This document shows positions 1 to 34,973 of a stretch of 34,973 nt of DNA, in pieces. The position numbers were made by a program, and so were the translations under genes. The notes beneath the pieces were generated by a model, which was not told where the DNA came from, did no database searches, and worked only from the letters and a program-made list of their open reading frames with translations. Source of the DNA: Planctomycetota bacterium (lineage in GTDB: Bacteria > Planctomycetota > Planctomycetia > Gemmatales > Gemmataceae); the NCBI GenBank assembly GCA_021413735.1, contig JAIOPV010000233.1, positions 1-34,973 of the forward strand, read 5' to 3'. How positions within the stretch are numbered: position 1 is the first letter of the stretch; each line of letters starts with the position of its first letter.

Positions 1-47
1 TCCTCGGAGGGGAGCGCGTTTGCGCTGCGAGCGCTCCCCTCCGAGGA
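1..47. repeat. Perfect 17-bp inverted repeat (terminator-like)
   Basis: Arms at 1-17 and 31-47 are exact reverse complements around a 13-nt loop. Each arm contains the smaller palindrome CCTCGGAGG. It lies 21 nt beyond the stop codon of the minus-strand cytochrome gene, so it could end that transcript, although no T-run follows. It may equally be a member of the palindromic repeat set found elsewhere in the window. The element touches the window edge and may extend further. Confidence 0.7.
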
Positions 48-68
48 CTCCGGGTCGCGGCTAAACAA

Positions 69-1565
69 TTACGGATCCAGTTTCACGCCGTTCAAATCAT
101 CCAAAAACGTGTCGTTATCGGCCTTGAGCCGTTCCTTGAACTTCGCCAACGTTGCGGGGTTCTGCAATCGTTGCCGGGCATAAGGATCGCTCAACGCCTG
201 CAGGAAGTGAACGACGTTCCACAGTTTGTCCGGCCGATCGAAATACGATGGGCCGGTCGTTAGCGTGTTGTGGAACGCCGTCATGCCGCTCGGGTAGATG
301 CCGCCGTAAAGCCTGGCGTAGAGGTCCTTGCCTTGGCGCCCGCCACGATAAACCCCCAGCGGCAGGTTCCGCGGTTGCACCACGCCGCCCCACATATCCC
401 ACTTCAGTTGCGGTTCGCGACCGAAGTTCACATGGCACGCGGCACAGCCAAACTCCGCCGAGTTGTAGAACTTGTATCCCCGCATTGCCGAAAGTAGCCG
501 ATCGTCGTCAGTGCGGACATTCTCGGGCGGAATCGGAATCTCGCTGTGTGCCGCAATGCCCCAGTTACACAGCACGAACAGCAAGTTCTGGTCGAACAAC
601 CACACCAGATCGAGGCCGGTAGGGTCCGGGTCGTCTTCGGTTGGTTGCAACGCTCGTGCTGTCGTAGCGAACTCCGTCTCGCCACGCACCGCGAGGTGAA
701 TCACATAGCTCACGAGGTCGTCGAGTTCGGATTCCGTGAGCGTCGGGAAGCCAGGCATCATCGAGCCTTCGAGTCCCTTGCGAATCGTGTGCTTGAGATC
801 AGCGCGACGAGGTTTGCCGCTCGCGCCGAGTCCCTTCTTCGGTTGCTTCGGGTCAGGCTTCGGGTATGCGGTGATGAACTTGAAGATGCCCTGTCGATAG
901 TCGCGTGGCATCGGGTTCATCTCGAACGCATGCGCGCCGTCGCCGGCACCCGTCGGGCCGTGGCACTGCATACACCACCGACGATATACGACCGAGCCAC
1001 GACCGAGTGCCGCGTCGTCGAGTTTCAGTTCGGCTTTCGCGGCATTCGCGGCTTCCCAATCGGCACGGGTCGCCTGCATCGCGGCTGGCTTCCACTGCTT
1101 CAACGCTGCCGCCGCTGCTCGGAGATTGACGAACACGCCAGCATCGGTTTTCGGGCGAACGACTGCCGCAATGGTGGTGGCATTCCAGTCAGGGACGTGA
1201 ACTCGCGGCTCAGCAGGTGTTCCGAAGTCGGTCAACGTCAGGCGTGCGAGCGGATCCGCTGCTGCCGATGGCAGTTCGACAGGATCGAGAATGTTCTTCG
1301 AGAGCTGCTTGCGAAGGTCGTCGGCGATGTCGCGGTCTGGCGTCGCGTTCGGGCTTCGGGCACTGCGAAGTGGCGGGAAACCGTTCGTTGGCCAGGTTCG
1401 CGGCGCTCCATCGAGCAACTTGATGACCATCAGATCCGAGCGTGGAGCGTATCTGCCCGAGGTTGCAGACGACGGCGTGACAACCACCGGCGAAGGCGAC
1501 GGCGATGGCCGACCGCACCCGAATGCGAGAAGGGCAACGATCGGTAGAACGCGGATGTTAGGCAT
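69..1565 (-). CDS. Di-haem c-type cytochrome lipoprotein
   Basis: The 498-residue product is probably an exported electron-transfer protein. The N-terminus has a short hydrophobic stretch ending in LLAFGC (Cys17), which resembles a lipobox, followed by a Pro/Ser-rich linker. Two haem c attachment sites are visible: CMQCH at residues 198-202 and CAACH at 374-378. Candidate axial methionines are in SMMPGF (about 269-270) and PSGM (428), so the protein probably carries two cytochrome c domains separated by about 100 residues. The redox partner cannot be read from sequence. The gene is divergent from the PQQ-like propeller gene at 1706, with a 140-bp shared upstream region. No strong Shine-Dalgarno precedes the ATG. 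The family resembles planctomycete PSCyt-type or respiratory cytochromes, but I cannot assign a named complex. Confidence 0.85.
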   Translation of the reverse strand: MPNIRVLPIVALLAFGCGRPSPSPSPVVVTPSSATSGRYAPRSDLMVIKLLDGAPRTWPTNGFPPLRSARSPNATPDRDIADDLRKQLSKNILDPVELPSAAADPLARLTLTDFGTPAEPRVHVPDWNATTIAAVVRPKTDAGVFVNLRAAAAALKQWKPAAMQATRADWEAANAAKAELKLDDAALGRGSVVYRRWCMQCHGPTGAGDGAHAFEMNPMPRDYRQGIFKFITAYPKPDPKQPKKGLGASGKPRRADLKHTIRKGLEGSMMPGFPTLTESELDDLVSYVIHLAVRGETEFATTARALQPTEDDPDPTGLDLVWLFDQNLLFVLCNWGIAAHSEIPIPPENVRTDDDRLLSAMRGYKFYNSAEFGCAACHVNFGREPQLKWDMWGGVVQPRNLPLGVYRGGRQGKDLYARLYGGIYPSGMTAFHNTLTTGPSYFDRPDKLWNVVHFLQALSDPYARQRLQNPATLAKFKERLKADNDTFLDDLNGVKLDP

Positions 1566-1705
1566 GATTGCTTGAATTGGCGGTTGGTGTTGTTCGCCTT
1601 TGCCCCACGGGGCAGAGACTTCATCTCACAATTTCCGCAGGGTGATTCTTGTGCTTTGTGCCAGAATGTCAAGAATAAGGGTTTGCATCACGACGGGCTC
1701 ACTTC

Positions 1706-4700
1706 ATGAATCCGGTCTGCCGAGCAGTCGCATTCACGCTCTTGTTTGCTGCCGTGCCGGCGTTGGCTCAATCGCCAGCCCCGGAATCGGCCAACCTTCG
1801 CGGCGACTCCGCGCAGACGAGTAAACGCCTCACTGAAGCTGACCAGAAACGCATCAATAACCAGCCAAACGATGCTCTTGACGCCGTTCAACGCATCCTC
1901 GATGAAGCTGGCGACGATCTTGTTGCGGTTGATGGCAAGCACAACCGGTTCGCCGTTGATGGTAAGCAATACCGGACAGCCCGTTACCTCGCACAGCAGA
2001 TCCTCACCCGATTGCCCGACGAGGCGTTCAAGGGACACCAGGATCGGCTCGAAGGGCCGGCGAAGAAGTTGCTTGACGTCGCGAAGAAAACCCGTGACCC
2101 AGCCCCTCTCTGGCAACTCATCGACCGTTACTTCGTGTCGCGACCGGCCGACGAGGGATTGTTTCTGCTCGGCGAACTGCTCTTCGAGGAAGGCGAGTTC
2201 CGCACCGCTGAACAAGTCTGGCGACGACTGCTACCCGACGCGGGCGCGGAGATCGTCTATCCGAACTCGAAGACCGACCCCGCAGCAGTTCGAGCACGCA
2301 TCATCTTGGCCGCGATATTCGCAGGCGAGACGAGTCGTGCACAGATCGCACTCGCCGCGTTCAAGTCGCAACACCTCGGAGCGAAGGGACAACTTGCCGG
2401 CAAAGTCGGTGCTTACGCCGACATCCTGCAAGTGTTCCTCGACGCGCCGCCGAAGATTCCGCAGGCAGCGAATCGCGGAACCGACTGGCCGACGTTCGGC
2501 GGAAGTCCCGAGCGCTCGGGCAGGCTCGGGGTTCGATTCCCGTCATATTGGCCCACCGGGAAACCGAGCTGGTTCGACCGGTTCGAGATGATGCCCCGCC
2601 CCGACGAGGCACCGAGGGTGCCTCCGAAACGTCCACCGTTGGGGCATCCGGTGATTGCGAACGGCCGCGTCTTTGTGACAGATGGAACGCGGCTGCTCGG
2701 CTACGAGTTGATGACAGGCAAACCGTTGTCGGTTCCGGCTCGATTCGCCGATCTCCCGACTGCGGAACCGATGAAGCCCCTCCCACCAGACGCCTGTCCT
2801 TCGCTCACCGCTGTTGGCGATCGAGTCTACATGCGGGTTGGTGTGCCGCTCATGCGATCTCCGGAGCCGACACGGTTCGGAAAGGGCGCAGAGGAAAGCG
2901 CCATCATTTGCCTTGGACCCGGCAAAGATCCCGGCGAAATGCGAGAACTGTGGCGAGTTCACCCGCCGGGCGATGACAAGACGCCGATCATTTGGGAAGG
3001 CGCACCGCTCGTCGCTGGCCGAAGAATGTGGGCGGCCCACGCTCGGTTCGAGGGCGGTCGCGTTGTGCATGGGATCGAGTGCTACGACCCTGCCGACGCA
3101 ACCACGCAGCCACGGGCTTCCGCGTGGAGTACAGATGTCTGCGACAGTCCCCAGCAGAGCGGCGACCCGCGAACCCGCCAAGAACTGCTGACGCTCGCGG
3201 GCCGCCACGTCATCTTTTGCTCGAACTCGGGTGCGGTGGTCGCTCTGGATGCCGCAACGGGGAAGCGAAGTTGGGGCTTCCGCTATGCACGATCCCGTAA
3301 GGGCGACGCGAACCGTTCACCCGATCCGTCGCCGGCCGTGTTCTCGTGTGGACGAGTGTTTCTCGCGCCTGCCGACGCCGACCGTGTGTACGCACTCGAT
3401 CCTGAAACGGGTCTGGTGCTTTGGGAATCCGGCCCAACTGAGGGTGCTCAGATTCTCGGTGTCGCGGCGGGGAAGCTCATCGTGTCGGTGACCGGTCCCG
3501 TGCGTGGTCTGCGAGGGTTGAGCGTCGTTAACGGCTCGCATCGCGACCCCGACGGCTGGGTGATCCACGATGGCGGCGGGCTTCTCAGTTACGGGCGTGG
3601 CTTCGTCACGGATGAGGTTGTTGTGTGGCCAACGCGAAATGGACTGTGCTTCATCCGTCCGCAAACCGGCGACTTGCTCGGGCCACCGTTCTTGAATCAC
3701 CTCGGCGGCGAACTGTCGCGATACTTCGGGAACCTCGCTTACGCGAACGGCGTGCTGATCGCGGTTACGCCGACGCAAATCTGGGCCTACGTTTCGGATG
3801 GCAAACGCTTCGGCGAGGTGAGCGAGCGTGCAAAGTTCGACACGCTGATCGAGAAAGCCGAGATTGCGCTTTCAAATGGTGAACCCGCAATCGCCCGTGA
3901 ATCGCTGCTCGCCGCGACCCGAAGCGACTTCCCGAAACCGCTGCGTGCGTGGGCCGTCGCCCGACTGTTGCTGCTCACGCCGCTGACCGATGACGAAGCA
4001 AAATTACCGGCCGAGCTGCGCACCGCGATCACGCCAGAGTTGCGTGACGAATGGCTCCTTCCGCCCGAGGGTGTTCCAGTCACGCTCGGCACTCTGCTCC
4101 TGCGACGCACCGGCCGCGAGCCTCCACCGAGAGTGCTGCTCAGTTCACCCTGTCCGCCACGCGATCGCGAGCTTCCGGAAGCCCCGTTCCTTGAACCCGA
4201 CGCAGCGATCACACGAACGGCACGCCTGCCGCCCGGCTCGATCCCATTGCGATGGCTACCCGGAATGGCTGGCGTTCCGAAGCGTCTTTACTCGACCACT
4301 TCCGACCGACTGTTCGGCGTGGGACTCGCCGATGGTGACAACTCCCGGCACGATGTGATCGACCAGTTCACGCACGCTGCGGACCTACACGAAGGTTTCG
4401 TTGTCGCTGGCCCGTTGGCGGTCGCGGTGTATGCGAGCGACCGCGTTCCGGTGTGGATCTTCCGTGTGCCCACGACGGAACCGCTGCCCGCGATGCCCGG
4501 CCAGTTTCGCCTCGCGAGCGTGAATCTTCCGCCACCGGCACTGTCCAGCTTTCGACTTTCTGGCTCGTGGTTGCTGGCACGACTCGGCGAACGGCACCTG
4601 ATCGCTCTCGATCTGAAGTATCGGCGTGTCGCGTGGGTGCTCGGCACGAACGGCATGTTGGGATTTCGCCCGTTCGCGTTCCCGGATGCGACGGAATTCG

Positions 4701-5368
4701 GAGCGGCGTTCTCCGCCACGGGTCGGTTCATTCTGGCGCAACTCTCGGACGGCCGACGTTGGTTCGTGCGAGTCGAGACGGGAAAGATTCTGGATGTGCC
4801 GGGGTTCGATCAGCCGAGCGCGAAAGTGTTCTGGTCGTTGCCGCCCGCGGAGGTCGAAGCAAACCGGCTGGTTGTTTCCGATGGTCCGGGGTTGGTGCGA
4901 CTGCTGAACCTCACCACGGGCCGCGTGCGATGGACGCATCAAGAAGAACGCGACGCGAGTTTAGCCGGCTCACCGCCGCAAGTTCGAGCGTGGGGTCTGA
5001 ACATCCTTCTCGCGGTGCAGCGAAATCACGGGGTGGAACTCGATCGGCTGAACGCCCCCGATGGCCTCTCCGCGTGGAAGGGCGACACAGCCTTCCTCGA
5101 TGCGGACAGCGTGAATCTGGCGGACGCGGACGCGGACGCGGAGCGGGTTTACGTTCCAGCGGGGAAGACGCTCGCGGCGTTCGCTCTGAAAGATGGCAAG
5201 CTTGCTTGGGAAGTCGAGCTCCCGAGACGGCGATTCCACGCGAGCCTGTCGCAGATGTGTTCGCGCGAGTTGTGCGTTCATTCCGCAACGACCCGCAACT
5301 GTTGCGACTCCCCGGTTTGGTGGGTGGGCTGTATGATGCGTGGGTCACGCGGTCGGTGCCGGTGCTGA
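1706..5368 (+). CDS. Secreted PQQ-like beta-propeller protein, C-terminus frameshifted
   Basis: The open frame encodes 1220 residues. A signal peptide (cleavage likely after VPALA, residue 21) is followed by a helical, TPR-like N-terminal region with LFLLGELLFEEGEF at about residue 153. From about residue 255 there are repeated PQQ/BamB-like propeller motifs: DWPTFGGSPERSGR, VVALDAATGKRSWGF, VYALDPETGLVLWESG and LAAFALKDGKLAWEVE. Such proteins are exported and often act as scaffolds or bind quinone-type cofactors; the role here is unknown. The last 49 residues of this frame are Cys/Arg-rich and unlike a propeller. A convincing continuation lies in the -1 frame to 5499 (separate entry). One missing G near 5223 would restore a protein of about 1264 residues. 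The stop of the restored frame is 14 nt from the MoxR start, suggesting an operon. Confidence 0.85.
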   Translation: MNPVCRAVAFTLLFAAVPALAQSPAPESANLRGDSAQTSKRLTEADQKRINNQPNDALDAVQRILDEAGDDLVAVDGKHNRFAVDGKQYRTARYLAQQILTRLPDEAFKGHQDRLEGPAKKLLDVAKKTRDPAPLWQLIDRYFVSRPADEGLFLLGELLFEEGEFRTAEQVWRRLLPDAGAEIVYPNSKTDPAAVRARIILAAIFAGETSRAQIALAAFKSQHLGAKGQLAGKVGAYADILQVFLDAPPKIPQAANRGTDWPTFGGSPERSGRLGVRFPSYWPTGKPSWFDRFEMMPRPDEAPRVPPKRPPLGHPVIANGRVFVTDGTRLLGYELMTGKPLSVPARFADLPTAEPMKPLPPDACPSLTAVGDRVYMRVGVPLMRSPEPTRFGKGAEESAIICLGPGKDPGEMRELWRVHPPGDDKTPIIWEGAPLVAGRRMWAAHARFEGGRVVHGIECYDPADATTQPRASAWSTDVCDSPQQSGDPRTRQELLTLAGRHVIFCSNSGAVVALDAATGKRSWGFRYARSRKGDANRSPDPSPAVFSCGRVFLAPADADRVYALDPETGLVLWESGPTEGAQILGVAAGKLIVSVTGPVRGLRGLSVVNGSHRDPDGWVIHDGGGLLSYGRGFVTDEVVVWPTRNGLCFIRPQTGDLLGPPFLNHLGGELSRYFGNLAYANGVLIAVTPTQIWAYVSDGKRFGEVSERAKFDTLIEKAEIALSNGEPAIARESLLAATRSDFPKPLRAWAVARLLLLTPLTDDEAKLPAELRTAITPELRDEWLLPPEGVPVTLGTLLLRRTGREPPPRVLLSSPCPPRDRELPEAPFLEPDAAITRTARLPPGSIPLRWLPGMAGVPKRLYSTTSDRLFGVGLADGDNSRHDVIDQFTHAADLHEGFVVAGPLAVAVYASDRVPVWIFRVPTTEPLPAMPGQFRLASVNLPPPALSSFRLSGSWLLARLGERHLIALDLKYRRVAWVLGTNGMLGFRPFAFPDATEFGAAFSATGRFILAQLSDGRRWFVRVETGKILDVPGFDQPSAKVFWSLPPAEVEANRLVVSDGPGLVRLLNLTTGRVRWTHQEERDASLAGSPPQVRAWGLNILLAVQRNHGVELDRLNAPDGLSAWKGDTAFLDADSVNLADADADAERVYVPAGKTLAAFALKDGKLAWEVELPRRRFHASLSQMCSRELCVHSATTRNCCDSPVWWVGCMMRGSRGRCRC

Positions 5369-5499
5369 TGTTCGATCCGGAAACCGGCCGGCGATTGAAT
5401 GCGTTTGATGTGCCCGCGACTGGCCCGACTGTCGTGGCGTGGTTCGCGGGTAATCTGGCTGTCGTTGCGACCGGCGACCGCATCGTATGGTTCCGTTGA
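5225..5499 (+). pseudogene. Out-of-frame C-terminal tail of the PQQ-like propeller gene
   Basis: This stretch, read in the -1 frame relative to the gene starting at 1706, encodes VADVFARVVRSFRND, then LMFDPETGRRLNAF, then [12 protein letters not shown] and a stop at 5497-5499. DPETGRRLNAF is a typical PQQ-propeller strand, so this is the natural end of the upstream protein. The junction fits the loss of a single G in the CCCGAGACG stretch at 5221-5229 (Leu-Pro-Glu-Thr would be restored). The local sequence is not a homopolymer and I see no slippery-site signal, so a sequencing error or a real indel is more likely than programmed frameshifting. Confidence 0.75.
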
Positions 5500-5513
5500 G
5501 GGGAGCGATCCTG

Positions 5514-6560
5514 ATGGCAGCGCGTGGTGAACCGGTCGGCTTGTCGGATGACGAAGCACACGCTGCGGAACAACTCCGCGCTGCCAGCGACCGCATTCTT
5601 TCCGAGTGCGGGAAAGCGATCGTCGGTCAGCAGGATGTGCTGGAACTGCTGCTGATCGCGCTCCTGGGGCAAGGGCACGCTCTGCTCGTCGGCGTTCCAG
5701 GGCTGGCGAAGACTCTGATGATCCGCACACTCGCGGACAGCATGGCCCTCACGTTCAACCGCGTGCAGTTCACCCCAGACTTGATGCCGTCCGACATCAC
5801 CGGCACCGAGATGTTGCAAGAAGATCGTGCGACCGGTCAGCGAGCGTTCCGCTTCCTTCACGGGCCGATCTTCGCGAATGTCGTGCTTGCGGACGAAATC
5901 AACCGCACGCCACCGAAGACGCAGGCCGCACTCCTCGAAGCGATGCAGGAACGGCAGGTCACGGTTGCGGGCACGCGGCACAAACTGCCCGATCCCTTCT
6001 TCGTGTTGGCGACGCAGAACCCCATCGAACAGGAAGGCACGTACCCGTTGCCGGAAGCGCAGCAAGACCGCTTCATGTTCACGATCACGGTGGGCTATCC
6101 GAACGAGGAAGACGAGTTTCGCATCATCGAATCGACGACCTCGGCGGCACGTCCGCGTGTCGATCATGTGGTGACCGGCGACGAACTGATGGCGATGCAA
6201 TCGCTCGTGCGGAAGGTGCCAGCGGCGGGCTACATCATCCGTTACGCTCTGAAACTCTCGCGTCTCACTCGTCCGCACGGGCAGGATGGCGAACCGCCGG
6301 ACCCGAACGTGCCGGACTTCATCAAGAAGTACGTGACCTGGGGAGCAGGCCCGCGTGCGGGTCAGAATTTGATTCTCGCGGCGAAGGCTCGTGCTCTGCT
6401 GCGTGGCCGAGCGTATGTCGCAACCGAAGACGTGAAAGCTGTAGCGTTGCCAGTGCTGCGTCACCGCGTCATCACGAATTACGCCGCGAAGGCCGACAAC
6501 ATCACGCCGGATGAACTCGTGCGGCGACTCCTCAAGGAAGTGCCGGCGAGAGAAGGATGA
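5514..6560 (+). CDS. MoxR-family AAA+ ATPase
   Basis: The 348-residue product is a cytoplasmic AAA+ ATPase of the MoxR group, thought to act as a chaperone in maturing metal-, cofactor- or VWA-containing complexes. Walker A is GVPGLAKT (residues 60-67). Walker B is VVLADEINR with Asp127-Glu128, followed by the MoxR-typical [15 protein letters not shown] sensor-like [18 protein letters not shown] is present. The ATG at 5514 is preferred because GAGGGGAG lies about 8 nt upstream. An upstream ATG at 5487 would overlap the propeller frame. The end overlaps the DUF58 gene by ATGA (6557-6560), a sign of translational coupling. MoxR plus DUF58 is a widely conserved pair. Confidence 0.95.
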
Positions 6561-7435
6561 ACATTCCCGATCCGAAAGTCCTGGCTCGCGTCGATCGCCT
6601 TGAGCTTGAAGCCAAGCAGGTCGTCGAGGGTTACTTATCCGGGCGACATCGCAGCCCGCGACATGGGTTTGCCGTCGAGTTCGCCCAGCACCGCGAATAC
6701 GCCCCCGGCGACGACATCAAGCACATTGACTGGAAGGTTTACGGCCGCACCGAACGCTTCCACCTCAAGCAGTACGAACAGGAAACGAACCTCGTCGCGT
6801 GGCTACTGATCGACGCGAGCGAGTCGATGAGCTACGGTTCCGGCGACCGCACGAAGTACGATCTGGCGTGCAGCGCAGCCGCGGCGATGGCGTACCTCGT
6901 CCTCACGCAAACCGACAGCATTGGCGTCGCGACTCTGGCTGGCAGTGCGAGAGGTTTTCTTCGGCCGTCCGGGCAGATCACGCAGCTTCGGGAAGCGTGT
7001 CGGGTGATGGCTGACGGACCGTTCTCCGGGCCTGCTCGCCTTGGGGCGGTGCTGAACGAACTCGCGGGCCGCACGGGTCGGCGCGGCATCGCGTTTGTGT
7101 TCAGCGACTTGCTCGATGACGTACCGGACATCCTCGCGGGCTTACAGCACCTCCGCTACCAGAAGCACGAAGTCGTGCTGTTTCACACACTCGACGCAGC
7201 CGAGATCGACTTCAACTTTCGGAACACGACTCTATTTCGCGGGCTGGAAGGGCTGCCCGAAATGTTGACCGACCCGCCCGGCATTCGCGATAGCTATTTG
7301 AAAGCGTTCAACGAACACGTCGGAGCGATCGAGGCTGGCTGTCGCGGAATGGAGATCGACTTCGTTCGGTTGCGGACCGATGCCGACCTGGGACATGATC
7401 TGGCCGCGTATCTGCAAAAACGCCACGCGCGATAG
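6557..7435 (+). CDS. DUF58 domain protein (MoxR partner)
   Basis: The 292-residue protein has the DUF58 signature [19 protein letters not shown] (about residues 47-64). A VWA-like segment [12 protein letters not shown] follows, with Asp86, Ser88 and Ser90 in a MIDAS-type DxSxS pattern. No signal peptide or clear membrane segment is visible. It overlaps the MoxR gene by four bases and has GAGAAGGA just upstream of its ATG. DUF58 proteins commonly work with MoxR ATPases. The usual downstream BatA/BatB-like membrane VWA genes are absent; the next gene is convergent. The only DUF4159 gene, often found in such clusters, is about 17 kb away. Confidence 0.92.
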
Positions 7436-7439
7436 TTTC

Positions 7440-7485
7440 GCCGCTTGCGGCGTAGCGTTCTCCAGAGCGCTACGCCGCAAGCGGC
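7440..7485. repeat. Perfect 18-bp inverted repeat, GCCGCTTGCGGC family
   Basis: Arms at 7440-7457 and 7468-7485 are exact reverse complements with a 10-nt loop. The outer part of each arm, CCGCTTGCGG, is itself a small hairpin. The element sits between two convergent genes (ends at 7435 and 7494), so it could terminate transcripts in both directions. The same core recurs at 34290-34336 in the same orientation, and in opposite polarity inside purL at 23133-23179. Confidence 0.85.
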
Positions 7486-7493
7486 AAACATCA

Positions 7494-8618
7494 TCACTTC
7501 GCCACAGGCACGAACTTCACGCACACGCACTTGCTCACTGCCACGGTGTTGCCGGTTTCCTTGCCCAAACCGGTTGCCGCGTCCAACTCCCACACGCCAA
7601 CCTTGCCGCCATCCTGACTCGCGATCAGCATCCACTTGCCGCTCGGGTCGATGTTGAAGTTTCGCGGAATCTTGATGTCGCCCGTGATGTGCCCCGCCAC
7701 AGTCAGCTTGCGATCCTCGCCCACCTTGAACGCCGCGATGCTGTTCGCGCCACGGTTCGAGACATACACGAACTTGCCGTCTGGCGACAGGATGCACTCA
7801 GCCGTCGAGTTGCCTTTCACGGGTGCCTTCAACGTCGAAAGCGACTGCACGACCTTGCCAGATTTGTCGCTGAGTTCGATCACGTTCACGGTCGAATCGA
7901 GTTCACCGCAGACGTAAGCGAACTTGCCGTCGGGAGCAATCGCGATGTGACGCGGACCTGATCCCGGAGGCGTCGCGATGTCATCGCTCTTCGATTCCGT
8001 CACCGTGTTCTTTGCGGCGTCGAGGTTGAACACCTTCACCTTGTCGAGCCCGAGATCGACGCTCACGGCGACGTTCCCGGCTGGCGTGAAGAACCCGCAG
8101 TGCGAGTGCGGTTCCTTCTGGCGGGCGGGGTTCGCGCCCATGCCTTCGTGCTGGAAGAAGGCGATTCGCTCCGCGAGTTTGCCATCGTCGCCGATCTTGT
8201 AGAATGCGGTGCTGCCGCCGCCGTAGTTGGCGACGATCGCGTGCGTGCCCTTCGGATGCACCGAAACGTGGCACGGGCCGCTGCCGCCGCTGAGCAGTTC
8301 GTTGAGCTTCGTCAACTTGCCGGTCGTGGCGTCAATCGCGAAAGCAACCACTGGTCCGCCGTCCTTGCCGCCGCCTTCGCCGACCGCGTACAGGAACTTC
8401 TTGTTCGGGTGAATCGCGACGAACGACGGGCTGCCCATCTCGGCCGCGACTTCCGGCTCAGTGAGCTTGCCGGTTTTGCTGTCGAACTTGGAACGGTGAA
8501 TGCCCTTGCTGCCGTCCTTGCCGGTGTAGCAGCCGAAGTACACCCAAGATTCGTCTGCCTGGGCGTTACTGGCGATGAACAGAGCAACCGCAACGGCTGC
8601 GGCACGTGAGAGAGACAT
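7494..8618 (-). CDS. Secreted lactonase-family beta-propeller protein
   Basis: The 374-residue product has a signal peptide (cleavage likely after SNAQA, about residue 21). The rest matches the 6-phosphogluconolactonase-like (YbhE/Pgl) seven-bladed propeller family: WVYFGCYTGKDGSKGIH near the N-terminus, then repeats such as PSFVAIHPNKKFLYAVGEGG, GPCHVSVHPKGTHAIVANYG, GPRHIAIAPDGKFAYVCGEL and CILSPDGKFVYVSNRG. Cytoplasmic Pgl hydrolyses 6-phosphogluconolactone. This copy is exported, so its substrate is probably different and unknown. AGAGG lies about 8 nt before the ATG. The gene is divergent from the DUF1080 gene at 8732. Confidence 0.9.
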   Translation of the reverse strand: MSLSRAAAVAVALFIASNAQADESWVYFGCYTGKDGSKGIHRSKFDSKTGKLTEPEVAAEMGSPSFVAIHPNKKFLYAVGEGGGKDGGPVVAFAIDATTGKLTKLNELLSGGSGPCHVSVHPKGTHAIVANYGGGSTAFYKIGDDGKLAERIAFFQHEGMGANPARQKEPHSHCGFFTPAGNVAVSVDLGLDKVKVFNLDAAKNTVTESKSDDIATPPGSGPRHIAIAPDGKFAYVCGELDSTVNVIELSDKSGKVVQSLSTLKAPVKGNSTAECILSPDGKFVYVSNRGANSIAAFKVGEDRKLTVAGHITGDIKIPRNFNIDPSGKWMLIASQDGGKVGVWELDAATGLGKETGNTVAVSKCVCVKFVPVAK

Positions 8619-8731
8619 CGAAAAACCTCTGGTTTGTGGAAAAAACGATTCCTACGACGGGGAAGCGGGTTGATGATAGTGGCCCACGCCCGTGCTGTGT
8701 AACGAAAATCGGTCATTCAAAGGATGCTGCC

Positions 8732-9469
8732 ATGCGTTTGCTGCTCGCTACCACGTTCTTATTGCTCGCCACGGCCACTGCGGTCGTGTCCGCCGAAAAG
8801 CCTGCCGATGGTTGGATCGACCTGATGAAAGCGGATGCGTGGAAGAAGATGGACCCGAAATGGATCATCACGGACGAGGTGAAACTGAACGCTGAGAAAA
8901 CCAACCGCCTCGCAGCGACAGCCAAGGAAGGCGGCACCATCTGGGTGAACGCCGACACTGGGCGGCTCCCCGACCTCTACACGAAGCAAAACTTCGGTGA
9001 TTGCGAGGTACACGTCGAGTTCCTGATTGCGAAAGGCTCGAATGCTGGCATCAAGCTCCACGGCGTCTACGAGGTTCAGATCCTCGATACGTTTGGCAGC
9101 AAGAAGAAGCTCAGCGGCGACAGCATGGGCGGCATCTACCCGCGTGCCGACGCTTCAAAGGGCTACAAGCACATCGACGACGGCATTGCGCCGAAGGTGA
9201 ACGCGGCAAAGCCTGCGGGCGAATGGCAAACGCTCGATGTGGTGTGGAAGTCACCACGGTTCAACGACAAGGGCGAGAAGACCTCTGACGCGATGGTGGT
9301 GAAGGCGACGCTGAACGGCGAGTTGATTCACGAGAATCAGGAATTGAAGACGCCGACCGGCGCGAACTGGACGCTGAAGGAAACTGCCACGGGGCCGTTC
9401 ATGCTACAGGCCGACCACGGCCCCGTGGCGTTCCGCAACGTGAAGATCAAACCCGCGAAGAAGGAATAA
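8732..9469 (+). CDS. Secreted DUF1080 (3-keto-disaccharide hydrolase-like) protein
   Basis: The 245-residue protein has a signal peptide, MRLLLATTFLLLATATAVVSA. A DUF1080 concanavalin-like fold follows: DGWIDLMKADAWKKM, then LPDLYTKQNFGDCEVHVEF, NAGIKLHGVYEVQILD, GGIYPRADASKGYKHIDDG, WQTLDVVWKSPRF and finally GPVAFRNVKIKPAK. DUF1080 domains occur in extracytoplasmic sugar-processing enzymes such as 3-keto-glycoside hydrolases; the substrate here is not evident. The ATG at 8732 is chosen because it begins the signal peptide and has AAAGGA about 10 nt upstream. The frame is open further upstream from 8606, but that part does not look like protein. Confidence 0.9.
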   Translation: MRLLLATTFLLLATATAVVSAEKPADGWIDLMKADAWKKMDPKWIITDEVKLNAEKTNRLAATAKEGGTIWVNADTGRLPDLYTKQNFGDCEVHVEFLIAKGSNAGIKLHGVYEVQILDTFGSKKKLSGDSMGGIYPRADASKGYKHIDDGIAPKVNAAKPAGEWQTLDVVWKSPRFNDKGEKTSDAMVVKATLNGELIHENQELKTPTGANWTLKETATGPFMLQADHGPVAFRNVKIKPAKKE

Positions 9470-9483
9470 GGCGGATCTTGTCA

Positions 9484-9535
9484 GAGCCCGAGCGCCAAGC
9501 GAGGGTCAACGCACCCTCGCTTGGCGCTCGGGCTC
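9484..9535. repeat. Perfect 22-bp inverted repeat
   Basis: Arms at 9484-9505 and 9514-9535 match exactly, with an 8-nt loop. The arm core is AGCGCCAAGCGAGGG. It follows the DUF1080 stop at 9469 and precedes the helicase gene, so it can form a very stable terminator-like hairpin, but there is no T-run. Its sequence differs from the other palindromes in the window, so it is probably a separate repeat family. Confidence 0.85.
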
Positions 9536-9647
9536 CGACGAATTGTTTATCGACGGTCCGCTTCCGACACCATTTCTCGCACCTTGCACTGTGTCGAAGT
9601 GCTGTTCGGTCGTTAATCTGGTCATTGGCAAACACCCGAGGCAAGCC

Positions 9648-12170
9648 ATGACCCCGGCCGAACAGCGTTCCGAACTCGCGTCGAAGTATCTCGATCAGCT
9701 CCCGTATCCGCCGTACCCCGTGCAGGAAGAAGCTCTGCTCGCGTGGTTCACGGCGGACCAGGGGGTGATGGTCTGCGCGCCGACAGGCACCGGCAAGACG
9801 CTCATCGCTCAGGCGGCGCTTTACGAAGCTCTCCACACCAACACCGTCGCATATTACACGACGCCGCTGATCGCGCTTACCGAACAGAAGTTCGCGGAGT
9901 TGCAGGTTCAGGCCGTGCGATGGGGCTTCAAGGCCGAGGATGTCGGGCTTGTCACCGGTAACCGCAAGGTGAACCAGAACGCCCGTGTGCTGGTCGTCGT
10001 GGCGGAAATCCTGCTGAACCGCTTGCTCCACGCCGAGGGCTTCGACTTCTCGCACGTCTCCGCGGTCGTGATGGACGAGTTCCACAGCTTCGCTGACCCG
10101 GAACGCGGCATCGTCTGGGAACTGTCGCTGAACATGTTGCCGAAGCACGTTCGCCTGCTGCTGCTGTCGGCGACCGTTGGCAACTCCATCGAGTTCATCA
10201 ACTGGATGGATCGCGTTCACGGTCGAAAAGTGGAACTGGTCGAGGGTCGCGAGCGCAAGATTCCGCTGACGTATCGCTGGGTGCCGGATCAATTCCTGAA
10301 TGAACTCCTCGTCGATATGGCGAAGGGCGACGACGCCACCCGCAAGACGCCGGCGCTCGTGTTCGCCTTCAACCGCGATGAATGTTGGAGCGTGGCCGAG
10401 CAACTCAAGGGGCTCGACCTGATGAACGCTGCCCAGAAGGCGGCGCTCAACAAGGAGTGCGATCTGCTCGAATGGCCACAAGGCGTGGGCCCAAAGTTGA
10501 AGCAGATGCTTCGCCGGGGCGTTGGCGTTCACCATGCGGGACTGCTGCCGAAGTATCGTCGTGTGGTCGAAGACCTGTTCGAGAAGAAGCTGCTGTCGGT
10601 GGCGCTCTGCACGGAAACGCTCGCGGCCGGGATCAACTTGCCCGCACGTTCGGTCGTGGTCACGAGTCTGGTGAAGGGACCGTTCGGCAAGGAAAAGCTG
10701 ATCGACCCGAGTTCGGCACACCAGATCTTCGGGCGGGCGGGTCGCCCACAGTATGACACGGAGGGCTTCGTATTCGCGTATCCGCACGAGGACGATGTGC
10801 GAATCCTTCGCTGGAAACAGCAGTACGACCAGATTCCAGAGAACACGAAAGACCCGGGCTTGCTCAAGGCGAAGAAGTCGCTTCTGAAGAAGAAGCCGAC
10901 GCGGAACTCACAGAAGAAATACTGGACCGAGACCGACTTCGAGAAGCTCAAGAATGCAAGCCCGGCGAGGCTCTACAGCAAGGGGCCGTTGCCGTGGCGA
11001 CTGCTGGCGTACCTGCTGAAGATATCGCCGGATGTGGAGAAGATTCGCAGCGTCGTTCGCAAGCGGTTGTTGGATCAGCCGCGTGTCGAAGCTGGCATGA
11101 AGCAGCTCAATCGGATGCTTATCACGCTGCACAACAAGGGGTTCCTGGTTCTCGATCCGCCACCCCCAGCGCCGGAGGAACCGGGAACCAAGGGTCTGCT
11201 GTCAGGAGTCGGAAGTCCGGAGGCAAGTTCCGACAAGCAGGAAGCTCCAAAGCCGGAAGCGACGAAGGGACTGATCTTCGACATGACGCCAAGGCGAGCG
11301 GGGGACGTCAGTCCCCCGGTGGCACTCCCAACAACCGGAGGGTTGACGCCCCCCGCCTCGCCCAGCGTTCCCGCACGCCCCGAATATGTGCCGGTCACGG
11401 CCACGCCGACGTCCGCACTCGACAAACTGCTCGTGTTCCGTGCGTGTCATCCGCTGTACGGGGCATATCTCGTCGAACTCATGGCGAAGGCGAGCCGCGA
11501 GGAACGGATTCAGCTTCTCGAAAGCGTGCTGGAGTTGCCGCGACCGCTTCTGAAGTATGTGCGGGTGCCGTGGGAACTGCCGCCGGGTCCGCTGCAAACG
11601 GAGAAGCTCGATCCCGAACTGATTAACAAAGGGCTTCTCACCGCGAAGGTGCCACCCCCTCCCGGTGAAGAAGAGGAAGAAGAGGAGTTCGTGCCGTGGG
11701 ACGAGCGACCACCGCTGCTCGCCGAAAAGGCACGCATGTTGTTCGATTCGCAGTATCCGGAAGTGTCGGACTTCAACACGACGGCGGTTTGGGCTGCCGG
11801 CGAAGTGCTGAACTACGGCAACTTCAACACGTTCGTGACCACGAAAGACCTGACGAAACAGGAAGGCTTGATCTTCAGGCACTTGCTGCGGTTGATCCTG
11901 CTCACGGAGGAGTTCGAGCAATTGACACCAGAGGGCGTGGAGCAAGCTGTCTGGCAGGCTGACCTGAAAGAGATCTCGGACAAGCTCGCCGACATTTGCC
12001 GCGCTGTCGATCCGACGAGCACGGAAGAGGCGATCAAGAAGGCACACGCGGCGGATGTGGTCGAAGGCGAAGAACACGCGAAGGCGGTCGTGGCGACAAC
12101 ACCGGAGGCACCGCCGCCGTCAGCGGAGCCTGAGGAAGAAGACGCATTCGGGGCGGGGATTGTGGATTAG
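9648..12170 (+). CDS. Ski2/HelY-like DExH-box helicase
   Basis: The 840-residue protein is a superfamily 2 helicase. Motif I is APTGTGKT (44-51), motif II DEFH (143-146), motif III SAT (174-176) and motif VI QIFGRAGRPQYD (about 359). FAFNRDECWSVAEQLK starts the second RecA domain, and GVGVHHAGLLPKYRRVVEDL is typical of the Ski2/HelY/Hel308 group. These act on structured RNA or DNA; the substrate here is unknown. The ATG at 9648 has GAGG about 6 nt upstream; an upstream extension to 9543 is unlikely. A Pro/Ser/Thr-rich linker of about residues 505-585 contains an imperfect palindrome translated in frame (11293-11362; own entry), and an acidic EEEEEEEF stretch follows later. The stop codon touches the repeat at 12170. 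Confidence 0.9.
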   Translation: MTPAEQRSELASKYLDQLPYPPYPVQEEALLAWFTADQGVMVCAPTGTGKTLIAQAALYEALHTNTVAYYTTPLIALTEQKFAELQVQAVRWGFKAEDVGLVTGNRKVNQNARVLVVVAEILLNRLLHAEGFDFSHVSAVVMDEFHSFADPERGIVWELSLNMLPKHVRLLLLSATVGNSIEFINWMDRVHGRKVELVEGRERKIPLTYRWVPDQFLNELLVDMAKGDDATRKTPALVFAFNRDECWSVAEQLKGLDLMNAAQKAALNKECDLLEWPQGVGPKLKQMLRRGVGVHHAGLLPKYRRVVEDLFEKKLLSVALCTETLAAGINLPARSVVVTSLVKGPFGKEKLIDPSSAHQIFGRAGRPQYDTEGFVFAYPHEDDVRILRWKQQYDQIPENTKDPGLLKAKKSLLKKKPTRNSQKKYWTETDFEKLKNASPARLYSKGPLPWRLLAYLLKISPDVEKIRSVVRKRLLDQPRVEAGMKQLNRMLITLHNKGFLVLDPPPPAPEEPGTKGLLSGVGSPEASSDKQEAPKPEATKGLIFDMTPRRAGDVSPPVALPTTGGLTPPASPSVPARPEYVPVTATPTSALDKLLVFRACHPLYGAYLVELMAKASREERIQLLESVLELPRPLLKYVRVPWELPPGPLQTEKLDPELINKGLLTAKVPPPPGEEEEEEEFVPWDERPPLLAEKARMLFDSQYPEVSDFNTTAVWAAGEVLNYGNFNTFVTTKDLTKQEGLIFRHLLRLILLTEEFEQLTPEGVEQAVWQADLKEISDKLADICRAVDPTSTEEAIKKAHAADVVEGEEHAKAVVATTPEAPPPSAEPEEEDAFGAGIVD
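11208..11234. repeat. Short palindrome in the helicase linker
   Basis: GTCGGAA (11208-11214) and TTCCGAC (11228-11234) form a 7-bp stem around a 13-nt loop. It is translated in frame as part of GVGSPEASSDK, about 60 nt before the larger in-frame palindrome. It could be a degraded repeat remnant or chance. Confidence 0.4.
11293..11362. repeat. Imperfect 28-bp palindrome inside the helicase coding sequence
   Basis: Arms at 11293-11320 and 11334-11362 are about 85% complementary (24 of 28 positions with one extra base). The left arm contains a perfect inner hairpin, GGGGGAC-GTCA-GTCCCCC. It is translated in frame as residues of about 549-572 (AGDVSPPVALPTTGG and LTPPASP) in a low-complexity linker, so it adds flexible sequence without breaking the reading frame. 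Confidence 0.7.
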
Positions 12171-12269
12171 TGTTGAGTGTTTGGTGTTTGGTGTTTCGAT
12201 ATGAAGCCCTTCAATCGCGAACGCAGCACCAGCCACCCAACTAAACACGAAACACCAAACACTCAACAC
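12170..12269. repeat. Inverted repeat of GTGTTTGGTGTTT type between helicase and purU
   Basis: A 20-nt arm at 12170-12189 is exactly complementary to 12250-12269, separated by 60 nt. The left arm continues with a direct tandem of TTTGGTG units to 12197. The first base is the last base of the helicase stop codon, and the right arm ends 7 nt before the purU ATG, so the repeat forms almost the whole intergenic region and the purU leader. Confidence 0.75.
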
Positions 12270-12276
12270 CAAAACG

Positions 12277-13131
12277 ATGAAGAACACCGCCGTACTGCTC
12301 ATCACCTGCCCGGACCGCAAGGGCATCGTCGCGGGGGTCGCCGAGTTCCTGTACAAGCACGACGCCAACATCCTCCACGCCGATCAGCACCAGGACGCGG
12401 AAGGCAAACTCTTCCTCATGCGAGTCGAGTGGGATCTCGCGGGCTTCGGCCTCGACCTCGCCGAGTTCCCACGCCGATTCGCTCCGCTCGCCGACCGCTT
12501 CGAGATGCGCTGGCGACTAGAGCATTCCAAGCATCCGCTGCGGGTCGCGCTGTTCGTGTCGAAGTACGACCACTGCCTGATGGACTTGCTGTATCGGCAC
12601 AAGACCGGCGAGTTGCCGTGCGAGATACCGTTGATTGTCGCGAACCACCCCGACGCCGAAAAATGGGGCAAGTTCTACGACGTGCCGTTCCACTGCATCC
12701 CGATCCCTGCTGGTGGCAAAGAGGCCGGTGAAAAGGCGCAACTCGATCTGCTCGCGGCCGAGAAGATCGACCTCGTCGTGATGGCTCGCTACATGCAGAT
12801 CTTGTCGAAGGAGTTCATCACGCGGTACCCGCAGCGAATCATCAACGTTCACCACTCGTTCCTGCCGGCGTTCATGGGAGCGAAGCCGTACCACCGTGCG
12901 TTTGAACGCGGCGTGAAGTTGATTGGCGCAACGAGTCACTACGCTACGGAAGACCTCGACGAAGGCCCGATCATCGAGCAGGATGTCGTTCGCATCTCGC
13001 ACCGCGACGGCCTCGAAGACCTGCTCGAAAAGGGTCGCGATCTGGAAAAGGTGGTGCTATCGCGGGCCGTGCGCTGGCACATCGACCACCGCATCCTCGT
13101 CTACGATCGCAAAACCGTCGTGTTCGATTGA
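12277..13131 (+). CDS. purU: Formyltetrahydrofolate deformylase
   Basis: The 284-residue enzyme hydrolyses 10-formyl-tetrahydrofolate to tetrahydrofolate and formate, supplying formate for purine synthesis and balancing one-carbon pools. An N-terminal ACT domain (LLITCPDRKGIVAGVAEFL, residues 5-23) is followed by a formyltransferase-type catalytic domain from about residue 85. Catalytic features are present: INVHHSFLPAFMGAKPYH, then GATSHYATEDLDEGPIIEQD, containing the conserved His and Asp. The length is normal for PurU. No Shine-Dalgarno is visible because the leader is the right arm of the repeat at 12170-12269. The stop overlaps the region just upstream of the permease gene, so the two are probably co-transcribed. 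Confidence 0.95.
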   Translation: MKNTAVLLITCPDRKGIVAGVAEFLYKHDANILHADQHQDAEGKLFLMRVEWDLAGFGLDLAEFPRRFAPLADRFEMRWRLEHSKHPLRVALFVSKYDHCLMDLLYRHKTGELPCEIPLIVANHPDAEKWGKFYDVPFHCIPIPAGGKEAGEKAQLDLLAAEKIDLVVMARYMQILSKEFITRYPQRIINVHHSFLPAFMGAKPYHRAFERGVKLIGATSHYATEDLDEGPIIEQDVVRISHRDGLEDLLEKGRDLEKVVLSRAVRWHIDHRILVYDRKTVVFD

Positions 13132-13172
13132 GCGGTGGCGACGCTCTCGGCGTTCGCGTATCATCGCCTGAC

Positions 13173-14678
13173 ATGCAACCAACACCAACACCGCAATCGC
13201 TGCCCCGCGTCCTCGGGCTATGGATGACGACGGCCATTGTCGTTGGCACCGTCATTGGCTCGGGGGTCTTCAAGAAGGGTCGCATCGTCTCGGAGAACGT
13301 ACCCGAGTTCGGCCTTGCGATGGTCGTGTGGGTTCTCGGTGGCGTGCTCGCGTTACTCGGGGCGCTCGCACTTTCCGAAGTGGCCGTGCTGATGCCCCGT
13401 GCCGGCGGAAACTATGTCTTCCTTCGCGAAGCCTACGGCCGGCTGGCCGGGTTCCTCTACGGGTGGGTCGAGTTCTGGATCATCCGTGCGGCGTCGATCG
13501 CGGCCCTCGCCACGATGTTCACTGAGTCATTTCACGATGCACTGAAGCAAGCACTGTACCCCGGCGAGAAAGTGGAGTTGATCGCGTTCTGGCCGCGGCA
13601 ACTCCTCACCGCGTTCGTGATCGTCGGACTCGCGGCGGTGAACGCACGCGGTACGCGGCTCGGCGGTGGCCTTCAGTTCTTCATCACGATTCTGAAGGTT
13701 GGCTCGCTGCTGTTCATCATCGCGTTGCCGTTCGCGGTGTATGCCTTCGTCTCGGAACCGACATATCCGCCGAAGCTCGAACACCTCTCGCCGACGTGGC
13801 CGCCAGATTTCTTGGGCATCAACTGGGGTAAATTCGGCACCGCGTTGATCGGTGTGCTGTGGGCATATCACGGGTGGATGGCGATTGCCCCCGTCGCGGA
13901 GGAAGTGAAGAACCCACAACGGAACATCCCGCTCGGTTTGCTGGGTGGCGTGATGCTGCTCATCGGCCTCTATTGCGGAGCGAACATTGCTTACGATCTG
14001 GTGCTGCCGCGGGATGCGATCATTGCGAAGGATGAACGCGGTGAACTCTCGACAACGCCGCTCGCCACGCAGTTCTTTCTCGCGTTGATCGGTCCAATCG
14101 GAGCCGTGGTTGCGTCTGCAATTATCATGACATCGGTGTTCGGCGCGTTGAACGGTAACCTGCTCGTCGGCCCGCGACTGCTCTACGCGATGGGCAAAGA
14201 CGGCCTCGCTCCCCGGCGACTGAGCGACATTCATCCACGCTACGAAACCCCAGTTCTCGCCACGATCGTGCTCACGGTGTGGTCGGTGTTGCTGGTGCTG
14301 GGAGTCGGAGCGCTGACGCAATACACGGTTCCCGTCATCCCGCTCGGATTCACCGAACTCGACCTGAATCTTCAGAAGGGAAAGTCTCCGTTCGACGTGA
14401 TGACCGACTTCGCGGTCTTCGGCTCGGTCACATTCGAGACGCTTGCCGTGGCGTCGATCTTCGTGTTCCGCCGACGCATTCCGATCACGCCGGAGAATCG
14501 CCCGTATCGCTGTTGGGGCTATCCCCTCGTGCCGCTGCTTTACATTGCGGGCATGGGTGCGGTGATCTTCACGTTCTTCGCGACTCCAGAATCCCGCAGC
14601 GAAGCGTTCATCGGCGTCGGCTTCATCGGTCTGGGTGCCGTCGTGTATGGCGTGCTGTTCCGCAGGCGCACGAAATGA
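13173..14678 (+). CDS. APC-superfamily amino acid permease
   Basis: The 501-residue protein is a multi-pass inner-membrane transporter, probably of amino acids. The first helix has the APC signature VVGTVIGSGVFKKG, followed by VLGGVLALLGALALSEVAVLMPRAGGNYVFLREAYG, read here as two pieces of the conserved helix 2 region (LALSEVAVLMPRAGGNY). About 12 hydrophobic segments can be counted to the C-terminus. The ATG at 13173 is chosen because upstream codons do not look like protein; its ribosome-binding site is weak. It lies 41 nt after purU, and its stop overlaps the next gene by ATGA (14675-14678). The substrate cannot be inferred. Confidence 0.9.
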   Translation: MQPTPTPQSLPRVLGLWMTTAIVVGTVIGSGVFKKGRIVSENVPEFGLAMVVWVLGGVLALLGALALSEVAVLMPRAGGNYVFLREAYGRLAGFLYGWVEFWIIRAASIAALATMFTESFHDALKQALYPGEKVELIAFWPRQLLTAFVIVGLAAVNARGTRLGGGLQFFITILKVGSLLFIIALPFAVYAFVSEPTYPPKLEHLSPTWPPDFLGINWGKFGTALIGVLWAYHGWMAIAPVAEEVKNPQRNIPLGLLGGVMLLIGLYCGANIAYDLVLPRDAIIAKDERGELSTTPLATQFFLALIGPIGAVVASAIIMTSVFGALNGNLLVGPRLLYAMGKDGLAPRRLSDIHPRYETPVLATIVLTVWSVLLVLGVGALTQYTVPVIPLGFTELDLNLQKGKSPFDVMTDFAVFGSVTFETLAVASIFVFRRRIPITPENRPYRCWGYPLVPLLYIAGMGAVIFTFFATPESRSEAFIGVGFIGLGAVVYGVLFRRRTK

Positions 14679-15421
14679 CTGACTGGCTAACGCAACTCGA
14701 AACAGACGGCTTCACGCTGTTACTAGGCGTGCTGACCCCTTACGAGATCGCGACCGCGCTGGCTGAGTGGGATGAAGTCTGCCGGCTGAACGCGAACAAT
14801 CCCGCGATTCTTGCCAACGACGGCCCCGCATACGGAGCGAGGAATCTTCTCCAACTTTGGCCGCGTGTGATGGAACTGGCCAACAAGCCTCGTTTACGCG
14901 GGCCGCTGCTCGACCTGTTGGGAGCGAACGCGGGCGTCGTGCGGGGGTTGTTCTTCGACAAACCCCCAGGGCACACATGGGCGTTGCCGTGGCACAAGGA
15001 CTACAGCATCGCGATTGCCGAACACCTCGGCGGCGACATCTTCACAAAGCCGACTACGAAGGCCGGCGTACCGCATGTGATGGCGTCGGCGGAGTTGCTT
15101 CACGCAATGGTGACGGCACGAATTCACCTCGACGAAGTGACACCAGACAACGGGCCGCTGCGAGTGATTCCTGGGTCGCACCGACAGTTTGAGATGGGCC
15201 GCGACGACCCACGGGAGCCCGTCGCGATTTGCTGCGCCGCGGGTGATGTGTTGCTGATGCGGCCACTGCTGACTCATTCGAGTGGCCATAGCAAAACCGA
15301 GGCGAATCTGCACCGCCGCATCATTCATCTCGAATGTGCCACGTCATTGGCCTTGCCGGGTGGTTATCGCTGGCATTCGTTTCAACCGCTCGCCGATTCT
15401 CATACATTTCCTTGCCAGTAA
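14675..15421 (+). CDS. Phytanoyl-CoA dioxygenase (PhyH) family protein
   Basis: The 248-residue protein is a likely non-haem Fe(II)/2-oxoglutarate-dependent oxygenase. The iron-binding pair is in WHKDYS (HxD). The distal His is in LTHSSGHS, and the 2-oxoglutarate-binding Arg is probably in RRIIHLE. GPLRVIPGSHRQF is a typical PhyH motif between the metal ligands. The start ATGA overlaps the permease stop, indicating translational coupling, so the permease may supply or export the small molecule that this enzyme hydroxylates. That link is inference. The substrate is unknown. Confidence 0.88.
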   Translation: MTDWLTQLETDGFTLLLGVLTPYEIATALAEWDEVCRLNANNPAILANDGPAYGARNLLQLWPRVMELANKPRLRGPLLDLLGANAGVVRGLFFDKPPGHTWALPWHKDYSIAIAEHLGGDIFTKPTTKAGVPHVMASAELLHAMVTARIHLDEVTPDNGPLRVIPGSHRQFEMGRDDPREPVAICCAAGDVLLMRPLLTHSSGHSKTEANLHRRIIHLECATSLALPGGYRWHSFQPLADSHTFPCQ

Positions 15422-15493
15422 ATAACGCTTTCCGATTCCTATGAGGTTCATAACAACAAGACTGCCCACTTACTTGTCACCAGGAGTTGGCCC

Positions 15494-16123
15494 ATGTCGA
15501 TGCTCGAGCACAATCTGTTTGTGGTTTCGGAGAAGACGAAGTTCTTCTCCTCGAATGGTGCCTACGAAATTCGCGACAGCGAGGGGAACGTCCTCGGCAC
15601 CGCAGTGCAAACTACCGGACTGATGGCGAAGCTCATCGGCATGGCGAAGGGGCCACCCTCGACGAAGATCGAGTTTAAGGAAGCGGGTAGCGAAGCGCCC
15701 GTCTTTACGCTTCGCCGACGTGGGTTCCTCTTCAAGAAGATTGAGCTGATCGACGGCAAGGGTACGGTGCTTGGGCGGTACAAGTCGAAGCGATTCAGCC
15801 TCAGTGGTGGCTTCCACGTTTACGACGAGAGCGGTAAGCACATCGCCGAGATTCGCGGCAAGATGATGAAGTTCGAATACACGTTCTTCACACCAGACGG
15901 CAAAACTGAGATGGGCAAGGTGTCGAAGAAGTGGGGTGGTGCGATGAAGGAGTTGTTCACCTCTGCGGACACCTATGGGGTTGAGATCAAGCCAGCCTTC
16001 GCGGAGAACACGAAAGCCAAGATGCTGATTCTTGGGGCTGCCGTGGCGATTGACTGCTTGATGGGTGCCAAAGGTGGGGCTGTCGCCGCAGCTGGTGGCG
16101 AAGAAGCCGAATCGGAAGACTGA
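15494..16123 (+). CDS. LURP-one/scramblase-like (Tubby C-terminal fold) protein
   Basis: The 209-residue protein resembles the LURP-one-related/phospholipid scramblase-like family: an N-terminal HNLFVVSEKTKFFSSNGAYE, then YEIRDSEGNVLGTA, FTLRRRGFLFKKIELIDGKG, GGFHVYDESGKHIAEIRG, and a hydrophobic C-terminal segment MLILGAAVAIDCLMG followed by a Gly/Ala/acidic tail. The fold is a 12-strand barrel around a hydrophobic helix; the C-terminal helix here fits that. The function in bacteria is not known. AGGAG lies about 8 nt before the ATG. It is 72 nt after the PhyH gene on the same strand. Confidence 0.75.
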   Translation: MSMLEHNLFVVSEKTKFFSSNGAYEIRDSEGNVLGTAVQTTGLMAKLIGMAKGPPSTKIEFKEAGSEAPVFTLRRRGFLFKKIELIDGKGTVLGRYKSKRFSLSGGFHVYDESGKHIAEIRGKMMKFEYTFFTPDGKTEMGKVSKKWGGAMKELFTSADTYGVEIKPAFAENTKAKMLILGAAVAIDCLMGAKGGAVAAAGGEEAESED

Positions 16124-16137
16124 GAACGAATCTTGTG

Positions 16138-16162
16138 CCTCGGCCAATGCAACCGGCCGGGG
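16138..16162 (+). terminator. Weak terminator-like hairpin after the LURP-one gene
   Basis: CCTCGGCC (16138-16145) pairs with GGCCGGGG (16155-16162) with one G-T pair and a 9-nt loop, 15 nt after the stop codon at 16123. The following TATCTGTTG is only moderately T-rich, so termination is a guess. Confidence 0.35.
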
Positions 16163-16188
16163 TATCTGTTGAGACAACGGGGTGACTT

Positions 16189-17262
16189 GTGCTGACCGCT
16201 GAAGGTTGCCGACTTCGCCGGAAGCGGTTGCTCGATCGTCTGAACTCCACCGACGCGATCGTTCTCGCCGATCCGGTTCATCTGCGGTATTTCGCGAACT
16301 TCCACGTTGAAGCCATCAGCCAACACGCGGACTTCGGCGGGCTGCTCATCATCCGCCCGGATGGTCACGCGAGCCTCTTCCACGATAGTCGCCTCCCGAG
16401 CACGGTGCTCGCGGCTCACGTCGATGAACGCACGCCCGTGTCGTGGTACACCGGTCAGGAACCCGGCCGCGGCGTGCGTCAACTTCTGTTGCGTTCTATT
16501 CTCGACGCGAACGGCGGTCGCATTCATGATTCACTCGCCGACCCGTTCTCGCCGCAACTCTTCGACATCACGAGCGAACTGCGGCGACGCAAAGACCCCG
16601 ACGAAATCGAACTGCTGAAGACGTGCATGCGAGCGACTGAAGCCGGGCATACCTGGGGTCGTGCGAACATCCGTGCCGGCATGACCGAACTGGATTTCTA
16701 CAGCGGCGTGGCGGCGGCAAGTCAGGCGGCGCTCGGGCACTGGGCGGTGGTGTACGGCGACTTCGCGATCACCAACGGCACGAAACGCGGCGGTCCGCCG
16801 AGCATGCGAGTGTTGAAGAACGGCGAGACGTTCATTCTCGATTTCTCGGTGATCGTGCAGGGTTACCGCAGCGACTTCACGACCACGCTCGTGGTTGGTG
16901 GCGAACCGACTGCCGAGCAAACGCGGCTCTTCAAGCTGTGCGTGGATGCGATGGCGTCCGGCGAACGCGAGATGAAAGCCGGTGCAAAGTGCCAGACGGT
17001 TTACGATGCGATTCGCGGCGTGTTCGCGGCCGCAGGCGTGGCGGATTACTTCATGACGCACGCGGGTCACGGGCTTGGCGTGATGCACCCCGAAGCGCCG
17101 TTCATCGTGCGGCACTCCACGGAAACGCTGATCGCTGGCGATGTCGTGACGCTCGAACCTGGCCTGTACATCGGCGACATCGGCATCCGCATCGAGCACA
17201 ATTACCGCATCACCGACGCCGGCTATGAGCGACTCAGCAACCACACGATTGCATTGGTGTGA
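16189..17262 (+). CDS. M24-family Xaa-Pro peptidase
   Basis: The 357-residue protein has a creatinase-type N-terminal domain (about 1-130: DAIVLADPVHLRYFANFHVE) and a pita-bread M24 metallopeptidase domain. The metal ligands are recognisable: ILDFSVIVQGYRSDFTTT (two Asp), HAGHGLGVMHPEAP (His), TLEPGLYI (Glu) and IRIEHNYRI (Glu). It is probably a cytoplasmic aminopeptidase P/prolidase that cleaves X-Pro bonds. Translation probably begins at GTG 16189, with GGGGTG about 6 nt upstream. It ends 4 nt from the end of the convergent DUF1080 gene. Confidence 0.93.
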   Translation: MLTAEGCRLRRKRLLDRLNSTDAIVLADPVHLRYFANFHVEAISQHADFGGLLIIRPDGHASLFHDSRLPSTVLAAHVDERTPVSWYTGQEPGRGVRQLLLRSILDANGGRIHDSLADPFSPQLFDITSELRRRKDPDEIELLKTCMRATEAGHTWGRANIRAGMTELDFYSGVAAASQAALGHWAVVYGDFAITNGTKRGGPPSMRVLKNGETFILDFSVIVQGYRSDFTTTLVVGGEPTAEQTRLFKLCVDAMASGEREMKAGAKCQTVYDAIRGVFAAAGVADYFMTHAGHGLGVMHPEAPFIVRHSTETLIAGDVVTLEPGLYIGDIGIRIEHNYRITDAGYERLSNHTIALV

Positions 17263-17266
17263 GCGG

Positions 17267-17923
17267 TCATTTCAGCGATTTGATGACGATGTCCTTGAAG
17301 TAAATCTCGGCACCCTCCGATTGCAACGCGATGCGGCCCTTTGTGAAGTTGCAGTTCGTGCCCTCGTTCACCTTCACGCCATTCACGACGAACGTGATGT
17401 CGCCACCCTTGCAGGTGATCTCGCACTCGTTCCACTCGCCGAGCTTCTTCTCGACAGGTTCCTTCGTCTCGATCCGGAAGAAACGGCGTTCGAGCTTCGG
17501 GTCCTGGCGTGACTTCTCCACGTCGAGCTTCGCGTCTGGCGGATTCGTCAGCAGCAAATCCCCTGCCCGCCCCGTCAGCAGCTGCGCCTCAATCGACGTC
17601 GGCCAATACTTCTCGTCCTGAACGTGAAGCAGGACGCCGCTGTTGCCGCCCTTGCCGTCAGCGGGGAACTTCCACTTCAGGCGTAGCACGTAGTCGCCGT
17701 AGACCTTCTCGGTGACCGCGCAGCCGTTCGGCTTGCCCGCACAGCGAATCGTGCCGTCTACCACCGACCACGTTTCTTTCGGGTCGGCTTTCTTGCCGTC
17801 CTTGTCGGGCTTCACGATAAACGTCCATCCCGCGAGGGATTTGCCGTCGAAGAGCGGCGCGAACTCCGGTTCCGCGGCAGCAACGGCAGGCACGAAGGCG
17901 ACGAAGAAGAGCAGCGAACGCAT
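17267..17923 (-). CDS. Secreted DUF1080 protein
   Basis: The 218-residue product has a signal peptide (MRSLLFFVAFVPAVAAAEP, cleavage near residue 17) and the DUF1080 fold from the start of the mature protein: FAPLFDGKSLAGWTF, ETWSVVDGTIRCAGKPNG, YVLRLKWKFPADGKGGNSG, YWPTSIEAQLLTGRAGDL, WNECEITCKGGDITFVVNG and GRIALQSEGAEIYFKDIVIK. This is the classic short form, closer to the family consensus than the copy at 8732. It is a candidate extracytoplasmic glycoside-acting enzyme with unknown substrate. GAGG precedes the ATG. It is the last gene of the tight minus-strand cluster DUF1501 > DUF1559 > DUF1080 (21-nt gap). Confidence 0.92.
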   Translation of the reverse strand: MRSLLFFVAFVPAVAAAEPEFAPLFDGKSLAGWTFIVKPDKDGKKADPKETWSVVDGTIRCAGKPNGCAVTEKVYGDYVLRLKWKFPADGKGGNSGVLLHVQDEKYWPTSIEAQLLTGRAGDLLLTNPPDAKLDVEKSRQDPKLERRFFRIETKEPVEKKLGEWNECEITCKGGDITFVVNGVKVNEGTNCNFTKGRIALQSEGAEIYFKDIVIKSLK

Positions 17924-17944
17924 GGGAACCTCGACGGAGAGGGG

Positions 17945-18802
17945 TTATGGCTTTGTCGGTGTGCAGGCCGACCAGAAGATCCACGGTGTGGTGTCTGGAG
18001 TGAAGACGCGAACGCTCGCATCGGCCATCACAACTGGCATCCCGAAAGCGTGCTGTGTTCCAGGCAAACGCGGATCGCACGGTTGCTTCTTCCTGAGCAT
18101 TTGAATGGGATTCGAGAAGTCCGGCAACTCGGGCACGGCATCCGCTCGACCGATCTTCACGCGAATCATCGTATCGCGATCTGGTGCGTTCGCTTCGGGC
18201 AGCGGTTCAACCGGAGCAATCTGGCCAGTTGACCCTAACCCCGGCGGCTCGGTTGGGGTAAGAGTTGCGAACGCTGGCATCTGCGGGCTGTAGAACCCGA
18301 CACCCCACAAGTTGTAGACATCTTCACCCGACGCCGTGCGACACACTTGCGGACGCTCCGCAAGCATAATGACGTTCAACGTGCCCGCTGAAATTGAGTC
18401 CAGACCTTTGCGACCCCAGGGAAGTTGAGTTCCAGTGGTCCCGTCTTTGTGGTCGTAGTTGAACGACACGGATGAATGGGCGTGATACCGGCTCGCTTCC
18501 CAACCTTCATGGAAGAACCCTGGGCTTGCCTCGAGGTAAGGCATTAGATTGGCGAACATCGAAGGCAGGCCGTTGCCAGTTGGTGCTCCTTCGCCTTGAT
18601 CGGTCAGGGGTGGGAATCGTCTGAAAATGTCGTGATAATTATGGATCCCGAGGGCGAGTTGCTTGAGGTTATTTGCGCAGGTCATTCTCCCTGCGGACTC
18701 GCGGATCCGAGCAACGGCAGGGACAATCAATCCGGCAATCAATGCCATGATGAGCAGCAGGAGCACGACTTCAATTCGCGATAGACCCGTGCGGCGACAC
18801 AT
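17945..18802 (-). CDS. DUF1559 prepilin-like protein
   Basis: The 285-residue protein starts with a type IV prepilin-like leader: TGLSRIEVVLLLLIMALIAG, with Gly6 at -1 and Glu11 at +5 of the expected cleavage site, then VPAVARIRESAGRMTCANNL. The DUF1559 core includes NNLKQLALGIHNYHDIFRRF, and the C-terminus AFGMPVVMADASVRVFTPDT matches the usual DUF1559 ending. These proteins are abundant in planctomycetes and are thought to be exported by a type II/pilin-like route; their roles are mostly unknown. The ATG at 18802 is preceded by GGAGG, deciding the start; the frame is open much further upstream into the DUF1501 gene but is not coding there. It lies 17 nt after the DUF1501 stop. Confidence 0.92.
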   Translation of the reverse strand: MCRRTGLSRIEVVLLLLIMALIAGLIVPAVARIRESAGRMTCANNLKQLALGIHNYHDIFRRFPPLTDQGEGAPTGNGLPSMFANLMPYLEASPGFFHEGWEASRYHAHSSVSFNYDHKDGTTGTQLPWGRKGLDSISAGTLNVIMLAERPQVCRTASGEDVYNLWGVGFYSPQMPAFATLTPTEPPGLGSTGQIAPVEPLPEANAPDRDTMIRVKIGRADAVPELPDFSNPIQMLRKKQPCDPRLPGTQHAFGMPVVMADASVRVFTPDTTPWIFWSACTPTKP

Positions 18803-18819
18803 GGAACCTCCGGACTGTG

Positions 18820-20214
18820 TCAACTGAAGAGCTTCGTCACGGGGTTGCCGGTGGTCGCACGATACGGACGTGCGTTCGCATCGGTGTAGTGCGCATCCGC
18901 TGAGATGCCGAGAGCGTGAAACATCGTCGCGGCCAAGTCGCCAGGGGGCGTCGGCTCCGATTGCGGATATGCCGCATGGCGGTCGGAAGAACCGAACAAC
19001 GCGCCGGGAACGATACCCGCACCCGCGAGCACCACGGAGTAACACGCGGCCCAGTGCTTCCGCCCTGGCGAACCCTGGCCAGCGAAATTCTTCTCAAGAG
19101 CGACCAACGGAGCCCGGCCGAACTCGCCCATGATGACCACAAGCGTCGTGTCGAGCAGGCCGCGTTGGTGCAGGTCTTCGAGCAGTGCCGAGACGCTGTG
19201 ATCGAATCGCGGCAACAGGTGCGTTTGCATTGCGTCGAAGATGTCGTTGTGCGTGTCCCAGCCGTATTCGTCGGTTGTTTCGGGGTGGTCGTCCTGACCG
19301 CGAATGCCGTGGTTGAAGAACACAACTTGCCACGGAACGCCGGCTTCGACTAGTCGCCGAGCCATCAGGCACGCTTGCCCCGAACGATGCCGACCATAGC
19401 GATCACGCACGCGGTTTGGCTCGCGTTCCAGATCGAGAGCAGCGCGAACATGCGGAGCGTTCACCAACTCGAACGCCTGGCGATTCAAGGGGTCGGCGCT
19501 CATGCTCGGGTCGAGCAATCCGAGTAGATCGCGCCGACGGCTCAGACGATCCACGCTCACGTCTGCAGGCAAATCCAGGCTCTCCAACAGGCGGTCGGAT
19601 TCGGTCACGTTGCCGAGTTCGGCAGGCTCGTAGGCCCGACCGAGGAAGCCGCCATCCTGTCCGGGCCCGGCCTCTTTCGGCGTCAGCAGCGGACCATTGA
19701 CGTGAACCGCCGTGTGCGGGAAGTGCTTCACCGGTCGGTATCGCTTGAGAATCGCGCCGAGGGTTGGGAAGTCGGTTGGCCGTGGCGACGGGTTCGACGA
19801 TTTTCGCGGATGGAACTGCCCCGTGAGTGCGAGGTAACACGCGGAGCCATGATCGAGGTCGTCGTGCGTCATCGACCGCAACACGGTGTATTGATGTGCC
19901 AAATTCGCCAGTCGTGGCAGATGTTCGCAGACTCGCAAGCCGGGCAGCGTGGTTGCGATCGTGCGGAATGCGCCGCGAATTTCGACCGGCGCGTTCGGCT
20001 TCGGATCCCAGGTATCGAGCTGACTCTGACCGCCGCTCGTGAACACGATCAGCACGGATTTCGCCCGTCCGAAGCCAGCTTCGTGCGTCGCGGAAGATTT
20101 TTCGCGTCCGAGGGCAATGCGAGAACTCAACAGCGTGGGAACGCCGATACGCAGGCAATCGCGGCGACTCGGAAGCCGCCCGATGGGATCGAAGATACCG
20201 GTGAAACGGGACAT
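18820..20214 (-). CDS. DUF1501 protein
   Basis: The 464-residue protein belongs to the DUF1501 family, distantly related to sulfatases/alkaline phosphatases. An Arg-containing N-terminus (LPSRRDCLRIGVPTLLSS) resembles a Tat-type signal but without a clear hydrophobic core. Conserved blocks: AKSVLIVFTSGGQSQLDTWD, LANLAHQYTVLRSMTHDDLD, YGRHRSGQACLMARRLVEAG, WDTHNDIFDAMQTHLLPRFD, LVVIMGEFGRAP and GRKHWAACYSVVLAGAG. DUF1501 genes usually sit with DUF1549/DUF1553 cytochrome genes; here there is none. It is instead the first gene of a cluster with DUF1559 and DUF1080. A GGGAAG ribosome-binding site lies close to the ATG. Confidence 0.93.
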   Translation of the reverse strand: MSRFTGIFDPIGRLPSRRDCLRIGVPTLLSSRIALGREKSSATHEAGFGRAKSVLIVFTSGGQSQLDTWDPKPNAPVEIRGAFRTIATTLPGLRVCEHLPRLANLAHQYTVLRSMTHDDLDHGSACYLALTGQFHPRKSSNPSPRPTDFPTLGAILKRYRPVKHFPHTAVHVNGPLLTPKEAGPGQDGGFLGRAYEPAELGNVTESDRLLESLDLPADVSVDRLSRRRDLLGLLDPSMSADPLNRQAFELVNAPHVRAALDLEREPNRVRDRYGRHRSGQACLMARRLVEAGVPWQVVFFNHGIRGQDDHPETTDEYGWDTHNDIFDAMQTHLLPRFDHSVSALLEDLHQRGLLDTTLVVIMGEFGRAPLVALEKNFAGQGSPGRKHWAACYSVVLAGAGIVPGALFGSSDRHAAYPQSEPTPPGDLAATMFHALGISADAHYTDANARPYRATTGNPVTKLFS

Positions 20215-20317
20215 GCTTCCCTTATCCGGCTCCTCGACGAGAAGGGCAAGCGGTTTCTTTCGGCCGCGTTCTTATAACTGATGGCGTGCTGAAGGTCTGG
20301 TTCAGGTGCAGCGAAGA

Positions 20318-20500
20318 CCCCCTCACCCGCTCGAAGACTCGCGACCTCTCCCCCAGAAATCGGGGGAGAGGTGGGGCAATTGCATTTCTCTTTCGCTCAA
20401 CCCAATATGTGCCTCAACAAGAAAGCCAAAGAGCCCCACCTCTCCCCCGATTTTTGGGGGAGAGGTCGCGACGAGGCTTTGCGAGTCGCGGGTGAGGGGG
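20318..20500. repeat. 183-bp nested inverted repeat (MITE-like)
   Basis: The ends CCCCCTCACCCGC (20318-20330) and GCGGGTGAGGGGG (20488-20500) are exact reverse complements. Inside each half is another hairpin built from ACCTCTCCCCC and GGGGGAGAGGT (20344-20372 and 20438-20466). The two halves also pair through GTGGGG/CCCCAC around a spacer of about 60 nt with lower GC. It contains no credible gene, and fills most of the gap between DUF1501 and tyrA. It looks like a non-autonomous mobile or repetitive element. No clear target-site duplication could be identified. Confidence 0.8.
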
Positions 20501-20518
20501 CTTTTCCTCACAGGTTCT

Positions 20519-20524
20519 TATAAT
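20519..20524 (+). promoter_or_regulatory. Possible -10 box close to the tyrA start
   Basis: TATAAT at 20519-20524 ends 6 nt before the ATG at 20531. There is no Shine-Dalgarno, so if this is the real -10 box the message would be nearly leaderless. No convincing -35 element is seen. It directly follows the inverted repeat at 20318-20500. Confidence 0.35.
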
Positions 20525-20530
20525 CTCCGC

Positions 20531-21373
20531 ATGCTGTTCGAGCAGATCACGGTTGTCGGCGTGGGGTTGATCGGCGGGTCCGTCGGGCTTGCCGTGCGCG
20601 CCCGCAAACTCGCCGCGAAGGTTGTCGGCGTCGGACGGGATCCGAAAACGCTTGCACGAGCTGTCGAACTCGGGGCGATTGACTCATTCAACACCGAACT
20701 TGCCGTAGGCGTGGCGAACGCCGATCTTGTTGTGGTCTGCACGCCGGTCGATCGCATCGCACAGATGATTCTTGATGCAGCTTCGCACGTTCGACCCGGA
20801 ACAATTTTCACGGATGCTGGCAGCACAAAGCAAAACATCCTGCGTTCGCTTGGGGACCGCCTCCCCGAACACGTCGCATACGTTCCCGCTCATCCGCTTG
20901 CGGGAGCGGAGAAGGCCGGAGTCGAATTCGCTGTGGCGGATCTGTTTCAAGATCGCGTCACGATCATCACGAACCCGGTTGGCGTCGTCACGGAAGCCGC
21001 GATTCGCGTTGAAGGGTTCTGGCGAGCGATCGGTTCCCGAATCGTCCATATGAACCCTGAAGAACACGACCGCGTGCTCGCTTCGACAAGCCACTTGCCG
21101 CACGCGGTTTCGTCTGGTGTCGCGATCTCGACGCCAGTCAACTACCTTCCGCTCTCGGCTGGTGGCTTCCGCGACACAACCCGAATCGCGGCCGGCGACC
21201 CGACCCTTTGGGCAGCGATTTTTCAGGCGAACCGCGAGCAGGTGCTGTCAGCGCTTCGCGTTTTCAACGATCAAATGGCCGACTTCCAGCGACTCCTCGA
21301 AGCCGGCGACGGGGCCGGTCTGACGAAGTGGCTGGCCGAGGCAAAGCAGGTGCGTGATGCTCTGGGAAGTTGA
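20531..21373 (+). CDS. tyrA: Prephenate (arogenate) dehydrogenase
   Basis: The 280-residue enzyme catalyses NAD(P)-dependent oxidation in tyrosine synthesis. An N-terminal Rossmann motif VVGVGLIGGSVGLA (residues 8-21) is followed by DLVVVCTPVDRIAQMI, a DAGSTKQNI motif, the substrate-site segment PAHPLAGAEKAGVEFA, and the helical domain with ASTSHLPHAVSSGVA and SAGGFRDTTRIAAGDPTLWA. There is no chorismate mutase or ACT domain. The ATG at 20531 is chosen because it begins the Rossmann fold; the open frame further upstream is translated repeat. Its end overlaps the start of purL. Confidence 0.93.
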   Translation: MLFEQITVVGVGLIGGSVGLAVRARKLAAKVVGVGRDPKTLARAVELGAIDSFNTELAVGVANADLVVVCTPVDRIAQMILDAASHVRPGTIFTDAGSTKQNILRSLGDRLPEHVAYVPAHPLAGAEKAGVEFAVADLFQDRVTIITNPVGVVTEAAIRVEGFWRAIGSRIVHMNPEEHDRVLASTSHLPHAVSSGVAISTPVNYLPLSAGGFRDTTRIAAGDPTLWAAIFQANREQVLSALRVFNDQMADFQRLLEAGDGAGLTKWLAEAKQVRDALGS

Positions 21374-24236
21374 GATTCGACCACTCGGCCGCGATGGCGA
21401 ACGTGAGCGAGTTTGCGATGAGTTCGACCTGCTCACGCACGCACAACGCGGCGGCGATCTCGTTTCCGCGTCGGCCCGCGGCTACCTCCTCGAAGGCAAT
21501 CTCACGCCAGAGCAACTCGAACAACTCACGACCGAAGTGCTGATCGATCCGCTCGTGGAAACCGGCAGCACGGCACACGCGGGAGGCGGTGCGGATCAGT
21601 TCTACACGGTGCTGCTGAAGCCGGGCGTTATGGACCCCACCGCCCAGACCGTGCTCGACTCCGCAAAGATGCTCGGGCTACCGGTGACGGGCGTTCGCAC
21701 GTTCCGCCGCTACTTCGGACCACTGGAAATCTCGTCGCTTGATCGCGACACGCTCTTTCGCAAAGTCCTGTCGAACGACGCCATCGAGCAGGTTGTGGTG
21801 GGGCCGGTGAAGGCTTCGCACCTCGGCGTCGGGTCTGCGTATGCGTTCAAGCTCATCACGGTGCCGCTGACGACGCTCGATGATGCGGCGCTGGTGAAGC
21901 TCAGCAAGGATGGTATGCTCGCGCTGACGCTCGACGAGATGAAGGTAGTGCAATCGCACTTCCGGGAGCTGGGACGCGAGCCGACCGACATCGAACTGGA
22001 ATCGATCGCGCAAACGTGGTCGGAACACTGCTCGCACAAGACGCTCAAGGGCACCATTACACTACACGACAAGACCACGGGCGAGACGCGGACGTACAAG
22101 AATTTGCTGAAGGAAACGGTGTTTGCGGCGACGCAGCAGATTCGCCAGAACCTCGGTGCCGACGACTGGTGCGTGAGTGTGTTCGCCGACAATGCTGGCG
22201 TCGTGAAGTTTGACGACCAGAACCATCTCTGCTTCAAGGTGGAGACGCACAACCACCCGTCGGCCATCGAACCGTATGGCGGCGCGAACACGGGGCTGGG
22301 TGGCGTCATCCGCGACTTGCTCGGCACGGGACTGGCCGCGAAGCCGGTCTGCAACACGGACGTGTTCTGCTTCGCACCGCCGGATTTCCCTGCGGATCAG
22401 CTGCCGCAAGGTGTGCTGCATCCGCGGCGAGTGATGCACGGCGTCGTCGCCGGTGTCCGCGATTACGGTAACCGCATGGGCATTCCCACGGTCAACGGCG
22501 CGATTCTGTTTGATGAACGCTACCTCGCGAATCCGCTCGTTTTCTGCGGCACGGTCGGCATCATCCCGGCCGACAAAGCGTTCAAGCAAGTGTTGGATGG
22601 CGATCTCATCGTTGCGGTCGGTGGCCGCACGGGTCGCGATGGCATTCACGGGGCGACGTTCTCCAGCCTGGAACTGACGCACGAATCGGAGACTGTCAGC
22701 GGCGGTGCCGTGCAGATCGGCAACGCGATCACGGAGAAGAAAGTTCAGGATGTGATCCTGCAAGCACGCGACCGCAATCTGTTCACGGCGATCACCGACT
22801 GCGGGGCAGGGGGCTTCAGCTCGGCGGTCGGCGAAATGGCTGCGGAACTCGGCGCGACGGTCGATCTCGCGACCGCCCCGCTGAAGTACGAAGGGCTGAG
22901 CTACACGGAAATTTGGATCAGCGAATCACAGGAACGGATGGTGCTGTCGGTGCCGCAGAGCAAGTGGCCGGAACTGAAAGCACTCTGCGAATCCGAGGAT
23001 GTGGAAGCCGTCGCACTGGGCACATTCGAGGCGACTGGCCGCTTGAAGTTGAAGTTCGGCGAGCAGGTCGTTGCGGATTTGGACATGCACTTCCTGCACG
23101 ATGGCCGACCGAACCAAGTACGAAGCGCTACGTGCAACGCCGCAAGAGGCGAAACAGTGTCGCCGCTTGCGGCGTTGCAAACACACACTCCAAGTTCAGC
23201 ACTTCTCGCTATCCTCGGCAGCCATTCCGTGTGCTCAAAAGAATGGGTCATTCGGCAGTACGACCACGAAGTGCAAGGCGGCAGCGTCGTCAAGCCGCTC
23301 GTTGGCGTGAAGAACGACGGCCCTTCCGATGCGGCTGTCATCATGCCGGTGCTCGGTTCGTGGACCGGTGCGGCCGTCGGATGCGGCATCAACCCGCTGT
23401 TCGGCGATCCGTACTGGATGGGCGCCGCCGCCATCGACGAAGCCATGCGAAACGTCGTCGCGGTCGGGGCCGACCCGAAACGCACCGCGATCCTCGATAA
23501 CTTCTGTTGGGGCAACGTCAACGACCCCGAAGTTCTCGGTGCCCTCGTTCGCACGGCGGAAGCATGTCGTGATGTCGCCATCGCGTTCGGCACGCCGTTC
23601 ATCAGTGGCAAGGACAGTCTCAATAACACCTACGCCGGCAAGCACGGCGAACGCATCAACATCCCGCACACGTTGCTCGTGTCGGCGCTCGGTCGCGTGC
23701 CGGACGTGCGGAAGTGCGTCACGATGGATTTGAAAGAAGCCGGCAACTCGCTCTACCTCGTCGGCAGCAGCAAAGACGAAATGGCTGGCTCGCATCTGCA
23801 TGTCGTCACCGGGCAGACTGGCGGGCAGGTGCCGAAGGTCGATCTCGAACTCGCTCCGAAGGTATTCGCAGCGGTTCATGCCGCGATCAGCGGCGGATTC
23901 GTGCGGGCCTGTCACGATCTCAGCGAGGGTGGGCTTGCGGTCGCCGTCGCTGAGATGGCATTCGCGGGCGGCATTGGCGTTGATGTCACGAAACTGCCCG
24001 GCACGTTTTCGGATGAAGTGAAACTCTTCAGCGAGTCGTGTACGCGGTTCGTGGTCGAAGTGAAGCCAGAACACGCGGCTGCGTTCGAGACGTGCTTCGC
24101 GAATCTGCCGCTTGCCAAGATCGGCGTCACGGTTGCGGAACCGCGGTTGCGTGTCGCCGGGAACGCTGGCGACTGGCTACTGTGGGTGAAGCTCGCGGAC
24201 CTGAAAGAAGCCTGGCAGAAGCCGCTGCGGTGGTGA
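21357..24236 (+). CDS. purL: Phosphoribosylformylglycinamidine synthase, PurS-PurL fusion
   Basis: The 959-residue enzyme catalyses the fourth step of purine synthesis, FGAR to FGAM. The N-terminal about 200 residues are PurS-like: MLWEVEIRPLGRDG and the signature LLKPGVMDPTAQTVLDSAK with VTGVRTFRRYF. The PurL catalytic part includes IAQTWSEHCSHKTLKG, ETHNHPSAIEPYGGANTG, TDCGAGGFSSAVGEMAAELG, ASKEWVI-like SKEWVIRQYDHEVQGG and SGKDSLNNTY. No glutaminase domain is fused, so a separate PurQ is expected elsewhere. Residues 593-608 (CNAARGETVSPLAALQ) are encoded by an in-frame palindromic repeat, 23133-23179. ATG 21357 or the adjacent GTG 21354 is the start, both inside tyrA, implying translational coupling. 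Confidence 0.95.
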   Translation: MLWEVEIRPLGRDGERERVCDEFDLLTHAQRGGDLVSASARGYLLEGNLTPEQLEQLTTEVLIDPLVETGSTAHAGGGADQFYTVLLKPGVMDPTAQTVLDSAKMLGLPVTGVRTFRRYFGPLEISSLDRDTLFRKVLSNDAIEQVVVGPVKASHLGVGSAYAFKLITVPLTTLDDAALVKLSKDGMLALTLDEMKVVQSHFRELGREPTDIELESIAQTWSEHCSHKTLKGTITLHDKTTGETRTYKNLLKETVFAATQQIRQNLGADDWCVSVFADNAGVVKFDDQNHLCFKVETHNHPSAIEPYGGANTGLGGVIRDLLGTGLAAKPVCNTDVFCFAPPDFPADQLPQGVLHPRRVMHGVVAGVRDYGNRMGIPTVNGAILFDERYLANPLVFCGTVGIIPADKAFKQVLDGDLIVAVGGRTGRDGIHGATFSSLELTHESETVSGGAVQIGNAITEKKVQDVILQARDRNLFTAITDCGAGGFSSAVGEMAAELGATVDLATAPLKYEGLSYTEIWISESQERMVLSVPQSKWPELKALCESEDVEAVALGTFEATGRLKLKFGEQVVADLDMHFLHDGRPNQVRSATCNAARGETVSPLAALQTHTPSSALLAILGSHSVCSKEWVIRQYDHEVQGGSVVKPLVGVKNDGPSDAAVIMPVLGSWTGAAVGCGINPLFGDPYWMGAAAIDEAMRNVVAVGADPKRTAILDNFCWGNVNDPEVLGALVRTAEACRDVAIAFGTPFISGKDSLNNTYAGKHGERINIPHTLLVSALGRVPDVRKCVTMDLKEAGNSLYLVGSSKDEMAGSHLHVVTGQTGGQVPKVDLELAPKVFAAVHAAISGGFVRACHDLSEGGLAVAVAEMAFAGGIGVDVTKLPGTFSDEVKLFSESCTRFVVEVKPEHAAAFETCFANLPLAKIGVTVAEPRLRVAGNAGDWLLWVKLADLKEAWQKPLRW
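23133..23179. repeat. In-frame palindromic repeat inside purL
   Basis: Arms at 23133-23151 and 23161-23179 match at 18 of 19 positions around a 9-nt loop. The right arm, CGCCGCTTGCGGCGTTGCA, carries the same core as the intergenic palindromes at 7440-7485 and 34290-34336, but with the arms in opposite polarity (TGCA outward instead of GCCGC outward). It starts at a codon boundary and encodes CNAARGETVSPLAALQ between the DMHFLHDGRP motif and the SKEWVIRQYDHEVQG motif of PurL. Most other PurL proteins, as I recall them, have a short spacer there. Confidence 0.85.
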
Positions 24237-24238
24237 GC

Positions 24239-24269
24239 GGTGGCAAACGGCCACCAACGATTCCCTTTT
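24239..24269 (+). terminator. Weak terminator-like hairpin after purL
   Basis: GGTGGC (24239-24244) and GCCACC (24250-24255) form a 6-bp stem with a 5-nt loop just after the purL stop. CCCTTTT follows at 24263-24269. The stem is short and the T-run is not adjacent, so it is only a candidate. Confidence 0.35.
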
Positions 24270-24350
24270 GAATCGCGTTTGCAATTTGTACCTCCCGTGT
24301 GCGAATAATGGAACTGGCGGGCTGCGCCCGTCTTCCTCGGAGGGGTCGTC

Positions 24351-26912
24351 ATGTCTCGCTTTCTGCTCCCGGTCGGGTTCGCCGTGTGCCTTGGTCTTGT
24401 CCTCGGACTTCCCGCCCCAACGGTCGCAGCCCCACCGCCGAAAGCCGAGGAAGAACTCGTCGACAAGGTCCGCAAGTCCATTGATGCGGGCGTTCGCTAC
24501 CTGATGAGTCAGCAGAAGCCGCAAGGGCACTGGGAAGGCATCGTCATCGGCTTCCTCGCCGACATGGAAGGCGGCAGTACCGGACTCGTCACACTCGCCC
24601 TGCTGAACTGCGGCGTGAAGCCAGACGACCCGAAACTCGCCAAGGCAATCAAGTATCTCCGCGAGCTTCCCCCCAAGAAAACCTACGTCGTCGCGCTGTG
24701 CAATCTCGTGTTCGCCGAGCTTCGCGATCCGAAGGATCTGCCCATCATCCAGAAGAACGCCGACTGGCTCATCAAGACTGGAGCTGGCTGGAAGGTCGAT
24801 TCCGATGGCCACGTCACCGGAACGCTGGAAGGGTGGAGCTATCCGCAAAGTCAGATGTCGGACAACTCGAACACGCAGTATGCGCTGTTGGGTCTGTATG
24901 CGGCCAAGCAGTCGGGCGCGAAGATTCACGACGATGTCTGGAAGGCCATACAGGAGTATTACACCCGCACTCAGGTCACGACCGATCAACTCCCGAACAC
25001 GGGTGCATGGCCGTACTACAACCCAATCGACGGCCGTGTGACCGATAAGCCGAGCATCAGCATGACGGTCGCCGGGGTCTGCGGGTTGCTCATCGCGCGG
25101 ATGGGCCTTGATGTGAACGAACACGGCCTTGATCCACAAACTGGCGTGGCGGCGAAGTGCGGTGTGTATGGCGAGAACTCGGCGTTGGTCAAGGGAATCA
25201 ACTGGGTCGCCGGGAACTTCAGCTTCGAGTCATCGAAATCGACGTATTACAACATTTACGGTGTCGAACGACTTGGTCGGCTTTCCGGGCAACGGTTCAT
25301 CGGAACGCACGACTGGTATCGCGAAGGTTGCGTGAAACTGCTCGCGATTCAAGAGCGAGCCGGCGATGGATCATTCACCGGCGGCAAGCAGGTCGATGCC
25401 ACCGCCCACCTCTCCACCGCGTTCTCGCTGCTGTTCTTATCGAAGGGGCGAACGCCGGTTCTCGTCAGCAAGTTCGCCTGGGGCGACTTTAAGATGGATG
25501 GCAACTCGATGACGGAGGTTGCCGTCGCGGGTAGCCCTGCCCCTGTTGGCGGATCGAACTGGAACCGCAAGCACAACGACACTCGCCACATCGTCGAGTT
25601 TTGTAGCAAGGAGCTGTTCAACAATGCGCCGTTGTCGTGGCAAGTTTACGATGCCCGCCGACGCTCCTTCGACAACGAAGGTCCGGGGGGGCGCAGTGGG
25701 AAAGAAAAGATTCTCGAAGAGGTTGGCGTTCTACTTCAGTCGCCCGTGCTGTACCTCAACGGTCACGGCCCAATGCGACTGACCGCAGCGCAGGAAGAGA
25801 TCATCAAGACGTACATCGAAGAGGGCGGGTTCCTCGTCGCCGAGGCGTGTTGCGGTGACCCCGTGTTCGCCGAATCGTTCCGCAAGACGATGGATCGCCT
25901 GTTCCCCGACAGCAAGCCCGCGTTCAAGCCAATGTCGCCCGATCACGCCATCCTGAAGATGTTTCCGGGCGTGCTGCCGACGGACTTCCCACAACTCGAA
26001 GTGATGAACCGTGGTTGCCGAACCGTGGCGGTGTTCAGTCCGGTGCCCCTCGCGGGGTACTGGGAAGAAGCGAAGTACATGCCGAAGGACTCGAAGAATC
26101 CCGCCAACCGCGGCGAGAAAGCCTTCTGCCTGATTCGCAACATCGTCGCTTACGCGACCGGAATGGAACTGCCCAAACCGAAGCTCTCGAAGACCGAGAT
26201 CGTACGCGGCGTGGAAACCGGTGTCACACGCAGCCACTTCAAGGCGGTGCAACTGAAGATCGGCAACAGCGATCTGCCGGCCCCGGACGCGCTGAAGAAT
26301 CTCATGGGCTATCTGCGAGATAAGGCTCGCCTGGAAGTCGCTCTCACGAGCGAAATCCTGCCGCCGTATGACGACAACGTGTTCAACTTCAAGTTCATGT
26401 ACATGCACGGTCGCAGGCTCAAGGACGACAAGGGCGAACAGATTCTCGGTGCTACCGACATCGAATCCATGCAGTCGAACTTGCAGTCGGGCGGGCTTCT
26501 GTTCGCGGACGCGGCATGTGGTGGTTACGAGCAATGGAAGACGTTCGATAAGTCGTTCCGCGAGTTGTGCCTGAAACTGTTCCCGGACAAGAAGCTCGAG
26601 GTGATTCAGGAGAAGTCGAGCGATGGCAAGGAAGACCCGCTGTACAAGATCGCACGCGATGCCGGGATCAACTTAAAGAGCACCAAGTGCCGACGTGAAC
26701 TGCCGGGCGATAAGGGAGCGGAGCCAGAGCTGCGGTCGTACCCAGCGCATCTGGAAGGGATCAAACTCGATGGTCGCTGGGTGGTGATTTACAGCAAGTA
26801 CGACATCGGGTGTGCAATTGAGGGGCACAAATCCGCGGACTGCCTCGGTTACGACAAGGAGAGCGCCTTGCAAATCGCGGCAGCCGTGGTGCTGTATTCG
26901 TTGAAGCGGTGA
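24351..26912 (+). CDS. Secreted alpha/alpha-toroid protein with two DUF4159 domains
   Basis: The 853-residue protein has a signal peptide (cleavage near PTVAA, residue 27). The region of about 35-370 has prenyltransferase/squalene-cyclase-type toroid repeats, with QQKPQGHWEG at 54-63 and ERAGDGSFTGG near 340. Two DUF4159 (glutamine-amidotransferase-like fold) regions follow. The first has SPVLYLNGHGPMRLTAAQEE, YIEEGGFLVAEACCGD and FRKTMDRLFPDS. The second has FKFMYMHGRRLKDDKG, LQSGGLLFADAACGG and FRELCLKLFPDKK. DUF4159 proteins often cluster with MoxR and DUF58, but here that pair is about 17 kb away. The function is unknown; a periplasmic binding or scaffold role is possible. GGAGGGG lies 7 nt before the ATG. 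It appears to be a single-gene unit. Confidence 0.85.
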   Translation: MSRFLLPVGFAVCLGLVLGLPAPTVAAPPPKAEEELVDKVRKSIDAGVRYLMSQQKPQGHWEGIVIGFLADMEGGSTGLVTLALLNCGVKPDDPKLAKAIKYLRELPPKKTYVVALCNLVFAELRDPKDLPIIQKNADWLIKTGAGWKVDSDGHVTGTLEGWSYPQSQMSDNSNTQYALLGLYAAKQSGAKIHDDVWKAIQEYYTRTQVTTDQLPNTGAWPYYNPIDGRVTDKPSISMTVAGVCGLLIARMGLDVNEHGLDPQTGVAAKCGVYGENSALVKGINWVAGNFSFESSKSTYYNIYGVERLGRLSGQRFIGTHDWYREGCVKLLAIQERAGDGSFTGGKQVDATAHLSTAFSLLFLSKGRTPVLVSKFAWGDFKMDGNSMTEVAVAGSPAPVGGSNWNRKHNDTRHIVEFCSKELFNNAPLSWQVYDARRRSFDNEGPGGRSGKEKILEEVGVLLQSPVLYLNGHGPMRLTAAQEEIIKTYIEEGGFLVAEACCGDPVFAESFRKTMDRLFPDSKPAFKPMSPDHAILKMFPGVLPTDFPQLEVMNRGCRTVAVFSPVPLAGYWEEAKYMPKDSKNPANRGEKAFCLIRNIVAYATGMELPKPKLSKTEIVRGVETGVTRSHFKAVQLKIGNSDLPAPDALKNLMGYLRDKARLEVALTSEILPPYDDNVFNFKFMYMHGRRLKDDKGEQILGATDIESMQSNLQSGGLLFADAACGGYEQWKTFDKSFRELCLKLFPDKKLEVIQEKSSDGKEDPLYKIARDAGINLKSTKCRRELPGDKGAEPELRSYPAHLEGIKLDGRWVVIYSKYDIGCAIEGHKSADCLGYDKESALQIAAAVVLYSLKR

Positions 26913-26925
26913 GGCAAAAGCAGCG

Positions 26926-27147
26926 TCAGCCCCCGATGTTGCCCGTGGGGTCGATGTTCGTCTTCGGGCCGACAGCACGATCATCATCGGGAAGCGCGAG
27001 TCGGGCCCGACCGCGTTTTTCTTGCTCTTCGATCGTGTAACCAGGCGCATCGGCGCGATCCATTTGCCGAACAGCCAATGGGCCCGCGAATCGCGTACAC
27101 GCGGTGGACGAGAGCAGCACAATCACCATCATCAACACACGGCGCAT
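26926..27147 (-). CDS. Small putative lipoprotein
   Basis: The 73-residue product begins MRRVLMMVIVLLSSTACTRF, a short signal peptide with a lipobox-like STAC (Cys17). The mature part is short, charged and Gly/Pro-containing (GYTIEEQEKRGRARLALPDD and a final DPTGNIGG), with no recognised domain. GAGGAG lies 8 nt before the ATG, which strongly supports translation. It is convergent with the DUF4159 gene, whose stop is 13 nt away. The function is unknown. Confidence 0.75.
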   Translation of the reverse strand: MRRVLMMVIVLLSSTACTRFAGPLAVRQMDRADAPGYTIEEQEKRGRARLALPDDDRAVGPKTNIDPTGNIGG

Positions 27148-27414
27148 GGCTCACTCCTCAAGACGACCGGAACTCCTTCATCCACCATTATCACTCGCAT
27201 TCCAAATCCTTGCCTCGTCTGAAACGAGCTAGTGTCCAGTTGTTGCGTGGCCCAATCGAACCACTCGGCACAATCCACCTTGCCGACCCGTCTTGAGCAG
27301 ACATTGCCAGCCCCATAAGATAACTCCGACCTTCCAACCTACCCGATTTTTCGCCAACCGTTCGGGCACCTTCGCTCCGTGGTTGGGTAACACCCTACCG
27401 CGGGGTCCGTCCTC

Positions 27415-28695
27415 ATGGCCGCGACCAAAAATCCCACGAAGAGCAGGTCCGACGAGTACCCGGACGACATCTTCAAAGACACCCGAATGTCCTTCGGGGA
27501 TCACATTGAAGAACTGCGCGTCCGCATGTTCAAAGCCATCAAATGGCTCGTTTTCTTCCTCATCATCGGGTTCGTCCTCGACGGCATCGGGGACGCCATG
27601 AAAAACCCAAAGATCGGCGTCGGCAAGCCGATGCTCAAGGTCATCACTGAGCCGGTCGAGTCCCAGGTCCGCGACTTCTATTACCGTCGCATCGAGAAAG
27701 TTGCAAAGGATAAATTCGCCGAGCAGGCGACTCAAACGCCTCAACAAAAGCAGGAAATTCAGCGGGTTCTTCTGAAGGTGGACATGGCGAAGGGCAACAC
27801 GGACGACCTCAGCCCCGACGAGTTAGACATCTACAAGAAGACCCCGCAGGCTGTTCAGAAGAAGCTGGAGAAACTGGGCAACAGCCTGAGTGAGCTCAGC
27901 ACGGAGGAAATCGCCATCCTCCGTAACGCTCCTCGGAAAATGCCGATGACCTTGCCAACCGCCCCACTCGCGGAAGCCCTCGGCATCCCTTCCACTCAGG
28001 TCAAGGCGTCAGAAATCCAACTCGAAGTGGAGGTTATTCCTGCGCGATTCACTCACCTCAGCGGGATGGGCGAGGGGCTACTTGAGAATCGACAATACCT
28101 CAGCACCCTGAGCGTGCAAGAGGGATTTGTGGTGTACTTCAAGGTGTCGATTCTGTGCAGCTTTGTCTTGGCGAGTCCGTTCATCCTGTTTCAGTTCTGG
28201 GCGTTCGTCGGAGCAGGGTTATATCCGCACGAGAAGAAGCACGTCTACACCATGTTCGCCCCCAGCGTCGTGCTGTTCCTCGCGGGTGTCTTCCTGTGTC
28301 AGTTCATCGTGTTGCCCGGGGCGGTGAAGGCACTGCTTGGCTTCAACGAATGGCTCGGTCTCGACCCCGAGATCCGGCTCCGCGAATGGCTTGGGTTGGC
28401 GCTCATCCTGCCGCTCGTGTTCGGAATCTCGTTCCAGACGCCGTTGGTGATGGTCTTCCTGAATCGCATTGGGATCTTCACCGCCCAGGACTACCTCTCG
28501 AAGTGGCGACATGCACTGATGGTGCTGGCGGTCTTCTCCGCCGTCCTTACGCCAACTCCCGACGTGATTACGATGATGTACCTCTTCATCCCGATGTTTG
28601 GGCTGTATCTCGTGGGAATCGTGGTGTGTCACTACTTCCCAGGGGTGCCAGAGGATGAGGATGAAGCCGTGGCCGCTGAGGAAGTGGCGGTCTAA
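27415..28695 (+). CDS. tatC: Twin-arginine translocase subunit TatC with long periplasmic insert
   Basis: The 426-residue protein is the core membrane receptor of the Tat pathway, which exports folded proteins. The N-terminal TatC signature MSFGDHIEELRVRMFKAI (25-42) precedes TM1 (about 43-60). TM2 starts with the conserved LSVQEGFVVYFKVSIL (232-247), and FQFWAFVGAGLYPHEKKH (260-276) is the usual cytoplasmic loop. LGISFQTPLVMVFL-like GISFQTPLVMVFLNRIGI and the final SAVLTPTPDVITMM follow. Between TM1 and TM2 there are about 175 residues, rich in Lys/Glu/Gln, where most TatC proteins have a short loop. The C-terminus is acidic (PEDEDEAVAAEE). No tatA is visible nearby. Confidence 0.93.
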   Translation: MAATKNPTKSRSDEYPDDIFKDTRMSFGDHIEELRVRMFKAIKWLVFFLIIGFVLDGIGDAMKNPKIGVGKPMLKVITEPVESQVRDFYYRRIEKVAKDKFAEQATQTPQQKQEIQRVLLKVDMAKGNTDDLSPDELDIYKKTPQAVQKKLEKLGNSLSELSTEEIAILRNAPRKMPMTLPTAPLAEALGIPSTQVKASEIQLEVEVIPARFTHLSGMGEGLLENRQYLSTLSVQEGFVVYFKVSILCSFVLASPFILFQFWAFVGAGLYPHEKKHVYTMFAPSVVLFLAGVFLCQFIVLPGAVKALLGFNEWLGLDPEIRLREWLGLALILPLVFGISFQTPLVMVFLNRIGIFTAQDYLSKWRHALMVLAVFSAVLTPTPDVITMMYLFIPMFGLYLVGIVVCHYFPGVPEDEDEAVAAEEVAV

Positions 28696-28722
28696 CAACT
28701 CGTGCCGGACTGGCTTTTCTCC

Positions 28723-28833
28723 GTGGACCGCGGGCGGCTCGCCCGCAAAGCCTGTCGAGTTCGGTTGGGTCAAGGTTGTCCCCGGACAGCGATTGGTGAT
28801 GTTCAGGCAGCGGGCGAGCCGCCCGCGGTCCAC
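28723..28833. repeat. Perfect 24-bp inverted repeat between tatC and cobA-hemD
   Basis: Arms at 28723-28746 and 28810-28833 match exactly, separated by 63 nt. Each arm contains an inner hairpin, GCGGGC-GGCTC-GCCCGC. It starts 27 nt after the tatC stop and carries no gene of its own. The spacing is too long for a typical terminator, so it is better read as a repeat element. Confidence 0.85.
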
Positions 28834-28892
28834 AGACGAAGACAACAGCACCAAGCCGAAGTAAGTTCCGTCCGCCGACGAAGATGCCGATT

Positions 28893-28966
28893 ACTTTCGT
28901 CATTCGGTTTTTGTCATTCGTCATTCCTTCGTCATTGGTGGGTCATTGGTGGGTCCTTCGTCATTA
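28893..28966. repeat. Tandem TCATT-type short repeats before cobA-hemD
   Basis: The sequence TTCGTCATTC/TTGTCATTC/GTCATTGGTGGG recurs six times in about 75 nt. Spacing is irregular, so it is not a CRISPR array. The last copies overlap the possible start codons TTG 28946 and GTG 28949 of the next gene. Confidence 0.6.
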
Positions 28967-30505
28967 ACGCAGCCCAACGTGTTCCTCGTGGGGGCTGGCC
29001 CTGGCAGTCCAGGGCTGCTCACGCTCCGTGCCGCCGAAGTGTTGGCCCGTGCTGACCTCGTTCTGTTCGACCAACTCGTTCCCGAACGGCTGCTCGAACT
29101 CGCTCCGCCGACCGCTCGGAAAGTCTGCGTTCGCGATCTGCCCGGACAGCACCCGGAGAAGTACCCGCACATTCACGCACTGCTCATCGAAACCGCTCGC
29201 GCCGGGAAAACCGTCGTGCGGCTCAAGGGTGGTGATCCGCTGATTTTCGGTCGCGGAGGCGAAGAAGCCGAGGCACTGCGAACAGCGGGTATCCCTTACG
29301 AAATCGTGCCTGGCGTGAGTGCTGCCATCGCTGCCGGGTCGTACCTCGAAATCCCGCTGACCCACCGCGAATACGCCAGCGCCATCGCCTTTGTGACCGG
29401 CCACGAACTGCCGAACAAACCCGGCAATCGCATCGACTGGAAAGCCATCGCGGGGTTTCCGGGCACGCTCGCAATTTACATGGGCATCGCTCGGCTTCCG
29501 ATCATCGTCTCCGAACTGTTGAAGTTCGGCAAAGACCCCGACACGCCCGCCGCCATCGTCGAGCGTGCCTCGTGTGGCGAACAACGATCGGTCTACTCGC
29601 GGCTCGCTGATCTGGAACTCACTCGCCGAAACGCCGGGCTTGAAGCTCCGGGGTTGATTCTCATCGGCGATGCTGTCGCGAGGCGTGCCCCGCATCCGTG
29701 GTCTGAGTCGCGACCGCTGTTTGGGCGTCGCGTGCTGGTGACGCGACCAAGCCATCAGGCGATGGGCATGGTGAAGAAGCTCGAACTCCTCGGAGCGGTT
29801 GTCTCGCGGCTCAGTGCGGTCGAAATTCGCGAGCCAGCCGACTTCTCGCTCGTCGATCGTGCCATCGACCAACTCAGCCGCCACGAATGGGATTGGCTTG
29901 TTTTCACGAGCGCCAACGGCGTTCATGCTCTGCTTCGGCGACTGGAGACGCTTGGCCGTGACCTCCGCGTTCTCGGAAGCGTGAAACTCGCCGCCATCGG
30001 CCCAAAGACTGCTGACGCTCTGCGCGAATATCGCCTGCGGGCCGATCTCGTGCCAGCTTCGACGTTCTCCTCAGAGGGTCTGGCGACAGCGCTTTCGCCG
30101 CACGTTGCTGGTCAGCGTGTGCTGCTGGCGCGTGCGAATCGGGGTCGCGCTCTGCTTCATGACGAGCTGGCGAAGGTTGCGGCTCAAATCGAACAGGTCG
30201 CCGTGTACGATCAGGTTGATGCCGTTGCCACCGATGCGACGGTGTTGGACGCCCTGCGACGCGGAGAAATTCGATATGTGACGCTGCCGAGTTCCAACAT
30301 CGCACGCGGCGTTCTCGGTGCCTTCGACGAAACGATCAGCGGTCGGGTGACTCGGGGCGAGATTCGCCTGGTGGCAATCAGCCCCGAGACAGGGAATGCA
30401 GTGCGGGAGTTGGGGTATCCGGTAGCTGCCGAGGCGGACGTGTTCACGGAAGACGGACTCATCGACGCGGTCGTTCGGCTGGCGCAGTCCGAGCCTGCGC
30501 ACTGA
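28949..30505 (+). CDS. cobA: Uroporphyrinogen-III C-methyltransferase / uroporphyrinogen-III synthase fusion
   Basis: The protein of about 518 residues combines two steps at the branch to sirohaem and cobalamin. The N-terminal SUMT domain (about 1-245) shows VFLVGAGPGSPGLLTLRA, RLKGGDPLIFGRGGEEAE, IVPGVSAAIAAGSYLEIP and IYMGIARLPIIVSEL. It transfers two methyl groups from SAM to uroporphyrinogen III. The C-terminal HemD-like domain (about 255-515) shows GRRVLVTRPSHQAMGM, DWLVFTSANGVHALLRRL and LAAIGPKTADALREYRL, typical of uroporphyrinogen-III synthase. The start is uncertain: TTG 28946, GTG 28949 or GTG 28979. The last begins right at the conserved fold but has no ribosome-binding site. Confidence 0.92.
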   Translation: MGPSSLTQPNVFLVGAGPGSPGLLTLRAAEVLARADLVLFDQLVPERLLELAPPTARKVCVRDLPGQHPEKYPHIHALLIETARAGKTVVRLKGGDPLIFGRGGEEAEALRTAGIPYEIVPGVSAAIAAGSYLEIPLTHREYASAIAFVTGHELPNKPGNRIDWKAIAGFPGTLAIYMGIARLPIIVSELLKFGKDPDTPAAIVERASCGEQRSVYSRLADLELTRRNAGLEAPGLILIGDAVARRAPHPWSESRPLFGRRVLVTRPSHQAMGMVKKLELLGAVVSRLSAVEIREPADFSLVDRAIDQLSRHEWDWLVFTSANGVHALLRRLETLGRDLRVLGSVKLAAIGPKTADALREYRLRADLVPASTFSSEGLATALSPHVAGQRVLLARANRGRALLHDELAKVAAQIEQVAVYDQVDAVATDATVLDALRRGEIRYVTLPSSNIARGVLGAFDETISGRVTRGEIRLVAISPETGNAVRELGYPVAAEADVFTEDGLIDAVVRLAQSEPAH

Positions 30506-30517
30506 TCCGGAAACCCA

Positions 30518-30718
30518 TCATTTCAAGTCTTTTGACGCATTGAAGGCCAAATACGCGACGATGGCCGAGGCCAGGAAACCCAGCACATCGACAAACGTGA
30601 AGGGGTTATCCGCGCTGTCCTTCGGTTTGAAGGGCACGCCAATAATGAGATCGAGTAGGAAAATGAGGAGCATCAGGATCGCGACCCCGAGCGACCCGAA
30701 GCAGAGAATCTTGTCCAT
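30518..30718 (-). CDS. Small two-helix membrane protein
   Basis: The 66-residue product starts MDKILCFGSLGVAILMLLIF (first hydrophobic helix), continues LLDLIIGVPFKPKDSADNPF and ends with a second hydrophobic segment FVDVLGFLASAIVAYLAFN and a charged tail. No named domain is recognised. The ATG at 30718 is preferred over a longer form starting at 30784 because it begins the first helix and has GGAAAGG about 10 nt upstream. It is convergent with cobA-hemD (12-nt gap). The function is unknown. Confidence 0.75.
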   Translation of the reverse strand: MDKILCFGSLGVAILMLLIFLLDLIIGVPFKPKDSADNPFTFVDVLGFLASAIVAYLAFNASKDLK

Positions 30719-31133
30719 CGCCCGACCTTTCCACAGCCTCGCGGCAGAAACGGACTTGCCACAATCCCGAGACCAATCCGGCATTGGCCGTCAGGATAGG
30801 GCGAGTCGCCGGTTACGGACACGGGCAGATTCGAGTGTCGGCAATTCTACCCTTGAGTTCCTGAGTCGCAACAGCCGACTTTCGACGCTTCTCGAGATCA
30901 GCTCGCTCTTTACCCCGAATGAATCCTATAACCCACATCTTCGTTGTCCTTGCTCCAACATTCCTGTCAGGCTACGGAATCCGCTCATAACAACTTCATG
31001 TTTTTTCGGGCAAGTTGGTCGCGGCCAGAAGCCTTGCTATAATTAGTGTTTAGATCACGGAATACTCTTTCCGCCCAGCCGTTATCGTTCTTCTGGCCAT
31101 TTGTTTCGCTCCATCTCCAAAGAAGGGACTGTC
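30719..31133. other. Gene-poor interval upstream of DUF1559 gene
   Basis: This stretch of about 415 bases has no convincing gene on either strand. Base composition is less GC-rich than the surroundings, especially from about 30890 to 31130. It contains the promoter-like pair at 31015-31043 and the ribosome-binding site of the next gene. It probably also includes the upstream region of the small minus-strand membrane gene. I saw no palindrome of note. Confidence 0.6.
31015..31043 (+). promoter_or_regulatory. Sigma-70-like promoter
   Basis: TTGGTC (31015-31020) and TATAAT (31038-31043) are separated by 17 nt, the ideal spacing. A perfect -10 hexamer in this GC-rich genome is notable. It lies about 90 nt upstream of the GTG start at 31134, so it would drive the DUF1559 gene with a leader of about 80 nt. 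Confidence 0.65.
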
Positions 31134-32036
31134 GTGATTTCTCACAAAAGTCGCCGTTCGGCGGCATTCACGCTCATCGAGCTGCTAGTCGTCATTGCGA
31201 TCATCGCGATTTTGATTGGGCTGTTGCTCCCCGCAGTCCAGAAGGTTCGTGAAAGCGCTGCTCGAATGAGCTGCAGCAACAACCTGAAGCAAATCGGCAT
31301 TGCGGTTCACGCACATCACGACACCCTTGGCGCCCTTCCGCACTGTAGCTCGGGTTGGGTCTACCCTCCGACTTACACGAACCCAGGCCAACCAACGACA
31401 CTCGGCGCACAACAAGCCGGCTGGCTGTTCCAGATTCTGCCGTACATCGAACAGAACAACGTGTTCACCGGTGCCGGGCAAACCTCAGTCGCGAACTGCC
31501 AGATTCAAGCGATCAGCACTCCGATCAAGACGTACTTCTGTTCCGCGCGTGGCGCCCCCCGCGTCTTCAGTCAGGGCTTTTGGTATGGCCCGTCGGGCAC
31601 CTATGGGCACGCTCAGACTGACTACGCCGGCAGCAACATCGACAATACCGGCGCCATCGTCAACCACGATGCAAGCGATTCGTCGAACAAGGGCCTGATC
31701 CGTTTCCTCGATGTCCTCGATGGCACGAGCAACACCATGCTCGGTGGCGAAAAGAGCCTCGATCCAGCAGCTCTCGGTGGTTTCCAGGGCGACGACAACG
31801 AAGGCTACACCTCCGGTTGGGACCACGACACGATGCGAGCGGCGAATTCGAGCCATCCACCGCAACGCGACAAAGCCGGCGTTGGCGGCAACGACCGTTT
31901 CGGCAGCCCACACACGGCCGGGTTCAACGCGGTGTTCTGCGACGGCTCCGTGAAGATGGTTCCGTTCAGCATCGACATCACGGTTTACACCAACATTTCG
32001 AGCCGGTCCGACGGTCAGGTGATCCCGAATTGGTGA
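31134..32036 (+). CDS. DUF1559 prepilin-like protein
   Basis: The 300-residue protein has the standard DUF1559 layout: [20 protein letters not shown] leader (positions 7-26), then [55 protein letters not shown] and a C-terminal [20 protein letters not shown]. The residue before the prepilin cleavage site is Ala (A-FTLIE) instead of the usual Gly. GTG 31134 is chosen because AAGAAGGGA is about 7 nt upstream; a TTG at 31101 is possible but has no such site. The protein is expected to be exported and pilin-like or surface-associated. A promoter lies upstream and a hairpin directly downstream, then a lipoprotein gene. Confidence 0.93.
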
Positions 32037-32058
32037 TTCCCCAACGTCGTTCCGGGCG

Positions 32059-32086
32059 GGGCGATTTCCTCTCATGGAGATCGCCC
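32059..32086 (+). terminator. Hairpin after DUF1559, terminator or attenuator
   Basis: GGGCGATTTCC (32059-32069) pairs with GGAGATCGCCC (32076-32086), an 11-bp stem with one G-U pair and a 6-nt loop, followed by GTTTCATT. It is 23 nt after the DUF1559 stop and 33 nt before the lipoprotein ATG. It could reduce read-through so that the upstream gene is made in excess. Confidence 0.65.
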
Positions 32087-32118
32087 GTTTCATTCCTCTC
32101 CTTCATTCGCAGACACCC

Positions 32119-32577
32119 ATGATCGCTTTCTCCAGACGCCTCGCACCGCTGGGCTTGGTACTCCTTGCCAGCCTGGGCTGTTCCGAGAATAAACCGACCG
32201 AAGATGGAAAAGTAGTCGTGAAGGGCAAACTTCTCGACAACGGCAAGCCGCTCGTTCTGACGCCGAGTCTCGCGAGTCTGCCCAAAGGGGCGACAGGCGT
32301 TCCCCCTGGCACCGGTGGTGGCGTGACCTTGACGATTGTGTTCGTTCCGGTCGACTCGAATGAGCAGACACAGGCCAAACCGAACCTCGAAAACATGACC
32401 TTCGAGGCGAACCTGAAACCCGGCAAGTACAAGGTTGCCGTGACCGCGAAGTTCGGTATCGCTCCCGATGCCCCCGAGTACTTCAAGGGAATCTTCACTC
32501 TCGACAGGACGCAGATCGTGCGCGAGGTCAAGGCTGGTGAAGACATCGTGATCGATGTGAGCAAGCCACAAGGCTGA
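32119..32577 (+). CDS. Putative lipoprotein downstream of DUF1559
   Basis: The 152-residue protein begins with a signal peptide ending LVLLASLGCSENK (Cys21, lipobox-like). The mature part is a predicted beta-rich domain: KVVVKGKLLDNGKPLVL, LTIVFVPVDSNEQ, TFEANLKPGKYKVAVTAKF and a final EDIVIDVSK. It resembles the carboxypeptidase-regulatory-like small lipoproteins that commonly follow DUF1559 genes in planctomycetes. The ATG at 32119 is chosen as the start of the signal peptide; an upstream ATG at 32074 would overlap the hairpin. The function is unknown. Confidence 0.82.
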   Translation: MIAFSRRLAPLGLVLLASLGCSENKPTEDGKVVVKGKLLDNGKPLVLTPSLASLPKGATGVPPGTGGGVTLTIVFVPVDSNEQTQAKPNLENMTFEANLKPGKYKVAVTAKFGIAPDAPEYFKGIFTLDRTQIVREVKAGEDIVIDVSKPQG

Positions 32578-32596
32578 CCCCGCCGACACCGTATTT

Positions 32597-32637
32597 ACCG
32601 ACGGCTGCACCCGCGTTTGCGTGGTTCGGCCGTCGGT
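32597..32637 (+). terminator. Terminator-like hairpin after the lipoprotein gene
   Basis: ACCGACGGC (32597-32605) and GCCGTCGGT (32629-32637) form a perfect 9-bp stem with a 23-nt loop that can pair further (CACCCGC with GCGTGG, imperfectly). TCTGCTTTC follows. It lies 20 nt after the lipoprotein stop. Confidence 0.6.
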
Positions 32638-32708
32638 TCTGCTTTCAACGCACTCCCTTTGTTACTACCCTGACAGTATCAACACCCGCCTGCTTCGAGG
32701 AGCCACAA

Positions 32709-34277
32709 GTGGCAACCCCGCTCGCTGAATTCGCCGTGCATCTCCGTCCCGAAGACAATATCGCCGTGTGCCGAAAGCCAATCCCCACCAAATCGGACAT
32801 CGCGTTCGACGGCGGCACCATCCACGTTCCCACCGCGATCAAGATGGGCCACAAGGTCGCGGTGCGACCGATCAGCGCGGGTGAGCCTGTGCTGAAGTAC
32901 GGGCAGGTCATCGGTTTTGCCTCCCGCGACATCAACCCTGGCGAGCACGTCCACGTCCACAACGTGAAGATCGGTGCATTCGAGCGAGATTACGCTTACG
33001 CGTCGCAGATTCCCGCTCCGCTGCCGCCGCCCGCCGAACAACGCACTTGGATGGGCTACGACCGCGGCGAAGGCAAGCCCGACCATCTCCGTTACGGTAC
33101 CCGCAACTACCTCGCAGTCATCAGCACCGTGAACTGCTCCGCGAGAACAAGCAAGTACATCACGGAGCGAGTGCGGGCGACGGGCATCCTCGAAAAGTTC
33201 CCGAATGTCGATGGCGTCGTTGCGATCGTTCACCGTCAGGGCTGCGCGATGCAGTTCGACGGGCCTGACCACAAGCAACTCGACCGCACGCTCGCGGGGT
33301 TCGCCCGTCATGCAAACATCGGCGCGTACATTCTCGTTGGTCTGGGATGCGAAATTGTGCAGGCTTCGCACCTGATCGACAACGAACACCTCGAACTCGT
33401 GCAGCTCAACGGCACGAAGGGAGCACCCTTGGCGCTCTCGATTCAGGAGTGCGGCGGCATCGGCAAGACAGTGGAAGCTGGCGTGAAGGCTGTTGAGGCG
33501 ATGTTGCCGAAGGTGAACGAGGTGAAGCGAGTGCCGATTTCGGCGAAGCACATCATCCTCGGCACGAACTGCGGCGGCTCCGATGGCAATAGCGGCGTGA
33601 CCGCGAACCCTGCTCTCGGGGTGGCGTCGGACCTGATCGTTCAGCAAGGCGGCACGAGCATCCTGGGCGAAACGCCGGAAATCTACGGGGCGGAACACAT
33701 CCTGACACGGCGAGCCGTGTCGAAGGAAGTGGGCGAGAAGCTCGTGGAGCGAATCAAGTGGTGGGAGTGGTACACGGGCATGTTCGGGGCTGAGATCAAC
33801 AACAACCCGTCGCCGGGCAACAAGGAAGGCGGCCTGACGACGATTTTCGAGAAGTCGCTGGGCGCGATCGCGAAGGCTGGCAGCACGGCGATGGTGGACG
33901 TGTACCACTACGCGGAACCAGTGACGGCGAAGGGCTTCGTGGTGATGGACACGCCGGGATACGACCCGGTGAGCATGACGGGCATCGTGGCGGGTGGCGC
34001 GAACGTCTGTGTGTTCACGACAGGTCGCGGCAGCGTGTTTGGCTGCAAGCCAGCCCCGAGCATCAAGGTGGCGACGAACTCGCCGTTGTACAACCACATG
34101 CTCGGCGACATGGACATCAACGCGGGCCGCGTTCTGGAAGGGGCGTCGGTGGCGGAGGTAGGTAAGGAGATTTTCGAGAAGATTCTGGCGACGGCTAGCG
34201 GCGAGAAGACGAAGAGCGAGATCAACGGCGTGGGCGAGGAGGAGTTCGCCCCGTGGTCGATCGGCCCGACGTTGTGA
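32709..34277 (+). CDS. UxaA-family dehydratase (altronate/galactarate type)
   Basis: The 522-residue protein belongs to the UxaA/GarD family of Fe-dependent sugar-acid dehydratases. An N-terminal SAF domain (about 1-95: KVAVRPISAGEPVLKYGQVI and INPGEHVHVHNVKI) is fused to the catalytic part, with NYLAVISTVNCSARTSKYI, VDGVVAIVHRQGCAMQFDG, ILVGLGCEIVQASHLIDN, ILGTNCGGSDGNSGVTANP and FTTGRGSVFGCKPAPSIKV. The cysteines in these motifs are likely to bind metal. The substrate (altronate, galactarate or another aldonate) cannot be read from sequence. GTG 32709 is the start, with GAGGAG 6 nt upstream. No other sugar-acid genes are adjacent. Confidence 0.9.
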   Translation: MATPLAEFAVHLRPEDNIAVCRKPIPTKSDIAFDGGTIHVPTAIKMGHKVAVRPISAGEPVLKYGQVIGFASRDINPGEHVHVHNVKIGAFERDYAYASQIPAPLPPPAEQRTWMGYDRGEGKPDHLRYGTRNYLAVISTVNCSARTSKYITERVRATGILEKFPNVDGVVAIVHRQGCAMQFDGPDHKQLDRTLAGFARHANIGAYILVGLGCEIVQASHLIDNEHLELVQLNGTKGAPLALSIQECGGIGKTVEAGVKAVEAMLPKVNEVKRVPISAKHIILGTNCGGSDGNSGVTANPALGVASDLIVQQGGTSILGETPEIYGAEHILTRRAVSKEVGEKLVERIKWWEWYTGMFGAEINNNPSPGNKEGGLTTIFEKSLGAIAKAGSTAMVDVYHYAEPVTAKGFVVMDTPGYDPVSMTGIVAGGANVCVFTTGRGSVFGCKPAPSIKVATNSPLYNHMLGDMDINAGRVLEGASVAEVGKEIFEKILATASGEKTKSEINGVGEEEFAPWSIGPTL

Positions 34278-34289
34278 CGTTCCACTTCT

Positions 34290-34336
34290 GCCGCTTGCGG
34301 CGTTGCATCAAACAGATGTGCAACGCCGCAAGCGGC
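34290..34336. repeat. Perfect 18-bp inverted repeat, GCCGCTTGCGGC family
   Basis: Arms at 34290-34307 and 34319-34336 are exact reverse complements with an 11-nt loop. The arms are nearly identical to those of the purL insert (23133-23179) but in the opposite arrangement, and share their first 14 bases with the arms at 7440-7485. It lies 13 nt after the UxaA stop and 8 nt before the next ribosome-binding site, so it may also act as a terminator. Confidence 0.88.
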
Positions 34337-34355
34337 GATGAAAGGGAGGAATGTG

Positions 34356-34610
34356 ATGAGCGAAACTGCGGCGAAATTGTTGGCACAGATCCTCGCGCTT
34401 CCCGCAGAAGAGCAAGTGATGATCGCTGATCGCCTCAACGAGAGCCTTGGTGGACAATTCGATCCTGATCCTGTTTTCGAGGTTGAATTGCGGCGACGCC
34501 TCGATTCCGTGGCTGACGGAACTGCCGTGTTGCTCGATGGTGAACATGTGATGGCGGAAGCACGGGCTGAGTTGGAACGTCGTCGTGCAGCTCGGCAGCA
34601 AAACACGTGA
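34356..34610 (+). CDS. Putative addiction-module component (antitoxin-like)
   Basis: The 84-residue protein resembles the short addiction-module component family: AAKLLAQILALPAEEQVMIA, then DRLNESLGG, a middle acidic part and a C-terminal helix with HVMAEARAELERRRAARQ. Such proteins are usually antitoxins paired with a RelE/ParE-like toxin. No toxin follows here; the next short gene is of another type. ATG 34356 is chosen because GGGAGGA lies 5 nt upstream. A possible upstream ATG at 34338 would add six residues. Confidence 0.75.
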   Translation: MSETAAKLLAQILALPAEEQVMIADRLNESLGGQFDPDPVFEVELRRRLDSVADGTAVLLDGEHVMAEARAELERRRAARQQNT

Positions 34611-34619
34611 GACTTCCCG

Positions 34620-34856
34620 ATGTCTACCGGCGACATCGACCCAACTTCGTACCTCGTGTGTTCACGAACCGCACCCACGGTGGAGGCGGCTCGTTTTGAC
34701 GCCGCTTGGCGAACCTCGACCGTTCTCGCCCTCGCTGCCGGAATTGCTCGCGATGGCACCTTCGACGTCTTGCCGATTCTCGCCGATGCACTGGAAGACG
34801 CTGATTGCGACAATCGACTTCTGCTCGTTCACTGCCTGGTGTCCTACGACCGTTGA
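34620..34856 (+). CDS. Short conserved hypothetical protein
   Basis: The 78-residue product has AWRTSTVLALAAGIARDGTF followed by DVLPILADALEDADCDNRLL and ends in VHCLVSYDR. From memory, the segment around LPILADALEDADCDN resembles the C-terminal part of larger proteins frequent in Gemmata-type planctomycetes, in which it is followed by a conserved His-Cys and a short tail. Here the tail differs, so the gene may be a fragment. It begins 10 nt after the antitoxin-like gene. The start has no clear ribosome-binding site. The function is unknown. Confidence 0.5.
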   Translation: MSTGDIDPTSYLVCSRTAPTVEAARFDAAWRTSTVLALAAGIARDGTFDVLPILADALEDADCDNRLLLVHCLVSYDR

Positions 34857-34925
34857 ATGCCGTTTCCCGGATTTCTACACCAGAACCACGGCGATCAGCA
34901 CGAGTTGGCTCAACCAGGATGAGCA

Positions 34926-34973
34926 ATGGACACGGACGACCTGTCTCGGTTCTGCTGCCAGAACACGGACTGC
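34926..34973 (+). CDS. Possible transposase/zinc-ribbon protein, cut by the window end
   Basis: Sixteen codons are visible from ATG 34926 to the edge: MDTDDLSRFCCQNTDC. The CCQNTDC pattern suggests the start of a zinc ribbon of the kind seen at the N-terminus of some IS-type transposases. AGGATGAG lies just upstream, supporting translation. Only the first 16 residues can be seen, so the assignment is tentative. Confidence 0.4.
   Translation, partial: MDTDDLSRFCCQNTDC

Follow-up and report, generated by a model that had tools for sequence, protein, structure and literature searches.

The DNA analyzed here, referred to throughout as the window, is a stretch of 34,973 nucleotides from a planctomycete of the Gemmataceae. 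A reading frame with its ATG at 9648 and its stop at 12170 encodes a Ski2-like helicase, and inside that frame lies the inverted repeat with which this report is concerned (Table 1). Low confidence at residues 511–575 of a structure model built from a 24-sequence alignment, together with the folded modules on either side, places the insert in a predicted disordered interdomain linker. An alignment of homologs shows that few parts of the helicase are as poorly conserved as this linker. The peptide is not common to the homologs in different codons, and the possibility that it is a conserved peptide was rejected because the linker is so poorly conserved; the sequence-only reading, which saw a DNA repeat here, thus stands.

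Table 1. Features of the helicase gene and of the inverted repeat within it (window coordinates)
Feature	Position	Strand	Basis or remarks
Host gene, Ski2-like DEAD/DEAH helicase, 840 aa	9648..12170	+	Translation; PF00270, PF00271; best PDB chains Ski2/Mtr4
Predicted disordered interdomain linker, residues 511–575	11178..11372	+	AlphaFold pLDDT <50; folded modules on each side
Left REP unit	11293..11320	+	Head GGCGAGC, hairpin GGGGGAC-GTCA-GTCCCCC (11300–11317), tail GGT; genomic copies known
Spacer separating the units, 13 nt	11321..11333	+	
Right REP unit, inverted, partly diverged	11334..11362	-	
Entire inverted REP pair (REPIN-like)	11293..11362	.	Helicase residues 549–572

The element had been described as a 70-bp imperfect palindrome with an inner perfect hairpin, translated in frame in a Ski2-like helicase, and arm pairing, folding, and position in the open reading frame all bear this out. 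The arms 11298–11320 and 11334–11356, 13 nt apart, are 83% complementary, and the outer arms 11293–11304 and 11351–11362 also pair. As DNA, the segment 11285–11370 folds with an energy of −30.5 kcal/mol, compared with a mean of −16.6 for shuffled sequences (z −6.25, with none of 200 shuffles as stable). The term "palindrome" needs refinement, however: the inverted pairing is real, but what is paired is two copies of a self-hairpin unit of about 28 nt, of which the right-hand one has diverged. In most paired copies of the family to which the element belongs (family A), two of the three reading frames are open.

The half-element GGCGAGCGGGGGACGTCA occurs only once within the window at up to 3 mismatches. 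In the genome from which the window comes (G000, a 9.8-Mb draft that is 95.7% complete) it is found at up to 2 mismatches in 56 places, 31 forward and 25 reverse, compared with one for the same pattern written backwards, so that the other genomic copies expected of a repeat do exist. Like the other copy numbers given below, these counts derive from pattern searches and individually retrieved stretches. They bear directly on the simplest alternative, a chance or compositional palindrome of G+C-rich coding DNA. Such palindromes do arise, in that five triplet-shuffled windows gave one or two each at a score of at least 11, but the window itself contains 11, and the half-site count and the folding score are so far from their controls that we have rejected this reading as having virtually no likelihood.

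With a looser form of the unit, matches are obtained in 16 of the 19 genomes of the genus, G000 included, at between 1 and 254 places each, although the single match in each of G007 and G009 equals that of the control and is at the level of chance. Pairing is frequent. Long inverted pairs of 64–88 bp account for 16 of 37 family-A loci in G000 and for 40 of 69 loci in G013, the latter drawn from among the matches listed by the pattern search. Their spacers are distinct in all 16 G000 pairs and in 35 of the 40 from G013 (again among the matches listed), and single 32-nt units, such as L018 and L029, exist too. Fifteen additional stretches of G000 were also examined, of which three (L147, L148, and L150) contain no element under a longer pattern. 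These repeats share with REP/REPIN sequences a high copy number of a short palindromic unit and, in both G000 and G013, inverted pairing around a spacer. They are also mostly extragenic, with 29 of the 37 G000 loci and 55 of the 69 G013 loci (among the matches listed) left unflagged by an automatic test of open reading frame and codon usage alone. The unpaired GTAG or CGTC end that marks the GTAG and CGTC REP superfamilies is not present; the unit starts with GGCGAG(C).

REP sequences elsewhere are associated with RAYT-type transposases (TnpA-REP), and a profile search for PF01797 gave 11 matches in G000, 4 in G013, and 7 in G008. Several RAYT-type genes carry a palindrome family of their own on both flanks: L115/L127, L119, and L121 in G008, L122/L126 and L124 in G000, and L128 in G010. 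The flanks of L127 and L128 are GCGAGCGGCGCGGCGTCAGCCCGCCGGT-type units that have the head GCGAGCG, the loop, and the tail CGGT in common with the window unit and differ from it in the stem. Those of L126 are GAGCGTCGAGGCGTCAGCCCGACGGT-type units, a looser match to the window unit, with outer copies that start TGAGCG, and L121 and L124 are flanked by a different palindrome family. In 6 of 22 Y1 loci no palindrome scores 12 or more. A gene flanked by the exact window unit or stem was sought among the RAYT loci of G000 (the 95.7% complete draft), G008, G010, and G013, and none was found, so the window element is tied to a transposase by plan and kinship, not identity. How such a difference may come about is suggested by L119 of G008 and L123 of G000, RAYT-type genes that are 81.6% identical and whose flanking palindromes, which in L123 are strong on the 3′ side only, have a common head, GTTTAGCCGCGA, and different stems; to judge from these sequences, stems may change while heads persist.

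The flanked genes L115 and L122 may be relatives of the class 3 TnpA-Y1 proteins, a rare group, found chiefly in Planctomycetes, Acidobacteria, and Proteobacteria, with flanking hairpins that can reach high numbers in a genome (PMC6006769). The resemblance lies in length (178 there, 175 and 185 here), in the hairpins on the flanks of the genes, and in the NHVH and WT motifs of L115. Unlike the class 3 elements as that source presents them, however, the head GGCGAGC lacks the CnGA foot, and in place of YV[VI]xEQ there is YVKRQE in L115 and YVFRQE in L122.

Other palindromes are scattered through the window. An intergenic one at 9480–9539, a short way upstream of the helicase, is similar to the units on the flanks of the RAYT-type genes L121 and L124. 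Three more, at 7440–7485, 23133–23179, and 34290–34336, have GCCGCTTGCGGCGT in common; the first and last of these follow the ends of open reading frames, and the second is inside the frame 21354–24236 and may be the purL case mentioned in the sequence-only reading. From the stop codon of the helicase, a 27-nt inverted repeat (GTGTTGAGTGTTTGGTGTTT...) of another, A+T-richer type occupies 12170–12269. Long palindromes with arms of 39 and 24 nt are found at 20339–20471 and 28723–28833, one of them at the start of the frame 20306–21373.

The helicase is not the only gene to be entered. Eight of the 37 family-A loci in G000 have an open reading frame through the element and coding-type codon usage on both sides. 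Besides the helicase, they comprise UvrA twice, a CobW-type protein, DprA, an acyltransferase/dehydratase (polyketide-synthase-like) protein, a protein without assignment, and a GTPase whose single unit is weak. In several, known domains lie to either side of the element, which is at residues 481–506 of DprA (between Pfam domains at 255–461 and 507–566), at 249–272 of the CobW-type protein (between 29–197 and 287–367), and at 461–486 of the acyltransferase protein (between 123–425 and 721–849); the pair in UvrA, at 301–324, falls where a solved UvrA chain has a gap. The earlier suggestion that insertion into coding regions may be common here is borne out by these cases. Fourteen of the 69 G013 loci (among the matches listed) were likewise flagged as being within genes, and in five the protein family supports the assignment: the helicase, ValS (valS), MgsA/RarA (mgsA/rarA), an Lhr-type helicase, and an Hsp70-like protein. 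Two flagged loci, L179 and L209, are upstream of the conserved domain and probably intergenic, and seven have no Pfam match and may represent spurious reading frames. The single units in ValS, MgsA/RarA, and the Lhr-type helicase fall within Pfam-matched stretches, and tolerance thus reaches beyond linkers.

The helicase linker is occupied again and again. An inverted repeat scoring at least 13 is present in 10 of 55 homologous helicase linkers and in 4 of 1933 control windows of the same length taken elsewhere in the same reading frames; at a score of at least 11, the value reached by the window's own diverged pair, which is included at this threshold, the numbers are 12 of 55 and 12 of 1933. 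Since there is overlap among the control windows and related linkers do not count as independent, no p value is attached to this enrichment. Three incomplete linkers (L045, L049, and L086) were left out of the comparison. One strong control match, in the row of the window itself, fits the intergenic palindrome 9480–9539 and arises from a reading frame that was extended upstream there. The score permits loops of up to 60 nt and requires pairing within a contig, and so it misses the pair in G016, with 111 nt between units, the pair in G018, divided between two contigs, and single units such as that of G010.

Several repeat families are represented among these linkers. They include GGCGAGCCGGGAG[C/G]GTCAGCGACCGGAG in G013 and G014, C-rich units in G001, G004, and G005, GGCGAACCCCGAGCGTGAGCGAGGGGGT in L071, and a GGGGTGGCAGT-type unit in a Pirellulales bacterium. 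Three of the families were searched for in the genomes that carry them, and all three are abundant there: the G013 unit has 116 places in its genome, the L071 unit 126, and the G005 arm 75, with 12 further places in G001 and 3 in G004. In G016 and G018 the units flank a longer stretch of linker on both sides. The arms in G001 and G004 enclose a stretch encoding PTLLEQALA-like residues, and as the same stretch occurs without arms in G017 and G011, this "loop" is probably older host sequence. The G016 pair (L048) is accompanied by a frameshift, its left unit having runs one G and one C shorter than those of its right partner. This reflects either a broken gene or misread homopolymer runs and, unless the latter applies, implies that insertion or subsequent decay is not always tolerated.

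A second site, at a junction in UvrA near residue 301, behaves in the same way. Palindromes are present in G000, G010, and G014, that is, in 3 of the 15 genomes with a fragment covering the site (the G003 fragment ends short of it), and that of G014 belongs to another family. By eye, an alignment of 8 of 11 genomes, without G010, G014, and G016, shows that G013 has a single unit of family B at this site and G008 a family-A copy that has decayed. Two palindromes occur elsewhere in UvrA, near residue 1047 in G014 and near residue 890 in G005. The UvrA sequences of L253 (G000:C281) and L254–L266 are contained in open frames of 1773–2616 aa, most of which show a second, weaker UvrA match directly after the first, as if two copies had fused. 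The proposal that new linkers may arise from the repeat is therefore apt as a description of the helicase and UvrA sites; that the inserts are useful is conjecture.

Taken together, these observations make it very probable that the window element is a REPIN-like, nonautonomous mobile element of inverted REP units, served by RAYT-type movers and tolerated in a disordered linker. Two units of about 28 nt, inverted around an arbitrary spacer, would constitute the element, and its family would have spread over related Gemmataceae genomes, most likely by movement as single-stranded hairpins through the action of RAYT-type (Y1/HUH) transposases. One copy would then have entered the helicase gene and, being presumably neutral, would have persisted there because the frame in use is free of stops, the net change in length keeps the frame, and a disordered interdomain linker can be expected to tolerate some 24 extra residues. 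The presence of other REP families in relatives at both the helicase linker and the UvrA junction suggests that the two act as recurrent landing sites.

Recurrence of this kind could have causes other than tolerance. The transposase, or replication, might prefer certain sites, such as resident hairpins or the single strands of the lagging strand, so that what is observed is not survivorship alone. That more than one family has settled at a shared junction in each of two genes speaks for such targeting, but the helicase site is predicted to be disordered and several others are interdomain, and tolerance alone predicts survivors in just these places; we consider targeting unlikely. Alternatively, the hairpin or its peptide may have been recruited, with the insert retained because of a tuning effect on the linker, on translation, or on mRNA stability. 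The frame does stay open, and six of the seven other flagged in-gene copies in G000, admittedly a small sample, use a single frame, reading LASGGR or the close variants EASGGR and LANGGR, though two frames are mostly open. Close relatives, however, have wholly different linkers, an example being G007 and G009, where a core identity of 98.6% is accompanied by linkers of 85 and 50 residues, and recruitment seems very unlikely. Tolerated insertion of a mobile repeat remains our preferred explanation.

A more finely balanced question is whether the elements at one site in different species were inserted separately or descend from a single event. The helicase tree groups G000 and G008 as sisters (100/98), followed by G013 (100/98) and then G014 (93/82); topology alone was used, as 37 of its 52 rows fall into no group and a count of gains would be uninformative. 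The linker holds a family-A element in G000, a family-B element at the same place in G013 (L061, 91.2% core identity), and no recognizable palindrome in G008 (L062, 93.5% core identity). Between the same flanks, the window and L061 palindromes are offset by 8 nt on the left and end at the same place on the right. The two differ in family and, measured from the element head, in reading frame, which favors separate insertions, whereas the near-identical insertion points and the UvrA sites of the same trio, with family A, a decayed copy of it, and a family-B unit, favor an old insertion followed by replacement. A clean empty site that would fix the ends of the insert or reveal a target-site duplication was not found at either gene, the helicase of G008 differing over a wider stretch and its UvrA retaining a remnant.

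The arms themselves contain some record of this history. Mismatches between arms average 1.12 within elements and 2.58 between elements in G000, and 0.75 and 1.30 in G013, with none of 5000 permutations as low in either genome. Among the matches listed for G013, exact agreement with the pattern is confined to the two arms of the helicase element, and a C>G change common to both is private among the 40 pairs examined. Of the changes private to an element, 7 in G000 are shared by both arms and 8 are confined to one, compared with 2 and 20, respectively, in G013; by these counts, correction from arm to arm is plausible in G000 and has weak support in G013. Changes common to both arms would also result from the copying of an unseen parent element. 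It is quite conceivable, if short of probable, that a single insertion preceded the split of G000, G008, and G013 and that its arms were later replaced or homogenized, through REP-on-REP conversion or hairpin template switching, while decaying in G008. The shared flanks, the likeness of arms within elements, the private change in G013, and the UvrA trio would all follow. Less easily accommodated are the different families and frames, the lack of any recognizable palindrome in the helicase linker of G008, the sister of G000, and the excess of one-armed changes in G013.

A bolder, and rather doubtful, extension would regard some interdomain linkers of Gemmataceae as long-lived landing pads in which one REP family is replaced in place by another, while hairpin-templated correction copies changes from arm to arm. 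A single DNA event would then recode two stretches of the same linker at once. Were this so, the sequence of such linkers would be set by the turnover of DNA parasites and not by ordinary substitution.

Comparison with known systems shows that the kind of event is familiar. The many short hairpin units, their frequent inverted pairing, variable spacers, several families per genome, and family-specific flanks of RAYT genes are all as in REP/REPIN systems, from which the present family is set apart by its GGCGAG(C) head, by the lack of an exact-stem RAYT gene among those found in the genome, and by the sizeable minority of copies inside conserved genes. REPs within the open reading frames of several bacteria were described in 2013, with repair genes prominent among the hosts (PMC3733652). 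According to that report, uvrA was host to REPs twice in Opitutus terrae and Thioalkalivibrio, two Xanthomonas species carry one in recB at nearly matching positions, REPs are present in Planctomycetes, and flexible linkers and loops were proposed as tolerated sites. The intragenic GTAG/CGTC REPs of Opitutus terrae, Rickettsia conorii, Thauera, and others are, like those here, in-frame singles or dimers, the dimers coding for 20–30 residues; ours are of other sequence families, and one linker is used across many species by several of them, including in a Pirellulales homolog (PMC3733652). Rickettsia palindromic elements are also translated in frame in unrelated genes (PMC10969869 and PMC3733652), but they are about 150 bp in length (PMC10969869) and of other sequence, and the 64–88-bp pairs of Gemmataceae do not belong among them. 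REPs have elsewhere been defined as rarely overlapping coding regions, in a paper in which the term "planctomyc" was looked for and not found (PMC12306157). Our literature searches, judged by their best matches, found no paper that deals with REPs in Gemmata or with orthologous linkers occupied repeatedly by REPs; one of them listed 12 papers, none of which has the word Gemmata, and "palindromic" in the Gemmata massiliana genome paper refers to CRISPR. As far as these searches extend, what is new is the Gemmataceae lineage with its families, the head motif, and the fact that orthologous linkers are occupied again and again, in many species, by different repeats.

With relatives carrying other repeats at the same spot, these linkers seem to have been repeatedly rewritten by DNA parasites. 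The helicase and its homologs offer a comparable set of orthologous sites at which different mobile hairpins became protein sequence, and through close strains they make it possible to test whether new linkers originate from small mobile repeats and whether arm-to-arm correction operates inside genes. They also carry a warning, namely that Pro/Gly/Ser-rich linkers in the proteins of these bacteria may be translated repeats.
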